Made by a program: the position numbers and the translations under genes. DNA of 64,000 bases, taken from positions 1 through 64,000 of the forward strand of contig NZ_CP042806.1 in the NCBI RefSeq assembly GCF_008000815.1, given 5' to 3'. Below, piece by piece: positions 1 through 64,000 of this stretch; within the stretch, counting starts at the first letter, position 1, and each line of letters starts with the position of its first letter. A model generated the notes under the pieces. The model did no database searches, was not told the DNA's origin, and saw nothing but the letters and a program-made list of their open reading frames with translations. This DNA comes from Terriglobus albidus. GTDB taxonomy: Bacteria; Acidobacteriota; Terriglobia; Terriglobales; Acidobacteriaceae.

Positions 1-28
1 ATCGGCTCACCTACACTAGAAAGAACCA

Positions 29-1801
29 GTGGCGGATGATTTCGCACAGCTCGTCAAGCGGCAGGCCGACATCGTTAAGATCGTCGAAGAGTACGTCCGC
101 CTCCGCAAAAGCGGAGCCCAGAACTACTCCGGCCTTTGCCCCTTCCACAAAGAGAAGTCCCCGTCTTTCTCCGTAAACGCAGTCCATGGCTACTTCTACT
201 GCTTCGGCTGCCATGAGAAGGGCGATGTCTTCACCTTTGTCATGAAACTGGAGAATGTCGGCTTCCCAGAGGCGTTGCGCATCGTCGCCCAGAAGGCCGG
301 CATCCCGCTGCCCAAACGCGACTTCTCCTCTCCCGACGAAGCCCGCGAAGCAGGCTTGCGGCGGCAACTCCTCGATGTCCACGAGGCCGCGACACAGTAC
401 TTCCAGGCAGCCCTGAACTCCCCCATGGCGGCGCGCGCCCGCGAGTATATGAGCGGCCGCGGCATTACGCCTGAGACCGTACAGCGCTTCCGCATCGGCT
501 TCGCTCCGGATGACTTCAATCACATGCGCGACGAGTTGCGGAAACACTTCAGCGAAGAGGTGCTGCGCGCCAGCGGTCTGTTCACCAGCAAAGAACAGGA
601 CCAGCAGGGACTGCCAACCGGCAATCTCTATGCGCGCTTCCGCAACCGCGTCACCTTTCCCATCTGCAACGAGCAGGGCAAAGTTATCGCCTTCACGGCG
701 CGTGCTCTGCTTCCCGACGAAAAGACGCCGAAGTATCTCAACTCACCGGAGACCGCTCTCTATACCAAGGGACAGGTCCTCTTTAATCTGGATAAAGCAA
801 AAGCCGCTATCCGGGCACAGGACTACGCCCTGCTGGTGGAAGGCCAGATGGACTGCATCTCCGTCTTCATGGCCGGCATTCAGCCTGTCCTGGCGACCAG
901 CGGCACCGCCTTCACCGAGGCACAGGTGCGCCTGCTCTCGCGCTTCACTAAACGCGTCGTCGTAAACTTCGACCCCGATACGGCCGGAGCCACCGCCGCG
1001 GAGAAGTCCATCGCCCTGCTTACCGAAGAGGACTTCGAGGTCAAGGTTGTGACTCTTGAAGGCGGCCTTGACCCCGATCGTTTTGTCCGGGAACAAGGCA
1101 TCCAGGCCTACGGCGCAGCCCTGCGCGGCGCTCGAAGGCACTCTGATTACCTGATCGAGCGGGCACGTACCCAGTTTCCGCCGCGTACGCCGGAGGCCAA
1201 GGTAAAGGCCGTGAACTACCTTATGCCGCACATCCGGCGTGTCCCCTCGGCGATTCAGCGCGACGCCTTTATCACCGACGCTGCTCAAAAGCTTGGCATC
1301 GACTCATCCATCCTCAGGCAGGAGATGAAGCAGGCAGCCGCCAATCGGCTTGGCTCCATCCGTCAGAACACGGTGGCTCCTGTCTCTGAGACCGAACGCC
1401 TGCTGTTGCGCGCTTTGGTACAGCCCGAAGGCTCCTCTCCTCGCCAGATGGCGAGCCAACAGCTTGCCGCCCACCCGGAGTGGTATGACGGCCTGACCAC
1501 CGCCGCACTCATGGAACAGCTTGCCAATGCACCCGTTCCCGCCAACCCGCTGGAAGCCGCTCCGGAGCCGCAGCTGGCCGCCGTACTCGCCACTGTTCTG
1601 GCAGAGTCGCACGCCGGAGACGATCAGTTGCCAACCCAGCTCAACGGCGCACTCCATACCCTGCATCGCCGCAGCATGGAGAGAAGGCAGCGCGAGATCC
1701 GCGTAACCATCGCTGAAGCCGACCGCCGCGGAGATACATCTATGGTCGGGAAGCTGACAGAAGAGCTAATGGTAATTAGCCGTCAGTTACGAGAGTTATA
1801 G
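29..1801 (+). CDS. dnaG: DNA primase DnaG
   Basis: Synthesises the RNA primers for chromosomal replication. The 590-residue frame starts with GTG and has the expected DnaG order. An N-terminal CHC2 zinc ribbon (C37, H40, C58, C61) is followed by the RNA-polymerase core. The TOPRIM segment has the catalytic glutamate in LLVEGQMD (E271) and the metal-binding DPD near 315-317. A variable C-terminal helicase-binding region follows. Length is normal for the family. Only 28 bases precede the start, so upstream context (often rpoD or housekeeping genes) is not visible. The identification is secure; the exact start is less certain because no strong ribosome site is seen. Confidence 0.96.
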   Translation: MADDFAQLVKRQADIVKIVEEYVRLRKSGAQNYSGLCPFHKEKSPSFSVNAVHGYFYCFGCHEKGDVFTFVMKLENVGFPEALRIVAQKAGIPLPKRDFSSPDEAREAGLRRQLLDVHEAATQYFQAALNSPMAARAREYMSGRGITPETVQRFRIGFAPDDFNHMRDELRKHFSEEVLRASGLFTSKEQDQQGLPTGNLYARFRNRVTFPICNEQGKVIAFTARALLPDEKTPKYLNSPETALYTKGQVLFNLDKAKAAIRAQDYALLVEGQMDCISVFMAGIQPVLATSGTAFTEAQVRLLSRFTKRVVVNFDPDTAGATAAEKSIALLTEEDFEVKVVTLEGGLDPDRFVREQGIQAYGAALRGARRHSDYLIERARTQFPPRTPEAKVKAVNYLMPHIRRVPSAIQRDAFITDAAQKLGIDSSILRQEMKQAAANRLGSIRQNTVAPVSETERLLLRALVQPEGSSPRQMASQQLAAHPEWYDGLTTAALMEQLANAPVPANPLEAAPEPQLAAVLATVLAESHAGDDQLPTQLNGALHTLHRRSMERRQREIRVTIAEADRRGDTSMVGKLTEELMVISRQLREL

Positions 1802-1820
1802 GCTGGTTACCACGAAGGCC

Positions 1821-1849
1821 CTTAAGCTCTCTCGAGTGTTGGGCTTAAG
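1821..1849. terminator. Weak inverted repeat after dnaG
   Basis: CTTAAGC and GCTTAAG form a 7-bp stem with a 15-base loop, 20 bases past the dnaG stop. There is no T-run, so it could be a weak terminator or chance. The rest of the roughly 300 bases before the next gene shows nothing else recognisable. Confidence 0.3.
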
Positions 1850-2099
1850 ACATTACGATTCGTGAAAAGTTGTGCTTTTCGCTATCTAAATTCAGGGGAT
1901 CGTGCAAACCTGTTAGCAGATATCCCACGAGCTCGATCCCGATTGGCTATCAAACAAAAGATAGGCACCTGGAATCTCAACGATTCGAGTCTCCCGATGC
2001 CACATGTTGCACGATAGAAAGCATCATAAGGAAAAAGATCGTAATTTTTTCCGCCCGGCTGCTGAGCTGCACTACTCCCGGCTCTCAAGGACTGTGTCT

Positions 2100-3305
2100 G
2101 TGCGTATCCTTCATTTGATTTCGTCACTGGATCTCCGCGGAGGAGGCCCAGCAGAGGTGGTTCGTCTTCTGGGCAAAACGCAAGCCGCTATGGGGTATAG
2201 CGTCGAGGCGGTCAGCGCGGATGACGAAGCTACGGATATCTCCACCTTTGAATTTCCCGTACATCGGCTCGGTCCTGGCATCGGGTACGGTTACTCCAAA
2301 CGCCTGTCCGAATGGCTGAAGAACAACCGCTCACGATTCGATGCCGTGATCGTGCATGGACTGTGGCAGTATCCGCATCAGGCGGCCTACACCCTGCTGC
2401 GCGGTCATGTTCCTTACTTTGTCTTCGTCCACGGCATGCTGGACCCCTGGTTCAACCAGAGCTTCCATTTCAAGCATGTGAAAAAGCTTCTTTACTGGCA
2501 CACGATCGGGCGCAGCGCTCTCGATGGCGCGGCCTCTGTCATCTTCACGACAGACGAGGAGCTTCTCCGATCCGCATCGGCGTTCTTTCCATATAAGTGG
2601 CGGGCGATGGTTGCTGCTCTAGGGATTGAGGGACCGCAACATCCTGTCGATCCATCGGGCCTGTACCAAAGATGGCCTCAGCTGAAGCAGAGAGAGTACC
2701 TCCTGTTCTTCGGCAGGCTCCATCCTAAAAAGGGATGCGATCTGCTTCTAAAAGCATTTGCCCGTGTCGAGACCGACAGCGAGCGGATGCTGGTCTTCGC
2801 TGGTCCTGCGGACCGTTCCTATGGACAGTACCTTCGCGAGCTGGCAAAGGAGTTGGATATAGAGGACCGCATTCTCTGGACCGGCATGGTGCAAGGCGCA
2901 GAGAAATGGGCCATGCTGCAGGAGGCCGACGCCTTTGTACTTCCCTCACACCAGGAGAACTTCGCCATCGCTGCCGTGGAAGCCATGTGCTGCGGCACGC
3001 CGGTCCTGTTGAGCGATAAGGTGCAGATTTACCGGAATGTAGTGCAGGAAGGCGCGGGCCTGGCGGAGCCGGACACGCTGGCAGGTACGGTGTGCCTGCT
3101 GCAACGCTGGGCTGCTCTGGACAATCATGCCAGGGCAACCATGGGGAAAAACGCCCGGACAGCCTATCGGCAACGGTATACGGCCGTGGCTTCTACTGAG
3201 AATCTCATGCACCAGATCGAGACCGAGTTGCGCAGATTACGCCGGCCGGCTCCAGGTCTTCCATTCGGCGGCTCTCAAAGCGCAGCGAGGCATAGCGGAC
3301 TCTAA
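2100..3305 (+). CDS. Glycosyltransferase family 4 (GT-B fold)
   Basis: Transfers a sugar from a nucleotide-sugar donor, probably in polysaccharide or exopolysaccharide assembly in the cytoplasm. The open frame reaches back to 2004. I chose GTG at 2100 because a CAAGGA ribosome site lies 8 bases upstream and the protein then begins VRILHLISSLDLRGGGPAE, the usual N-terminal beta strand and glycine loop of GT4 enzymes. The donor-site half contains FFGRLHPKKG and the E-x7-E segment ENFAIAAVE. The acceptor and product cannot be told from sequence. It is followed after 2 bases by a membrane protein gene, so the two are probably co-transcribed. Confidence 0.85.
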   Translation: MRILHLISSLDLRGGGPAEVVRLLGKTQAAMGYSVEAVSADDEATDISTFEFPVHRLGPGIGYGYSKRLSEWLKNNRSRFDAVIVHGLWQYPHQAAYTLLRGHVPYFVFVHGMLDPWFNQSFHFKHVKKLLYWHTIGRSALDGAASVIFTTDEELLRSASAFFPYKWRAMVAALGIEGPQHPVDPSGLYQRWPQLKQREYLLFFGRLHPKKGCDLLLKAFARVETDSERMLVFAGPADRSYGQYLRELAKELDIEDRILWTGMVQGAEKWAMLQEADAFVLPSHQENFAIAAVEAMCCGTPVLLSDKVQIYRNVVQEGAGLAEPDTLAGTVCLLQRWAALDNHARATMGKNARTAYRQRYTAVASTENLMHQIETELRRLRRPAPGLPFGGSQSAARHSGL

Positions 3306-3307
3306 GT

Positions 3308-4006
3308 ATGCAAAAGATGCAGCTCCCTAATCCTTACCCTTCGCCGGTACGCTATGGCGCCGCCGTCGGTGTTGCGACCTTGTCCATCGTCCTCAGCTCA
3401 GTGCTGCTTCGGATGGGCATCCGGCTGGAGTCCGCATGGATGATTGCCGCTGTCACCCTCGCCGCCTGGTTCGGCGGCTTGGGGCCCGGCCTGTTGTCGA
3501 CCGCATTCTGTTTTGCCGGGCAGATGTTGCTTCGCTTTCCGGAAGGAAGCTGGAGAGTGGAAGGGACAAGCGAGTGGGTCGGCCTGTGCGCCTTCGTCAT
3601 CAATGCGCTGCTGATTTCGTTCCTGTTTCGCTCCCACTATCGCGTCCGCGCCTGGCGTAAGGTGTCTCCGGTCGCGGTCACCGGTGGATACTGGTGGCGG
3701 TATGACATCGGCGGCGAAAGCGTAGAACTTAGTTCACCCGCTTTTCCCCACGTCACGATCACACGCACCTATACCGACTGGCTGCGGCAGATCGCGCGGC
3801 AGGACCGCGAACGCGTCGAAGCTGCGATACACACGGCTCTTTCCAGCGGCCAGATCGACCTGCAGTTCCACATGATCCTGCCGGAAGGCGTTACCCGGTT
3901 AGTAGAGATGCGCGGCGTCCGCCCGGAAGGCAAAGAAAATGGCCTTCTCGCGGTTTGCCTGGAGATGGGCGCACCGACCCCCGATCCTCAGGCGTTTCTG
4001 CACTAG
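3308..4006 (+). CDS. DUF4118-like membrane protein with PAS-like tail, no kinase
   Basis: The first ~105 residues hold four hydrophobic segments in the pattern of the DUF4118 sensor region of KdpD-type kinases (AWFGGLGPGLLSTAFCF). The remaining ~120 residues look like a degenerate PAS fold. No HisKA or HATPase follows, so it cannot signal as a kinase on its own. It may be a decayed or stand-alone sensor. The stop codon TAG (4004-4006) lies in the CTAG that forms the left edge of a palindromic element, so the present C-terminus may have been created by that insertion. Family assignment is moderate; role unknown. Confidence 0.6.
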   Translation: MQKMQLPNPYPSPVRYGAAVGVATLSIVLSSVLLRMGIRLESAWMIAAVTLAAWFGGLGPGLLSTAFCFAGQMLLRFPEGSWRVEGTSEWVGLCAFVINALLISFLFRSHYRVRAWRKVSPVAVTGGYWWRYDIGGESVELSSPAFPHVTITRTYTDWLRQIARQDRERVEAAIHTALSSGQIDLQFHMILPEGVTRLVEMRGVRPEGKENGLLAVCLEMGAPTPDPQAFLH

Positions 4007-4111
4007 TGTCCTGAATCTAAAGCGTTGCGAGCGCAAATTCGTCCACACAAGGCCGATGCCACAAGTCGAGGCCGCCAACGTAATGGACGAATTTGCACCG
4101 CAACGCCCTAG
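4003..4111. repeat. Palindromic element, family B copy 1 (CTAG-bounded)
   Basis: CTAG at 4003-4006 and CTAG at 4108-4111 bound a segment with inverted arms GCGTTGCG..GCAAATTCGTCCA (4022-4045) and TGGACGAATTTGC..CGCAACGC (4085-4107). The start AGTGTCCTGAATCTAAAG matches the start of the element at 19714 with few changes. The two convergent flanking genes both end in the TAG read from these CTAG sites. Confidence 0.75.
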
Positions 4112-4599
4112 GCCGGAATCTTGTTCCGCTTGCGCTTATAGTCCAATAGCTCCTCTTTCCAGTTCACCTGAGGCATGCCTGCATGTTTCGCCTGTTGCTG
4201 CAGGCGTTCGATCGCCTCTCCAAATGGTGTCTGCGGTTCTGTGCTGTCCTCACCAGAGGACTCCGACGACGGCGCCGGCATCACATGAACCTCATGCGGA
4301 GCCGCTGCTGCCGGGTTGTGCTCCTGCTGGATGTGTTGCTGGCGCTCAGCAAACTGTTCCGGAGTCATCATGGAGGTGGGTAGTCCCATGGGATCGTACA
4401 CAATTCCCTCAGCCATGAGCTTACGGGCAGTCACTGTCAGATTGTCGCGACGGGTTGTGGCGGTACGAAGAGCGCGTTCGCGCTCGGGTTCAGACTCGAA
4501 CTGCGCGTGATGCCGAAGATGCTCGATTTTACGGTCATACAAGTCAATCTCACGAAGCAGATCCTTCAGAAAATACTTGTCATGAACAACATGACGCAT
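4108..4599 (-). CDS. Conserved hypothetical protein, charged, about 163 residues
   Basis: I do not recognise a named family. The frame is open to 4737, but ATG at 4599 has a GGAGAG site 9 bases upstream and starts MRHVVHDKYFLKDLLREID, a helical, coiled-coil-like stretch. The middle is Glu/Gln rich, with a Pro/Ala/Ser linker. The end is strongly basic (DYKRKRNKIPA), suggesting nucleic-acid or acidic-partner binding. No signal peptide or membrane segment is seen, so it is probably cytoplasmic. Its TAG stop is taken from the right CTAG of the neighbouring palindromic element, so a few native C-terminal residues could have been lost. Confidence 0.6.
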   Translation of the reverse strand: MRHVVHDKYFLKDLLREIDLYDRKIEHLRHHAQFESEPERERALRTATTRRDNLTVTARKLMAEGIVYDPMGLPTSMMTPEQFAERQQHIQQEHNPAAAAPHEVHVMPAPSSESSGEDSTEPQTPFGEAIERLQQQAKHAGMPQVNWKEELLDYKRKRNKIPA

Positions 4600-4797
4600 G
4601 GATGTCATCTCTCCAAAGCCGATATGGCTACAGACGTTGTCGTGCTTTGGTTGGGGCGAAAGACGTGCGGAGCGCAGATGCCCTGGAAGGATGAGGGACC
4701 CTTCCGGAATAGGGGCCATCGGCTCTCGACCGCCCATGAACCTGATGAAGAGATAGATGCAGAAAGACCGGCCGACAGTTGTGTCAGCTAAAACACG

Positions 4798-4825
4798 AAG
4801 GGGACAGCGCGAACGCTGTCCCCTT
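4798..4825 (-). terminator. Rho-independent-type hairpin after the cold-shock gene
   Basis: AAGGGGACAGCG and CGCTGTCCCCTT form a perfect 12-bp stem with a 4-base loop, 24 bases past the cold-shock stop. On the minus strand it runs into CGTGTTTTA, a modest T tract. Strand choice follows the gene it ends. Confidence 0.8.
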
Positions 4826-4848
4826 CGGCACTCTATCCGTGAGTGAAC

Positions 4849-5049
4849 TTAGACTGCCGTAACGTTCTCAGCCTGGAAGCCCTTCGGGCCCTTCACGACG
4901 TTGAACTGAACGCGCTGTCCCTCGGCGAGCGAGCGGAAGCCGTTGGCATTGATGGCGGTGTGGTGCACGAAAACATCCTCACCGTTGTCGCGGCTCAGAA
5001 AGCCGAATCCCTTGGCGTCGTTAAACCACTTCACTGTTCCCTGTTCCAT
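4849..5049 (-). CDS. Cold-shock domain protein (CspA family)
   Basis: A 66-residue single cold-shock domain that binds single-stranded RNA/DNA and melts RNA structure at low temperature or in general growth. RNP1 is KGFGFL and RNP2 is VFVHH; the opening [18 protein letters not shown] is typical. GAGGAA sits 8 bases before the ATG. A long non-coding stretch upstream (about 160 bases to the next repeat) leaves room for the structured 5' leader such genes often have. That leader is inferred, not shown. It is a single gene with its own terminator. Confidence 0.95.
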
Positions 5050-5209
5050 TGTTGTTCCTCTTTACCTGTGATGTACCGCTGAATTCTGATGTTTGGAATT
5101 CTGCGTGTTCATCTTTGGGGGAACATGCAGGGATTACAAGATCGGATTCTACGATGTTGCCCAATGATACCAGATTTCCTCAGTGATGTTTTCCCCAGGG
5201 GCACGTCTT

Positions 5210-5324
5210 TAGAGCATTTTCCCTGTTGCTGGGTAGCCCGGCAGGGTGTGCAGCGGCGTTTTCATTGTGGAAAACGCCCATAGATACGGAAGCCCTACTC
5301 TACACCTACAGGGAAAATGCTCTA
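5210..5324. repeat. Palindromic element, family A copy 1 (full)
   Basis: Inverted ends TAGAGCATTTTCCCTGT and ACAGGGAAAATGCTCTA enclose an inner hairpin GGCGTTTTC-ATTGTG-GAAAACGCC near 5257-5280. The outermost bases are TA on both sides. The right boundary supplies the TAG stop codon of the DUF885 gene on the minus strand. Confidence 0.9.
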
Positions 5325-7076
5325 ACGAGCCGCCTTCCGTGCCGCGATCCAGCGGTCGGTTCTGGCATCCAGAACATCCAGGGGGAGCGCCCCTCCGTCC
5401 AGCATCTCGTCGTGGAAAGTCCGGATGTCGAACTTCGGCCCCAATTCTTTCTTCGCCCGCTCCCGTAATTCCACAAATTTCAACTGTCCCAGCTTGTAAG
5501 AGAGCGCCTGGGCCGGCCACGCGATATAGCGGTCCGTCTCCGACTGGATCGTAGGCTCATCCACAGCATGTGAATTTCTCATAAATTCGACCACCTGGTC
5601 CCGCGACCAGCCGAGGTCATGGATTCCCGTATCGACCACCAGGCGCACCGCGCGGAAGAGCTCTGAAGAAAGTCGGCCATAGTCCGAGACCGGATCCTGG
5701 TAGAAACCGACCTCTTTGCCCAGTTGCTCGGCATAGAGCGCCCAGCCCTCAACGTATGCGGAGTTGCCTCCGTGTAGCCGGAAGCTCGGCAGACCGGTTA
5801 GCTGCTGCTGGATCGAAAGCTGCATGTGATGCCCGGGAATCCCCTCGTGGTACGCGACGGCCTCGTCCTTGATGGTGTCGCGACGCTGGAAGTCGGAGAC
5901 AGCAACCGACACGCGGCCCGGCCGCTTTCCATCAGGGGTACCGGTCTGGTAATGAGTCGCCATGGCCGCCTGGAAGGCAGGGATCGCCTCGACGGTGACC
6001 GGTGACTTGGGCAGCAGGGTAAAGAGCTGCGGGAGCTTGGGCTCCATCTGCGCAATCGCCTTGCGGAAGTTGTCGAGGATCTGCTCATCCGAGGTGGGAA
6101 TGTACTTTGGATTCCCCACCAGAGACGCCCGGAAGCTGGCCAGGTCCGGATATCCGGCACGCTTGGCGACTGCGGTCATCTCGGTCTCAATCCGCTTGAT
6201 CTCATCCAGACCGATCTGGTGGATCTTTGCCGGCGGCAGATTCGTCGTGGTGCGGCTATAGATCGCTGCCTGGTAGCGGTGCTTGCCGTCCGGCAATGAG
6301 GTAATCGAAAGCTGCGTCCGGCCATGCGACGCATACTCGTCCCGCACATAGGCAGCAAACTGCCGGTACGCCGGAAACACCTCTTTTTCGACCATTTCGC
6401 TGATCTGATCGGTCAGGCGCTTTTTGTCCGCGTCAGAGAAGCTCGCAGGAAACTTCTGGGTCGGGCGCAGGAATGGGTTGGCACGGATCACTCCATCGCA
6501 CTGTCCTGGAACCTTCTCCAGAAGAAATCGCACCGGCATCAGGTGATCGTTCTCGCCGGCCTTCATCGCTTCGATCGTCTGCTGGAAGACGCGCGGAACC
6601 TGGTGCAGCCGCGCGATGTAGTCCTCATAATGCTTCACCGAATCCAGAGGAACGGCATTCGGAAGATCGGCGAGACTAGTGTGCGGCCCGCCCATCTGGT
6701 CGACGGGCATCTCATAGTCCTTCAGCTCATAGTTCTCGAGAGCCAGCTTCAGGCTGCGGACAGCGAGCTGGTGCGAGAGCAGATCCTGCTCCGGAAATCC
6801 CGCGGTCGAAATCGCATCCAGCTTTGCAAGGTACGCCTTGCGGTGCTCGTTCTGGCGGGCCATCGTCGCCAGGGAGACATCGTCGAGCTGGTCGTTATAG
6901 CGATAGTCACCGTAAGCCGTCGCACGCTGGGGCGACTGCCGCAAACTCTCCTGGAACTCGTCTTCGAAGAGCTTGTTCTGAGCGGCAATCCGCTCTGTGA
7001 CAGGCACAACCTGGGCGAAGGCGGCCGCAGACACAGCAATGCCGCTGGAGAGAACTACCGCACGGAGAAAACGCAT
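5322..7076 (-). CDS. Secreted DUF885 family hydrolase/peptidase-like protein
   Basis: A 584-residue protein with a clear Sec signal peptide (cleavage after ~22 residues, AAAFAQ). The DUF885 body carries the zinc-type motif AYHEGIPGHHMQ (HExxxGHH) near residue 400. A downstream YVEGWALYAEQLGKEVGFY segment has the glutamates typical of the family. Members are common in Acidobacteria and resemble metallopeptidases, but the substrate is unknown. The final codons read ..KAAR then TAG, where TAG is the boundary of a palindromic element. Homologues should show whether residues were lost. Probably transcribed alone. Confidence 0.85.
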   Translation of the reverse strand: MRFLRAVVLSSGIAVSAAAFAQVVPVTERIAAQNKLFEDEFQESLRQSPQRATAYGDYRYNDQLDDVSLATMARQNEHRKAYLAKLDAISTAGFPEQDLLSHQLAVRSLKLALENYELKDYEMPVDQMGGPHTSLADLPNAVPLDSVKHYEDYIARLHQVPRVFQQTIEAMKAGENDHLMPVRFLLEKVPGQCDGVIRANPFLRPTQKFPASFSDADKKRLTDQISEMVEKEVFPAYRQFAAYVRDEYASHGRTQLSITSLPDGKHRYQAAIYSRTTTNLPPAKIHQIGLDEIKRIETEMTAVAKRAGYPDLASFRASLVGNPKYIPTSDEQILDNFRKAIAQMEPKLPQLFTLLPKSPVTVEAIPAFQAAMATHYQTGTPDGKRPGRVSVAVSDFQRRDTIKDEAVAYHEGIPGHHMQLSIQQQLTGLPSFRLHGGNSAYVEGWALYAEQLGKEVGFYQDPVSDYGRLSSELFRAVRLVVDTGIHDLGWSRDQVVEFMRNSHAVDEPTIQSETDRYIAWPAQALSYKLGQLKFVELRERAKKELGPKFDIRTFHDEMLDGGALPLDVLDARTDRWIAARKAAR

Positions 7077-7123
7077 GCAGCGACAATACCAGAGATCGTC
7101 CGGGACTCCTCGTCCCTTCTCGT

Positions 7124-7279
7124 CTACTCTTCTTCGTCGTTGAGGACTTCGTCTTCGATCTGCATGTCATGGAACTCTTCGGAGTCAAAAACTTCTCCGC
7201 ACTGGAGACATTCAACGAACTCCGCATCTTCATCGCGGGAGACGACGCGGACCTGAGGGTGCTTGCAGTCAAGGTTCAT
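7124..7279 (-). CDS. Small acidic CxxC protein, 51 residues
   Basis: Read directly from the minus strand: ATG at 7277-7279 to TAG at 7124-7126, translating MNLDCKHPQVRVVSRDEDAE, then a segment with CLQCGEVF, ending in an acidic tail NDEEE. C5, C24 and C27 plus H7 could form a small zinc site. It sits 48 bases upstream of the DUF885 gene on the same strand. There is no strong ribosome site. It looks like one of the short zinc-ribbon proteins often left unannotated. Function unknown. Confidence 0.6.
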   Translation of the reverse strand: MNLDCKHPQVRVVSRDEDAEFVECLQCGEVFDSEEFHDMQIEDEVLNDEEE

Positions 7280-7378
7280 GGGATGAATCGATCCGGAAGA
7301 CACGGCATACCGTGGGTCCCCGGATGACTCGGATTTTTACCCGCAATGGCCATTATGTCAACGCCATTCACCAACTTT

Positions 7379-7391
7379 GATAATAATTATC
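7379..7391. promoter_or_regulatory. Fur-box-like palindrome upstream of the isc cluster
   Basis: GATAATAATTATC is a perfect 6-bp inverted repeat around one base. It resembles half of the Fur consensus built from GATAAT units. It lies 93 bases before the Rrf2 regulator gene, upstream of the putative -35. Iron control of Fe-S assembly would make sense; binding is inference. Confidence 0.45.
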
Positions 7392-7403
7392 GTCTAATAG
7401 GTG

Positions 7404-7437
7404 TTGCTTTCACCCTGCGGGTGGACTAGACTTGTCC
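7404..7437 (+). promoter_or_regulatory. Possible promoter with Rrf2-type dyad
   Basis: TTGCTT (7404-7409) and TAGACT (7427-7432) lie 17 bases apart and could be -35/-10 boxes. GGACTAGACTTGTCC (7423-7437), an imperfect dyad with GGAC/GTCC arms, overlaps the -10. It is where an autoregulating Rrf2 protein would be expected to bind. Confidence 0.4.
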
Positions 7438-7483
7438 TATATCGTGAGACCTCCGGGTCTGTGCGATTCCCAGGCGAAACGGC

Positions 7484-7936
7484 ATGCTCAGGCTGACAAA
7501 AAAAGCGGACTACGGGCTGATGGCTCTGAAGTATCTGGCCGAGCAGGTGGACAACGGCGCCCAGAGCGCCAAGGACATTGCCGAGGCCTACCACATCCCC
7601 GCGCAGTTGCTTGCGAAGATCCTGCAGACGCTCGCCAAGGGCGGCCTGCTGGTCTCAACCGCAGGGACCCGCGGTGGTTACGCGCTGGCGCGGCCGGCAA
7701 ACCAGATCAGCGCCTTCGAGGTTATCCGCACGATCGATGGGCCGCTGTTTATTACCAGTTGCATTACGATTCACGGCGCCTGCGACCTGACGAGTACCTG
7801 CACCATCAAAGAACCACTACGCAAGGTGAATGACAGCATCAAAGAATTGCTGAGCGGCATTACGATCGCGGACCTGGCTGAATCGCCAGAGACCGGAACC
7901 GCGCTGGGCAGTGGCCTGGTAACGATCGCGCTGTAG
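7484..7936 (+). CDS. iscR: Rrf2 family Fe-S cluster regulator (IscR-like)
   Basis: A 150-residue winged-helix regulator. The opening LRLTKKADYGLMALKYLAEQ and the recognition region (IPAQLLAKILQTLAKGGLLVSTAGTRGGY) are typical of Rrf2 proteins. Three cysteines (SCITIHGACDLTSTC) sit where IscR binds its [2Fe-2S] cluster. Spacing is C-x6-C-x5-C rather than the E. coli C-x5-C-x5-C. It heads the isc gene series, 57 bases before iscS, which supports a role sensing Fe-S status and repressing the operon. Control of more distant genes cannot be judged. Confidence 0.88.
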   Translation: MLRLTKKADYGLMALKYLAEQVDNGAQSAKDIAEAYHIPAQLLAKILQTLAKGGLLVSTAGTRGGYALARPANQISAFEVIRTIDGPLFITSCITIHGACDLTSTCTIKEPLRKVNDSIKELLSGITIADLAESPETGTALGSGLVTIAL

Positions 7937-7993
7937 GCGAAATAGAAGTCCGATTCACGGACGGAAAAGATTGTAAGGAGAAGATCAAGAGTT

Positions 7994-9247
7994 ATGAGCA
8001 CTGTTGCCGCTACCGTTGCCGCGCCGAAGGGTGTGAAGCTCCCCATCTACATGGACAATCACGCCACCACGCCGCTGGATCCGCGCGTGTTGGAGGCGAT
8101 GATGCCCTACTTCACCACCGTCTTCGGAAACGCCGCCAGCCGCAATCACAGCTTCGGCTGGGAGGCAGAGCAGGCTGTAGAGAACGCCCGTGAGCAGGTC
8201 GCGAAGCTGATCGGCGCTACCGCCAAGGAGATCATCTTCACTTCGGGCGCGACTGAATCCAACAACCTCGCCATCAAGGGCATTGCCGAGATGTATCGCG
8301 AGCGCGGCAACCACATCATCACCCAGGTTACCGAGCACAAGGCCACTCTCGACACCTGTAAGAAGCTCGAGAAGCAGGGTTACCGCGTCACCTACCTGCC
8401 GGTGAAGGCTGACGGCCTCATCGACCTTGAAGACCTGAAGCGCGCCATCGACGACAAGACCATCCTTGTTTCGATCATGTACGCCAACAACGAGATCGGC
8501 GTCGTTCAGCCTATCGAAGAGATTGGCAAGCTCTGCCATGAGAAGGGCGTGCTCTTCCATAGTGACGGCGTGCAGGCCGTGGGCAAGATCCCGGTCAACG
8601 TCATCAAGGACAACATCGACGTCCTATCGCTCTCCGGCCACAAGATCTACGGACCCAAGGGCGTAGGCGCACTGTACGTTCGCCGCCGCAACCCGCGTGT
8701 GCAGATTTCGGAACAGATCAATGGCGGCGGTCATGAGCGCGGTATGCGTTCGGGCACACTGAACGTTCCCGGCATCGTCGGTCTGGGTAAGGCCTGCGAA
8801 CTCGCCGGCCAGGAGATGGAAGAAGAGTCCAAGCGCCTCTCTTCCCTGCGCGATCACCTCCGCCAGAAGTTCGAGTCCACGCTCGACTACATTCACGTCA
8901 ACGGCAATATGGAGCACCACCTGCCTGGCAACCTGAACATGAGCTTCGTGTACGTGGAAGGTGAGAGCCTGCTGATGGGTATCAACGACATCGCTGTGTC
9001 CTCCGGTTCGGCCTGCACCTCGGCTACCCTGGAACCCAGCTATGTGCTCAAGGCTCTCGGCCTGGGCGACGACGTTGCGCACAGCTCCATCCGCTTCGGC
9101 CTCGGCCGCTTCAACACGATCGAAGAAGTAGACTACGTTGCCGACAAGCTGATCGACGTAGTGCAGAAGTTGCGCGAACTCAGCCCGCTTTACGAGATGG
9201 TGAAGGAAGGCATCGACCTCAGCAAGATCGAGTGGGCGGCTCACTAA
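7994..9247 (+). CDS. iscS: Cysteine desulfurase IscS
   Basis: PLP enzyme that takes sulphur from cysteine and passes it as persulphide to the IscU scaffold. The 417 residues include [17 protein letters not shown] near the N-terminus and the PLP lysine in [10 protein letters not shown] (K217). The active-site cysteine lies on the flexible loop [13 protein letters not shown] (C341), and the C-terminal half ends with the [15 protein letters not shown] helix. It has about 15 extra residues before the conserved start. AAGGAG lies about 13 bases upstream of the ATG. It is flanked by the Rrf2 regulator and iscU on the same strand. Confidence 0.96.
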
Positions 9248-9323
9248 ACAGAGAATTTGGACGAACCTTCGTCCGTGAAAGCTAATCTAAGACTCAAGGA
9301 ACCCGTGAGGGAGGAAACGAAAT

Positions 9324-9746
9324 ATGGCATATAGCGATAAGGTCGTAGACCACTACAACAACCCCCGCAACGTCGGCACCCTGGATAAGGCATCCGAGGA
9401 TGTTGGCACGGGCCTGGTCGGCGCACCGGAGTGCGGCGACGTGATGCGCCTGCAGATCAAGGTCAACCCCGAGACACAGGTCATCGAAGACGCCAAGTTC
9501 AAGACCTTCGGCTGTGGCTCGGCCATCGCTTCTTCCTCGCTCGCTACCGAGTGGGTGAAGGGCAAGACCATCGACGAGGCTCTCTCCATCTCGAACACCG
9601 ACATCGTGAAGGAACTCGCGCTTCCTCCGGTCAAGATCCACTGCTCGGTTCTGGCGGAAGACGCCATCCGCGCCGCGATCGGCGACTGGAAGAAGAAGAA
9701 CAGCGTTGAGACCGCGGCTGCTGTTCCGGCCGCCGCCGCTCACTAA
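9324..9746 (+). CDS. iscU: Fe-S scaffold protein IscU
   Basis: The 140-residue scaffold on which [2Fe-2S] clusters are built. Conserved ligands C37 (PECGD with D39), C64 (FGCGSAIA) and C107 (HCSVLAE) are all present. So is LPPVK (100-104), the HscA recognition motif, which matches the presence of hscA and hscB in this window. The C-terminal alanine-rich tail (VPAAAAH) is longer than usual. GAGGAAACG precedes the ATG. A strong terminator follows, so iscR-iscS-iscU probably forms the first transcription unit. Confidence 0.97.
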   Translation: MAYSDKVVDHYNNPRNVGTLDKASEDVGTGLVGAPECGDVMRLQIKVNPETQVIEDAKFKTFGCGSAIASSSLATEWVKGKTIDEALSISNTDIVKELALPPVKIHCSVLAEDAIRAAIGDWKKKNSVETAAAVPAAAAH

Positions 9747-9767
9747 TCTCCTTCGGCATTCATAACC

Positions 9768-9795
9768 AAAGGCGCAGACTTCGGTCTGCGCCTTT
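9768..9795 (+). terminator. Rho-independent terminator after iscU
   Basis: AAAGGCGCAGAC, loop TTCG and GTCTGCGCCTTT form a perfect 12-bp stem followed by GTGTTTCT. It lies 21 bases past the iscU stop and would separate iscRSU from the later isc genes. Confidence 0.85.
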
Positions 9796-9821
9796 GTGTT
9801 TCTACACTCTGTCATCCTAAG

Positions 9822-9955
9822 CCGAACGGGGTCCCCGGCCAGCTTGCTGGCTGGGGTGAGGAGGCGAAGAACCCGCTTTTCTGCCCCCGATGCACTGGGT
9901 GCCCCCTCCATCGCATCGCGATGGGTGGGATATCGCGCTTCGCGCGATCATGCCG
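9822..9955. repeat. GC-rich palindrome cluster 1
   Basis: Contains several stem-loops in a row: CCCCGGCCAGC/GCTGGCTGGGG, a CCATCGC..GCGATGG pair, and the perfect ATCGCGC-TTC-GCGCGAT (9932-9948). GGGTGCCCC and CGCGCTTCGCGCGA recur in a second block at 13058. The last base of the 17-mer overlaps the TGA stop of the hydrolase gene on the minus strand. Confidence 0.7.
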
Positions 9956-10916
9956 TAGTCTTCGGCCCAATATCCCACAGCATCTTCGCCTGACCCGCAA
10001 TCAGATCCGGCATCTCCTCCGGGAAAAAGAGATTCGCATCCGGCACGCGCTTCACGCCGCGAGCCCCGGGCAGCGTGGTATTCAGCCAATCGGCCCACTC
10101 CACCGGAAAGAACGCATCCTTCAGTCCCCAGACCATACGCGCATGTCCGTTCCATGAGTGCAGCTGCTCTCGCACTGGAACCAGGATGTTCTCTCCAAGC
10201 GCAATGGTATAGGCATGAAACTGTTCCCGCCGCTCCGCTGTGGAAGCAATGGCGCTGAGATAGTACTCGATCGTCTCGTCCGTCAGCTTTTCCGGATAGC
10301 TGAAGGCTTGTCCCATTCCCTTCTGCGAACGCGCCAGATCTTTGTTCTGCAACTGCGACACAATGAAACGATCTACCAGCGTCCCTCTCTTCGCCAACTC
10401 GATGAAGGGTGCGAACTGCGGCGGTGGATTGTTCGTGTCTACATCACAGTTGGTCATCAGCAGCGAACGTACGCGATGCGGATACAGGGCAATGAAGATC
10501 TGCGCTGTAATGCCACCGCTGTCGTTAGCGACCAGATCGACACTCTCGACCTTCAGGTGATCGAGCAACGCCGCCAGCATCTCCGCCTGTGTCTGCGGAG
10601 TGATCGCCTGTCCTGCATGGGGTTCAGAGTAGCCGAGCCCCATCAGATCGGGCGCGATACAGCGGCGTACGCCGTGCAGCCGTTCAAGCGCACCGCGCCA
10701 TTGATAGCCGTTGAGCGGATAGCCATGAATAAAAAGTGCCGCAGGACCCCGGCCATGTTCGACATATGCGATGCGGCCAAAGCTCAGTTCTGCAAACCTG
10801 CGGGAGCGGGTGTACCAGTTCACATCGAGCCGCTGGTTCTCAGCGATCGCCATGATCGGCGAACATGCGCCGGCTGCAACAAAAGCGGAGGAGCGAAGAA
10901 GGTCTCTGCGAGTCAT
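9948..10916 (-). CDS. Exported alpha/beta-hydrolase, haloalkane-dehalogenase-like
   Basis: The body has the hydrolase fold order: oxyanion loop HGYPLNGYQW, then GLGYSEP, then a nucleophile elbow VANDSGG. The elbow matches the Asp-nucleophile type (HDWGG in haloalkane dehalogenases), although the serine next to it is an alternative. I prefer the ATG at 10916, giving MTRRDLLRSSAFVAAGACS, a twin-arginine-like signal with a possible lipobox. An earlier in-frame ATG at 10958 exists. Substrate is unknown. With the AraC gene downstream of its start it forms an opposite-strand pair inserted into the isc series. Confidence 0.75.
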   Translation of the reverse strand: MTRRDLLRSSAFVAAGACSPIMAIAENQRLDVNWYTRSRRFAELSFGRIAYVEHGRGPAALFIHGYPLNGYQWRGALERLHGVRRCIAPDLMGLGYSEPHAGQAITPQTQAEMLAALLDHLKVESVDLVANDSGGITAQIFIALYPHRVRSLLMTNCDVDTNNPPPQFAPFIELAKRGTLVDRFIVSQLQNKDLARSQKGMGQAFSYPEKLTDETIEYYLSAIASTAERREQFHAYTIALGENILVPVREQLHSWNGHARMVWGLKDAFFPVEWADWLNTTLPGARGVKRVPDANLFFPEEMPDLIAGQAKMLWDIGPKTTA

Positions 10917-11002
10917 AGATCGCAGTATCGCCAGCCTAGACAAACCTTTCGCGCACATTCAGACATTCTTGAGCACGTTCGGCGGACTATCAGAAAGCAG
11001 CC

Positions 11003-11875
11003 CTAATCCGCCGCCGTCAGCTCCGTCATCCTGCGCCGTAACTCCATCGGCGCTGCCCCTTCGGCGCGTCGAAGATGACGAGCCATGTGACTCTGATGCG
11101 CAAACCCAGCGGCCTGGGCGATCTCGGCCATCGTCAAGCCACCATGCCGCATCAGCCGTTTGGCGTGGTCCACACGCCGCTGGACGACATACTGATGCAC
11201 CGGCGTTCCCGTTGCCTCGCGAAAGACAGACTTCAGGTGTGACTGGCTCATGCCCGCTGTCTCCGCCAACTGGCCAAGTGAGAGATCTTCGGCGATGTTC
11301 TCTTCAATGAAGCTGAGAAGCTGTTTTAATCTGTGCCCACTCAGCGACTGCCTGGCGCGGGTTTCACGCACCGTCAGCGAGCTGTGCCGCGTCACCAGGC
11401 GCGATGCAACTGCCAGAGACAGTCCATCCATGTAGAGCGTTCCGGAAGGAAAGCCGTTCTCAATCTCGCGCTTGATCGCCCAGGCCAAGGTTTCCAGTTC
11501 CGTGTCACGCGCCTGATAGCGGTTGAGCAGCTCCAGTTTGTCCGGATTCAGACCGCTGCTCTCAGCCACAGAACGAAGAAGCTTTCCCGGCATGCTGAGC
11601 AAGAGCGCCATGTCGTTTTCATCGTGCATCTGCCAGATTGCCGGCACGTGCGCCGGAATGATGTCGATGTCACCGTGCACGGCCGTTCCCGAGAACCATC
11701 GCCCCTCGCGGCGGCAGGCGACTCGGGCCGCCGGTCCTACGTGGATGGCAATCAGGGCATTTTCCAGGCCCGGCATCTCCAGCGTTCCCGGAGGATCGCG
11801 CCGAAGCTGGAAGACGACGCCCTGTTTCGAGGCTCCCTGGGACAGAATCAGCGGTTTTGGCTCTTCCTGCGGCAT
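11003..11875 (-). CDS. AraC family transcriptional regulator
   Basis: A 290-residue regulator. The last ~100 residues form the double helix-turn-helix: ISRE-like first helix set SLGQLAETAGMSQSHLKSVFRE and second helix set MAEIAQAAGFAHQSHMARHLRR. The N-terminal part is a cupin-like effector region. The frame stays open to 12712 across iscA, but the ATG at 11875 is preceded by AAGGGG at a good distance, and everything upstream is antisense shadow. It reads toward the hydrolase gene (86-base gap), which it may control. Effector unknown. Confidence 0.88.
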   Translation of the reverse strand: MPQEEPKPLILSQGASKQGVVFQLRRDPPGTLEMPGLENALIAIHVGPAARVACRREGRWFSGTAVHGDIDIIPAHVPAIWQMHDENDMALLLSMPGKLLRSVAESSGLNPDKLELLNRYQARDTELETLAWAIKREIENGFPSGTLYMDGLSLAVASRLVTRHSSLTVRETRARQSLSGHRLKQLLSFIEENIAEDLSLGQLAETAGMSQSHLKSVFREATGTPVHQYVVQRRVDHAKRLMRHGGLTMAEIAQAAGFAHQSHMARHLRRAEGAAPMELRRRMTELTAAD

Positions 11876-11974
11876 GTTTCCCCTTCCAGCGCGTGGCTCT
11901 AAGCCCGGCACGTTTGTGCTGGAACGATATACTGGAAATGATGCGGACGGGTTCCCTGTCGCATCTAAATATCT

Positions 11975-12442
11975 ATGTCCACTGTCTCCATCAGCTCGAC
12001 CACCAGCAACGCCATGAGCGCCCCGGCGCCCGAGGAGCAGAAGCTCTCCTCGCCGCTGGCGACGGCGGTGGCGGCGCCCGAATTGAACGCGAAGGCTACC
12101 GGCATCTCCGTGACCGAAAAGGCGATTCGCCGCGTCCGTGCCGCCATGCACAAGGAAGGCATCTCCGGCACCGACGGAGGTCTGCGGCTGGGCGTTACCG
12201 GCGGCGGCTGCTCCGGCCTGAGCTACTCCATCCGCTTCGACACCAAGCCGCGGGAACGCGACCGCGTGTGGGAGTTCGAGCAGGACAGTGAGCGGGTCCG
12301 TATCTTCGTCGACCCTAAAAGCTTTATCTACCTGAACGGCATGATCCTCGACTTCGAAGAAACTCTCATGCGCCAGGGCTTCAACTTCATCAATCCCAAC
12401 TCGCAAAAGTCCTGCGGTTGCGGATCGTCGTTTACCGCATGA
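11975..12442 (+). CDS. iscA: A-type Fe-S carrier IscA/ErpA
   Basis: Carries iron or Fe-S clusters from the scaffold to target proteins. C79 (GGGCSGLSY) and the C-terminal CGCG pair (C147, C149) are the three conserved ligands. The first ~40 residues are an unconserved Ser/Ala/Pro-rich extension. The true start could be the in-frame ATG at 12014, still leaving ~27 extra residues. No clear ribosome site supports either start. The stop overlaps the hscB start as ATGA, so the two are translationally coupled. Confidence 0.93.
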   Translation: MSTVSISSTTSNAMSAPAPEEQKLSSPLATAVAAPELNAKATGISVTEKAIRRVRAAMHKEGISGTDGGLRLGVTGGGCSGLSYSIRFDTKPRERDRVWEFEQDSERVRIFVDPKSFIYLNGMILDFEETLMRQGFNFINPNSQKSCGCGSSFTA

Positions 12443-13050
12443 CCGACTACTTCGCGTTTTTCTCCCTTCCGCGTCACCTTCACATCGATACGGCAGCTCT
12501 GGAGAAGCAGTTCTATACCCTGAGCCGCAAACTGCACCCGGACCGCTTCGCGGCAAAGCCTCCTGCGGAACAGGAAGAGGCCCTGCGCCAGTCCTCGTTG
12601 TTGAACGATGCCTATCGCACATTGAAGGAATCCATCGGCCGCACGGAATATCTGCTGACGCTGGAAGGAGTGCAGCTCGAAGAACAGTCACGCGCCGCAA
12701 CCGATGCGGCAAGAGCGGCGGGTACCGAGAAGAAACAGGTAGCCCCGCCGGAGCTTCTCGAAGAAGCCTTCGAGCTCAACATGCAGCTCGAAGAGATGAA
12801 GATGAACAAGCAGATGGGTGACGACGATCCCCAACTGCGTAAAGACCTCGAAGTTGCAAAAGCAAACTTCGAAGGCATGCTCGCCACCGCGCAGGTCGAG
12901 CTCGAATCGTTATGGTCCGCGTGGGATGCAGCGGTCGATACCGGTGACGATACCGCGAAGACCAAAGCACGCGACGGCATGGTGGCACTGCTCAACCGCC
13001 GCAGCTACATCCGCAACCTGGTGCGCGACGTCAACGCAGCCCTGGAATAA
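12439..13050 (+). CDS. hscB: Fe-S co-chaperone HscB (J-domain)
   Basis: Delivers IscU to the HscA chaperone and stimulates its ATPase. The J-domain spans about residues 1-75 with HPD at 33-35 (SRKLHPDRFAAKP). The C-terminal three-helix IscU-binding domain is glutamate rich, interrupted by an Ala/Glu linker. I start at ATG 12439, which overlaps the iscA stop by ATGA. The frame runs a few codons further back without support. A palindromic repeat begins 8 bases after the stop. Confidence 0.94.
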   Translation: MTDYFAFFSLPRHLHIDTAALEKQFYTLSRKLHPDRFAAKPPAEQEEALRQSSLLNDAYRTLKESIGRTEYLLTLEGVQLEEQSRAATDAARAAGTEKKQVAPPELLEEAFELNMQLEEMKMNKQMGDDDPQLRKDLEVAKANFEGMLATAQVELESLWSAWDAAVDTGDDTAKTKARDGMVALLNRRSYIRNLVRDVNAALE

Positions 13051-13057
13051 CCAACAT

Positions 13058-13145
13058 TGGGTGCCCCAGATCCGGGGTCCCCAGCGAACTAGTTCGCTGG
13101 GGTGGTGTCCCTAGGGGACCTGGGTATTCGCGCTTCGCGCGAACA
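13058..13145. repeat. GC-rich palindrome cluster 2
   Basis: Same style as the block at 9822: GGGTGCCCC, CCCCAGCGAA..TTCGCTGGGG, CCCTAGGGGACC and TTCGCGC-TTC-GCGCGAA (13126-13142). It directly follows hscB and could end transcription or be a REP-type element. Confidence 0.65.
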
Positions 13146-13174
13146 GCTTTTCTTTTCCGACCTGATCTAGATAT

Positions 13175-13355
13175 CTACCTCTCATCAAACCCCTTCGCCG
13201 TCCGCACCGAAACACGTTCCTTCGTCCACCCATAACTCGTCAGGAGATCAAACAACCTCAGCCGGCGCGCCCGCGGCGCATGCGGCAATAGACGCTCCTC
13301 GACAGAGCTAATGGGAAGCGGACCGTTTTCGGGATAACACGCTGACTCCGCCTAC
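13175..13355 (-). pseudogene. Possible gene remnant, unrecognised
   Basis: One minus-strand frame reads through about 60 codons without a start, ending ..SYGWTKERVSVRTAKGFDER then TAG at 13175-13177. It follows an in-frame TAG upstream. The composition is protein-like but I recognise no family. It may be the tail of a deleted gene, or chance. Nothing else is seen between hscB and the VOC gene apart from the palindromes. Confidence 0.25.
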
Positions 13356-13397
13356 AGATCAGCGCGTAGGGTTTTCTCGGAAAGATTTCCCAAAGCT

Positions 13398-13835
13398 TCA
13401 CATCTTTACCCACGGGTTATACGTCCCCACATGCCATAGATATCCCTCGGGATCGCGGCAGGTGAATCCCTTACCACCATAGAACTTTTCTTCGAGATCG
13501 AAGACCATCTCTGCTCCTGCCGCCTTAGCCAGCGCATATACCGCATCGCAATCGCTAACGACCAGCGCTACACTTCGTGTCTCGCGTCCGCCAATCTCCT
13601 GCGGAGTCGCGGCATAAGGGGTGTAGGGAGTTTCATTCTGCGCTGATCCAAGCATGATCATGCCGTTACCGAAGGTCAGCTGCGCGTGGTCGACACGCAC
13701 ACCGTCGGCGTTCATATACACCGCATTCTTTTCAAAGCCGAGTGCGGTACAAAGCCATTCGATTGCGGCCACGCAGTCGCGATACCGCATGCCGGGAATC
13801 ACAGTTGAGGGAACATTCGCTGCCGGAGTTTTCAT
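13398..13835 (-). CDS. VOC superfamily (glyoxalase/bleomycin-resistance-like) protein
   Basis: A 145-residue protein with two beta-alpha-beta-beta-beta units. It opens with VIPGMRYRDCVAAIEWLCTA and ends with the conserved FTCRDPEGYLWHVGTY, whose E and H resemble the metal ligands of the fold. Members include glyoxalases, antibiotic-binding proteins and PhnB-like proteins, so the reaction is open. It lies 54 bases downstream of an AraC-type regulator gene on the same strand, and both interrupt the isc series. Confidence 0.85.
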   Translation of the reverse strand: MKTPAANVPSTVIPGMRYRDCVAAIEWLCTALGFEKNAVYMNADGVRVDHAQLTFGNGMIMLGSAQNETPYTPYAATPQEIGGRETRSVALVVSDCDAVYALAKAAGAEMVFDLEEKFYGGKGFTCRDPEGYLWHVGTYNPWVKM

Positions 13836-13889
13836 GCGCCTATCTTCCTCTCTCTGCCAACAAACTTCTTGGAAAAAACGGAAATCCTC

Positions 13890-14696
13890 TTACAACACAA
13901 GATGATTTGCCCACGGTCGTTCCACACGGGAATAGGCCGTCGGACTGATGCCCGAGAACTCATAAAACTCATTCGCGAAGTGCGACTGATCGTAATACCC
14001 GCACTCCAGCGCCAACTCTGCCCACGGCAGCTCTGTCCCCTGATGTAATTGCTGTACCGCACGCTGAAACCGCAGGATCCGCAGAAACGATTTCGGAGAC
14101 ACACCAATCTCCTCGCGAAACAGGTCGCGCACCCTGCGATCGGTGAGGCCCGTCGCCTTACTCGCATCCGCCAGCGAGCACGCCGTCGCATGGCGCCGGA
14201 TCTCCAGCAACATGGAACGTACCGCCGGGTGCAGGGGTGCGGCTCCGAGCCTGCCGCACAAGAACGATTCGAGCACGGCAAACTTCAACTCCGGATCAGA
14301 GACGTCCATCAGGCGCTCGCGGAGCGTTGCGGCATCCTTACCGAGCAGGGATTCCAGGTCTGTCTCTTCGCCGCAGAGCTCCGTCGCCGGTTCCGCGAAG
14401 AAACGCCGCTGCCCGCCTGGAGCAAAGACCACACCGACCATCTCTTCGGTGTCTGCCAGGTCGATGGTCTGGTACCCATGCTGCAGCCCAACCAAAAGCG
14501 ATGGGGCCTGCAGGAATCGCTCTCCGGAACGAAGAACCCCATGACAATGCGCGTGCGCCAGGTTGATGACGATCTGCGTGTCACCATTCGGCAGAACGCG
14601 CTGCAAGGTGCTCACAATGCCGGGTGTGCGGACGTACCAAAGCGCCTTCACCCATCCCGCGAGAGGGGCCTTCGGCTTGTATTCGAGATAGATCAC
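13890..14696 (-). CDS. AraC family regulator with DUF6597-type N-terminus
   Basis: 268 residues. The N-terminal ~110 (opening YLEYKPKAPLAGWVKALWYV) matches the DUF6597 arrangement found in many AraC proteins. The C-terminal helix-turn-helix pair is seen in SLADASKATGLTDRRVRDLFRE and WAELALECGYYDQSHFANEF with FSGISPTAY. Probably regulates the downstream VOC gene. No operator is obvious in the 89 bases to hscA on the other strand. Confidence 0.88.
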   Translation of the reverse strand: MIYLEYKPKAPLAGWVKALWYVRTPGIVSTLQRVLPNGDTQIVINLAHAHCHGVLRSGERFLQAPSLLVGLQHGYQTIDLADTEEMVGVVFAPGGQRRFFAEPATELCGEETDLESLLGKDAATLRERLMDVSDPELKFAVLESFLCGRLGAAPLHPAVRSMLLEIRRHATACSLADASKATGLTDRRVRDLFREEIGVSPKSFLRILRFQRAVQQLHQGTELPWAELALECGYYDQSHFANEFYEFSGISPTAYSRVERPWANHLVL

Positions 14697-14785
14697 GCAT
14701 CGCCCTTTGCTGTGCCGTCATCAGAAGAATGCGACAATAGTATGTTGCGCCTCTGCGGCCGTTAGCCGCCAGTGGACCCTTGTTT

Positions 14786-16756
<1,971 letters not shown>

Positions 16757-16761
16757 AAGAT

Positions 16762-17202
16762 ATGTCAGATACCACAAATCTTCCCGAGGTTGACCTCAGC
16801 AAACCTCCCGCTGCTGACATGGTGCGTGTGACCTTTTTGCCTGAGGGCAAGACGGTGGAGTTCAAGTTTGGCACCATGCCCTACGATCACCATGGCAAGC
16901 CGATGAGCTTTCTGGATGTGGCGGAGAACTATCACATCTTTCTGGACCACGCCTGCGGAGGCTCCTGCGCTTGCACCACCTGCCATGTCTATGTGAAGGA
17001 AGGAGCGGAGGGTCTCTCTGAACCTGAAGATGATGAACTGGACCGCATCGACCAGGCTGCAGGACCTCAGCTGAACTCCCGGCTGGGCTGTCAGGCCATC
17101 ATTACGAAGCCTGGAAGTTATACGGTGGAGATCCCAAGCTGGAATCGCAACTACGTCAGCGAAGGCAAACCGCTGGCGCTGGCGAGCGACAAACGTGACT
17201 AA
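16762..17202 (+). CDS. fdx: [2Fe-2S] ferredoxin of the ISC system
   Basis: Supplies electrons for cluster assembly on IscU. The adrenodoxin-type ligand set C65-x5-C71-x2-C74 and C110 (LGCQ) is complete, with an acidic region SEPEDDELDRIDQAA for partner docking. 146 residues is longer than the usual ~110, because of N- and C-terminal tails (PSWNRNYVSEGKPLALA at the end). The gap to hscA is 5 bases, so the two are one operon. Confidence 0.93.
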   Translation: MSDTTNLPEVDLSKPPAADMVRVTFLPEGKTVEFKFGTMPYDHHGKPMSFLDVAENYHIFLDHACGGSCACTTCHVYVKEGAEGLSEPEDDELDRIDQAAGPQLNSRLGCQAIITKPGSYTVEIPSWNRNYVSEGKPLALASDKRD

Positions 17203-17234
17203 ATAAGTGCTTTGGTTTAGTGCGCATACATTAC

Positions 17235-17259
17235 TTAAGGAACCTTATCTGCTCCTTAA
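17235..17259. promoter_or_regulatory. Inverted repeat just before the hybrid kinase
   Basis: TTAAGGA-N11-TCCTTAA is a perfect 7-bp dyad ending 3 bases before the annotated ATG. Either the stem hides the start region, or it is an operator or weak terminator for fdx. It argues for checking the start codon. Confidence 0.4.
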
Positions 17260-17262
17260 TCG

Positions 17263-19353
17263 ATGACCGTAAGTCGAGTACTCGTACCAAATTGGGAATG
17301 CTTCACAATCAACACAGAGCGTCCCCTCCACGGACCCTCTGTTGTTCCTGACAATGGTGCCATGGTGCCGATGCCTCCTGTCAGCGAATTGTCATGGGGG
17401 GCGGATTTTTCGCTCCGAGCCATGGTCAGGGCGCTACCTGGTGTGCTCCTGTTATTTGACCGGAATGGTCTGATCCTCGCAGCCAGCGGTGGGGCAGAGG
17501 GATTTTTTGACTATTCGGCCGATGAGCTGATCGGCAAAGAGATCGAAACGCTTCTTCCCGAGTTCCGCAGACGCGGGCACGCTGAAGCCGCAAAGAGCCA
17601 TGCGGAGTTCACTGCCGTGTCCAGACACGGAACGGCGATTCCGGTAGAGGTGCGGCTGGGAATTCTGGACGGCGCTTCCGGTGATCCGTTCCTGGCCTCC
17701 ATTACGGATCTCTCCGCGCGTAGAGATCTGGAGATCTCCTTGAAGCACAGCCGGCTCGAGATGGAGCGGCTGCGGGATATGCTGGCGGAAAAATCCGTCA
17801 AGCTGGGCCACTCTGAAGAGAACCTTCGCAACAACCGCGAAAAATTCCGCTACCTCTTCGAACGCAATCCGCTGCCGATGTGGCTCTACTCCCAGGAGAC
17901 GCTGCGCTTTCTGGAGGTGAACGAGGCAGCGCTGATCCGCTACGGCTACACCCGCGACGAGTTCCTGTCGATGACGATCCAGGACATCCGCCCTGAAGGA
18001 GAGATGGAACGGTTACGGAAGAACCTTGGATCTGTTGACCGTGACAGCTACCAGCGAAGCAGGAACTGGCGGCACCGGACGAAGGAAGGCAAGCTGATCG
18101 AGGTCGATATCTTCAGCCATGCGGTGACTTACGAGGGGACACCCGCACGCATGGTCGTCGCGCTGGATGTAACGGAACGCAATACGACCGAAGCGCAGTT
18201 GCGGCGATCGCAGAAGATGGACGCCATCGGCCAACTGACCGGCGGCATCGCCCATGACTTCAACAACCTGTTGATGATCATCCTGGGGAACCTGGAAGGC
18301 ATCGCCGACGAGGCTGCGGACAATTACCGTATTCGGGAGATGGTGGACGACGCACTTTCTTCCGTCGCCCGGGGAGCCGGCTTGACGCGGCGCATGCTTG
18401 CCTATGCCCGGCAACAGTCTCTTGAAGCAAGAATCGTCGATCTTCGCTTACAGGTAAGCGAGATGGCCGATCTGCTGGCGCGTAGCCTGGGTGAAGAGAT
18501 CCGGGTAGAACAGGGATTGCCCGACGATCTATGGAAGACGCGCGTCGATCCGAGCCAGTTGGAAAGCGCCATCCTGAATCTGGTCGTCAATGCGCGCGAT
18601 GCGATGCCCCACGGTGGAACGATCATCATCTCCGGTAGAAATCACACGATGGACGCAACAGAGGCACTCACGCATGAGCTGCCCGCCGGCGACTACGTTG
18701 TGCTGGATGTAAAGGACACAGGTACAGGTATCTCGCGCGAAGATCTGGAACATGTTCTGGAACCGTTCTTCACCACTAAACCGGTGAACAAGGGCACAGG
18801 CCTGGGCCTCAGCATGGTCTATGGGTTCGCAAAGCAGTCAGGCGGCCAACTGGGCATTACCAGCGAGCTGGGCAGTGGAACTGTCGTCAGTCTCTATCTG
18901 CCGCGTGTCCACGAACAAACAGAGACGACTGCCGCGGAACCGCCTGCCTCAGCACCAATTCACTCAGGCCCCAGAAAGACAGTTCTCCTGGTGGAAGACG
19001 ACACGTCGATTCGCAAGATGCTCGAACGCCTGCTGAACCATATGGGCTATGAAGCATTTGCCGCAGAGGATGGGCCGAGCGCCATGGCTCTCTACGAACG
19101 GCTTGGTGAGATCGACATGCTTATCTCCGACGTCGTGCTTCCGAACGGAATGAGCGGCGTCGAAATCGGCGCGCAGATCACGGCAAGACAACCAGACATC
19201 CCGGTGATCTACATGTCCGGATATACGCGCAACGAATTGAATCAGAGCGCGCTGAAAGACGAGAAGGTCTTCCTGCTGCAGAAGCCGTTCCGCCGCGATG
19301 ATCTGACGCGCGCCATTCAGCTTGTTACCAGCAGCGCAACAAAACAGGGCTGA
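17263..19353 (+). CDS. Cytoplasmic PAS-PAS hybrid histidine kinase with receiver
   Basis: 696 residues: PAS about 50-150, PAS about 190-300, HisKA with H331 in [11 protein letters not shown], HATPase ([34 protein letters not shown]), then a receiver with D623 in [11 protein letters not shown]. There is no membrane segment, so it probably senses an internal cue. The receiver at the C-terminus suggests phosphorelay to an unseen partner or self-regulation. The first ~45 residues are not conserved in appearance, so ATG at 17362 is an alternative start. It is followed after 9 bases by a zinc-ribbon gene. Confidence 0.9.
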
Positions 19354-19362
19354 GAATTTGCG

Positions 19363-19674
19363 ATGTTCTGTCCGAAGTGCGGTGACGAGATGGAACAAGT
19401 TAATGGACTATGGACCTGCAGGCGAGGTGACATGTCCGTTAGTCCCCTGATGTCCAGCGCCCTAACGGACGTATATGTTTTAAAGACCCGATTCTCCGAA
19501 CATCGGCCCGTTACTTTCAAAAAAGATGGCCCCTGGTACTGTCCAGGCTGCGGTGTCCCGGCGGAGGAACGCGACGGTTCAGTGACGCGCAATCAATGTG
19601 GCCAATGTCTCCACGAGTTCCTATGGCACTTGATAGAACTCCACCCTCACAGGACGGAGGACGGAGGTTGGTGA
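19363..19674 (+). CDS. Small double zinc-ribbon protein
   Basis: 103 residues with CPKCGDEM..WTC at the N-terminus and CPGCGVP..NQCGQC in the second half. These look like two zinc knuckles that would bind metal and perhaps nucleic acid or protein. No named family is recognised. The 9-base gap suggests co-expression with the kinase upstream. Confidence 0.6.
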   Translation: MFCPKCGDEMEQVNGLWTCRRGDMSVSPLMSSALTDVYVLKTRFSEHRPVTFKKDGPWYCPGCGVPAEERDGSVTRNQCGQCLHEFLWHLIELHPHRTEDGGW

Positions 19675-19713
19675 TGATCTCCGCTCCCGTCGATATCGTG
19701 GCGCCGACAAGCG

Positions 19714-19844
19714 CTAGTGTCCTGAGTCTGAAGTTCTCGTCGTAAATTTTGTCATCCGAACGTAGTGAAGGACCTGGTTTTCAACGCTTCGGATGGCAAA
19801 GCTGTTCATGATTTATGTCGCGAACTTTAGACTCACCACGCTAG
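19714..19844. repeat. Palindromic element, family B copy 2
   Basis: Bounded by CTAG at 19714 and 19841. Left end CTAGTGTCCTGAGTCTGAAG pairs imperfectly with the right end, which in reverse reads CTAGCGTGGTGAGTCTAAAG. The left end is near-identical to copy 1 at 4003. The right CTAG is shared with the start of a family A element. Confidence 0.75.
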
Positions 19845-19957
19845 AGCCTTTTTCCTGTAGGCGGAGTGCAGGGCTTGTGTATCTATGGGCGTTTTCTGCA
19901 ATGAAAACGCCACTGCACGCTGCTCCCGGGATACCCAGCAACAGGAAAAATGCTCTA
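19842..19957. repeat. Palindromic element, family A copy 2 (full)
   Basis: TAGAGCCTTTTTCCTGT at the left and ACAGGAAAAATGCTCTA at the right (one mismatch at the outer part), with inner hairpin GGCGTTTTC..GAAAACGCC, in opposite orientation to copy 1. It begins inside the CTAG end of the family B element. Confidence 0.9.
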
Positions 19958-19980
19958 GTCACACTGGACAAGATTGAAAA

Positions 19981-20610
19981 TCAGGAGGCGACGCCGTTGG
20001 CCGCTCTCTCCTGAACTCGCCGTGCGACCACCCAGGCGTACTGCACGGCGGAGCAGGGAGCGATTACCGAGATCGCACGCAGCAGCAGGTCGATCGGAGT
20101 CTGGAACGGGAGCCTCGTCCACACCTGCTGCACCAGGATCAGAATCACGGTGACGATCTGGACAGCCGTATTCACCTTGCCCAGCATGCTCGGCGGAAAA
20201 TCGCGCAGCGTATTGGTGACATATAGCAGGGTGCAGACCAGCAGGATGCCGAGATCGCGGCTGAAGACCAGCACTGTAACATACCGCTGCACCAACCCCT
20301 CATGCGTCACTACCAGAAACAGCGTGGAGAGCAGCAGCTTATCCGCAATTGGATCGAGGTACTGGCCCAAAGTGGTGCGCTGCCCCAGCCTACGCGCCAG
20401 CATGCCGTCGAGACCGTCGGAGATGCCGGCGGCCACAAAGAGGATGAAGGCGCCCGACCAGTTGCCGTCAAAGATCTCGATCACCAGAAACGGCACCAGA
20501 AAGAGCCGCAATAGCGTGAGCAGATTGGGGGCCGTACGAAACTGTGCGAGAACGTTCAAGGTGCTTAGCTGCATCTTAGCTGAAACGTCCTCGTGCACCC
20601 GGGTAAGCAT
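19981..20610 (-). CDS. pgsA: CDP-diacylglycerol-glycerol-3-phosphate phosphatidyltransferase (PgsA-like)
   Basis: Membrane enzyme for the committed step of phosphatidylglycerol synthesis. The CDP-alcohol phosphatidyltransferase motif DG-x2-D-G..AR-x8-G-x3-D-x3-D is intact (DGLDGMLARR, then GQYLDPIADK). Several hydrophobic helices flank it. 209 residues is normal. PgsA versus other CDP-alcohol transferases is likely, not certain. A start at the internal ATG (residue 13) is possible. It is transcribed away from tRNA-Val. Confidence 0.85.
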   Translation of the reverse strand: MLTRVHEDVSAKMQLSTLNVLAQFRTAPNLLTLLRLFLVPFLVIEIFDGNWSGAFILFVAAGISDGLDGMLARRLGQRTTLGQYLDPIADKLLLSTLFLVVTHEGLVQRYVTVLVFSRDLGILLVCTLLYVTNTLRDFPPSMLGKVNTAVQIVTVILILVQQVWTRLPFQTPIDLLLRAISVIAPCSAVQYAWVVARRVQERAANGVAS

Positions 20611-20710
20611 GGCACATCCTACACCCCGCTATCCGCTTTGGAGCTTAATCCGGACATCCTTTGGTACAATTGAAGAGTTAGGCGTCCCCGAGATGCCTAT
20701 CCGACCTCTC

Positions 20711-20787
20711 AGGCGCGTAGCTCAGTTGGTTAGAGCGCTACCTTGACACGGTAGAGGTCAGCGGTTCGAATCCGCTCGTGCCTACCA
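20711..20787 (+). tRNA. tRNA-Val (GAC)
   Basis: A complete cloverleaf of 77 nt with encoded CCA. Acceptor AGGCGCG pairs with CGTGCCT (one G-T). D arm GCTC..GAGC, anticodon arm CTACC-TTGACAC-GGTAG with anticodon GAC, and T arm AGCGG-TTCGAAT-CCGCT. Possible -10 TACAAT at 20665. Its 3' half is duplicated at 22910. Confidence 0.97.
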
Positions 20788-20797
20788 TCCCTTTCAA
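20743..20797 (+). repeat. Direct repeat of tRNA-Val 3' half, left copy (att-like)
   Basis: From the anticodon loop TTGACACGG through the CCA end to TCCCTTTCAA. 52 of 55 positions match 22910-22964. Such duplications mark integration by tyrosine recombinases at tRNA 3' ends. Confidence 0.85.
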
Positions 20798-20855
20798 GAA
20801 GATAGACCTCCTAGACCCCGTTCCAGGTCAATTTTCCATTCCGCTTTTCGTTCCG

Positions 20856-20960
20856 CTATTGGATCGACGCGCCGAGTTGCAGGCTCTCCAGGAACTGTCC
20901 CTGGGCGGCCAGCTTGTTGGAATCAACAGCGTGAGTGTAGATTTCCAGGGCGTCGCCTGA
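20856..20960 (-). pseudogene. C-terminal remnant of a tyrosine integrase
   Basis: The minus strand reads GDALEIYTHAVDSNKLAAQG, continuing to TAG at 20856-20858. LEIYTHAV is the typical active-site tyrosine region of tyrosine recombinases, followed by the usual C-terminal helix. The upstream frame is open for a few more codons but no longer resembles an integrase, and it runs into the diguanylate cyclase gene. Its place next to the tRNA att site fits the integrase of the element that once inserted there. Too short for function. Confidence 0.65.
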
Positions 20961-21007
20961 TTGATCCGGTAGTGTGCACCGCACTAGAGCTAAGTGCTGT
21001 AGTTCCA

Positions 21008-22651
21008 TCACGCTGTCTCTGTTCTGTCGCGACCATCCTCCTTGGCTTTATAAAGAGCCGTGTCGGACTTACGAATAAGTTCCTCAGAACTCGTCCCGTG
21101 CTCAGGAAAGGCGGCGATGCCAACTGACATGGTTATTTTGCCCAATGTCTGGCCATTATGCTGGACCGCCAGGCGTGCAAGCTCTTCCCGCAGAACTTCA
21201 GCACGCAGGTATGCAATTTCGAGAGAAGTATCCGTCAGGATGAGAACGAATTCCTCTCCCCCAAAACGGCAGGCCACGTCTTGTCCTCGTATACCTTGAC
21301 CTAGAAATTCCCCCACCGCGCGCAGCAGTACGTCCCCTGCATGATGCCCGAAGGCATCGTTGAACATTTTGAAGTGATCGATATCGATCATGAGGAATGC
21401 CAATGATTGATTGTCGCGGGCTGCACGACGCAACTCCCGCTCCAGAGTCGCTTCCATATAGCGGCGGTTGAAGAGTCCGGTCAGAGAATCCCGAATGGAT
21501 TGATCGCGCAGAACATCGCGCAACCGCAAATTTGCCAGCGCCATCGAAATCCGCTCGGCCGCCGCGCTTGCCGGACGGCTGATCGTCTCCATCGAGGGGG
21601 CAATCGATTGGGAAGAAAACTCGGCCGGAGCAGGCAACTCCACATAAATCGTGCCCAGAGTCTCCCCTTGTGCCGCAAGAGGGATACAGAGATATCCGCT
21701 TGCTGCAGGCCCGGTGACGTGTGCACACCCGAGTGGTGAGTGCGGATCTTTCACGAGGTGAAGCTTGCCCCTTCGCAGAGACCAGCAATGGTACGGAGAA
21801 AATACCTTCTCCGTGGCAAGCGTATCCCCCCAGGTACTTACCACCTCGACGAGATCGCGTGATGGGCTGGTGATGCAAAGTGCGCCAGAGGGGGACGAGA
21901 GAATATTGGGCAGCGCGGCACCAACAACCTCGAAGGCTTCCTCTATGGTCTGACAGGCCTGGAGCAGATCAACCAGCTCGGTTATCCTGTCGGTCTCCTG
22001 CGAACGTTGTTCCGATTCCTGAAGTGCGGCAGATCGTTCTTCATTTGCCTGGACCAGTTCGGCAGTTCGCTCCGCAACTAATGTTTCGAGATTTGCCTTG
22101 TATTCCTCTAGTTCTTGTTCGACTTGTTTGCGATTGGTGATGTCGTGAGAGATCCCCATTGTGCCGATGATTTGACCGCGCTGATTTCGAAGCGGCACCT
22201 TCGTTGTAAGGACCCACGTCTCACGGCCATCCGCCCATGTCTCCTTTTCCTCCTTCCCAATGAGGGCTTGGCCGGTGCGAATAATTTCCTGTTCATCGGC
22301 GAGTGCCTGCTGGGAATGCTCAGAAGTGAAGATATCGGAATCGGACTTTTTGATTGCGTCAGATGGTTCAGCTAATCCAAAGTAATCTGCCATCGCTCGA
22401 TTGATGCGAATAAACCTGCCGCTGCGATCTTTGAAGTACACATTATCGGGAATATGCTCGAAGAACGCATATAGCAATTGCTGCTCAATTCGATGCCGAC
22501 TTAGAATTCGCACCACCAGGAGCACTCCAACTACGGCGGCGAGAGGAGTAACAGCAATGCCTAAACTCGTCAGGAAGGAGGCTTTTGTGGCTGCAACGAA
22601 AAAATCCCCATAAGCCTGAGAGAGGTCTATCGCTAGATGGAAGTTGCTCAT
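21008..22651 (-). CDS. Membrane-anchored PAS-GAF-GGDEF diguanylate cyclase
   Basis: Makes cyclic di-GMP. One N-terminal membrane segment is followed by a PAS domain (FEHIPDNVYFKDRSGRFIRIN), a coiled coil, a GAF-like region and a C-terminal GGDEF domain. The domain has an intact GGEEF active site and an RGQD inhibitory site five residues before it. ATG at 22651 is chosen because GGAGG lies 5 bases upstream; the GTG at 22657 overlaps that site. No EAL domain is present. It is the only intact gene between the two tRNA-Val repeats, so it may have arrived as cargo. Confidence 0.9.
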   Translation of the reverse strand: MSNFHLAIDLSQAYGDFFVAATKASFLTSLGIAVTPLAAVVGVLLVVRILSRHRIEQQLLYAFFEHIPDNVYFKDRSGRFIRINRAMADYFGLAEPSDAIKKSDSDIFTSEHSQQALADEQEIIRTGQALIGKEEKETWADGRETWVLTTKVPLRNQRGQIIGTMGISHDITNRKQVEQELEEYKANLETLVAERTAELVQANEERSAALQESEQRSQETDRITELVDLLQACQTIEEAFEVVGAALPNILSSPSGALCITSPSRDLVEVVSTWGDTLATEKVFSPYHCWSLRRGKLHLVKDPHSPLGCAHVTGPAASGYLCIPLAAQGETLGTIYVELPAPAEFSSQSIAPSMETISRPASAAAERISMALANLRLRDVLRDQSIRDSLTGLFNRRYMEATLERELRRAARDNQSLAFLMIDIDHFKMFNDAFGHHAGDVLLRAVGEFLGQGIRGQDVACRFGGEEFVLILTDTSLEIAYLRAEVLREELARLAVQHNGQTLGKITMSVGIAAFPEHGTSSEELIRKSDTALYKAKEDGRDRTETA

Positions 22652-22909
22652 GGACACCTCCTCAAATCCAAGGACTCCATCACAAGGTCACCAATCGCCT
22701 TGGCTTAGCCCGGGTCAGAGCAGCGATGCACTTGCCGGTTCTTCAGAACGGCCATGCTCTCCCCACTCTCTCATCGGCCCAAAAACAACAATGCTTGAGA
22801 GAGAGCAGTCTACAGCCATGAGTGAACAATTAGGGAGAAAATTTGAGGCCCTGGCTCTAGTTAGTAGAGCCAATGACTAGACATTCCCATTCCGCATCAG
22901 TTCCGCTTT

Positions 22910-22964
22910 TTGACACGGTAGCGGTCAGCGGTTCGAATCCGCTCCTGCCTACCATCCCTCTCAA
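22910..22964 (+). repeat. Direct repeat of tRNA-Val 3' half, right copy (att-like)
   Basis: TTGACACGGTAGCGGTCAGC and onward through CCTACCATCCCTCTCAA. Three mismatches to the tRNA copy. No 5' half is present, so this is not a working tRNA. The ~320 bases after it, up to 23286, hold no recognisable gene. Confidence 0.85.
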
Positions 22965-23285
22965 CAACTTACGGGATTTTCTGGGGTTCTGCGCCGCTCC
23001 ACCTCGCTCCAATAAGGCCCGAACGGGTTGCATTCATTACAACCAACATTTCAGATGCCAGCCTTGGCATTCTCCCCGGCACTTGTCCGATGTACCGGGT
23101 ACGCGGCACGGTCTTTATCGTGCGCCAGTATGTACTGTCTTGCGTTGGCCAATGTTGCGTAACGTGATGCAGCTCCGCAATTGCAACTACTCGCTCAAAT
23201 CGTCTTATTTCCAAACCATCTAGGAACATCCCGTCTGTCACCAGGTTCCCGTTGAATGTTGCGCGTATACTGATCGCGAGAAACT

Positions 23286-24230
23286 ATGCAGCCAACTGAA
23301 ACCGATGTGCCAATCCGTTCCAGTGATGTCTGGCCAGCTTTGCCACAGACGGCGTGGAGTGAGACCTGCGCCACTCTGCAGCTCTGGATGCAGATCGTTG
23401 GTAAGGTCCGGCTTGCACTCATGCCGACGATCAATCACACCTGGAATGTGACGCTCTATCCTACTGTTCGCGGGCTCACGACCTCGCCTATGCCACACGG
23501 CACGCGCATGCTGCAAATCGACTTCGATTTCATGGAGCACGTGCTGCTGCTCGAAACCAGCGAAGGCGGCCGCAGCACTATACCTCTCAAGCCCATGACC
23601 GTCGCTGCGTTCTACCAGCAGGTGATGGCCGAGCTCGATGGACTCGGCACTTCAGTGCGCATCTGGCACATGCCGGTTGAGATTGCGCAGCCTGTTCCTT
23701 TCGAGAAGGACCACACGCACCAAACGTACGACGCTGAATATGCGCAGCGCTTCTGGCGCATTCTGCTACAAACGACGCGGGTTTTCACCATCTTTCGCGC
23801 TCGATTCACAGGTAAGGTGAGCCCGATCCACCTCTTCTGGCGAGCGATGGATCTGGCTTGTACTCGCTTCTCGGGCCGCGCTGCGCCAGAGCACCCGGGC
23901 CTGGCTGGCCTGCCCGATCGCGTCACGCGTGACGCTTATTCGCACGAAGTCAGCAGCTGCGGATTCTGGCCGGGTGCGCCCGGCATAGAGCCGCTTTTTT
24001 ATAGCTACGCGTATCCAGAACCGCCTGGCTATGCGCAGAGCGCCATCGCGCCCGTCCACGCTTCCTTTGACTCTTCGCTTGGCGAGTTCGTGCTGCCCTA
24101 TGAAGATGTGCGCCGATCTGCAGATCCTGACTCTACCCTGCTTCAGTTTCTGCAGAGCACGTATGACGCAGCCGCGAACTGTGCCCGATGGGACCGAACC
24201 GCCCTCGAAGTCGTACCGAGTAATCGCTGA
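23286..24230 (+). CDS. DUF5996 family protein
   Basis: 314 residues matching the DUF5996 pattern: WPALPQTAWSETCATLQLWMQIVGK near the start, HTWNVTLYPTVRGLTTS, and a C-terminal SSCGFWPG..FYSYAYPEP region. No catalytic motif, signal or membrane segment is evident. The biochemical function of the family is not known to me. It stands alone, convergent with the hydrolase gene that follows. Confidence 0.8.
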   Translation: MQPTETDVPIRSSDVWPALPQTAWSETCATLQLWMQIVGKVRLALMPTINHTWNVTLYPTVRGLTTSPMPHGTRMLQIDFDFMEHVLLLETSEGGRSTIPLKPMTVAAFYQQVMAELDGLGTSVRIWHMPVEIAQPVPFEKDHTHQTYDAEYAQRFWRILLQTTRVFTIFRARFTGKVSPIHLFWRAMDLACTRFSGRAAPEHPGLAGLPDRVTRDAYSHEVSSCGFWPGAPGIEPLFYSYAYPEPPGYAQSAIAPVHASFDSSLGEFVLPYEDVRRSADPDSTLLQFLQSTYDAAANCARWDRTALEVVPSNR

Positions 24231-24316
24231 CGCCTTCAAAGTACTGCATGCAAAACGAGGTTGTCGGTCACCACATCAAACCTCAAGAATCGTACGTTTG
24301 TTGCGAAAAGATCCGA

Positions 24317-25033
24317 CTAGCGTCGAATCGGTTTCCTGACGAGCCACTCATCCATGGCGGACATAAATGCGTCGAAGTCTTCACGAAACATCGAATGGCT
24401 GGTTCCTTTCAGCGTTTGAACGTCGAATCCGCTGCTGCTCAACACAACAGCATCTTCGGACGTAATGAACGGACTGGGATCGGCTACCAGGATCAGTGCC
24501 GGAATGTCTGTTCTTTCTGGCATGTGGTCGTGACCGTTGCCAGTGGCCAATCCTTCGATGCAAGCAGGATCGAACGTCCTCATCGACTCAACACGAGCTT
24601 CGATATCACCTGTACCCCACCGCGGATTCGCCGCTCTCCACTGCTCCTCCGTCCATGCCAGTTGTCCACGCCATGTTGAGCCGAAGCTTACATGCTGCTC
24701 CTTGTTCATCTTCCAGGTCGGATCGACGTAGATGGCTCGGCGGACTGCGAGTCCTTTTACTGCCAGAGCAAGCGCCATGCCTGCGAGAGAATGACCGATT
24801 GCAAGATCGGCGTTTTTGGGGAGACTCTCAACGAGATCCGCGGCCCACAATTCGGGAGAGTATGCTCCACGGGGGCTCGCACCATGACCGCGCAGGTCGG
24901 GAGCGATCACTCGGTAGCCGCGTTCTGCGAGAGCGGGGCCGACCCGGTACCAGTTCTGATGATCTGCAAACAGACCATGGATCAAAAGCGCGGTGCGGTC
25001 GCCAGTGCCCCATTCGTGCACGTTCAGTTTCAT
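24317..25033 (-). CDS. Alpha/beta-hydrolase
   Basis: A cytoplasmic hydrolase of 238 residues. Oxyanion region LIHGLFADHQNWYRVGPALA, nucleophile elbow GHSLAG (Ser), acid and histidine near ADPSPF and GTSHSMF. GGAGGA lies 9 bases before ATG 25033; the frame extends 5 codons further to 25048. It follows the CGNR regulator gene by 25 bases and is probably its regulated partner. Substrate unknown; esterase, lactonase or peroxidase activity are all possible for this fold. Confidence 0.85.
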   Translation of the reverse strand: MKLNVHEWGTGDRTALLIHGLFADHQNWYRVGPALAERGYRVIAPDLRGHGASPRGAYSPELWAADLVESLPKNADLAIGHSLAGMALALAVKGLAVRRAIYVDPTWKMNKEQHVSFGSTWRGQLAWTEEQWRAANPRWGTGDIEARVESMRTFDPACIEGLATGNGHDHMPERTDIPALILVADPSPFITSEDAVVLSSSGFDVQTLKGTSHSMFREDFDAFMSAMDEWLVRKPIRR

Positions 25034-25058
25034 TCTCTTCTCCTCCAATTGTTTGCTA

Positions 25059-25676
25059 TTACGCTGGTGTCTTCGTAGGGACTTCTCGGCCTTTCAAGCG
25101 CCTGCGATAGTCGACAGTCTTGGCACGATTGCCGCAGGCGTCCATAGAGCACCAACGACGGCGTCCACTCCGGGACGCGTCCACGAACAAAAGGGTGCAG
25201 TCGGGCCGGGCACACTCTTTCACCCGCAGAATCCTCTTGCTGCCGAGGAGGAGTACCGCGTCTCGTGCGATCACCGATAAAGCGGCTCTCGTCGGCTGGG
25301 GTGTTTTTTCCTGAAGATGCAGTAGACCATCTCCCAACTTGAGAGTTGGAACCGGTTGGGGAATACGAGACCAGCGGTTTATGAGTGCAATGTCGTTCGG
25401 GTTGGGCAACCGGTGCTTCATCGTTGCCATGACGAGACGATAGACAGCCTCGCGCAATCGGCGCGCGCTTGTAAGTTCGTCTGGCATAACCTTGGGCCGA
25501 ACTGTCACAAGCTGCACAGCAATCAGCCAATCCGCAAGATCACTTGTTGACCGAAGTCGTTCCACAGGCTTCGATGCGCTTCGCCAACCCACAGTCGCGA
25601 CAAGGTTCAGGCAAGGACAACCTCCGCGAAACCTGAAGGAGTAGAGATCATCGGCTGCTGGCTGTTCCAATCTCAT
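25059..25676 (-). CDS. ABATE-domain/CGNR zinc-finger transcriptional regulator
   Basis: 205 residues. The N-terminal ABATE-like domain (CPCLNLVATVGWR..ERLRSTSDLADWL) probably binds a small ligand. The C-terminal zinc finger is C-x4-C (CARPDC) and CSMDACGNRAK with the name-giving CGNR, followed by a basic arm. A perfect 7-bp dyad 3 bases upstream of the ATG suggests it represses itself and the downstream hydrolase. Confidence 0.87.
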   Translation of the reverse strand: MRLEQPAADDLYSFRFRGGCPCLNLVATVGWRSASKPVERLRSTSDLADWLIAVQLVTVRPKVMPDELTSARRLREAVYRLVMATMKHRLPNPNDIALINRWSRIPQPVPTLKLGDGLLHLQEKTPQPTRAALSVIARDAVLLLGSKRILRVKECARPDCTLLFVDASRSGRRRWCSMDACGNRAKTVDYRRRLKGREVPTKTPA

Positions 25677-25678
25677 AC

Positions 25679-25701
25679 CGACACCATATAATACGGTGTC
25701 G
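25679..25701. promoter_or_regulatory. Operator overlapping a near-leaderless promoter
   Basis: CGACACC-N9-GGTGTCG is a perfect inverted repeat. On the minus strand TATTAT inside the spacer could be a -10 box, placing the transcript start almost at the ATG (25676). A repressor bound here would block transcription directly. Confidence 0.6.
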
Positions 25702-26091
25702 CATTAATCAACACTTTCACCCTGAGACTAAGAGGCACGATCTCTCGTGGCTTGCGTGGAGACCGAAACCGCCTGAGGCGTGTCCAGTCTCACGGCACTT
25801 CGCCGCGACATCCTGATGCGTCGGGCTCGTTCGAGACGGCCGCAGTCCTTGAGTGGGAGCATCGACCGAATGCTTTACCTGCCTCCGGATATTCGAACCG
25901 ATCTGATGGGACAGTTCCGAACAAGATCGAAGCCTCAATGAGCATCGGGCGGCTGAAGGTCCGCAGCTAGGGCCTTCTTTGAGGCTGACGGTAGCTCCTA
26001 TTGGGGACGAATTCTTATCTAGCGGAGGATACGGATTCGAAACTACTGCTTACCGCCAGAGGGCCCGATACTTTGCGGAAACCGAAAGTCA
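25702..26091. other. Intergenic stretch without recognised features
   Basis: About 390 bases between the CGNR gene and the TPR gene. Short frames on both strands do not resemble proteins, and I see no RNA gene or repeat. Confidence 0.5.
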
Positions 26092-27864
26092 TTACATGAG
26101 CGATAGAGGCAAAGCATCGATATCTGTCATCCAGGCCGAACGAGCCAATCGAAGGTGACTCTGAGCGCCCTCCAGGTAGCCCAGCCGGGTTTCGCTGTCA
26201 GATAGGATTCGAAGGCTTACGGGATCGTTCGGCCAGTGGAGCAGCGCCTGCTTTGCCTCTACCATGGCAGCTTTATAGTTTCCCTGAGCCAAGAGGGCGG
26301 CGGCGACGCTGCGGCGGACGGGATACCACCAGCCGGAAGGATCAACGAGGGTTGCGAGTTTTGTTTCCTGTTTCTCCGCGGCGTCTCGAAATAAGGCTTC
26401 CGCATCGCTGAAATGTTTTTCCATCATTGCCGTACGGCCAAGAAGAACGAGATGCGCGATATCTACGAGGTCGGAAGCTTGCGGGAAGGAATCACGAAAC
26501 GAAGAACTTTGCTCATTTGTAAGTGCGACGCGTGAGAGTTCTTCTTTCGCTGCGGCTACATCCCCGCGACGTACAGCAGCTTCGCTGCGCGCGTAATGCC
26601 AAAGCGTTCGTGCGAATGGTAGCGATTCACCTGGGTCTGCAAGTCCGTTGATATCGGATTCCGATCCATAACGGCCATACACGATATAGGCCTCTCCCAA
26701 CTCGTATTGCTGGAATATCGCGTTCGGTTTGAGATTAGGGATTTGTTCAACTTCGGAAGCGGCAAGGGCGAGGCCATTTTTCGAATCGCCGTCCATGAGC
26801 GCGGCCTCCTCACCGTAAATCACATTATGGTCGTGATAGCCCAAACCGAAAACTCCACCTTGGGGCTTGAGGCGCTCGGCATTTCTCAAGTCAATGGCAA
26901 CCGCATGAAGATTCGACTGCTCGGCATCTTGATAACGGCCTACGGAGAAGTAGGTGTGGGAGGGCATATGAACGAGGTGGCTCGCTGCAGGCGCCAGCGC
27001 CTCCAACTTTTCAGCATACGGAAGGGCTTCGGCTGCTACGCCATCCATCTCTGTGGCGTGGATGTAGAGGTGAATGACACCTGTGTTGTTTGGGGCTCTC
27101 TGCAATGCCTGCTCAAGAATTTGAATCACACGATCCAGATGATTCTGCGTATTCTCCTGCGAAGCGGGAATCATCCAGGCATCAGCAGCCATAATAGCAA
27201 TCTCGTTATCTGTAGGGTAGGCTTGCGCGAGCGCATCCATGGCGCGGGCATATCGCTGATCGCCCTCCCCTTTACCACCGCCATCTTTGTATCGCTCCTG
27301 CAGAGCAGCGATGAGGGCCCTCTCGCGTTCAGGACTGTCCTTGGCGAGCGCGGCAGCGTGATCGGCTAGTCGTGCCAATTCTGCTTGGGTTGCGTTATCG
27401 ATAGTGAAATTTATAGAAGGACCACGTGCCCAGGCTTCGCCCCAAAAGCACATGGCACATAAAGGATCGATTTGCGCCGCGCGACGAAAGGCGGCCGCAG
27501 AAGACCTATGAGCGAACGCATGGCCAAGTTGCATTCCGTTGTTGAAGTAAGCTTGGGCTTCTCCACTGGCCGTTTGGATGGGGAAGCCGCCATCTCCGTA
27601 TCCAGAAAGAATGCTTTGTGCGGGAGCCTGGTCTTTGGCGGGCGGCAGTTCCATGTGACAACTCATAGACTGGGGCGCGGGAGAAACCGGATTAGTCTGC
27701 GCACCGGCATTCACGAACGACGTGGCGAGCAGCACCACCAGAAGGCTCGCTGCAAGTCTGCTGTGCTTGATTGCTGACTTTATCAACGAATGTACCGAAC
27801 GGACGGATGTCACGCAGGGGGGTCTCACATCAGACTTCGCCACAGATGCTTGGCCGAGTTGCAT
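26092..27864 (-). CDS. Secreted tetratricopeptide-repeat protein
   Basis: 590 residues. A hydrophobic signal segment (LAASLLVVLLATSFVNAGAQ) lies at about 37-56, so the first ~30 residues may be a mis-extended start. TPR-like helical pairs run through the rest (for example AFAHRSSAAAFRRAAQIDPLCAMCFWGEAWA, and repeats near the end). Such proteins scaffold other proteins in the periplasm. A cluster of cysteines (CAMCFWGEAW) is notable. No enzymatic motif is seen. Confidence 0.75.
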   Translation of the reverse strand: MQLGQASVAKSDVRPPCVTSVRSVHSLIKSAIKHSRLAASLLVVLLATSFVNAGAQTNPVSPAPQSMSCHMELPPAKDQAPAQSILSGYGDGGFPIQTASGEAQAYFNNGMQLGHAFAHRSSAAAFRRAAQIDPLCAMCFWGEAWARGPSINFTIDNATQAELARLADHAAALAKDSPERERALIAALQERYKDGGGKGEGDQRYARAMDALAQAYPTDNEIAIMAADAWMIPASQENTQNHLDRVIQILEQALQRAPNNTGVIHLYIHATEMDGVAAEALPYAEKLEALAPAASHLVHMPSHTYFSVGRYQDAEQSNLHAVAIDLRNAERLKPQGGVFGLGYHDHNVIYGEEAALMDGDSKNGLALAASEVEQIPNLKPNAIFQQYELGEAYIVYGRYGSESDINGLADPGESLPFARTLWHYARSEAAVRRGDVAAAKEELSRVALTNEQSSSFRDSFPQASDLVDIAHLVLLGRTAMMEKHFSDAEALFRDAAEKQETKLATLVDPSGWWYPVRRSVAAALLAQGNYKAAMVEAKQALLHWPNDPVSLRILSDSETRLGYLEGAQSHLRLARSAWMTDIDALPLSLM

Positions 27865-28002
27865 ATTTTGCTCCTATGTACGGCAAGTACTCACTGGGGC
27901 GCGACTCCTCAAACCGAGCCATTTCGCATCATGTTCTTCGAACTGGATTGCCCTCTAGTGCGTATCAATTCACGACCCGTATGAGAGGTACATTGCTATT
28001 AC

Positions 28003-28113
28003 GATGGCCGGAATGTCTTGGATACGCGCTGATGTGAAGGAGATGCAAGTCAAAGTCTTCCACGGCACAAACTCCATCACCTACGCGAACGGCGTCTTGC
28101 CGACGTTCATCAT
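28003..28113 (-). pseudogene. N-terminal remnant of an IS4-type (DUF4372) transposase
   Basis: The minus strand reads MMNVGKTPFA, TAG, VMEFVPWKTL. Intact IS4-family transposases with DUF4372 open with a very similar MN-GKT-FAQ-MDF-PW pattern, so the TAG replaces the usual CAG (Gln). Similarity fades about 10 residues later. Only this piece is present; no terminal inverted repeats are recognised. Confidence 0.6.
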
Positions 28114-28233
28114 GCGTCCGGGACGATTCAAACCCGAAGGTAACGCAAACAAGCAGAACCCAATTCAAATCGTCGACACCCGAAACGCTCCGGATGTATC
28201 TCTCCAAACCAGCGCCATCAAACGAACCGGACA

Positions 28234-28728
28234 CTACTGAGTTTCTCCATCGGGAAATCTTGTCTCCTGTCGCAGCAGTTGCACGGTTGCCGCGAGAAGA
28301 ACTAAGCAGAGAGCCGAATAAAATAGAAACGGTGGCACATAAAAGAAACGAAAGGAGAGATAGGCGCCGGCCACGCAGCTCGCGGAGATGATTCCAGTAA
28401 TGACTCCTACGCGTCGCGGGGCAAGACGGGCAAGATCCGCCAAGAGCCACAAAATAGTTGCCAACGTTAGCAGAAGAATGCCGATTAGGAGACCCCATCC
28501 AAAATAGAGACTCCAATAGGTTGAACGTTCTCCCATGAACTCAAAGTCAACAGCCTTCATCGAATCGACGAGTTGTGCTTCTCGGACGAGGTGGGTCGAG
28601 GTCCAAGGGTATGCCGATGCATGTCCAGCCATTAATAGAACAACCAGAACTGAACTAAGGCGAATCAATACTGTCGGTGAGACGGGAAAGCCTGGTAGCT
28701 GCATGTTCTTTGGTCTGTTTTCGGACAT
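28234..28728 (-). CDS. Small integral membrane protein (LIC_13387-like)
   Basis: 164 residues with four hydrophobic segments and the loop FEFMGERSTYWSLYFGWGLL, which resembles the LIC_13387 family of unknown function. No catalytic motif. Overlaps the 3' end of the small reading frame upstream. Family assignment from memory of the motif only. Confidence 0.55.
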   Translation of the reverse strand: MSENRPKNMQLPGFPVSPTVLIRLSSVLVVLLMAGHASAYPWTSTHLVREAQLVDSMKAVDFEFMGERSTYWSLYFGWGLLIGILLLTLATILWLLADLARLAPRRVGVITGIISASCVAGAYLSFRFFYVPPFLFYSALCLVLLAATVQLLRQETRFPDGETQ

Positions 28729-28946
28729 CTAAGATTCCTCTTTTCGTTTGGCGTTCCGATCGAGACTGCGCTTTGAGAGTCCAGATCTGCATTGCGGCCC
28801 TTGAGTACTTTGTCGGTCGAGGGATCGTTGATCACATGTTCTGAATCCCGTTGCGCTGCTTCGGCGCGTGCCTTTAGCCTCTTTAGCGCTTCGTCCCAGA
28901 ATTCACGCAGTAATTCGATACGGTTAAGGTCAGGAGTATGGGTCAT
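28665..28946 (-). CDS. Short hypothetical protein or gene fragment
   Basis: From ATG 28946 (GGAGAG 6 bases upstream) the frame gives 93 residues beginning MTHTPDLNRIELLREFWDEA, an amphipathic helix, then a polar low-complexity tail. The frame is open back to 29072. The tail overlaps the next gene by about 60 bases. It may be a fragment of a longer protein joined to non-native sequence. No family recognised. Confidence 0.35.
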   Translation of the reverse strand: MTHTPDLNRIELLREFWDEALKRLKARAEAAQRDSEHVINDPSTDKVLKGRNADLDSQSAVSIGTPNEKRNLRCPKTDQRTCSYQAFPSHRQY

Positions 28947-29078
28947 AGCGACTCTCCGCGAAACGCTTTCGGTCGAGGCGGCCGGGAACCAGTCCGCCAT
29001 TCGACCTCGCGCTACTTCATCGCCGTCTTTTGCTGCTGCGGCGATGGCCTGCTTGATGGCGTTGGTGGCCATCAGCCG

Positions 29079-29669
29079 TTAGCCTTGCACGAATTCGTAG
29101 GTGTAGGACAGCAGACCGTCACCGATCTTTCGTGTATTGACCAGGTGTAGCGGCTTTTTGTCGCTGGTCTCGTCGAAGATACGCAGGCCGGTTCCCAGCA
29201 CGACCGGGAAAACTACCAGCCGCAATTCATCGGCCAGATTCTGTTCTATCAGTGTGCGCACGAGCTGATAGCTGCCGTAGACCAGGATTTCCCCATCCAC
29301 TTTCCGCTTCAGCTCCGAAATCTCCTTTACCGCATCGCCGTTGAGGACCGTGGTGTTGCTCCACTGAGGATGTTCGAGGGCCGACGACACGACGTACTTT
29401 GGGATGCTGTTCATTATGTCCCCCCACTCGCGGCTTACGCGGACACCGAACGAAGGCATCCGGGACGCGAACCACTCAAAGCTCCGCCTGCCCAGCAGTA
29501 GCGCCTCGGCACCCAGCGCTTCCTCCGTCTCGTTGGCAACCCAATCTTCGAGGTCCTTGCCCCCCACGAACTGGTGGAACCAGCCGCCCAACTCGAAGCC
29601 TTCCTGACCGTCCGGGTCTTGGACCACTCCATCGAGTGTGGCATTTGTGCTGATGACGATCTTTCCCAT
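29079..29669 (-). CDS. Dihydrofolate reductase / RibD C-terminal family protein
   Basis: 196 residues with the fold's marks: KIVISTNATLDGVVQDPDG at the start, LLLGRRSFEWFA, then DGEILVYGSYQLVRTLIEQNLADEL and FPVVLGTGLRIF. These bind NADPH and a pterin- or flavin-like substrate. The family is widespread beside ECF sigma factors, as here (divergent, 137 bases apart). Exact substrate unknown; unlikely to be the housekeeping DHFR. Confidence 0.87.
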   Translation of the reverse strand: MGKIVISTNATLDGVVQDPDGQEGFELGGWFHQFVGGKDLEDWVANETEEALGAEALLLGRRSFEWFASRMPSFGVRVSREWGDIMNSIPKYVVSSALEHPQWSNTTVLNGDAVKEISELKRKVDGEILVYGSYQLVRTLIEQNLADELRLVVFPVVLGTGLRIFDETSDKKPLHLVNTRKIGDGLLSYTYEFVQG

Positions 29670-29806
29670 TTCCGTACTCCTTTAACAATGTTGTCAGCGA
29701 TCACTGGTGTAGACGCCGCGGCATCGGAAAAGGAGGCGCTCCGCGACCGCCCCTTTCGTGCCTTGGCCGGCGTCCATATAGTCTGGAGCTGCACGCAAGG
29801 AATGAG

Positions 29807-30832
29807 GTGGCGGGAGTGGAGTTGGCCAGGACGGATCTGATGTCTAGGGCGCAGGCCGGCGACGGCGAAGCATTCCGAGCGCTGACCGAGCCACACCGTC
29901 GCGAGTTACAGGTGCACTGCTACCGGATGCTCGGATCGTTTCAGGATGCCGAGGACGCTCTCCAGGACACGATGCTCGCCGCGTGGCGAGGTCTCGAACG
30001 ATTCGACGGGCGCGCCTCACTTCGCACTTGGCTCTACCGCATCGCCACCAACCGGTGCCTCGACACACTGCGCTCTGCTCGCCGACGTCCTGCAAAACAG
30101 TGGGACATCCCGGGAGTCGAACCACCGGAACCCACTGGACTCGGCGAGGTCCACTGGCTCGAGCCCTATCCCGACGCCCTTCTGGACGGTGCGATCAGTG
30201 TGCCGCTCGGTCCGGAGGCGCGCTACGAGCAAAACGAATCCATTTCCCTGGCCTTTGTGACTGCCCTGCAGATCTTGCCGCCTCGCCAGCTCGCCATCCT
30301 CATCCTGCGCGACGTCCTCGGATTCCACGCGAACGAAGTAGCCGACATGCTGGACACGACCGTCGAATCGGTAAAAAGCGCCCTCAAACGCGCGCGTGCA
30401 GGAATGCAGCGCCGACTGCCGGCGACTGCTGCGCGAGAGCAGCCGCCTGCTAGCGGCTCACCTGCCGAGGACGCGATCGTGGCGAAGTTCGTCAGCGCCT
30501 ACGAATCTGCCGACATCGACGCGTTGGTGGCTCTGTTGACCGACGACGTCTTCATGTCGATGCCACCGATACCGTTGGAATACCAGGGCCGAGACAGCGT
30601 GGTCCGCTTCTTCGCATTCGTTTTCGGCACGATACAGAGATTCGAACTGGTGCCGACGCGAGCCAACGGTCAGCCGGCATTCGGGGTCTACCGACACACC
30701 CCCACCGGCATCCGCGGATCCGGCATCTTCGTCCTCACCCTCGCCGGCGACCGAATCGGCGCCATAACCCGCTTCGAAAACACTGTCCTCCCCTTATTCG
30801 GCCTGCCGCAATCCCTCCCGAGTGCACAGTAG
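29807..30832 (+). CDS. ECF sigma factor with SnoaL-like C-terminal domain (SigG/TIGR02960 type)
   Basis: 341 residues. Sigma region 2 contains HCYRMLGSFQDAEDALQDTMLAAWRGLERF and region 4 contains LPPRQLAILILRDVLGFHANEVADMLDTTVESVKSALKRAR. The last ~120 residues form a SnoaL/NTF2-like domain (VAKFVSAYESADIDALVALLTDDV), which in such factors modulates activity instead of an anti-sigma partner. GTG start. Codon use looks more uniformly G/C-ended than in nearby genes, and the combination is common in Actinobacteria, so transfer is possible. Confidence 0.88.
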   Translation: MAGVELARTDLMSRAQAGDGEAFRALTEPHRRELQVHCYRMLGSFQDAEDALQDTMLAAWRGLERFDGRASLRTWLYRIATNRCLDTLRSARRRPAKQWDIPGVEPPEPTGLGEVHWLEPYPDALLDGAISVPLGPEARYEQNESISLAFVTALQILPPRQLAILILRDVLGFHANEVADMLDTTVESVKSALKRARAGMQRRLPATAAREQPPASGSPAEDAIVAKFVSAYESADIDALVALLTDDVFMSMPPIPLEYQGRDSVVRFFAFVFGTIQRFELVPTRANGQPAFGVYRHTPTGIRGSGIFVLTLAGDRIGAITRFENTVLPLFGLPQSLPSAQ

Positions 30833-30837
30833 ACCGT

Positions 30838-30862
30838 CTTCGAGTCCATTGTGGACTCGAAG
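30838..30862 (+). terminator. Strong hairpin after the sigma factor gene
   Basis: CTTCGAGTCCA-TTG-TGGACTCGAAG is a perfect 11-bp stem 5 bases past the stop. There is no T tract, so a factor-dependent end or a processing signal is possible. Confidence 0.6.
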
Positions 30863-30973
30863 GCGATCTATCCGCGCTAAGCCATCCAGGTGTCGATGTG
30901 GTGAACTACCGGTATCTGTATCTGATCCTCATCGCTAAAAATTGCCTCGACTACACGCGGCTGCGCCTTCCTC

Positions 30974-31173
30974 TTATGCTCGATGCGCGCCCTGCGAGTG
31001 AACGTCCAGCGTGGATCGGCTGTTGGCGTGGCGCATCAGTTCCTGAACGACCTTTACGTTCTCGACGTTGGCAATCCGAAGCGTGGAATAGGTGCGCCGA
31101 AATGTGTGCCATCCAATTAATTTGCGAATTCCGGCCGCATCGCAGCAGGTCGGATGACTTTTGGCAAAACAGC
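30974..31173 (-). pseudogene. Frameshifted C-terminal remnant of a second tyrosine integrase
   Basis: Minus strand: VLPKVIRPAAM in one frame, then a shift, then GIRKLIGWHTFRRTYSTLRI continuing to VVQELMRHANSRSTLDVHSQ and a TAA at 30974. The HTFR and ELMRHA boxes are those of phage-type integrases. The catalytic tyrosine (normally LDVYTQ) reads histidine here. It is clearly dead. No gene is seen in the rest of 30863-31346. Confidence 0.8.
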
Positions 31174-31346
31174 GTCCGGCCAGAACGGCCGTTTCCCCAC
31201 TATAAGCATTGGCAAGATCCAGTCGTCTGCTTCCCGGAAGCCGGCACTCAATGAGCGCATTGCGTCACGTGGGGGCGCCGATTTTGCTCCGTACCGTCCG
31301 CCTCAAACATGCTCACAGGGCTGTACACTTGCGAGTGAGGTTATCC

Positions 31347-31730
31347 ATGAGTGCCACCGATTTAACACTTCAATGTAGCGAGTGCGGGCAGGAATTTGTA
31401 TTTACCGCAATGGAACAGCAGTACTTTCAGGAGCGTGGGTACTCATCGCCTAAGCGCTGTAAACCTTGCCGCCAAGCGAAGCAAAGCGCAAGCTCGTATG
31501 GCCAGCAAGATAGTGGACGCACGGCCGGTTACAACTCCGGCATGAGCACCGGAACAACGGTCGTTTGCGCCAGCTGCGGACAAACCACCACGGTTCCGTT
31601 TGAGCCACGCGGGGATCGGCCGGTTTACTGTAAGAACTGCTACAAGCCAAAGCAGGGTGGACGAGAGCAGGGTGGACGAGGCCGTGGCCCCAGCGGAGGA
31701 AATCGCGACCGGGATCGCCGCCGCTACTGA
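31347..31730 (+). CDS. Zinc-ribbon protein with Gly/Arg-rich tail
   Basis: 127 residues from ATG 31347 (GTGAGG 7 bases upstream). Two CxxC pairs form the first knuckle (CSECGQEFVF..CKPCRQAK). A second set (CASCGQTTTVPF..CKNCYKPK) forms another. The tail is rich in Gly, Arg and Asp (RGRGPSGGNRDRDRRRY), typical of RNA binding. Similar CxxC zinc-ribbon proteins occur widely in soil bacteria without known role. Confidence 0.75.
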   Translation: MSATDLTLQCSECGQEFVFTAMEQQYFQERGYSSPKRCKPCRQAKQSASSYGQQDSGRTAGYNSGMSTGTTVVCASCGQTTTVPFEPRGDRPVYCKNCYKPKQGGREQGGRGRGPSGGNRDRDRRRY

Positions 31731-32024
31731 TCTCCTTGTCGCCCCCGTTCTCCGGAAGGCAGATTTGTCATCTAGGAGCCCGCGGGCGGCACAGCTTGTG
31801 TGGTGGCCTCAATTGTTGCGAACAGGGCGATTCACTCATCGAGTTATTCAGATCGATCTACGATTTAGGCAAGTGACCGGGGAACGGGCATCTCGGACAT
31901 TTGACGGGGTGATGTCTGAATATTCGTGCTTTCGTCGAGCTTTTTAAGATTCGTACGGACTCGTTCTAAATCGCATACCGGATTCGGCCCTGGCCAATTT
32001 TTGCAAGGGCACTGTGGGTTTCCT

Positions 32025-32930
32025 ATGAAGATCAAGGAAGTAATCGAATCGTCTCGCAAATTAGCAAAACCCTTTCGAGTCATCAACGGCAGGAATTTCA
32101 AACTCAGCAAGTACAACCCTGGCGAGACTCTGGGCTTCGGCTCCGAAGACAAGCCGCTTGCCAAGGAGGCCTTGGAGAACGGAATTCAGGCCTTAGCGGA
32201 GTTGCAGGACATGCTCTATGCCCAGGACAAATGGGCCGTCCTGCTCATCTTCCAGGCCATGGATGCAGCCGGTAAGGACGGCGTCATCAAACACGTGATG
32301 TCCGGCCTGAATCCCCAGGGGTGCCAGGTCTTTTCGTTCAAGGCTCCCTCCGCCGAGGATCTTGACCACGACTATCTGTGGCGTTGCATGAAGTGCCTGC
32401 CCAATCGTGGACACATCGGTATTTTCAATCGCAGTTACTATGAGGAAACCCTGGTTGTCCGGGTGCACCCCGAATTGCTTGATAAAGCAAAGATTCCCCC
32501 TTCCCTCATTACAAAGAAGATCTGGAATGAACGATTCGAGGATATTCGTTGTTTCGAGCGTTATCTGTCGCGCAACGGTATTGTCGTCGTGAAGTTCTTT
32601 CTCAACCTTTCCAAAAACGAGCAAAAACGGCGATTTCTCGAGCGCGCGGACGTGCCCGACAAGAATTGGAAATTCTCCGTCTCAGACATGGCAGAACGTT
32701 CCTTCTGGAACCAGTATCAGAAAGCCTACGAAGACATGATTCGCAACACCGCGACCAAAGAGAGCCCTTGGTACGTTGTACCCGCCGATAACAAGTGGTT
32801 CAGCCGGGAGGTTGTAGCCGCTGCCGTGATTGACGCCATGGCCAATCTCAATCTCGCTTATCCGCGCGTTGACAAGGCTAAGCTGGCCGAGATCGCCAGG
32901 GCCAGAAAGGCTCTCTTGAGTTCGCAGTAA
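32025..32930 (+). CDS. ppk2: Polyphosphate kinase 2 family phosphotransferase
   Basis: 301 residues from ATG 32025. Transfers phosphate between polyphosphate and nucleotides. Walker A FQAMDAAGKDG (77-87), then a lid-type region. The Walker B-like segment GIFNRSYYEE has Asn where PPK2 class I has Asp, as in polyphosphate:AMP/NDP (class III) enzymes. The lysine/arginine-rich W-N-E-R-F-E-D-I segment is present. Helps store or regenerate nucleotide energy. Direction of the reaction in vivo cannot be told. Confidence 0.92.
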   Translation: MKIKEVIESSRKLAKPFRVINGRNFKLSKYNPGETLGFGSEDKPLAKEALENGIQALAELQDMLYAQDKWAVLLIFQAMDAAGKDGVIKHVMSGLNPQGCQVFSFKAPSAEDLDHDYLWRCMKCLPNRGHIGIFNRSYYEETLVVRVHPELLDKAKIPPSLITKKIWNERFEDIRCFERYLSRNGIVVVKFFLNLSKNEQKRRFLERADVPDKNWKFSVSDMAERSFWNQYQKAYEDMIRNTATKESPWYVVPADNKWFSREVVAAAVIDAMANLNLAYPRVDKAKLAEIARARKALLSSQ

Positions 32931-32955
32931 ATTCGCCAATCTACCCAACGGAACA

Positions 32956-33031
32956 ATATGGGCGTTTTCCGCAATGGAAACGCCAGAGCACGCCCCTTTC
33001 GGGATACTCAGAAACAGGGAAAAACGCTTTA
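32956..33031. repeat. Family A element, right part only
   Basis: Begins at the inner hairpin ATGGGCGTTTTCC..GGAAACGCC and runs to the end ACAGGGAAAAACGCTTTA. The first ~36 bases of a complete element are missing. Same orientation as copy 2 at 19842. Confidence 0.8.
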
Positions 33032-33044
33032 GAGTGACCGGCGC

Positions 33045-33554
33045 TCAAGATTCGTGAGCCATCTCTCGGCCCACCCCCACAAAATCTCCCTGAATCTCCC
33101 GCACACGGGCGAGAGCTGCCTGGACATGCGGCAGAACGTTTTCAGCTCCCACATGATCGAGAAAGCCTGATTGCGAGACGAGCCGCGACGGTTGGTCGCG
33201 CGCGCCGCACAGCAGCAGCGTCTTACCTGCTCCGCGCAGGCGGTCGGAGAACTGCTCAAGAGCATGCATGCCGGTTGCGTCGAGCGCCGTCATATTGCGA
33301 AGCCGCAGAATCACCACATCACCGAAGGAGGCGAGGTCCTTGGTGGCCTCCGCAAGCTTTTCGGTTGTGCCAAAGAGAAACGGACCATGAATACGCAGGA
33401 TGGTTACGTTAGACGGTATGTCCTTGTCCTGCAAAATGTGCGCCTGCCCATCGCTCAGGTATTCGCGCGTAACAGGTGCGACTGTCGTTGTCTCGGCGAT
33501 GCGGTAAGGATTATGAAGGATTATCAGCGATTTTGGCAGTCTCGAATAGAGCAT
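33045..33554 (-). pseudogene. STAS-domain fragment of a SulP anion transporter
   Basis: The frame encodes the end of a SulP permease: RIAETTTVAPVTREYLSDGQ, then a STAS domain (VTILRIHGPFLFGTTEKL..LDATGMHALEQF). All membrane helices are absent. The putative ATG at 33554 lies within a palindromic element (ATGCTCTA). About 20 non-SulP residues precede the homology. I read this as a truncated gene; a stand-alone STAS protein is less likely. Confidence 0.75.
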
Positions 33555-33582
33555 TTTCCCTGTAGGTGTAGTGCAGGGCTTG
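33547..33582. repeat. Family A element, left part only
   Basis: TAGAGCATTTTCCCTGTAGG and on to GTGCAGGGCTTG, then the match stops. It is the ~36 bases missing from the partial copy at 32956, in the same orientation, but it lies downstream of it. The rest of the gap to 33699 is unremarkable. Confidence 0.8.
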
Positions 33583-33698
33583 GAATGCTACTAACACTTG
33601 CAGGTTTCTATTCTTCACGGTAACGTCGTCTACCTGTGAGCAAGCTCCACCGCAGCGGAGCCGAACTTTCGGGACACATTGAGGAGTGGGAAACCTAC

Positions 33699-34544
33699 AT
33701 GAAAATACTTTTTCGCAAATTGCTAGTCCTGCTCGGCGTGTTATTGCTGGCTCGACCGCACGCATCCGGTGCTCAAGGTATCCCACCACGGCTGTTGACG
33801 ACGGACGGTCGACCGATGGAATTCGAAGTGGTATCCGTAAAGCCTAACCACTCCGGAGCAGAGAAGATGAACATCATGTCCCCTCCAATGAGTAATGGAG
33901 TGACGATCACAAACATGCCTCTCATCGACATTCTCCAATGGGCATTCCGTATCACCATGAGCGACCAAATCGTGGGACTGCCCGGCTGGGCTACGGAAGA
34001 CCGATACGACATCACCGCAAAGGTGGCTGATGAGGATGTGACAGCATTCCGCAAGGTGGTTGATCCTATCCAGCGAACGCCGATGCTGCAAAAGATCTTA
34101 GTAGATCGGTTTAATCTGAAATTTCACAATGAAACGAAGGAGCTCTCTGTCTACGCGCTGGTGGTTGCCAAGAGTGGTGTTCGAATGACAGAGATCCAGC
34201 CAGCGATCGGTCCCAACGGGATGAGGGACGGTGGTTCTAGGCAAAGAAGACGCGGCCAAATCAGGAGCATGGGGCAGCCGATGCAACCACTAATAGACGC
34301 TCTCACCATGGAACTAAAGAGCGTTGTTGTGGACAGAACGGACCTCAAGGGATTTTACAATTTCACGCTCACCTGGACGCCTGACGACATCAATGCTTCT
34401 GGCGCAGGTCCTACTCCCGAGGATGCCTCGGCGCCTCAGCTCGTTACGGCGCTGCAGGAGCAGTTAGGTTTGAAGTTAGAACGTACCAAGGCTCCTGTGC
34501 AGGTACTTGTTGTCGACCGCGTTGAGCGCCCATCAGAAAACTGA
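33699..34544 (+). CDS. Secreted TIGR03435 family protein
   Basis: 281 residues from ATG 33699, with a signal peptide (LLVLLGVLLLARPHASGAQG). The TIGR03435 body shows FEVVSVKPNHSG, ITNMPLIDILQWAF, GLPGWATEDRYDITAKV, MLQKILVDRFNLKFHNETKE and the end LERTKAPVQVLVVDRVERPSEN. The family is expanded in Acidobacteria and its function is unknown. Homologous to the C-terminal part of the M56 fusion at 37905. Lies 141 bases before the PadR-permease pair. Confidence 0.88.
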   Translation: MKILFRKLLVLLGVLLLARPHASGAQGIPPRLLTTDGRPMEFEVVSVKPNHSGAEKMNIMSPPMSNGVTITNMPLIDILQWAFRITMSDQIVGLPGWATEDRYDITAKVADEDVTAFRKVVDPIQRTPMLQKILVDRFNLKFHNETKELSVYALVVAKSGVRMTEIQPAIGPNGMRDGGSRQRRRGQIRSMGQPMQPLIDALTMELKSVVVDRTDLKGFYNFTLTWTPDDINASGAGPTPEDASAPQLVTALQEQLGLKLERTKAPVQVLVVDRVERPSEN

Positions 34545-34685
34545 CGAGCACTAAAACAGAAACCATCAGCACCGGACGCGTTTGTGCACGGTAGATTGCA
34601 GGCAGGGCTTGTCATAACGCAACCACCCTTGACATTCGACAGGAATGGGGCGAAGACTATTGTCGAATGTCGAGAGAAGACAAAG

Positions 34686-35030
34686 ATGCCGCCATCAACT
34701 GACCTTCTGCAGGGAACACTGGATCTCCTGATTCTTCAGACGCTCGCGCTTGAGCCAATGCACGGGTGGGGCGTAGCGCAGCGTATCCAACAGCTATCGA
34801 AAGACGTATTGCAGATCGGGCAGGGATCGCTTTACCCCGCCCTCTATCGCCTCGAATACAAGGGCTGGATACGATCGGAATGGCAGATCACGGAGAATAA
34901 TCGGCGGGCGAAGTATTACCGCCTGACCCAGACAGGCAAGAAGCAACTCGCGGCGGAGTTGGCTACCTGGGATCGTTTGTCCTCTGCGATCGCGTCTGTT
35001 CTTGGCCGGACCGCGGAGGCGTCTTCATGA
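34686..35030 (+). CDS. PadR family transcriptional regulator
   Basis: 114 residues from ATG 34686. LLQGTLDLLILQTLALEPMHGWGVAQRI is the canonical PadR opening. QGSLYPALYRLEYKGWI is the winged helix and YYRLTQTGKKQL the wing. The stop overlaps the next start by ATGA, so it is translationally coupled to the permease it presumably represses. Confidence 0.93.
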   Translation: MPPSTDLLQGTLDLLILQTLALEPMHGWGVAQRIQQLSKDVLQIGQGSLYPALYRLEYKGWIRSEWQITENNRRAKYYRLTQTGKKQLAAELATWDRLSSAIASVLGRTAEASS

Positions 35031-37672
35031 TCTTTGGGTTTCTGACGCGGCTTCGCTTCCTGATCTTTCGCAAAAGGCGCAGCGAACTCGATGAAGAGAT
35101 CGAGTTCCATCTCGAACAGGCAATCACAACCAGAATTGTGGCAGGAATGGACCCAGCCGAAGCGCGCCGTCAGGCGCTTATTGAATTTGGTGGGATCGAG
35201 CCCACGCGGGAACGATGCGAGCGGCAACGGCCGGGGTGGTGGATCGGGACCGTCATGCAGGACGTTCATTACGCGTTTCGCGGATTTATCCGCAATCCTC
35301 TGTTTACCATCAGCGTCCTCGTCACTCTCGCACTTGGCATTGGCGCGACCACCGCCGTCTTCAGCTTTGTAGATCGCATCTTGTTCCGGCCTTTACCATA
35401 TGCAGATCCCGGGCGAATTGTGTCGGTAGGATTCGTGCATCCACTGGAGCGGCAGGAGTTCGTGATGGGGCGCTTCTATGTGGAATGGCAGAAGGATCAG
35501 ACCCCTTTTTCGGCTCTTGCAGCTCAGAGCACGGGGAGCCACAATTGCGACCTGGTCGAGAACGACCCAACGCAACTAAGCTGTATTTCATTTCAGGCGA
35601 GCTTTCTTCCTTTATTCGGAATCTCTCCAGCTCTTGGTCGCAACTTTCTTCCAGAAGAGGATCGTCCCAATGGACCCAACGTGGTGATGATTTCTTACGG
35701 GCTGTGGAAGGGACATTACAACGGCGACCCGCACATCCTGGACCGGATGATCAATGTGGATGGCAATCCCGCCCGGGTTGTGGGCGTCCTGCCCAGGGAT
35801 TTTCAGTTTCCTACTCTGGAAGCGGCAGATATCGTCTCTCCTTTTGCTCTCAATCCAGCGGTTCAGCAGAAGGTGAATGGCGGGTTCGGCTACCCAGAAC
35901 GGGTATTTGCGCGGCTCAAGCCCGGCGTGAGCGTGGCTCAGGCGTACGCGCAGATGCAGCCTCTGTTCAACGACGACCTCAAGTGGTTCCCTCCTTCGGC
36001 GAAAAGCGAAACTCGTCTCAGCGTCCGGACGTTGCGTGATCGCGAGATGCAGGAGGCGCGGCCGATCGCGTGGGTTCTCTTTGGGTTTGTCCTTGCGGTT
36101 TTGCTGATAGCGTGCGCGAACGTAGCCGGATTGATGATGGCACGCGGAGCGAGGAGGCAGCGCGAGCTTGCGGTTCGTTCGGCGATCGGCGCAAGCAGAG
36201 GTAGGCTTATTCGCCAGGCACTGACGGAAGCCTTCGTGCTCTCGTTCGCAGGAAGCGTAGCAGGACTCGCAATAGCGCAAGCACTCGTCATGGTGTTTGT
36301 TCGCCTCGCTCCGAACGGAATCCCATTCATCAGTAAAGCGCATGTCGATCTGCGCATTGCAGTATTCACGGCTCTGGTCTCGTGCCTCTGCGGAGTGATC
36401 TTCGGTCTTGCTACAGCGCTGCAGAAACCGGGATTGGCCGCGCTGAACACAAAGTCATCGATGTCGCGAAGCCATGCTTTCTTGAGGAGCGGCCTGGTCA
36501 CGGCGCAGATCGCCGTCAGCATCATCCTGCTCGCCGGTGCGGCGCTGCTACTGCGCAGCTTTACGAAGATCGAAGAGCAGAATCTCGGAATGCAGACTGG
36601 TGGGGTCTTGACCGTGAACGTGGCGCTTCCCTGGTGGCGCTACAACACAAATCAGAAGGTCATGGACTTCTATCTTCGTCTTGAATCATCTCTGCGGCGA
36701 CTGCCCGGCACACGTGCGGTGGGGCTGACAGACTCGATTCCACCGGGAGGGTGGCAAGACGGCTTTAGATTCTCCGACGTGCACCTGCAGGGCAAACCAC
36801 CTATCCCTCCAGGGACCGGCGGAACGGTTGTGGGCCGATCCGTGACGCCCGACTATTTCCGCGCACTTAATATTCCGATTTTGCGCGGACGGAACTTCGC
36901 GGATCAGGACCGTATAGGAGAGGAGCGCGAGCTGATTCTCAGCCGGTTATTGGCCGAGCGTCTGTTTCCAGGTGAGGATCCCATTGGAAAGCGATTCCTG
37001 CCGGGCGCGCATGTCAGCGGCGCCGGAGCCATAGTCGTTGGTGTGGCAGACAACGTAAAAAACGGCGGACTTACGGAACAAAGCGATCCGGAGATGTACA
37101 CGCTGCTGCGGAGCGCACCCGACAACTGGGGCGGAAACCATTTGATGGTGATTGTGGATAGCGCCATGCCGCTCGCTGCGATTGAACCGTGGGTCAGATC
37201 AGAGGTTTCTTCCATCGATCACACCATTCCGGTTGAGATGGAGCCGCTGAATCAGTCCCTCAACCGGCTGGCAGACCGCCCGCGATTTTTAACAACGCTG
37301 CTTGGATTTTTTGCTCTGACGGGCTTAGTGCTGGCAGTTGTCGGTCTTTATGGCCTCATCGCATTTATGACAACGCAGCGGACACACGAGATCGGTGTGC
37401 GCATTGCCCTCGGCGCCACGCGAGCGAATATCCTGCGCTTGATCGCAAATGACGGATTGCGCATGGTGCTGGTCGGCTTGGCGATCGGGCTCGGTACTGC
37501 GCTCGCAGTATCGCGCATGCTGAAGACGCTGCTGTTCCAGGTCAGCGTATATGACCCGTTAACGTACATCGTTGCCCCGCTGCTTCTGTCATTGGTCGCC
37601 CTCGTTGCAATTCTTATCCCTGCTCGCGCTGGAACGCGCGTCGAGCCGGCGGTTACGCTACGCGCCGAATAA
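35027..37672 (+). CDS. MacB/FtsX-type ABC permease, acidobacterial orphan type (ADOP)
   Basis: 881 residues. An N-terminal cytoplasmic prefix (LDEEIEFHLEQAI..ARRQALIEFGG) precedes two FtsX modules. Each has a MacB-type periplasmic domain and four membrane helices in total arrangement 1+3 (NPLFTISVLVTLALGIGATTAVF; then the repeat after SRSHAFLRSGLVTAQIAVSIILLAG). No ATPase gene adjoins, as usual for this acidobacterial group. A complex with a distant ATPase or mechanotransmission without transport are both possible. PadR coupling suggests induction by a small molecule. Confidence 0.9.
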   Translation: MIFGFLTRLRFLIFRKRRSELDEEIEFHLEQAITTRIVAGMDPAEARRQALIEFGGIEPTRERCERQRPGWWIGTVMQDVHYAFRGFIRNPLFTISVLVTLALGIGATTAVFSFVDRILFRPLPYADPGRIVSVGFVHPLERQEFVMGRFYVEWQKDQTPFSALAAQSTGSHNCDLVENDPTQLSCISFQASFLPLFGISPALGRNFLPEEDRPNGPNVVMISYGLWKGHYNGDPHILDRMINVDGNPARVVGVLPRDFQFPTLEAADIVSPFALNPAVQQKVNGGFGYPERVFARLKPGVSVAQAYAQMQPLFNDDLKWFPPSAKSETRLSVRTLRDREMQEARPIAWVLFGFVLAVLLIACANVAGLMMARGARRQRELAVRSAIGASRGRLIRQALTEAFVLSFAGSVAGLAIAQALVMVFVRLAPNGIPFISKAHVDLRIAVFTALVSCLCGVIFGLATALQKPGLAALNTKSSMSRSHAFLRSGLVTAQIAVSIILLAGAALLLRSFTKIEEQNLGMQTGGVLTVNVALPWWRYNTNQKVMDFYLRLESSLRRLPGTRAVGLTDSIPPGGWQDGFRFSDVHLQGKPPIPPGTGGTVVGRSVTPDYFRALNIPILRGRNFADQDRIGEERELILSRLLAERLFPGEDPIGKRFLPGAHVSGAGAIVVGVADNVKNGGLTEQSDPEMYTLLRSAPDNWGGNHLMVIVDSAMPLAAIEPWVRSEVSSIDHTIPVEMEPLNQSLNRLADRPRFLTTLLGFFALTGLVLAVVGLYGLIAFMTTQRTHEIGVRIALGATRANILRLIANDGLRMVLVGLAIGLGTALAVSRMLKTLLFQVSVYDPLTYIVAPLLLSLVALVAILIPARAGTRVEPAVTLRAE

Positions 37673-37904
37673 GGATGTGATGGTGCGCTCGTTCCGGTTG
37701 CCAAGCCGAGATTCTAAGTGGAGGGATATCGCGGAACTACAGCCCGCTTCAAGGCAAGTCGCGGCTCGGAACAATACCAGGTGATGAACTGCTCCATCGC
37801 CAACTAATAGTTTCTCTTCGAATGAGGATGTTGAGTATCTCGGATTTCGCGTGATCCAGTTCTGGGAGCCGATAACCGCTCCTTGAAGAACGAAGCCTTC
37901 ATGC

Positions 37905-39983
37905 TCAATTCGCCGAAGGCTTCTCCACATGATCGATCACGAGAACATCGACTGGGGCTTTGGTTGATACCAGCTTCACCCCCCACTGCTCCTCGACGGC
38001 GGTGAAGATGTCTGGCGAGGTGTCTGTCCTCTCCGTCGCCGAGTGCATGTCATCAGGCTTCCACGTCAACCTGAGATCGAACCTTCCCTGAAGGCCGGTT
38101 TGATCTACTACCGGCCGGTCTACCATGTCGTATGCCATCGCGTTGGCAACGTCAGACATCTTTGCGTTGATTGCACCAAAATTTCCCGGCGGCCCGAATC
38201 CAAGACCTGCCGACCCGTTGGGGTCGCCCTGGCTCATAGTCAGTTTGGGACCGCTTTTCGCTATCGTGAGGGCGTATACGGAAAATTCTCGTTTTTCGTA
38301 ATGTAGTTTGACCTGGAAGCGGTCGGCCATCAGCTTCTTGACCATGGACTGCCATTGCTTTGGACTTGGTTCGCCCTGGACGTCAGGGACAGCAGAGATA
38401 TCAAATCTCTCTGAACTGAACCAATCCGGCGCACCTAGAATCTGACCCTTGTGAAGTCCATAGGCAAAGAAAACCAGTTCGTTCAGCGTGGTCCGAACGG
38501 TCGAAAACTGGCGACCGTGAATAATTACTCTCGTTCCCTGTTCATCAGGCGAACTGGGTTTAATGGTGGCGACTTCAAACGATGGATCTGCGTCGGCCGC
38601 CATGTGCACGACGGCCGGAGGATGAGGAATCGTCCATTCGGTCGCGGGCGTCGCGCGCACAAAGGTTAGCGGCAGCGGATTTTGTCCTTGCAGCCATGTC
38701 CCCGTGATGGAGTTGCCATCGGCACTTAGAGTGCCCTGGTAGGTACCAAAGGGAAGCTCAAGCCTCAGGGATGAGCCATCCAGCCTAGTGGAAATCACGG
38801 GTACGGCGTCCGGTTCCACATCGATGTTGTAGAAGGTCCCTCTTAGCGTCTCGGCACCTGCGTTGGTGATCTTGACCACGAAACGCAGATCTCGATTCGT
38901 GTGCAGTATCCCTTGCCAGGTTGCAGCAATGCCCTTAGCTTGGTTCGCAGACGCAGATTGAGCACGGACTTCCGTAATACGCAGTAGCCCAAAGACCATT
39001 GGGACCGAGATCGCCGCTATTCCAACAGCGCTTAGTAGAAGTTTCCGACCCACCCCCAGCTTGAGCGCCGCTTGCTTCGTCATGATGCGAAGAATGCGCT
39101 CCTTCAATTGCGCCCCCGTGACCCCGGACATGCATGCGATGGGGGACTCGGTATAAAACTTGCAGACGTTGAGAATACCCTCGGCATAGACTTCTGCGTC
39201 ATTCCCGAGTTGCAAGACGGCTTCATCGCAGGCCTGCTCGCGCTCGTCAATCAAGCGCCGCTCAATCCACCAGACCGCCGGATGAAACCAGAAGATCGCT
39301 TCCACCACCATGTGGATCGCAGCCGTAAGATTGTCGCGGCGTCGGACATGGCAGATCTCGTGCGCCAGGATACTGCGAAGCTGTGCGGCCGGAAGTCTAT
39401 CCATTATTTTTTCTGGAAGCAGGAGAACCGGACGAAAGATCCCGACGATACCGGGTTCGATCCTGCAAGAGGTTAAAAAAACTGGCACATCGACTGGTAA
39501 AGATATCCGAGAAGCCGATCGCAATGTCGCGTGAATTGCCCACCAATGGCGCGACCAGCGCAGGAGCAGGAAAAGCGATCCGCACAACCACACGGCAATA
39601 AGAATGTTGGGAAGAAAACTAGCGTGGTGCGTAGCTGAAGCAACAGCCCGCGATGCATCGGAAATAGATATCGTGAAAGATTCTGGACTCTTTGGACTCT
39701 GCAATAATGGGCGTGCCATCTTTACCATGGCGGCAGCCAGTTGCGGGCTCTCAATCACAGGCGCGTTTGCGGGACGAAGCCACCTGCCGATCGCTGCCAA
39801 TAATGAGAATGGCACCAGAAGTTTTAGAGACGCCGCCATCCAGATCCAGTAGCGCATCCGTGCCTGGTTGTGCTTCAACACCAGCGTAAGCAGCCACGCC
39901 ACCAGCATCACCACGGTTGATTGCCATAAGTGATTGACGATAGCGATTGACCAGCTTTCCTTCCAGAACGCGCTGAAGATCAT
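37905..39983 (-). CDS. M56 (BlaR1-type) membrane peptidase fused to a TIGR03435 domain
   Basis: 692 residues. The N-terminal half is the BlaR1/MecR1 membrane peptidase with LAHEICHVRRRD (HExxH zinc site), FWFHPAVWWIERRL and DEREQACDEAVL. A further helix follows at about 315-335. Then comes a ~100-residue linker domain. The last ~210 residues are a TIGR03435 domain (FEVATIKPSSPDEQG to VDVLVIDHVEKPSAN), replacing the penicillin-binding sensor of BlaR1. The start overlaps the BlaI-type stop by 4 bases. I infer that TIGR03435 acts as the extracytoplasmic sensor that triggers cleavage of the repressor. Confidence 0.88.
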   Translation of the reverse strand: MIFSAFWKESWSIAIVNHLWQSTVVMLVAWLLTLVLKHNQARMRYWIWMAASLKLLVPFSLLAAIGRWLRPANAPVIESPQLAAAMVKMARPLLQSPKSPESFTISISDASRAVASATHHASFLPNILIAVWLCGSLFLLLRWSRHWWAIHATLRSASRISLPVDVPVFLTSCRIEPGIVGIFRPVLLLPEKIMDRLPAAQLRSILAHEICHVRRRDNLTAAIHMVVEAIFWFHPAVWWIERRLIDEREQACDEAVLQLGNDAEVYAEGILNVCKFYTESPIACMSGVTGAQLKERILRIMTKQAALKLGVGRKLLLSAVGIAAISVPMVFGLLRITEVRAQSASANQAKGIAATWQGILHTNRDLRFVVKITNAGAETLRGTFYNIDVEPDAVPVISTRLDGSSLRLELPFGTYQGTLSADGNSITGTWLQGQNPLPLTFVRATPATEWTIPHPPAVVHMAADADPSFEVATIKPSSPDEQGTRVIIHGRQFSTVRTTLNELVFFAYGLHKGQILGAPDWFSSERFDISAVPDVQGEPSPKQWQSMVKKLMADRFQVKLHYEKREFSVYALTIAKSGPKLTMSQGDPNGSAGLGFGPPGNFGAINAKMSDVANAMAYDMVDRPVVDQTGLQGRFDLRLTWKPDDMHSATERTDTSPDIFTAVEEQWGVKLVSTKAPVDVLVIDHVEKPSAN

Positions 39984-40366
39984 GACGGCTTCTCCTTCGA
40001 AGAGAGTTGGCGCAACGTCTTTTCCGCATCTTTTACGTCTGCAAGAGATAACTTGCCTCCCCTAATCAAGTGCGCCATCACCAACTGCGGACGACCTCCT
40101 AAGAGAGCCAATAAATCGTCAACCAAACGGCGTTGAGCCGCATCGCGCGTGATTGAAGCAGCGAAAACGTGGAAGTTGCCCACCTTCTTCACTCGACGCA
40201 CGATCCCTTTTGCCTCCATCCGATAAACCATGGTTTGAATGGTTGTATAGGCTGGACGCTCATTCGCTGGGAAGGACTCCTGGATTTCCCGAAGTGAGGT
40301 CTCACTCTTATCCCAGAGCGCCTCCATGATCTGGTATTCCAACTTGGACAATTTCGGGACAGGCAA
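39980..40366 (-). CDS. BlaI/MecI family repressor
   Basis: 128 residues with a TTG start at 40366, chosen because AAGGAGG lies 5 bases upstream; the frame runs to 40480 without support. Winged helix LSKLEYQIMEALWDKSETSLREI with AYTTIQTMVYRMEAKGIVRR as recognition part. A C-terminal dimer region has the usual cleavage area. Coupled by a 4-base overlap to the M56 sensor gene, as in classical blaI-blaR1 operons. Confidence 0.9.
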   Translation of the reverse strand: MPVPKLSKLEYQIMEALWDKSETSLREIQESFPANERPAYTTIQTMVYRMEAKGIVRRVKKVGNFHVFAASITRDAAQRRLVDDLLALLGGRPQLVMAHLIRGGKLSLADVKDAEKTLRQLSSKEKPS

Positions 40367-40387
40367 GGAATCCTCCTTAATACTTTT

Positions 40388-40411
40388 GTAGGTACAATTA
40401 CTACTACTGTA
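40388..40411. promoter_or_regulatory. Dyads upstream of blaI-like gene
   Basis: GTAG-N9-CTAC (40388-40404) and TACA-N11-TGTA (40393-40411) overlap in a TGTA/TACA-rich stretch like known BlaI boxes. They lie 22 bases before the TTG start. Probable autoregulatory operator. Confidence 0.45.
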
Positions 40412-40701
40412 TGCGATTGTCAAACGCCCTCCCGTAGGAGGCTGATTCAGCCCAGAGATCGACTGTTGCTCACAGGGCAATGTGCTCAGTGCAACAGGGC
40501 AATATGCCCGTTCCCCGGCCGCTTGCTGAAATCGTAGATCGATCTGAATGGCTCGAGATCGTATCCTTTTGGGGTATTGGAAGTTCTCAGATCTGCAGAG
40601 TCTACGAACGCGCTATCGCGATTTAGCATCAGTTCAGAATCGTTCCTGGCGCATGCGCGTTTTACGTTACCTGGCCCGCATCACGTGCATAGAATGATTG
40701 C

Positions 40702-41934
40702 ATGCGGATCAACCATGTGACGGTGTTCTTCTGCCTAATCTTCTGGAGCGGGCTCATGAGCGCGCAGGAAGTAGATTTATGCGAAGGGCGCGATTGGTTC
40801 GCTCCGATAGCAGCCAAGCAGTCACAACTCTGTAAAGGAGTGCTTGAAGCTGCTCTCGAGCGGAGACAGAACGCTGTTTCTGACTTAAACCAAGTCATCC
40901 GAAGTAATCCCAACAGCGCAGAAGCTTACCGCGCGCACGAAGTGCTCTTGCAGATGCATATCCGTGACGGACGTTTTCGCGATGCTCTCCGCGAAGCTGA
41001 GGCGATGCTGATCCTTCGACCACAGGCGGCAGATATCCTCAATTTACGGCCGCTACTCCTGGCCCTCGGCGGTTACCCGCCTCTGAGTACGCATCTGAGG
41101 CGTTCGATCTTGCCTTATGTCCCAACGGCAGATGTGAACCCACACTTTCCGGTTCGCATAAACGGGAAACATGGCCTTTTCTACGCTGATACAGGAGCGA
41201 ACATTCCTGTGATGAGTGATGAGGAGGCGCACGCTCTGGGGCTCGTGATCCGGTCAGTCGATTCCAAAATTGGCGATATCTCCGGGCGTTCAGTGTCTAT
41301 GAGAGTGGCGGAAGTGGACACATTGCAAATCGGAAGAAGTGTCCTTCGGCATGTACCTTTTGTGATTCTTCCAGCCAGCCAGCCACCTTTCAATGAGGTG
41401 CCTGTAGATCAACAGGCAATTCTTGGAATTCAGATTCTGCTCGCAGTCAAATCTATCCATGTCGCTGCGGACGGCAGTATGGAGATCGCCGGCACAGACA
41501 AGTCCGAAGGCGTCGCTACGCCGATCGCGTTTCACCAGTCGCAACCGGTAGTCCAGATGAGCTACGAAGGCAGATCGATGCCCTACACGATGGACACCGG
41601 AGCGGTGCACACTACTCTCAATCCCCTGTTTTCAGAGACCTTTCCCGCAGTAGTTCAGAAGGGTGAATCAAAAAATCATCAACTGACAGGGCAAGGAGGC
41701 ACATCAAGCCAGCCTTCGATTCGCGTCGCCAGCTTGCGCTTTAGCCTTGCTGATAGGGAGGTCACTCTTTCGTCCGCCGTAATCTTGACGAAGCAAACGA
41801 CTTCAGAAAGTGCCTGGGCTGCAGGAAATCTAGGCTACGACCTGATAAGGCAAACTGCACCCTTCACCATCAATTTCGAGAAGATGACCTTTGTCTCAGG
41901 CACGTCTTCGGCTTCGCATAGTCACCTTCAGTGA
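40702..41934 (+). CDS. Secreted retropepsin-like aspartic protease with two DTG lobes
   Basis: 410 residues with a signal peptide (VFFCLIFWSGLMSAQ). A TPR-like helical region lies at about 40-120. Two aspartic-protease-type lobes follow: FYADTGANIPVMS (DTG near 162) and YTMDTGAVHTTL (DTG near 299). Both lobes in one chain would give a pepsin-like active site without dimerisation. LGIQ and LGYDL segments are the expected 'ILG' strands. Substrate unknown. No operon partner; the RND operon converges on it. Confidence 0.75.
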   Translation: MRINHVTVFFCLIFWSGLMSAQEVDLCEGRDWFAPIAAKQSQLCKGVLEAALERRQNAVSDLNQVIRSNPNSAEAYRAHEVLLQMHIRDGRFRDALREAEAMLILRPQAADILNLRPLLLALGGYPPLSTHLRRSILPYVPTADVNPHFPVRINGKHGLFYADTGANIPVMSDEEAHALGLVIRSVDSKIGDISGRSVSMRVAEVDTLQIGRSVLRHVPFVILPASQPPFNEVPVDQQAILGIQILLAVKSIHVAADGSMEIAGTDKSEGVATPIAFHQSQPVVQMSYEGRSMPYTMDTGAVHTTLNPLFSETFPAVVQKGESKNHQLTGQGGTSSQPSIRVASLRFSLADREVTLSSAVILTKQTTSESAWAAGNLGYDLIRQTAPFTINFEKMTFVSGTSSASHSHLQ

Positions 41935-42112
41935 GCGAACAAATATCAGTTTGTTCGGTAACGGTCACTCGGCCAGTGTTCACCAATCGGCTCTCTAAGG
42001 TGGTTTCAGTTGTCGCCAGCAGGGCAATTCTCGGCGCACCGCATTGGCGATTATGCGCTCGTCGAGAATTGCGGAGGAGAGTTGACATACGAAGGCATCT
42101 TCACGCTATCGG

Positions 42113-45100
42113 TTATGAATGCGCCAGCACTGCCTGTGCTTCATCGCTCGGGACTGGTGCTGGCTTCACTCCAAACCAGATCGAATAGAGCGCAGGCAGG
42201 AAAAGAAGAGTCAGCACTGTACCGACGGCGGTGCCCCCAATCAGCGTGTACGCCATCGATCCCCAGAAGACCGAGAAGGTCAGGGGAATAAAGGCCAACA
42301 CAGCTGCAAGGGCCGTAAGGATTACTGGGCGCGAACGCTGTACAGTCGCTTCCACGACAGCGTGATAGCTATCGAGTCCTTCCTCCTGATTTGTTTTGAT
42401 CTGACCGATCAGGATCAGCGTATTGCGCATCAGGATGCCGGCTAGCGCGATCAAGCCCAGGATCGCATTGAACCCGAACGGCTGGTGAAAGAGAAGCAAT
42501 GTCGGCACCACGCCGGCGAGGCCGAGAGGCGCTGTAAGAGCCACCATGAACATCCCGGAGAACGATCGAACCTGGAGGATGATTACCGTGAGCATCAGCA
42601 CGATCATCACGGGAAATACCAGTACCAAAGCTCTGTTCGCCTTACCGGCTTCTTCTATGTTGGCGCCGGTTTCGATCTTGTAGCCCCGGGGCAGAGTTGC
42701 GATGATTGGCTGAATTGTCTTTTCGATCTCTACGGAGACCTGTGGAGGCTGAAGCGATTCATCGATGTCACTCTGTACCGTAATTGTCGGCAGACGATCA
42801 CGGCGTTTAAGAATCGGCTCTTCAGGACGAATCTCGATGTGGCCGACCTGACTGAGTGGAACAGCCTTCCCCCAGCGATTTGTCAAAGTCATATCGTTTA
42901 GCTTTCTCGGATCGAACCGGTCGGTTCCGGCGCTTCGTGCGACCACCTCCACCGTTCGAATATCTTCACGGACTTGCGTTACCGGCGCACCGGTCAGAAG
43001 AAACTGGATCTGCTCGGCGGCGTCGTGGGACGATAGGCCGATCAGTTGCAGGCGAGCCTGGTCGAGCACGAAATGCACCGTTGGCGACCGCTCGCCCCAA
43101 TCCAGATTCACTTGCCGCGTATGGGGATTTGCCAGCATCGCAGCCTGTACCTGCGCAGCAATCGCGCGGTCCTTTTCCAGATCAGGCCCCATGACGCGAA
43201 ACGCGACCGGCCAGGGTGAATATGGCCCAAATACAAGCTGTGAGGCGCGCACACGGGCTTCGGGCGCAAGACCCTGCTGAACCCGTTCACGCAGCCTGAG
43301 CTTGAGATGATCTCGATCTTTCTCGTTGGCCGTCAGAACAACGATCTTGGCGAAATTAGGGTTCGGAAGCTCTGGATTGTAGGAAAAGAAGAAGCGCGGA
43401 GCGCCTGCCCCAATGTAAGCCGTAACAATCTTTGCCTCTGGCTGCTGTCGCAGCCACTCCTCCACTTTCTTCGAACTTACATTGGTAGTTTCTATGCTGG
43501 TGCCTTGCGGCAAGGTTACCTCGACCAGGAGTTCAGGCCGGTCGGATTGAGGAAAGAACTGCTGCTTGACAAACCCCATCCCGGCAACAGAGATCAGGAA
43601 GATACCGAGAACAACGCACGCGACAACTACCTTCCGCCGTACCGCCCAGGCGATCAGGCGGCGGAGTTTCTCATAGCCGGGTGTTGCATAGATAGCTGCA
43701 TGACCGCCATGCAGGGCTTTGATCTCAGGCAGCAACTGCACGCCGAGATAAGGAGTAAAGGTTACAGCGACAACCCACGAAGCGAGCAGTGCAAAACCTA
43801 CAACCCAGAAGATGTTTCCTGCATACTCGCCGGCAGACGATCGAGCGAACCCGACCGGCATGAGACCGATGACAGTGACCAGCGTGCCTGCAAGCATGGG
43901 AGCAGCGGTATGACTCCAGGCATACCCGGCCGCTCGCACACGGTCCCATCCTTCTTCCATTTTGACCACCATAATCTCGATGGAGATGATCGCGTCATCC
44001 ACCAGAAGTCCAAGGCCCAGGATGAGTGCACCAAGTGTGATGCGATCGAAGACTCTTCCGGTGGCAAGCATGATGACGAAGACGCCTGCCAATGTCAGCG
44101 GAACGGCCGCTGCGACAACAATTCCTTCGCGCCAACCAAGGCTGATGAAGCTGACGAGCATGACAACGGCAAGAGCGACAAAGAACTTCAGCATGAACTC
44201 ATCCACTGCCTCACGGATGTTGACCGCCTGGTCCGTCACTTTGCTGAACGTGATGCCCGCGGGCAGGTCGGCCGAAATCTTCTTCTGTTCAGCGACGAGA
44301 GCCTTGCCGAGGTCCAGGCCGTTCCAGCCTTCTTTCATCACGATGCTGAGCAGCAACGCCGGCTGGCCGTTGTGGCGAACAAGAAAGGATGCGGGGTCTT
44401 CATATCCATGCTTCACATCGGCAACGTCAGAGAGCTTCAGCGTGCGTCCGCCGGCTGCGATTGGGGTATCTCGAATCTTCTCGAGATCATCGAGCGCACC
44501 ATCCAGACGGATGTAAACCTGTTGCGCTTTCGTATCGATCGATCCGGAGGGAGTGACCGCATTCTCGCGGACCAGTGCATCGAAGATATCTCGTGCGCTT
44601 ACGCCCAGCGTAGCCAGCCGTGGATAGGAGAACTCGACAAAAATACGTTCCGGGCGTTCTCCAACGATGTCAATCTTCTTCACCCCAGGGACTTGGAGAA
44701 TCTGCTGCCGAAGAGTTTCTGCTTCACGCGTAAGCTGGCGGGGAGGCAGGCCTGGAGCCTCAACCGAGTACAGCGCGAAGGTCACATCCGAGTATTCATC
44801 ATTGATGAAGGGGCCGAATACGCCCTGAGGCAACTTGTGTGCTTCATCGCCGAGCTTTTTGCGTGCCTGGTAAAACTCTTCCGGAACGTCTTCCGGGCGT
44901 GTATTGTCCTTCAGGCTAACCATCATGAGCGCCAGCCCGGGACGGGTGAAGGTCTCCACCCGGTCATAGTTGCGCAATTCCTGCATGCGCTTCTCAAGCG
45001 GCTCGGCAACAAGATCCTGCATCTCCTGTGCTGTCGCCCCGGGCCACACTGCGGAAACGGTGAACACCTTGATCGTGAAGCTGGGATCCTCCGCGCGTCC

Positions 45101-45292
45101 GAGTTTCAGGAAGGCGAAGACGCCGGCGGCTGCAATCGCAATCAGCAGGAAGAGTGTGATCGCCTTTTCTCGGACGGCGAGTGCCGACAGGTTGAGAAAC
45201 TGTTTTGCTTCATGTTCGGGAACCTGGGGTCCAGAGAGGTCGTGTTCCTGGAGCGGCTTCTCGTTTTTTTCTGGCGGATGATGCTGGCTCAT
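42113..45292 (-). CDS. RND efflux pump inner-membrane transporter
   Basis: 1059 residues with the HAE/AcrB-type plan: TM1 near ALAVREKAITLFLLIAIAAAG, a large porter domain, TM2-6 (GLGLLVDDAIISIEIMVVKM holds the paired aspartates of the proton relay), a second porter domain, TM8-12. It uses the proton gradient to drive drugs, solvents or similar compounds out of the periplasm. Its start overlaps the adaptor stop by 4 bases. Substrate cannot be assigned; sequence style is closer to HAE-type than metal (CzcA) pumps. Confidence 0.93.
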   Translation of the reverse strand: MSQHHPPEKNEKPLQEHDLSGPQVPEHEAKQFLNLSALAVREKAITLFLLIAIAAAGVFAFLKLGRAEDPSFTIKVFTVSAVWPGATAQEMQDLVAEPLEKRMQELRNYDRVETFTRPGLALMMVSLKDNTRPEDVPEEFYQARKKLGDEAHKLPQGVFGPFINDEYSDVTFALYSVEAPGLPPRQLTREAETLRQQILQVPGVKKIDIVGERPERIFVEFSYPRLATLGVSARDIFDALVRENAVTPSGSIDTKAQQVYIRLDGALDDLEKIRDTPIAAGGRTLKLSDVADVKHGYEDPASFLVRHNGQPALLLSIVMKEGWNGLDLGKALVAEQKKISADLPAGITFSKVTDQAVNIREAVDEFMLKFFVALAVVMLVSFISLGWREGIVVAAAVPLTLAGVFVIMLATGRVFDRITLGALILGLGLLVDDAIISIEIMVVKMEEGWDRVRAAGYAWSHTAAPMLAGTLVTVIGLMPVGFARSSAGEYAGNIFWVVGFALLASWVVAVTFTPYLGVQLLPEIKALHGGHAAIYATPGYEKLRRLIAWAVRRKVVVACVVLGIFLISVAGMGFVKQQFFPQSDRPELLVEVTLPQGTSIETTNVSSKKVEEWLRQQPEAKIVTAYIGAGAPRFFFSYNPELPNPNFAKIVVLTANEKDRDHLKLRLRERVQQGLAPEARVRASQLVFGPYSPWPVAFRVMGPDLEKDRAIAAQVQAAMLANPHTRQVNLDWGERSPTVHFVLDQARLQLIGLSSHDAAEQIQFLLTGAPVTQVREDIRTVEVVARSAGTDRFDPRKLNDMTLTNRWGKAVPLSQVGHIEIRPEEPILKRRDRLPTITVQSDIDESLQPPQVSVEIEKTIQPIIATLPRGYKIETGANIEEAGKANRALVLVFPVMIVLMLTVIILQVRSFSGMFMVALTAPLGLAGVVPTLLLFHQPFGFNAILGLIALAGILMRNTLILIGQIKTNQEEGLDSYHAVVEATVQRSRPVILTALAAVLAFIPLTFSVFWGSMAYTLIGGTAVGTVLTLLFLPALYSIWFGVKPAPVPSDEAQAVLAHS

Positions 45293-46377
45293 CGAACGTC
45301 TCCCTTCGTCTCTACCCGTACGCGTTCCCCGTCGTGAAGGAGATGCACTCCAAGGGCGACAACCTCTTGCCCCGGGCGCAGGCTTCCGTTGATGGTCGCC
45401 AGTTCTTCATCCAGTTGGCGTACGTCGACAGGCTGGAATGACACTGTGGATGCAGTGTGGTTCACGACCCAGACCCCCGGCCCTTTTCCTCGATCGATGA
45501 TGGATGATGCCGGTATCCGCAACATGGCGGCAGCTCCCTCACCGGACAGATGAACCGTAACAGTCGCTCCCAACGGAGCGTTCGCGGCAATACCTTCGAG
45601 AACGTAGCGTGCCTCAAAGGTGCGAGTCTGCGGGTCTGCGGCGTTGGAAAGCTGCCGCAGGCGGACTGGAACTTTGGCAGTGCTTCCGTAGAGCGTTGCA
45701 TAGGCTGCCGATCCAAGCGCCGGCCTGAGTGTTTCCGGGAGATTCACAGCGGCCTCTCGCGGTCCAGAATGGGCGAGCTTCACAATGGTCTGCCCAGCGG
45801 TGACTACCTGTCCCGGCTCAGCCAACGTCTCGATAACGACGCCGTCGGCATCCGCAACCAGTTGCGAGTAGCCGTCCTCGTCCCGCGCAACCTGCTCCTG
45901 GGCTTTTGCGGCAGCGAGGTCGGCTTGCGCCGCATCCGAGGCAGCCTTGATCTGATCGTAGATGGAAGCGGAGACCGCGCCGCTCTTGACGAGTCCGCGA
46001 TAGCGGGCTTCATCGGAGGCTGCTTGTACAGCTTTTGCCTTCGCCGCAGCGACGGTTTCTGCTCGCGCCGTAATGGCATGGACATAGTCTGTTCGATCAA
46101 TCGTCATGAGCTGTTGCCCGGCACGGACAAACTGCCCCACATCGACCAGGCGCTTTGTGACCTTTCCGGGCACCCGGAAACCCAGATCGCTCTGGACGCG
46201 CGCTGAGACTACACCCGTAAATGCGCGGTCTGCTCCGGAAGACGAGCCCACTTCCACGATGCGAACCAGCTCGGGTTCTGTTCTCGGGTCTAACTCCCGC
46301 TTCTGACTGCAACCAGCCAGGCTGACCACGAGACCGGTAATAACGAGGGCGGCGTAACTGAAATTCAGCTTTTTCAT
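45289..46377 (-). CDS. RND periplasmic adaptor (membrane fusion protein), lipoprotein
   Basis: 362 residues from ATG 46377 (AAGGAT upstream). Lipobox VVSLAGC anchors it to the membrane. The biotinyl-lipoyl halves DLGFRVPGKVTKRLVDVGQFVRAGQQL and VIETLAEPGQVVTAGQTIVKL flank an alpha-hairpin (EAKA-rich). Beta-barrel and membrane-proximal domains follow. It links the RND protein with the outer-membrane channel encoded just upstream (32-base gap). Confidence 0.93.
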   Translation of the reverse strand: MKKLNFSYAALVITGLVVSLAGCSQKRELDPRTEPELVRIVEVGSSSGADRAFTGVVSARVQSDLGFRVPGKVTKRLVDVGQFVRAGQQLMTIDRTDYVHAITARAETVAAAKAKAVQAASDEARYRGLVKSGAVSASIYDQIKAASDAAQADLAAAKAQEQVARDEDGYSQLVADADGVVIETLAEPGQVVTAGQTIVKLAHSGPREAAVNLPETLRPALGSAAYATLYGSTAKVPVRLRQLSNAADPQTRTFEARYVLEGIAANAPLGATVTVHLSGEGAAAMLRIPASSIIDRGKGPGVWVVNHTASTVSFQPVDVRQLDEELATINGSLRPGQEVVALGVHLLHDGERVRVETKGDVR

Positions 46378-46409
46378 ATGGCGATCCTTCTTGAAGTTTT
46401 CGATTGCGA

Positions 46410-47873
46410 TCATTGGATCCAGCCGCCCCCGAGAGCGCGATACGAGCCGACTGCCGCACGCGCCGCATTCTCTCGAGCCACTGCCAGGTCATCCTTGGCG
46501 ACAAGCAGTTGGCGATCCGCGTCGAGCACGTCCGTAAGGCCGATGACACCCGCGGCGTAGGACTCTTCTGAGCGGTCGCGCACGCGCTGCAGCTCAGCAA
46601 TCTCACGAACGATTTCATTGCGGCGATTCTCCGACTGGACAAGAAGACTGAAGGAGTCTTCCACGTCTTCAGCGGCGTGCAGAACGGAGCTTCGATACCG
46701 GAGCAGGGCTTCTGCATTGGCGCCTCGGGCTGACTGCACTTCTGAGGCAACACGGCCGAAATCGAAGAGTCTCCAACGGAGACCAACTACACTGGCGGGC
46801 TGAAATCCCTGTTGCTCGAAGAGATGTGCGGGCGCGACCGCTTGAGATCCGACGATGCCTGAAAGGGAGAGCTTCGGATAGTATTCGGCGAGTGCTTGTC
46901 CAATACGAGCGTTTGAAGCAGCAACCATTCGCTCGGCAGCGATGATGTCAGGTCTCCTGCGCAATAGATCCGTGGGCGAACCGAAGCCGGAGATTTCCGG
47001 TACGTCAGGAATCTCAGCGACTGGCGTCAACTCCGCCGCGTACGTTCCCGGCTGGGCGCCCATCAAGACATCCAGGCGGTTGAGCTGCGCCTCCAGAGAG
47101 ACTGTGATCAGTGGAATGGTCGCCCTGGCTTGCGACAGTACCGCTTGTGCCTGGGCGAGTTCACGGTCAGAAGCGATGCCCGCGTCCCTGCGTTGCTGCA
47201 CGAGCTCGACGAGATGGTCGTCGGTGGCGATTTGCTCTTTGGTAAAGTTGAGGCGAGCTTGCGCCCCACGAATCTGAAGGTACGCATCGGCGGCTTCCGC
47301 TGCCACGGTAATCCTGGTTCCCGTTTGGGATGCTTCGGCAGCCTGAGCTTCAGCGGTTGCAGCCTCAGCCCCTCTTTTTAGACCGCCAAACAGATCTGCT
47401 TCCCAACTCGCAGCGAATCCTAAGTCGTAATAGTTCTGATTGCGGTCGTAGCCGGGTAGGTGCGAGGCAAGACGGCCCGTCATGCTTTCTGTCGACTGGT
47501 GAATTGTGGTCGTCGAAGCATTGAGATTTCCTGACGGCATCCGCTGCGCTCCCGCTCCCCGGGCAGCGGCGCGCGCCTGTTGTACTCGCGTCATGGCGGC
47601 GGCAAGGTCAAGATTCTGGTCCAGCGCGCGCTTCACGATCCTTGTCAGTTCGGGATCACGGAAGCCTGTCCACCATTGATCAAGAGGCGGTGCCGGCAAA
47701 GACGTAGCACGGGTTTCGACAGAGGGAGCGTTATGAAACGGCTGCAGCTTGACCGTTGGGCGATCATACTTCGGCCCTACCGCGCATCCTGCAATTCCCG
47801 CGATGAGTGCGAAGGCAAAGCCGATTCGGAGAGCAAAGTTATGGGCGCCAGATAGGCCTTTATAGGACGACAT
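46410..47873 (-). CDS. RND outer-membrane channel (NodT/OprM family lipoprotein)
   Basis: 487 residues from ATG 47873, with AAGGA 9 bases upstream; the frame extends to 48080 across the regulator gene and is shadow there. Lipobox IAGIAGCAVGP. Two OEP repeats: WWTGFRDPELTRIVKRALDQNLDLAAAMTR..., then AELTPVAEIP..LLRRRPDIIAAERMVAASNARIGQALAEYYPKL. First gene of the efflux operon, divergent from tetR. Confidence 0.93.
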   Translation of the reverse strand: MSSYKGLSGAHNFALRIGFAFALIAGIAGCAVGPKYDRPTVKLQPFHNAPSVETRATSLPAPPLDQWWTGFRDPELTRIVKRALDQNLDLAAAMTRVQQARAAARGAGAQRMPSGNLNASTTTIHQSTESMTGRLASHLPGYDRNQNYYDLGFAASWEADLFGGLKRGAEAATAEAQAAEASQTGTRITVAAEAADAYLQIRGAQARLNFTKEQIATDDHLVELVQQRRDAGIASDRELAQAQAVLSQARATIPLITVSLEAQLNRLDVLMGAQPGTYAAELTPVAEIPDVPEISGFGSPTDLLRRRPDIIAAERMVAASNARIGQALAEYYPKLSLSGIVGSQAVAPAHLFEQQGFQPASVVGLRWRLFDFGRVASEVQSARGANAEALLRYRSSVLHAAEDVEDSFSLLVQSENRRNEIVREIAELQRVRDRSEESYAAGVIGLTDVLDADRQLLVAKDDLAVARENAARAAVGSYRALGGGWIQ

Positions 47874-47908
47874 TTTGCGCATCCTTACATGGACGAAATA
47901 ACGTACAC

Positions 47909-47924
47909 GTATAATATGATATAC
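47909..47924. promoter_or_regulatory. TetR-type operator between the efflux operon and its regulator
   Basis: GTATA-N6-TATAC is a perfect dyad in an AT-rich 86-base divergent gap. TATAAT (47910-47915) overlaps it, so binding would shut a promoter. It lies 36 bases from both gene starts, a suitable place to control both directions. Confidence 0.55.
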
Positions 47925-47959
47925 AGAGAAAGAAAGATTCAAAGTTTTAAGAGGAAGCA

Positions 47960-48577
47960 TTGACTCTACGAAATCGAAGGGAACGCTATCGTTCAGAACT
48001 GCGCGCTGAGACGTTGACAGCGGCCCGCAAGCTGATCCAGGAAGAGGGCTACCAGGGGCTGACGATCCGCAAGCTCGCAACGCGCATGGAATGCTCGCCC
48101 ATGGCGCTCTATTCTTATTTCGCCGACAAGCAGGCTCTACTGTCGGCTCTCGCGCTGGAAGGCTTTGAAAAAGTAGCGAAGCGGTTCGATTCCACTGTCC
48201 ATCGAGATCCTCTTACTGCGGTCAGCAGAGTACTGCTGGATTACATCGCTTATGCCGAGGAGAATCCCCACGAGTACAGAATTCTGTTCCTATCGGTCGA
48301 AACTCTCGGAGAACTGAAGCTAAGCCGCGAGGATTTGCAGGAACGGAATCCTGCTTTCGGAGCGTTATTCAAGCGCGTGGAAACGTGCATCAAGGCAGGC
48401 GCGCTTAAAGGTGACCCGTTCGCTGTGAGCACAGTGCTATGGACAGCCGCTCATGGGGCGGCGTCCTTGCTGATCACGGCGCAGCAATTTCCGTTTGAAA
48501 ACCGGCGGCTGTACGCGGAGGAGGTCGTCGCAACCATACTGAGCGGCGTGCAGAACCGGGTGATTGCGCGGATATAA
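47960..48577 (+). CDS. TetR/AcrR family regulator (WHG C-terminal type)
   Basis: 205 residues with a TTG start at 47960 supported by GAGGAA 4 bases before. HTH region LTIRKLATRMECSPMALYSYFADKQALLSAL. The C-terminal half resembles the TetR_C 'WHG' ligand-binding family (TVLWTAAHGAASLLI). Divergent from the RND operon, so it most likely represses the pump until a substrate binds. Confidence 0.9.
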   Translation: MTLRNRRERYRSELRAETLTAARKLIQEEGYQGLTIRKLATRMECSPMALYSYFADKQALLSALALEGFEKVAKRFDSTVHRDPLTAVSRVLLDYIAYAEENPHEYRILFLSVETLGELKLSREDLQERNPAFGALFKRVETCIKAGALKGDPFAVSTVLWTAAHGAASLLITAQQFPFENRRLYAEEVVATILSGVQNRVIARI

Positions 48578-48659
48578 CCTCTCCTCTCCTTCTCCACGTT
48601 TCCGGCCCTCCATAGCCAGTACCTGGATTTTTCATACGCTTTCTTTGAATCTCGATTAT

Positions 48660-48671
48660 ATGTATATACAT
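48660..48671. promoter_or_regulatory. Perfect palindrome before marR
   Basis: ATGTATATACAT is a 12-base perfect palindrome ending 10 bases before the MarR start. Probable autoregulatory operator; it would also overlap the ribosome-site region. Confidence 0.5.
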
Positions 48672-48681
48672 CTATCTGTCA

Positions 48682-49137
48682 ATGAAAAGGTCGTCCATAT
48701 CAACTCTTCCCTGCATGTGCGCCAACTTTCGCCGCGCTGCCCGGGCGCTCTCCCAGCGCTATGACGAAGCGTTGCGTCCGCTGGGGCTCACGATCACGCA
48801 GTTCACCATCCTTCAAGCGCTTTCGCTGCGTGGAGAGGTCACCCAGGGAGAGCTCGGAGAGATTCTCGCAATGGACAGCACCACCCTGAGTCGAACTCTG
48901 GAAATTATGAACAGGCACGGATGGATTGCCAAACATTACGGATCAGATCGACGAGAGCGGCGGCTGCGTCTGACTCGGGCTGGGGAATCCGAATTCAATC
49001 GCGCAGTTCCGTATTGGCGAGATATACAAGAGAAGCTGCGTTCGCAGCTTGGCAAACAACATTGGGACGATTTGACCAAGCTGATCAACGAAACGACTTC
49101 GATCATCACAGAGCAAGAGAATTTGGATGCGGAGTAG
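48682..49137 (+). CDS. MarR family regulator
   Basis: 151 residues: dimer helix ANFRRAARALSQRYDEAL, winged helix ITQFTILQALSLRGEVTQGELGEILAMDSTTLSRTLEIMNRHGWI, wing SDRRERRLRLTRAG. CMCANFRRAARAL near the start includes two cysteines that could be redox-sensitive, as in MarR/DUF24-like oxidant sensors. Followed after 22 bases by a DinB gene and an SDR gene on the same strand, which it may control. Confidence 0.9.
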   Translation: MKRSSISTLPCMCANFRRAARALSQRYDEALRPLGLTITQFTILQALSLRGEVTQGELGEILAMDSTTLSRTLEIMNRHGWIAKHYGSDRRERRLRLTRAGESEFNRAVPYWRDIQEKLRSQLGKQHWDDLTKLINETTSIITEQENLDAE

Positions 49138-49159
49138 GTGATTCACCTCAGGGGAAGAA

Positions 49160-49681
49160 ATGGATCTCTACGGTCCCAAACAGTTGGCTGAGAGCATTCG
49201 CACCGTTCGGCGGGATACGGTCCTTATCGCTGAAGACATCCATGAAGATGATTACCTGTTCCGCCCGGGCGCGGGGAGCCGATCCGTCGCGGAGACCTTG
49301 ATTCACATTGCCTTCTTCTCTAACTTTGATTACTTCTTCCACGAAGAAGAGCACGTGACGACACTGGAGGCCTTCGATTTTGGCAGGTTCCTCAGAGATA
49401 GCGAGTATCAGGAGAAGAGGCACCACCACACGAAATCCAGGCTCATTGAGCTCCTGAAAGATTCAGGAGAAAGTTGGGCAGAGTGGGTGGAATTCCTGCC
49501 TGTACCATTTCTGGCCGAAAGAGTTACCCAGGGCGACGGAACGTGGAAGACCCGCTTTGAGATGATCCTGGACACCAAAGAGCATGAGATGCACCATCTT
49601 GGTCAGCTCACGGTCGTCGAGCGGATGCTCGGCATTATCCCCACCTCACACGAGCCAAGCGCGACGCGGCGGTTTCTCTGA
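49160..49681 (+). CDS. DinB family protein
   Basis: 173 residues of a four-helix DinB/YfiT-like fold. Histidines that would bind metal sit in AETLIHIAFFSNFDYF and in the EHEMHHLGQLTVVERMLG helix, which is the family hallmark. Members include thiol transferases and uncharacterised stress proteins. Probably in one operon with marR upstream. Confidence 0.85.
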   Translation: MDLYGPKQLAESIRTVRRDTVLIAEDIHEDDYLFRPGAGSRSVAETLIHIAFFSNFDYFFHEEEHVTTLEAFDFGRFLRDSEYQEKRHHHTKSRLIELLKDSGESWAEWVEFLPVPFLAERVTQGDGTWKTRFEMILDTKEHEMHHLGQLTVVERMLGIIPTSHEPSATRRFL

Positions 49682-49717
49682 AGGGAAAGTCGTATAGCAA
49701 TTGACGAAAGGAACTTT

Positions 49718-50440
49718 ATGAAGCTCACCCATCGCACCATCCTAATTACCGGAGGCTCGGCAGGCATCGGTCTTACTTTTGCCCTCAAGTTTCTTGAACT
49801 CGGCAACGAAGTCATCGTGACTGGTCGTCGCCAGTCGGTGCTCGACGAGCTAAAAAAGAACTATCCGAAGCTCCACACCATCCAGAGCGACGTTGCAGAT
49901 GCGGCTCAGGTCGCGGCCCTCGCGCGGCGCGTAAAGACTGATTATCCGAAGCTCGACGTCCTGATGAACAACGCGGGCATCATGCTTCACAGAAATCTAC
50001 AGGTTCCAACGGCTGACCTCGACGGATTGACGACCGAAATAGATGTCAATCTGAGTGGTCTCATCCGCATGAATTCCGCGTTCATTGACATTCTCACCGC
50101 CAACAAGGGAACTCTCATCAACGTTTCCTCTGGACTCGCTTTCGTACCCTTATCCTCTGCGCCTATCTACTGTGCAACCAAGGCTGCAGTTCACTCCTAT
50201 ACCCAATCTCTACGATTTCAGTTGGAGGAATCAGGTGTTGAGGTGATCGAACTCATGCCGCCGGCCGTGAAGACGGCGCTCTCAGCCGATCTCCCCGAAG
50301 GGGGCGTCGTCTCGTTGATAACCACAGACGAGTTGATAAAGCAGACCTTTGCAGCCTTCAAGAACGGCAAGCTGGAGATTCGGCCAGGACAGGCCAATCT
50401 ACTGGCACTGATGCGGCGCCTGGCGCCTTCCATGGGCTGA
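49718..50440 (+). CDS. Short-chain dehydrogenase/reductase (DltE-like)
   Basis: 240 residues. Cofactor loop TGGSAGIG (11-18), NNAG near 88, catalytic Ser and YCATK. VTGRR in the second strand suggests NADP(H). The pattern is that of classical SDRs annotated DltE-like. Substrate unknown. Last gene of the marR-dinB-sdr set; intergenic sequence with a family A element follows. Confidence 0.9.
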   Translation: MKLTHRTILITGGSAGIGLTFALKFLELGNEVIVTGRRQSVLDELKKNYPKLHTIQSDVADAAQVAALARRVKTDYPKLDVLMNNAGIMLHRNLQVPTADLDGLTTEIDVNLSGLIRMNSAFIDILTANKGTLINVSSGLAFVPLSSAPIYCATKAAVHSYTQSLRFQLEESGVEVIELMPPAVKTALSADLPEGGVVSLITTDELIKQTFAAFKNGKLEIRPGQANLLALMRRLAPSMG

Positions 50441-50659
50441 AAACTTCCAGGATTCGCTTCTGTGCATTCTCGTACTCGACGGGCGAGCCCTGCGAGCGTT
50501 CATTCCACGTGATCATATATTGCATGCAATCAACCTCTCTTTCACCGGGGTCCAAGGTGCGGGCCTCTTGGTGGGCAAGGGTACGCTTGGGAGATACGCT
50601 CGTCGAGTGATATTACGGAGAATTCAAGGGATCGTATTGGTTTACAGGCTTTTGATGGA

Positions 50660-50774
50660 TAGAGCATTTTTCCTGTTGCCGGATATCCCTGGAGAAGCGT
50701 GCGGCGACGTTTTCATTGCGGAAAACGCCCATAGATACACAAGCCCTGCACTACACCTACAGGAAAAATGCTCA
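50660..50774. repeat. Palindromic element, family A copy 3 (full)
   Basis: TAGAGCATTTTTCCTGT left end, ACAGGAAAAATGCTCAA right end (outer T lost), inner ACGTTTTC..GAAAACG hairpin. It lies in the 526-base gap between the SDR and glycosyltransferase genes, which otherwise shows nothing recognisable. Confidence 0.88.
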
Positions 50775-50966
50775 AGCGCGTGGATTACCACATACGGACA
50801 TTACTCCCAAAAGGCGAAGGTTTCGTCCCAACCGCTTTTAAAGCATCCGGCGCCCTCGCTGTTGATAGGGGAAAAGGCAAAAACGGTCAAATTCACGAGA
50901 GCCCTCCAGCATGCCGTGATAGAGTGGGAGACCTCCCCGAAGTAAGCTTTGGAGGATAGTCACCTG

Positions 50967-52496
50967 ATGAGCGGTTCTGTCCCCGGCACCGTAGAGGCTC
51001 CCGAGCCCGGCAGTGCCAAGCCAGCAGAGCGAATCACTCCTGAAATATTTGGAATCGAGTCCGCAGCGGTTGCAGGATTTGTCTTCCTCGCGTTCGCGGT
51101 CATGAGGATGGTTCGCCCGACGCCAGCCTTCCCTCTGGACGACGCTTTCATAACTCTGCATTCGGCCCAGGTGCTGCACTCTGGCTCCGATCCGAACTTT
51201 CCCGGCGTGCACCCTCTCTACGGAATTACATGTGCGCCGTTTTTAGGGCTCGTCTATCTGCTTCTGTTTTTCCTGAAACCATTAGCGGCGCTCGAGATCG
51301 CCTGCTGGCTCGGCCTGCTCGCATACACGTTCGGATTGCACTTCATGGCACGAGTGCTGGACCTCCCGAGAACAACGAGAATCGCTGTTATAGCCCTCGG
51401 GCTTCTTTGTTCCTTTGTTCCATATCAACTACTGAACGGCCTTGAGACCTCCTGGGCGCTCGCTTCGGTCATATGGTTGCTTGCACTCGCATCGGGAAGC
51501 GGGGAGCAATGGTCATGGGCTGCCATCGCAGCCGGGCTTGCTGGCAGTTTTCGGCCTGACCTGATCCCCCTGGCCTTCTTCGTCATGCTTCTGTTGGTCA
51601 TTAAGTGCTGGCGGCAGGAGCAATATCAGCGAGCCATTCTTCTTTGCGTTATCACTTCGATACCACTCGCCCTGACTGCTCTCTGGTACTACCGCTCAAT
51701 CGGAACTCTATTTCCGCAGACTGGCGTTGCAAAGCACTATTTCTTCGCCAATCCCGATTACCTGTCTATAAGAGCCCTATCAGTCGAGGCGCTGGCTCTC
51801 ATCAGCTTCGCTCTCACAGTCGGTCCTATCTGCATTGCGATTCCATATCTTTTTCGGTCATGGCTCGGAAAAGCCTGCCTGCTGTTCACAGGAATGTTTT
51901 TTGTGGCTCTTTTTTTAGACTGGCCCGGCGCAATCGTCACCAACCGATTCCGCTATCCCGTCATTGTTGTGCCGGTTCTGATCTGGGCAATCGCATCTGA
52001 GAGAAAGGCTCGTCCCGCTCTCCTTATTTCTCTGCTTTATTCAGCGCTCTTCGCTATCTTTGCCGTTCACCTATACGCGGATGACTGCCAATCTATGCAG
52101 AGCGCCGAAGAAGATATAGCCGCATGGTGCGAACACAACGTCCCTGCGAACTCCACCCTTCTCATCCATGACGCCGGATATATTGCATATCGCACTCACT
52201 TCCGGATCGTCGATATGGTCGGCCTCAAGACACCTGCCGCAATCCCGCTCAACCGAAAATTCACCTTCCCGAGCGCAGGCAGGCTCCGAAATATCACCGT
52301 CTCTCAACTGGCTGAGGAGACCGGCAGTCGCTATCTCATCATTCACGAGCCTTTCTTCCCGACTCTTATACCCGACCTGCAACGTATCGGATGGCATCTA
52401 GAACTCATGCATCAGAACCAGTACTACAGTGTTTTTCTCCTGACGCAACCAACTCTGCGGCATAGCCCAAACGCCAGCAATGAATTGAACCCGTAA
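50967..52496 (+). CDS. Multi-span GT-C-type glycosyltransferase
   Basis: 509 residues from ATG 50967 (TGGAGGA 10 bases upstream) with about 10 hydrophobic helices. The first loop holds FPLDDAFITLHSAQVLHSG, the DD motif expected of polyprenyl-phosphate-sugar-dependent GT-C enzymes. The final ~120 residues are a soluble periplasmic domain (LLIHDAGYIAYRTHFRIVDMVGLKT). Probably adds sugars to cell-envelope glycans or lipids outside the membrane. Related in style to AftB-like proteins; not further assignable. Confidence 0.7.
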   Translation: MSGSVPGTVEAPEPGSAKPAERITPEIFGIESAAVAGFVFLAFAVMRMVRPTPAFPLDDAFITLHSAQVLHSGSDPNFPGVHPLYGITCAPFLGLVYLLLFFLKPLAALEIACWLGLLAYTFGLHFMARVLDLPRTTRIAVIALGLLCSFVPYQLLNGLETSWALASVIWLLALASGSGEQWSWAAIAAGLAGSFRPDLIPLAFFVMLLLVIKCWRQEQYQRAILLCVITSIPLALTALWYYRSIGTLFPQTGVAKHYFFANPDYLSIRALSVEALALISFALTVGPICIAIPYLFRSWLGKACLLFTGMFFVALFLDWPGAIVTNRFRYPVIVVPVLIWAIASERKARPALLISLLYSALFAIFAVHLYADDCQSMQSAEEDIAAWCEHNVPANSTLLIHDAGYIAYRTHFRIVDMVGLKTPAAIPLNRKFTFPSAGRLRNITVSQLAEETGSRYLIIHEPFFPTLIPDLQRIGWHLELMHQNQYYSVFLLTQPTLRHSPNASNELNP

Positions 52497-52563
52497 AGGC
52501 TGATCGTAGATCCATTCATCCAATTCCCGGCAATTGCGATGTCGATTCGCGTGATGGCTGCGG

Positions 52564-52679
52564 TAGAGCATTTCCCCTAAAGGTATAGAGCGGAGCATTG
52601 ACTGTTTGCGCCGTTTTCCGGCGAAGAAAACGGCATTCGCAGATTTATCCAACACCACAGTATTAGGAAAATTGCTCTA
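52564..52679. repeat. Palindromic element, family A copy 4 (diverged)
   Basis: TAGAGCATTTCCCCTAA left and TTAGGAAAATTGCTCTA right, with a CCGTTTTC-CGGCGAA-GAAAACGG inner hairpin. Changes in one arm are matched by changes in the other (CCTAA/TTAGG), so the pairing is kept. Confidence 0.85.
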
Positions 52680-52938
52680 GCCCTATAAAAGAAGCACGCC
52701 GCACACGCTTCCTCATCGCATCGCTCTCTCGCCACAGAAGCTCCCAACAACCGGAAACCGATTTACGCTTGACGTGCCACAGACAGCCACGTCGATAACA
52801 TTGCCGCATCATGGTGCCCCTCCCATTGGGAGTTTCACGCTATAGCTGAAATGTTCCAGAGAGTTCTTGCTCTCCAGAGAAAATGCTGAGACTATGGTGG
52901 CCTGTTTTTTTTACTCGAGCAGAGTGATAGGCATAACC

Positions 52939-53076
52939 ATGCCAAATCCATTTATTGTTTACCCGTCGGTCCCTCTCGCATTGGTGCTCATCCTGAGCAC
53001 GATTGCGCGATGGATTCTCGCCCATCCCGAAATCAAGTGGTGGTTAACTAATGAGCACAGCCTCTGTCGTACCTAA
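52939..53076 (+). CDS. Possible 45-residue membrane peptide
   Basis: ATG 52939 starts MPNPFIVYPSVPLALVLILS, one hydrophobic segment, and the frame ends 26 bases inside the next gene. The ribosome site is weak. It may be a small coupled protein or chance. Apart from the family A element, the rest of 52497-53050 shows nothing. Confidence 0.25.
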   Translation: MPNPFIVYPSVPLALVLILSTIARWILAHPEIKWWLTNEHSLCRT

Positions 53077-54166
53077 AGCCACAAAGAATCCCGAGGTTAA
53101 CCTTGCGTTGACGGCAGGCATTACCTTCATATGGTGCCTTGTCTTCTTCATCTGCATCTCGACGATCAATAATCGGCCCTCAACCTTCGGCACGTTATGG
53201 GCTAGCGGAAACGCGGCAAATCATGGCCTCAATCCATATGCTGCCTATCCTCAGACGGGGCTGACAACTTTTGGCGACCCGGATTTGAATTACAACCCGC
53301 CGTTCATGCTGCCCATCATTCAGCTATTCGCACTATTGCCGATCGCCGCATTCGCAAGGGCTTGGACGATTACATCCGGCCTGCTCATGACACTCGCAGG
53401 CTGTCTGTTATTTAGGCGAACGATGCAGCCGGGTCAGATCTTTTGGCTTTTTATATCGGTGCCAGTCATTGCGACTTTCATCGAGGGCCAGGTTTACTGC
53501 TGGCCATATCTCTTCTGTGCTCTGGCGCTATTTTTCTTCTCCCGCAATCAAACTGCCGCCTCTATTTGCATTGGCCTGGTTGTTGCCATGCGCCCAAACA
53601 TGGGACTCTGGGCGGTCCTTCTCTTCCTCGCTGGATACCGAAAGCTCGTACTGCGCTCGGCGGCTACCGTTGCAGTCGTCTACCTGGTCCCGCTCGCCAT
53701 CTACGGCACAAAAATCTACCGTCAATGGATCTCCGCATTCTCTAACGACAAGCACTGGATGGAGTTGAGCAATGTCGGCGTCATGCCCATCTTTGCCCGC
53801 CTCGGCCATCGCTCAATCGGCGCTTTCCTAACCGTCGTGATCGCTGCCTTCGTTATCTGGTGGGCCTATCGCAAGAAACCCGATTTCACTTCGGTTGGTA
53901 CAGTCGGCCTATGCGCCGCAATTCTCTGCTCGCCGATTGCGTGGTTCAACTACGTTATGTTCGCTGCTCCGTTCCTTACTGCTCGACGCTGGGGTAAGGT
54001 CGAGACGATCGCTGCGGTGCTGCTCGTGCTGCCATATGCCTTGCTTCACGATTACAGCTTCCCACTTTACTTTGCGGCAACCACCGTTTTTTTGATTATT
54101 GGCTGTTCACGAAACGAGGCTGCGGACCAAGCGATAAAGGTAAACGTCGATGCTCGACATATATGA
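53051..54166 (+). CDS. Glycosyltransferase 87 (DUF2029) family membrane protein
   Basis: 371 residues with about 9 hydrophobic helices. The opening loop GNAANHGLNPYAAYPQ, then LNYNPPFMLPI and VAMRPNMGLWA, are the conserved marks of DUF2029/GT87 mannosyltransferase-like proteins that use polyprenyl-phosphate sugars. Same strand as the GT-C gene 550 bases upstream; both probably serve envelope glycan assembly. Confidence 0.8.
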   Translation: MSTASVVPKATKNPEVNLALTAGITFIWCLVFFICISTINNRPSTFGTLWASGNAANHGLNPYAAYPQTGLTTFGDPDLNYNPPFMLPIIQLFALLPIAAFARAWTITSGLLMTLAGCLLFRRTMQPGQIFWLFISVPVIATFIEGQVYCWPYLFCALALFFFSRNQTAASICIGLVVAMRPNMGLWAVLLFLAGYRKLVLRSAATVAVVYLVPLAIYGTKIYRQWISAFSNDKHWMELSNVGVMPIFARLGHRSIGAFLTVVIAAFVIWWAYRKKPDFTSVGTVGLCAAILCSPIAWFNYVMFAAPFLTARRWGKVETIAAVLLVLPYALLHDYSFPLYFAATTVFLIIGCSRNEAADQAIKVNVDARHI

Positions 54167-54262
54167 TCAGCATCGAAAGATATAAACCAGAGCGGAAAAG
54201 CCTGTACGGCTCGCGAATAGTGTCCCAAGATTTAGACCTGATGATCGTGTGAGGAGGTCTAT

Positions 54263-55444
54263 ATGCAAACTAGCAGAGGCTTATTGGGCGTCGTGTCCTG
54301 GGCGGCCGTCATATTAGTTCTTTTCTCACTTTTGCCAACAGAGGCCGCTGCAGGAGAGATTAAGCTTCTTTCCTCTGATACGGGTTGGGCAGCCTCCGGA
54401 AACACTCTCTACTGGACCAGAGATGGCGGAGATCAATGGACCGACATTACGCCTGTTCCATCTGGAATCCCTCGAGCCGCAGTTACCTTACAACTGCAAT
54501 TCTTTCGTGATACTGCCGAAGGTTGGAGTGTCATATCGTATCGAGAAAACATTGGAGTAGGACCGTTGGAAGCCGCGCGGAATCCTAGAGCGGTCTACTC
54601 TGTCGCGCATACTTTAAATAGCGGTAACAGCTGGTCGTTCATGCCCCTCTCTTACGCCGCGCTCCCAGAAACGCTGCAAGACGCGTTTGCCGGCCCGGCA
54701 GCTATATATTTCTTAGACTCGCTGCATGGCTGGATGAATGTTGCGTTCGCAGGCAACCTAAGACCGGGTAAGTTGCTCGCAACCCGAGATGGTGGAAGGA
54801 CGTGGGAATGGGTTAACAGCCCAGGAGTTTCTGGCGCAACCTTTTTTCACTCGTTGCAAGATGGGTGGGTTGTTAGCAATGCGGGTGGGGATCAACTTTA
54901 TGTTACGCACGATGGCTGCAGGACCTGGCAAGAGGTCAGTCTTTCTCCGCCCGCTCAGGTCGGAGCGGCGATCTATCCCACATTCCAAACTCCCCCAGTC
55001 TTCAACGACCAAGGGAGGGGTTTCCTCGTGGTGCATTACTCCGGACAACCTGAAGTCCCTACGAAACTAGTCGTTTATTCCACCATCGACAACGGCAAAA
55101 CCTGGCAACCGGTCAAGGTATTGGTAGAAGCTGGAGAGCACACACGGGCGGCGACCTTCCCGTTCTCCATCGTAGACTCCGCGATGATTGTCTCAACGGG
55201 GTTAAGTGCCAGCAATATTACTGTCGCATCAGTCCCGCTTCTCGATGGTCGTTCCTCGGTTGTGCACCCATCAGATCGAGGAGTGTTCGCACTTACGTTC
55301 GCAAGTCCCAACGACGGCTGGGTGCAGGCAGAAGGGCGGTTGCTTATCACACATGATGGAGGGGTAACTTTGAACGATGTCCGGCCGCGCCGGGGGATCA
55401 CTGTCGAGCATCGTCCTCGACCTCGGACACCTGCCACGTACTAG
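54263..55444 (+). CDS. Secreted BNR/Ycf48-like beta-propeller protein
   Basis: 393 residues with a signal peptide (VLFSLLPTEAAAG). GAGGAGG lies 6 bases before the ATG. Repeated Asp-box-like blades (TRDGGDQWTDI, TRDGGRTWEWV, THDGCRTWQEV, THDGGVTLNDV) fit the photosystem-II-assembly-factor-like/sialidase-type propeller. Such proteins bind rather than cleave. The target is unknown. Confidence 0.8.
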   Translation: MQTSRGLLGVVSWAAVILVLFSLLPTEAAAGEIKLLSSDTGWAASGNTLYWTRDGGDQWTDITPVPSGIPRAAVTLQLQFFRDTAEGWSVISYRENIGVGPLEAARNPRAVYSVAHTLNSGNSWSFMPLSYAALPETLQDAFAGPAAIYFLDSLHGWMNVAFAGNLRPGKLLATRDGGRTWEWVNSPGVSGATFFHSLQDGWVVSNAGGDQLYVTHDGCRTWQEVSLSPPAQVGAAIYPTFQTPPVFNDQGRGFLVVHYSGQPEVPTKLVVYSTIDNGKTWQPVKVLVEAGEHTRAATFPFSIVDSAMIVSTGLSASNITVASVPLLDGRSSVVHPSDRGVFALTFASPNDGWVQAEGRLLITHDGGVTLNDVRPRRGITVEHRPRPRTPATY

Positions 55445-55509
55445 ATTCCGCACAGCAGGACTCCAGAACGCAATGCAATTCGAGCAATTCGCACCGTTAA
55501 GACATCTCC

Positions 55510-57633
55510 TCAGTGGATCTCCTGCGCATTCTCTGTACTGAACATGACCTGGTTATCGCCCGCGGCAAGGTTCGCGGCGATGTCCCACACAAGCGAACCA
55601 CCCGGGTTGGGGACGATTGCGAAGAAAAAGTAAGTGCCGGTCTCAGTGTGTGCTGAGAGTGTGGCTTTACCTGACGCATCCAGCTTTGTGGCGGTAACGT
55701 AATAGCGGCTCATGCCCTGAACAGCCGACGTGCATCCTTGCGGCGAATGGCACAACGTTTGAAGTGACTTCATTGCCTCGCCGGGACTGGCATTCGCGGG
55801 AACTGAAACCCCGAGCTCGCGGAGTACGCTGCCGATGGGCTTGCGCATCACGAATACCGTTTGGCCCGCAAGCGGGTTGGTTCCGGAGAAGGAGGAACCG
55901 AGCAGGACACGAAACGCAACGCGCTGGTCGGCGGCCCGGTCGGCGGCTCCCACGGAAGCAGCGCCTGGGGAGGCCTGCGCCACCGGCGTCACTGCTGAGG
56001 CAGCCACCGATGAACTATCCGGCGGCACGGCCGGAATTGGAGCGCTTGAGGCGCGCATCGTGTTCCGTTTGCTTTTGGCAGAGAACGTACCGACATTGCA
56101 GTTCTCAGAGTGTGGGGTGAAGTTCACAATGTCGCCGCGGATGGAAGCGACAAGTTTGCCATTCACGCTCGTTGCACCGGAACCTCGAAGCGTATTGTCA
56201 GGCGCGACGCTAAGAGGGAAAGCTCCGCCACCGTTCTGTACACGGACGACAAATCCGGTTGGCTCATTCTCTACGACGTAAGGTGATTTTGCATGAGCTC
56301 TACCGCAGTCGAGGATGACGGCATCGTTCTCGAACTCGAGCGTCAATCCGGAATTGCCGAGGTAACGGCCCGCCATACGGAAGCCGGTCACAGCCGGCGC
56401 GCTCGTGGTCATTGCGTCGACAAAGCCGATGCCTGTCTTTGGCACAGCGACCGGCTTCGGAGCCGTGAAGGCCATGGAGCCAAGAGTGCACCGTTCGATC
56501 TTCGGAGCGTAGTTTGGAACGGAAGAGCTGGAGCTGCATGGACCGTTACAGTAATATCCCTGCGGACCGGCCGGTGCGCCATCCACCATTACCGTTTTCG
56601 TGGTCGTCGTGTAGCCGGTGATGATGCGCCCTTTGACAAGGACAGATCCGGGACCGGAGATAGAGCCGTCGGGTTGCAGAGTGATCACGATGGGATTGGG
56701 TTCGTTGGCGAGTACGAGCTGCACTGAGCCGCTCGACTTGCGGAGAGTGTATTCGTGTCCATCAAACGTAGTCGCGACGAGCGAGCCGCAATCTCGTACG
56801 ATCGCAACCGGAGCGCCGCTCAGATCTGTACCGAAGGTGACGCTGGCAAGCCCTGCTCTGCCCTGATAGGCGCCGACGAAGACGACCCCGGCCGCCGGTG
56901 GAGGCTCGTTCGCGTTGGGCTTCTCTGCGAACGGAACCAGAATGCTTGCCATACCCTGAATTGCGCCGACACCCTGGCACGCGTCCAGGCTCGAGCCAAG
57001 TTCCAGACAGCGCCGCAGTTCCGGATCGTTCACCCCGTTCGCCTCTGCTCGTGCAAACATTCCCATAGGGTCCAATACGGGATCACCGGCAATGGATGAG
57101 CGGCCACCGCCCTGGTCCTGTTTCATCTGCTGCTGGAGACGTTCCTCGTGCTGCTTGTAGCTCTGCGCGAGAGAGACTTCAGCTCCTTTATAGGTGTCAG
57201 CGGCCTGCTGACCTTGAAGCTGCTTGATCCAGTCCAAGGCGTTCATGACTTCGTATCTGTTTTTCAGCTGCTGGAAGGTCTTGACCTCATCAGGTGTATG
57301 GGTCTTGGTGAAATCCTGCGAGAGCTGATAGGCGGCCTGGGCATAGTCGCCCATAAGTTTCTGCTCGCTGGGTGTGAAGGGACCACCGTAGTGTCGTGCG
57401 TATACGATGCGCGTGATATAGGTCTGCAGGTAGGTGAAGACGGCGGCCTGGCGCGCAACGGTATCGATGGGGTCCGCGCCTTTGAGTTGTGCTTTGACCT
57501 TCTCGACGGAAGGCAAAGCGGCAGTGTAGTCGCCGGACGATTGTGTAGCCTGGGCAAGGGCCGGCGCCTGCAGAGTGGCAAACACCTCGGCCATGCAAAA
57601 CAGAAGAGATGCAGCGATCCGTGTCGCTCTCAT
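55510..57633 (-). CDS. Large secreted protein of unknown function
   Basis: 707 residues from ATG 57633 (GGAGGACAA upstream). Signal peptide ending ALAQA. Residues ~30-180 are helical and Gln-rich (coiled coil). Two similar beta-rich domains follow: each has a disulphide-type cysteine pair and a segment on the pattern LVLANEPNPIVITLQPDGSISGPGSVLVKG / VVENEPTGFVV..SVAPDNTLRGSGATSVNGK. A carboxypeptidase-regulatory-like C-terminus follows (KLDASGKATLSAHTETGTYFFF). I recognise no named family. Confidence 0.6.
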   Translation of the reverse strand: MRATRIAASLLFCMAEVFATLQAPALAQATQSSGDYTAALPSVEKVKAQLKGADPIDTVARQAAVFTYLQTYITRIVYARHYGGPFTPSEQKLMGDYAQAAYQLSQDFTKTHTPDEVKTFQQLKNRYEVMNALDWIKQLQGQQAADTYKGAEVSLAQSYKQHEERLQQQMKQDQGGGRSSIAGDPVLDPMGMFARAEANGVNDPELRRCLELGSSLDACQGVGAIQGMASILVPFAEKPNANEPPPAAGVVFVGAYQGRAGLASVTFGTDLSGAPVAIVRDCGSLVATTFDGHEYTLRKSSGSVQLVLANEPNPIVITLQPDGSISGPGSVLVKGRIITGYTTTTKTVMVDGAPAGPQGYYCNGPCSSSSSVPNYAPKIERCTLGSMAFTAPKPVAVPKTGIGFVDAMTTSAPAVTGFRMAGRYLGNSGLTLEFENDAVILDCGRAHAKSPYVVENEPTGFVVRVQNGGGAFPLSVAPDNTLRGSGATSVNGKLVASIRGDIVNFTPHSENCNVGTFSAKSKRNTMRASSAPIPAVPPDSSSVAASAVTPVAQASPGAASVGAADRAADQRVAFRVLLGSSFSGTNPLAGQTVFVMRKPIGSVLRELGVSVPANASPGEAMKSLQTLCHSPQGCTSAVQGMSRYYVTATKLDASGKATLSAHTETGTYFFFAIVPNPGGSLVWDIAANLAAGDNQVMFSTENAQEIH

Positions 57634-57863
57634 TTTGTCCTCCGGAAATCTCGGATCCATCAACAGCGATGGAGTCCATCCCTCGTACAGGACCGTTCTC
57701 ACCCGGCATCGCAGGTGCACGCGCGCAGCCATTCATCTGAGAACTTACTTCTGCTTCCGAAGTGGAGGCATGAAGCTGCCCCGCAGGCCTGTGATATTGG
57801 GGACAAACCTATGTCTTGGTCAACATCTTTTTCCAATCATTTGTAAAAGGCCCAGGCCACCGG

Positions 57864-57887
57864 AAGTGTGCAAACAATTGCACACTT
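57864..57887. promoter_or_regulatory. Perfect 10-bp inverted repeat in a divergent gap
   Basis: AAGTGTGCAA-ACAA-TTGCACACTT lies between two divergent genes (57633 minus, 57999 plus). It is followed by TT only, so an operator is more likely than a terminator. The rest of the 365-base gap shows nothing. Confidence 0.5.
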
Positions 57888-57998
57888 TTGGGCAGAGCTG
57901 AAGGAGAACAGACCACGCGTCACCGCGGCAGAAGAACTACGACGGGCGTAGACTCAAGTCGGCGTTCCTCGGATTCTTTTCGAGGTCGCGAGGTCTAA

Positions 57999-59144
57999 AT
58001 GGGACTTGCGCGCGCATTTAGAAAAGTGCGTTCACTGCCACGCAGCTTTCGTTATGCGCGAATGGTGGCGCGCGCACTTAAATCACGCCGTCATCCCATC
58101 CTCGCCCACATCATCCCGATCCGACGTTGCAATCTCGCCTGCGCCTATTGCAACGAGTATGACAAAGTCTCCAGCCCGGTGCCCACAAGGGAGATGGTAC
58201 GCCGCATCGATCTTCTCGACGCCTTGGGAACGGAGATCATTACATTCAGCGGTGGAGAACCGCTATTACACCCCGATCTCGACGACTTGATCCGGCGTAT
58301 TCGCAGCCATGGTCGTATCGCTACCCTTATTACCAATGGATATCTGCTTACTCCAGATCGCATTCGGCAGTTAAACCGCGCCGGCCTGGAGCACTTGCAG
58401 ATCAGCATCGACAACGTGAATCCCGATGACGTTTCCAAAAAGAGCTTGAAGGTTCTGGATCAGAAGCTGAAATGGCTTGAAGAGCATGCCCAGTTCGCCA
58501 TCAGCATAAATTCCGTAGTGGGGGCCGGAGTAAAGGATTCCCGAGATGCGCTCATCATTACACGACGTGCTCTGGAACTGGGCTTCGATACAACCGTTGG
58601 AGTGATCCACGATCATGGCGGTCAACTGCAACCATTGCCAGAAGCGGATCGGGCTGTTTACGAGCAGATCCAAAACGAGCGAAAGCCGGGATTTTGGGCA
58701 TTCTCGTATGACAACTTATTCCAGAAGAATCTGATGGCCGGAAAGCCGAACGACTGGCAATGCCGTGCGGGAAGCCGATACCTCTATATCTGTGAAGATG
58801 GACTTGTTCATTACTGTTCGCAACAGCGAGGGTACCCTGCAATTCCATTGGAGAAGTACACCTTCGAAGACCTGGACCGTGAATACTGGACGAAGAAACC
58901 GTGCGCTCCTTATTGCACTGTTTCCTGCGTGCACCGGGTAGAAATGATCGATATGGTTCGGGTGGATCCTCGCACGGCTCTGAAGAAGTTCTTTCCGCCG
59001 GGGGCACAGGGTGAAGCCCCCAACCTCCCAGTGGGCATAAAAATCCTCTCCTCACTGTTTCTCCCACCGGAGACTGACAGACCTCAGAGTGGAGTAACGA
59101 AAGCCGTGGCCGGCGCGGTAATGAGAGTGCTTGGAATCAAATGA
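57999..59144 (+). CDS. Radical SAM protein
   Basis: 381 residues. C-x3-C-x2-C is CNLACAYC near residue 52, followed by [12 protein letters not shown] and ISIDNV, typical SAM-binding strands. The C-terminal half has further cysteines ([22 protein letters not shown] and CAPYCTVSC), like SPASM-type auxiliary clusters and the HpnH-like group. Substrate unknown. The 3' end overlaps the convergent PAP2 gene by 61 bases. Confidence 0.85.
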
Positions 59145-59947
59145 GCAAGCCATGCCAGATACATCGCCAGCGCCAGAACCGCTCCCAGCAGGACATCGAC
59201 GGCGTAGTGATACCTTTCCACGACGGCGGCTACGGCAATCCAGAGGGAGATGACCAGGAAGAAAATTCCTGCCGCCAAGACTCTGTGCAATAGGAAGAGG
59301 GATATTGCCAGGGAGGCGGCGACGTGCGCGCTGGGGAAGGAAATCGCATGGATGCTTCCATGCTTCTGAATCCATAGGTTGAAGATCTTGCTTTTCGTGG
59401 CCTGAGATTCCTTATGTTCTGATTCGAGAAAGCGAGGGGGCATCGCGGGCACAAAGGGTGTGATGGCATAGCAGAGGTACGTCGGTAAGAGGACGAACGC
59501 CCAAAAAGAGTCTGCTTCGCGGCTTAGTCCAGCCGCGTAGAGTGTCGCCAACCCCAGGAGCGGCAGCGGATAGCACAGCATGTAAGCCCACTCCATGGAG
59601 AGATGGGCAAACCGGCCGAGCGTCCAGCCGCTATGCGACGCGAAGTTCCATAGCCTGCGATCCGATTGCATGAGCCATGCCTGAATCTTCTCGTTCGGTC
59701 CGAGGAAGAATTGGCCAGTCTGCCAATAAGGGATGAGCATCAAGACCGCGGGCAGCCAATCACGGAGAATTGAAACCTGAACCGGTGCGAGGATGTACAC
59801 GGACAATCGCGCCAGCGCGATGACGAAGATTGCGCCCGCGGCGAGCGAGGTTATGATCAATCGCCGACGGGCAGCAAGCGGGTAAACCCATGCCGCCACA
59901 GCGAATATGCTGGCGAAGCCTGCCTGGATCCACTCCGAAATTCGCAT
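59084..59947 (-). CDS. PAP2 superfamily membrane phosphatase/transferase
   Basis: 287 residues with about 7 hydrophobic helices. The PAP2 signature is partial but clear: [12 protein letters not shown] (C2 with His) and [13 protein letters not shown] (C3 with His and Asp). The long form resembles inositol-phosphotransferase (Aur1-like) members. It may act on lipid phosphates and works in the membrane. Convergent overlap with the radical SAM gene. Confidence 0.8.
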
Positions 59948-59996
59948 CGATCTCCCAAGATCTTTCTGTGGCCGACCTTACTACAGAGAACGTGAA

Positions 59997-60114
59997 TAGA
60001 GCATTTTTCCTGTTGCTGGGTATCCCGGAAGGAGCGTGCAGCGGCGTTTTCATTGAGGAAAACGCCCATAGATGCAAAAGCCCTGCACTACTACACCTAC
60101 AGGAAAATACTCCA
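59997..60114. repeat. Palindromic element, family A copy 5 (full)
   Basis: TAGAGCATTTTTCCTGT left; right end ACAGGAAAATACTCCAA has drifted. Inner GGCGTTTTC-ATTGAG-GAAAACGCC hairpin. Same orientation as copy 1 at 5210, with the same internal TAGATGCAAAAGCCCTGCAC stretch. Confidence 0.88.
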
Positions 60115-60179
60115 ACGTATTGCAGGCGGTGCTAACCCGGGGACAGTCCCGGCACAGTGAGCTTGCGAGGCCGTCTCGA

Positions 60180-62048
60180 TCAATTTGTGGGAACGCGCTC
60201 TTTCACAATGGAGGAATCGCCTCCAGTAATAAGGACATCAAAGGTACGTCCGTCAGGGTCACGGACCGTAGCGCTCACGACAGAGTCGTCCCTGGTCAGG
60301 CCGTACTTGTAGCTGAACACAGATCCATCAGCGAGAGTCTGCTTTGCGAGCCGCCCGCCGGCGTAGCCGTTTGTCAGTAGCAGACGAGGAGAAGCCTGTG
60401 CATTCTGCGCGACGCTGAAAGTCAGCAGGTGCTGCGTTCCGTCGTAGGTATAGGAATAAACCTCCCCTGAGGGATACGTGACTGTCGTGAGCAGGTCACG
60501 TTCGTCATAGCTGTAACGAACCACATGCCCCTTGCTGTCTTCGATTAAAACGATGCGGCCACCGGGATCGTAACTTAGATGCAGCCAGTTCTTGTTCGGA
60601 GACATCAGCAGCGTCAGCCGGCGCTCGGAGTCGCGAGTAAACTTAAGCTCTTCGCCACGGCCGTTGCGATAACCCGTCATATAACACATCGTCTTGTTAT
60701 CGCAGGGAAGATACGTGGTCACTTCTCCGTCAAACCGCCTTAGTTCGTAGTGCTCAAAAGGGCCACTGTGCCAACGCATCTCCAAGAGCCTTCCTGAGTA
60801 ATCCGTATCAACGTACTTGGCAAAAGCCAGCGGAACTCCCCATCTCGGGACACGAATCAGATTGTCCCGCCCGCCATCGGCATATGTGACTGAGATCTGG
60901 ATATTGTCATCGGAGGACAAGAATCCATCGTAGTTATGGGTTCCGCTCCCAAATACATTCACACGCCTCCAACCATCCCGCGTAGCCCGCTGAAACTCAA
61001 TCGGGACTACATCCGGCAGATTGAAGTCCATGTGCTTATCAACGAGCAATCCAAGGCGCAGGTCAAGCTGGAAGATCTCCGCTGAGGTATCGTCATATAG
61101 ATCACGGCCCAAGCAGTCCCGGACCAATCTTCCCGGCGCCGCATGGATACCGTCCTTTTCTGAATAGCGAAGAAAAACACACGGTTCGCTCTCATACTGG
61201 CCCCACTTTGTTCGCATCGGATCAAGATCTGACGCAAAAATGTCTTCGGCCGGGATATCCGGATCGAGATTATTCTGCAGCACGCTTGTTGCGTCGTTGT
61301 TGAGTAGTAGATGCCAGTAGACGATTCCAACATCCTTCAGCAGGATGCGCCGCAAGCGTGCACGAAGATGCTCCTCAGAGACTTTGGGATCCACACGGAA
61401 TCGCTGCCACCAGGCATCCTTCATCCTGTTGCTGGAAATGACGGCCGCACGCTCCGAGCGCACGGTAAATGTAAAGCGCCCGTTTGCATAGACGTTGTAC
61501 ATATCGGCGTCAGTGAAACCGATGAAGTACGCGTTGGGATCACCTGCAAGATCTGAATGTTCACGCTTCATCTGCTCGATCAACAATTGGGAAATGTACT
61601 GTGTTCGCTTGGGGTCCCAAGCTGACGGCGCCAGCCGCATCGGCGATAACAGCTGCACCTGAAGTCCGTACTTGGAACGCAGCCAATCCCCAAAATCGTT
61701 CAACGCATAAGGAGCGGTATGCGGCCCGATCTGGACAAGATAAATACGCCCATTGCCCTTCAGATCTTTGCGATCGGCTATTGGGCCCTTGTGGAAGGCG
61801 GCTCTGGAACGAGCCAAGCTTGCCTTTTTGCCCACCAAGGTAAGGACAAAGGCCACAGAGGACAGCCCCACGCATACCACCAGTAGAAAAGCTATGACGA
61901 GCAGGACGATCCAGCTCAATCGACGCACAGGTTTTGCTTCGCCGTTCGTGGGCGGCACGCCTGCGGCTTCACAGCGTGAGCAAACCCCTTCATGCATCCA
62001 TGTATTGCATCGCGGGCAAGCTTGGCTTGGCGGCATGCCCACAATCAT
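60180..62048 (-). CDS. Zinc-ribbon membrane protein with metzincin-like and RHS-like parts
   Basis: 622 residues. N-terminal zinc ribbon CPRCNTWMHEGVCSRC (10-26), one membrane helix (LSWIVLLVIAFLLVVCVGL) at ~45-65, then an archaemetzincin-like region (IYLVQIGPHTAPYALNDFGDWL..YFIGFTDADMY). A C-terminal region with YD-type RHS motifs follows (YDPGGRIVLIEDSKGHVVRYSYDERDLL). Where active metzincins have HExxH this has LLKDVGIVYWHLLLNND, so catalysis is doubtful. ATG 62036 is an equally good start. Function unknown. Confidence 0.6.
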   Translation of the reverse strand: MIVGMPPSQACPRCNTWMHEGVCSRCEAAGVPPTNGEAKPVRRLSWIVLLVIAFLLVVCVGLSSVAFVLTLVGKKASLARSRAAFHKGPIADRKDLKGNGRIYLVQIGPHTAPYALNDFGDWLRSKYGLQVQLLSPMRLAPSAWDPKRTQYISQLLIEQMKREHSDLAGDPNAYFIGFTDADMYNVYANGRFTFTVRSERAAVISSNRMKDAWWQRFRVDPKVSEEHLRARLRRILLKDVGIVYWHLLLNNDATSVLQNNLDPDIPAEDIFASDLDPMRTKWGQYESEPCVFLRYSEKDGIHAAPGRLVRDCLGRDLYDDTSAEIFQLDLRLGLLVDKHMDFNLPDVVPIEFQRATRDGWRRVNVFGSGTHNYDGFLSSDDNIQISVTYADGGRDNLIRVPRWGVPLAFAKYVDTDYSGRLLEMRWHSGPFEHYELRRFDGEVTTYLPCDNKTMCYMTGYRNGRGEELKFTRDSERRLTLLMSPNKNWLHLSYDPGGRIVLIEDSKGHVVRYSYDERDLLTTVTYPSGEVYSYTYDGTQHLLTFSVAQNAQASPRLLLTNGYAGGRLAKQTLADGSVFSYKYGLTRDDSVVSATVRDPDGRTFDVLITGGDSSIVKERVPTN

Positions 62049-62122
62049 GCATCAAGGTTTATTGAAAACAAAGGATTAAGCGATCTGAGTTTCCGTACCC
62101 GTCATACGAGGCAAAGCATCCA

Positions 62123-62207
62123 CGAGAGCGTTCCCTGTTTTGGATATCCCGAAAGGACGTGTAGTGGCGTTTTCATTGCGGAAAACGCCACTACACGGAA
62201 GGCTCTA
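62123..62207. repeat. Palindromic element, family A copy 6 (shortened)
   Basis: Left AGAGCGTTCCCTGT, inner GTGTAGTGGCGTTTTC..GAAAACGCCACTACAC extended hairpin, right end GGCTCTA. About 85 bases; part of the right arm is missing. The right TAG is the stop codon of the phosphoesterase gene. Confidence 0.85.
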
Positions 62208-64000
62208 GTCGTCGTTGTCGTGATACTTTTTCGCGGCTTTGACGAAGGGGCCGGGCATCAGCACCTTGTCTTCGCCCGGATAGGGACGATCCCATCCTGT
62301 TGTCGCATACCAGGTCACGTGATTGAGGAAGTTCGGATCGACTGAATCTGCTTTGTCGTACTTGCCTTTCATCACCTCCGCAGTGGCCTTCAACCAGGCC
62401 TTTTGTAGCGGAGTCTCCGAAGCGTCCTTGCCGGCCTTCAAACCGGGCCCCTCGTCCAGAGCAATCACAGCAGGACAGACGTCGTAGGGCGTCAGGTCCG
62501 GCGTGTTCTGGAATGCGTCAAACATCGGCGAAGCCACCAGATCGAACTGCGTGAGCGGTTGCGTGCCCAGGATGTTCTCGATCGTGCGGTTGATATTTTC
62601 CGCGGTATAAGTCGTGTGAATCGTCTTGCCCTTCCCTGGCTCCTTCGGAGCCGCCGTATACGGGCTGATTACATAGACCGGCTGACGGTGGCCATCAACA
62701 TGGTCGGTACCACCTTGCGAGTCGTCCTCCTCGACAAAAATGGCCGATTGAGCCCAGACCTTGCTATGGCTGATGGCTTCCACCATGCGGCCGAGAGCCA
62801 GATCGTTATCTGCCTGGTAGTTGATGGGATACGGATGGCCCTTCGAGGTGCCGGCAGTGTGATCGTCGGGAAGCCAAAGAATCGTGAGATTGGGAACCTG
62901 ACCGGCCGCGTCCAGCTGCTGGAAGTCCTTGATCCAGTAGTCGACGCGGTACTGGTCTGGAATGTCGAGGTTGAACGGCGGATAGTGCGGATCCATGATC
63001 TTCGCCGCCGAGGGGATCGACGAAGTTACTTTGACGGCGTCATCCGGAACGATGCAGCTCTCAGCCGGCGCCTTCCCTTCCTTGCACAGTGAGGTGTTAT
63101 AGAAATCGGTCCAGGTGTAGGCGGAACCGTCCGCCTTACGGGCGATGGTCGTGCCGCTGCTCCACTCGCCATACAGCTTCGACGTAAGTCCCTTGGCTTC
63201 CGCAGCTGTCCATAAGAAACCTTTCGGCGTGTAGGTCAAAGGATCGTCTGCCCCACCACCTGGATAAGAACGAATCCAGTCCGGAGACAAGATGTCATTG
63301 GAGTAGAACGATCCCGACATCCCGATCCACGGATGGCCGTCCGCGGACTGGCGGCTTGGCGCGTAGACGTTGTCGAGCAGCGGGAAGCGCTTCACGAAGG
63401 CATGCTGATTCGGCACCGCTGAGGCAAAAACCGCAAGCGCGGGAGCGCCATTGCCCCAGGCAACATCACCTAGTATCTGGTCGTAAGTACGATTCTCTTT
63501 AATGATGAGAAAGACATGCTTGATGAGTGAGGGCTCGCCGATGTGTTTGGGAACCGCAACCGCCACCGCATGGAGATCAATGTACTCTTTTCCGACTTCG
63601 ATATTCGTCGTCAGGTTCCAATGATTGTTGTCAAAGACCTGCTTGCTGAGCTTCGCCAACTCGCCGGCGTTTGGCTCGGGAATCAGGTTCACGACGCCCA
63701 TGTCGGCATGGGTGTTATAGTGCGGGATCCCATCCTTCATGTTCGCGATCTCCCGCGCTCCCAGTCCCTTGTCGTCAGCCACCACAAGTTGCTTCTGCGC
63801 TGTGTCGTAAGAGATGGAAGTCGGGAAATAGGCAGTCGGAATATAACCGATGACTGGGTGCGCATCACGGGTCAGGAGATTGATGACAGCCACGGCATTC
63901 GCCTGGCCCAGCGTCACATAGGCCTTCCCATCGCCGGTTACGGCAACACCATTGGGCCCAGAACCGAATACGCCACCGGCGATCGGAACACTCAGGTTAA
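62205..64000 (-). CDS. YncE-type propeller / alkaline phosphatase family protein, 5' end outside the window
   Basis: The frame is open through the right edge: codons before the first possible start still read FGSGPNGVAVTGDGKAYVTL, a YncE-like propeller blade. The main part is an alkaline-phosphatase-superfamily phosphoesterase: KHVFLIIKENRTYDQILGDV (metal and nucleophile region, Thr/Asn-Arg-Thr), GHPWIGMSGSFY, LWLPDDHTAGT and FVEEDDSQGGTDHVDGHRQPVYVISPY. The pattern is that of acid phosphatase/phospholipase C-like enzymes. Probably secreted. The TAG stop comes from a family A element. Confidence 0.85.
   Translation of the reverse strand, partial: NLSVPIAGGVFGSGPNGVAVTGDGKAYVTLGQANAVAVINLLTRDAHPVIGYIPTAYFPTSISYDTAQKQLVVADDKGLGAREIANMKDGIPHYNTHADMGVVNLIPEPNAGELAKLSKQVFDNNHWNLTTNIEVGKEYIDLHAVAVAVPKHIGEPSLIKHVFLIIKENRTYDQILGDVAWGNGAPALAVFASAVPNQHAFVKRFPLLDNVYAPSRQSADGHPWIGMSGSFYSNDILSPDWIRSYPGGGADDPLTYTPKGFLWTAAEAKGLTSKLYGEWSSGTTIARKADGSAYTWTDFYNTSLCKEGKAPAESCIVPDDAVKVTSSIPSAAKIMDPHYPPFNLDIPDQYRVDYWIKDFQQLDAAGQVPNLTILWLPDDHTAGTSKGHPYPINYQADNDLALGRMVEAISHSKVWAQSAIFVEEDDSQGGTDHVDGHRQPVYVISPYTAAPKEPGKGKTIHTTYTAENINRTIENILGTQPLTQFDLVASPMFDAFQNTPDLTPYDVCPAVIALDEGPGLKAGKDASETPLQKAWLKATAEVMKGKYDKADSVDPNFLNHVTWYATTGWDRPYPGEDKVLMPGPFVKAAKKYHDNDD

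Follow-up and report, generated by a model that had tools for sequence, protein, structure and literature searches.

The DNA analysed here (64,000 nucleotides of Terriglobus albidus, contig NZ_CP042806.1, positions 1 to 64,000; called the window below) contains, between a tRNA-Val(GAC) gene and a displaced copy of its 3' part, 2.2 kb that are probably the remnant of a decayed element integrated at the anticodon loop of this tRNA gene, CIME-like in its organization, with a diguanylate cyclase as cargo and with apparent signs of a prior element at the same tRNA. The features concerned are listed here by position, with G-numbers designating individual genomes used for comparison.

20711-20787, plus strand: tRNA-Val(GAC), the intact integration target (ARAGORN, Rfam tRNA)
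20743-20800, plus strand: att copy on the tRNA side (direct repeat, boundary bases; the block of identity starts within the anticodon loop, at tRNA position 33)
20788-50861: variable region, extending from tRNA-Val up to where DNA collinear with G001 and G010 resumes (comparison with congeners)
20838-20857, plus strand: left motif pair ATTCCGC..GTTCCGC, a candidate integrase arm-type site (one of two pairs in 64 kb)
20856-20957, minus strand: putative integrase C-terminal remnant, 33 residues plus stop (similar to tails in G048, G039 and G213; no Pfam match)
21008-22657, minus strand: intact PAS-GAF-GGDEF diguanylate cyclase of 549 aa (Pfam PAS_4, GAF and GGDEF; RxxD I-site, GGEEF)
22889-22907, plus strand: right motif pair ATTCCGC..GTTCCGC, lying immediately within the distal end (missed by a stricter fixed-spacing pattern)
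22910-22967, plus strand: displaced att copy of the tRNA 3' part (54/58)
22955-23038: flank that directly follows tRNA-Val in G010 (69/84) and G008 (64/84) and that probably represents the border of an earlier element (sequence match)
22995-23011, plus strand: motif pair CGCTCCA..CGCTCCA of the G008-type integrase group (the only such pair in 64 kb)

A first-pass annotation of the window had reported that the 3' part of tRNA-Val(GAC) is repeated at 22910 with 52 of 55 matches, and our recount agrees, with 43 of 45 matches inside the tRNA and 54 of 58 over the full repeat, the fragment lying at the far end of the 2.2 kb. Both att copies (attL and attR) have been kept. A search with the final 25 bases of the tRNA, allowing up to 3 mismatches, gave 2 matches in the window and none in 100 shuffled sequences, which rules out a chance repeat, and in a whole-genome search the displaced copy was found with an E value of 4e-14. 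A good match to tRNA-Val(GAC) is present in 18 of the 19 genomes of the genus, the own genome included, the exception being G011 (70% complete). Displaced 3' copies were found in three congeners, at a distance of 26.6 kb in G001 (45/45), of 12.8 kb in G006 (45/45) and on another contig in G016 (48/48), and the base at which the copy starts, tRNA position 33, is identical in the window, G001 and G006.

In order to find an unoccupied site with a single att among the relatives, as the first-pass annotation had proposed, the DNA downstream of the tRNA was read in 17 genomes besides the window, for three of which only 369-537 bases were available. A junction-type match was obtained in two congeners, where the bases located 3' of the tRNA correspond to 22955-23038 of the window in 69 of 84 positions (G010) and in 64 of 84 positions (G008). 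The bases that follow the tRNA in the window itself match the same stretches in only 25 (G010) and 21 (G008) of 84 positions, and a survey of 211,217 offsets in DNA downstream of the tRNA across the genus gave 21.2 matches on average, with 40 of 84 as the best value besides G010 and G008. In the next 36 bases beyond the flank the matches drop to 14 (G010) and 12 (G008); the unoccupied site is therefore seen as an 84-base junction, and the wider right-hand neighbourhood is joined to the tRNA in none of the congeners. This comparison indicates that the 2.2 kb are a real insertion at tRNA-Val(GAC).

Next to the tRNA, on the minus strand, the first-pass annotation had placed a C-terminal piece of an integrase. 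The corresponding frame (20859-20957) encodes 33 residues followed by a stop. It has no match in Pfam, and in none of the congeners was a match to this tail detected at an E value of 0.001. When 300 genomes of the family were searched, 14 of them, including the own genome, had a match at an E value of 0.01, and the best non-self tails, those of G048 (71% identity), G039 (65%) and G213 (61%), belong to three other genera and all adjoin tRNA-Val(GAC). Since Pfam is silent, it is this similarity to integrase tails beside tRNA-Val(GAC) elsewhere on which the assignment to an integrase is based, and to this extent the earlier identification is borne out. The 13 non-self tail loci are accompanied by tRNA-Val (5), tRNA-Phe (5), tRNA-Asp (1) or no tRNA (2). 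The bases following the stop codon of the integrases of G039 and G048 are nearly identical to those of the window, and G213 has a variant of them. The open frame behind the tail extends over 420 in G039 and over 46 in G213, the latter value indicating that the G213 integrase is itself a remnant. With the G039 integrase as query, 39 of the 300 genomes had a match at 1e-50; among the 30 matches listed, 10 lie at tRNA-Val(GAC), 8 at tRNA-Phe, 4 at tRNA-Asp, 1 at tRNA-Ala and 7 at no tRNA. No integrase of the G039 type was found in the own genome at an E value of 1e-50.

The two ends of the 2.2 kb are also marked by a pair of short motifs. The pattern RTTCCGC-N(3-8)-RTTCCGC, devised post hoc from the sequence already seen, has two occurrences in 64 kb, one just inside each end (20838 and 22889), whereas 100 first-order simulations gave 0.05 occurrences on average and never more than 1. 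With a fixed-spacing form of the motif pair, the left pair was found and the right pair was not. The ATTCCGC..GTTCCGC pair is also present beside the integrases of G039 and G048, and the pairs may represent arm-type sites of the integrase.

Directly to the right of the displaced copy, the 84-base flank seems to hold traces of a second element, which would be an addition to the first-pass account. In G008, this flank ends at the stop codon of a different tyrosine integrase, and a GCTCCA/TGGAGC pair lies between integrase and tRNA sequence in G008, G135, G214, G297 and G179 (the comparison comprised G008 and five relatives from the family, of which G171 was left out as its stretch contains no tRNA sequence). 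The CGCTCCA pair of the window, for which simulations give a mean of 0.03 in 64 kb (0.14 for a looser form), is found in G010 too. A tRNA scan of ten G008-type loci yielded tRNA-Val(GAC) in G008, G135, G164 and G153, tRNA-Asn in G214 and tRNA-Asp in G124, and no tRNA was called in G297, G179, G171 and G255; in G297 and G179, tRNA-Val-like sequence reaches up to the end of the stretch examined. The segment 22955-23038 thus resembles the left border of an earlier element which used a different integrase and whose own integrase is gone, and as this flank carries the motif pair of a different integrase group at the same tRNA, two elements in succession appear to have left footprints here. Between 23100 and 64000, neither a second CGCTCCA pair, as a right end of the second element, nor a third copy of the tRNA was detected, the best ungapped matches to the 45-base core being 25/45 on the plus and 26/45 on the minus strand. 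The next gene, encoding a DUF5996 protein, is present in 5 of the 19 genomes of the genus, the own genome included, and is located far from this tRNA in the other four.

Between the two att copies, the cyclase is the only intact gene that we recognised, as had been stated in the first-pass annotation; its GGDEF domain is matched by Pfam (4e-51), and its active-site and inhibitory-site motifs are confirmed, RGQD-VACRF-GGEEF beginning at residue 457 with five residues between RGQD and GGEEF. The frame at 20923-21123 (minus strand) has no Pfam match; it was the only one scanned against Pfam among the remaining open reading frames of at least 60 aa wholly between the copies, which overlap the cyclase or are short. 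The GGDEF part is similar to the solved chains of PleD and WspR, and residues 32-52 form a candidate membrane helix (by eye). Judging by its motifs only, the enzyme would be expected to make c-di-GMP under the control of its PAS and GAF domains and with product inhibition. The own genome contains 30 further places that match the GGDEF part, so that one more cyclase is a small addition. A scan for promoters and terminators in 20600-23300 detected none, which is below the means of shuffled sequences, and is uninformative for this phylum.

At a threshold of 1e-60, a match to the cyclase was found in 5 of the 19 genomes of the genus, including the own genome, and the matches other than the gene itself start at residue 195 or later and have identities of 39-44%. 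A full-length relative was found in 0 of 18 congeners, an absence that is firmest outside the four genomes that are less than 90% complete or otherwise incomplete. Conserved synteny of the cyclase in all relatives, named in the first-pass annotation as the observation that would contradict it, was looked for and is rejected on these grounds. In the 300 genomes of the family, scored for 4 first-look candidates per genome, at least 17 (including the own genome) reach 1e-95, and the best family match listed has 61% identity over residues 199-547, fused to different N-terminal parts. A scan of GTDB genomes revealed at least 80 loci; among the matches listed, the best identity was 45%, for a partial protein, and several of the nearest named relatives are Acidobacteriaceae. 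Viral contigs contain 7 relatives in which the match is confined to residues 355-549. The search for the cyclase in other islands, also proposed at the outset, gave no instance among the loci covered: ARAGORN called 9 tRNAs in 4 of the 80 GTDB loci scanned, with no tRNA-Val among them, and six cyclase loci of the family had no tRNA and, by eye in their lists of open reading frames, no integrase. The GC3 of the cyclase is 0.55, compared to 0.68-0.78 for the three upstream genes, and does not decide its origin because other genes of the window range from 0.55 to 0.70.

Three other explanations of these data were weighed. If the repeat were a partial duplication of the tRNA with no link to site-specific integration, it would matter that the integrase evidence within the window amounts to 33 residues; such a duplication, however, does not account for the junction comparison, for the integrase tails that adjoin this tRNA in members of other genera, for the motif pairs at both ends or for the copies in G001 and G006 with the same start base, and we consider it highly improbable, the junction result already disfavouring it. 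More credit, within what is still an unlikely explanation, is due to the idea that the 84-base flank is ordinary chromosome and that a single element was ever present: the flank is common to three congeners, G010 has no visible integrase in the 505 bases available, and the first ~17 bases after the tRNA are alike at several loci. This is countered by the tyrosine integrase of G008, at whose stop codon the flank ends, and by the recurrence of the CGCTCCA pair in other genera, where it separates tRNA-Val sequence from related integrases.

The origin of the cyclase leaves the widest room for doubt, as it may have been a later, independent arrival, recombined from the chromosomal pool of the family into a decayed element that already resided at the tRNA. 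The nearest family relatives of its catalytic half (53-61% identity) lie in stretches devoid of tRNAs that look chromosomal by eye, and the cyclase was seen in no island elsewhere. On the other hand, no repeat or transposase was noticed around the cyclase in the 2.2 kb, and the cyclase abuts the integrase remnant in a manner explicable by one deletion; a later arrival is therefore possible in our view but rather unlikely.

We infer the following order of events for the decayed element with its cyclase cargo, and we likewise infer that the cyclase arrived with the element. An earlier element with a different integrase would have used the same tRNA, its left edge surviving at 22955-23038. A mobile element would then have inserted itself into tRNA-Val(GAC), at the anticodon loop, by means of its own tyrosine integrase, restoring the tRNA with the 3' part that it brought along and displacing the chromosomal copy to 22910. 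Internal loss would have reduced the integrase to 33 codons and removed any transfer genes, and the remainder of about 2.2 kb comprises both att copies, the motif pair inside each end and one intact cyclase. To judge from one relative, G039, the part that was lost may have been ICE-like. The first-pass annotation had proposed a decayed tRNA-targeted element kept for its c-di-GMP enzyme. Support for the decayed element is good and comes from the junction comparison, from the related integrases at the same tRNA and from the motif pairs, which match between the two ends. That selection has retained the cyclase is plausible, because the gene is intact while the integrase is down to 33 codons.

The best name for the 2.2 kb appears to be a CIME-like remnant with a cyclase cargo, and hence a known kind of object. 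According to PMC5704250, the decay of an ICE or IME can leave a CIME in which attL and attR are still in place, and a later element can join it by accretion. The 2.2 kb share with this the two att sites and the loss of the genes for integration and transfer (an integrase remnant is all that is left, no other such gene being recognised), and they seem to share with tandem accretion the use of one site in tandem by elements with different integrases; they differ in that no functional element adjoins, both neighbours being decayed, and in being known from sequence alone. Diguanylate cyclases as cargo of integrative elements are described in the relevant passages on SXT/R391 ICEs (PMC2791158, PMC4542580) and on island VPII of Vibrio alginolyticus, which has three (PMC10672970), but these elements are far larger, belong to other phyla, have reported phenotypes and occupy prfC and trmA instead of tRNA-Val. 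As in the tRNA islands of the Islander type (PMC4383910, as outlined there), an intact tRNA gene and a displaced fragment mark the ends, whereas an encoded integrase is needed in that approach, so that a remnant like the present one is omitted. There is also a likeness with the ICE-like element of G039, which shares the tail (65% over 31 residues), the same tRNA-Val(GAC) and the same motif pair, but has an open integrase of 414 residues and conjugation genes. In that genome (L208, 788-15941), the run at tRNA-Val(GAC) consists of integrase, HTH, ArdC, ParB, a HerA/SIR2 pair and type IV secretion genes, the transfer genes after the integrase being VirB4/TrbE, CagX, TrbI and TrbL; they are assigned to the element by proximity, as its distal end was not found within 39.7 kb. 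In G048, contig C10 begins at tRNA-Val and a truncated integrase, and an inverted partial copy of tRNA-Val is present near the far end of the contig (oriented 20125-20177). For Sinorhizobium, PMC11476347 describes tRNA hotspots into which elements have integrated repeatedly, and a narrow look at excerpts of the literature on Acidobacteria, PMC5900883 included, yielded no account of the tRNA-Val(GAC) site.

As a further point beyond the first-pass account, the 2.2 kb are the part nearest to the tRNA of a variable region about 30 kb long: the pgsA side of the tRNA is widely conserved, but in the opposite direction DNA collinear with G001 and G010 does not reappear until close to 50862. Integrases beside this tRNA were identified by Pfam in G001, G006, G008 and G016, that is, in 4 of five genomes chosen by eye from lists of open reading frames; an open reading frame of G018 with an integrase-like end by eye had no support from Pfam and was not counted. 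The island of G001 (L141, L142) extends over 26.6 kb from tRNA-Val to the displaced copy and carries enzymes for pectin and rhamnogalacturonan as well as a phage capsid gene. That of G006 (L143, 5367-10286) contains PRTase-CE, ORC-CDC6-like, CARF-type and methylase genes, which may constitute a defence cluster, together with an open integrase of 394 residues. At the far edge of the region, 50420-50662 matches DNA that is found beyond the 50949 gene, on its opposite side, in G010 and G001, pointing to a small rearrangement. A dispersed palindromic repeat of about 117 bases that forms a strong hairpin (z -5.3) occurs at 19841-19957, 50660-50776 (inverted), 5205-5327, 32957-33023 and 59993-60112; near each edge of the 30 kb region sits one member of an inverted pair (90%), at least 40 scored copies (334 first-look candidates) exist in the own genome, and the repeat is also present in G001.

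The motif pairs offer a simple handle for detecting integrase-less remnants, which are omitted by island finders that depend on integrases. It is doubtful that the 2.2 kb remnant is a mobile signalling cassette, with att and arm sites that still work and that could be mobilised by incoming elements specific for tRNA-Val(GAC); if it were, c-di-GMP output would be one interchangeable cargo of the tRNA-Val(GAC) slot, with pectin-use genes (G001) and defence-type genes (G006, G039) as fellow cargoes. Particular to the window are the reduction to one regulatory gene, the readability of both ends and the two stacked integrase footprints. It would show how a tRNA-targeted element is worn down to one regulatory gene with its integration ends still readable, and that one tRNA gene can hold the footprints of two different elements.
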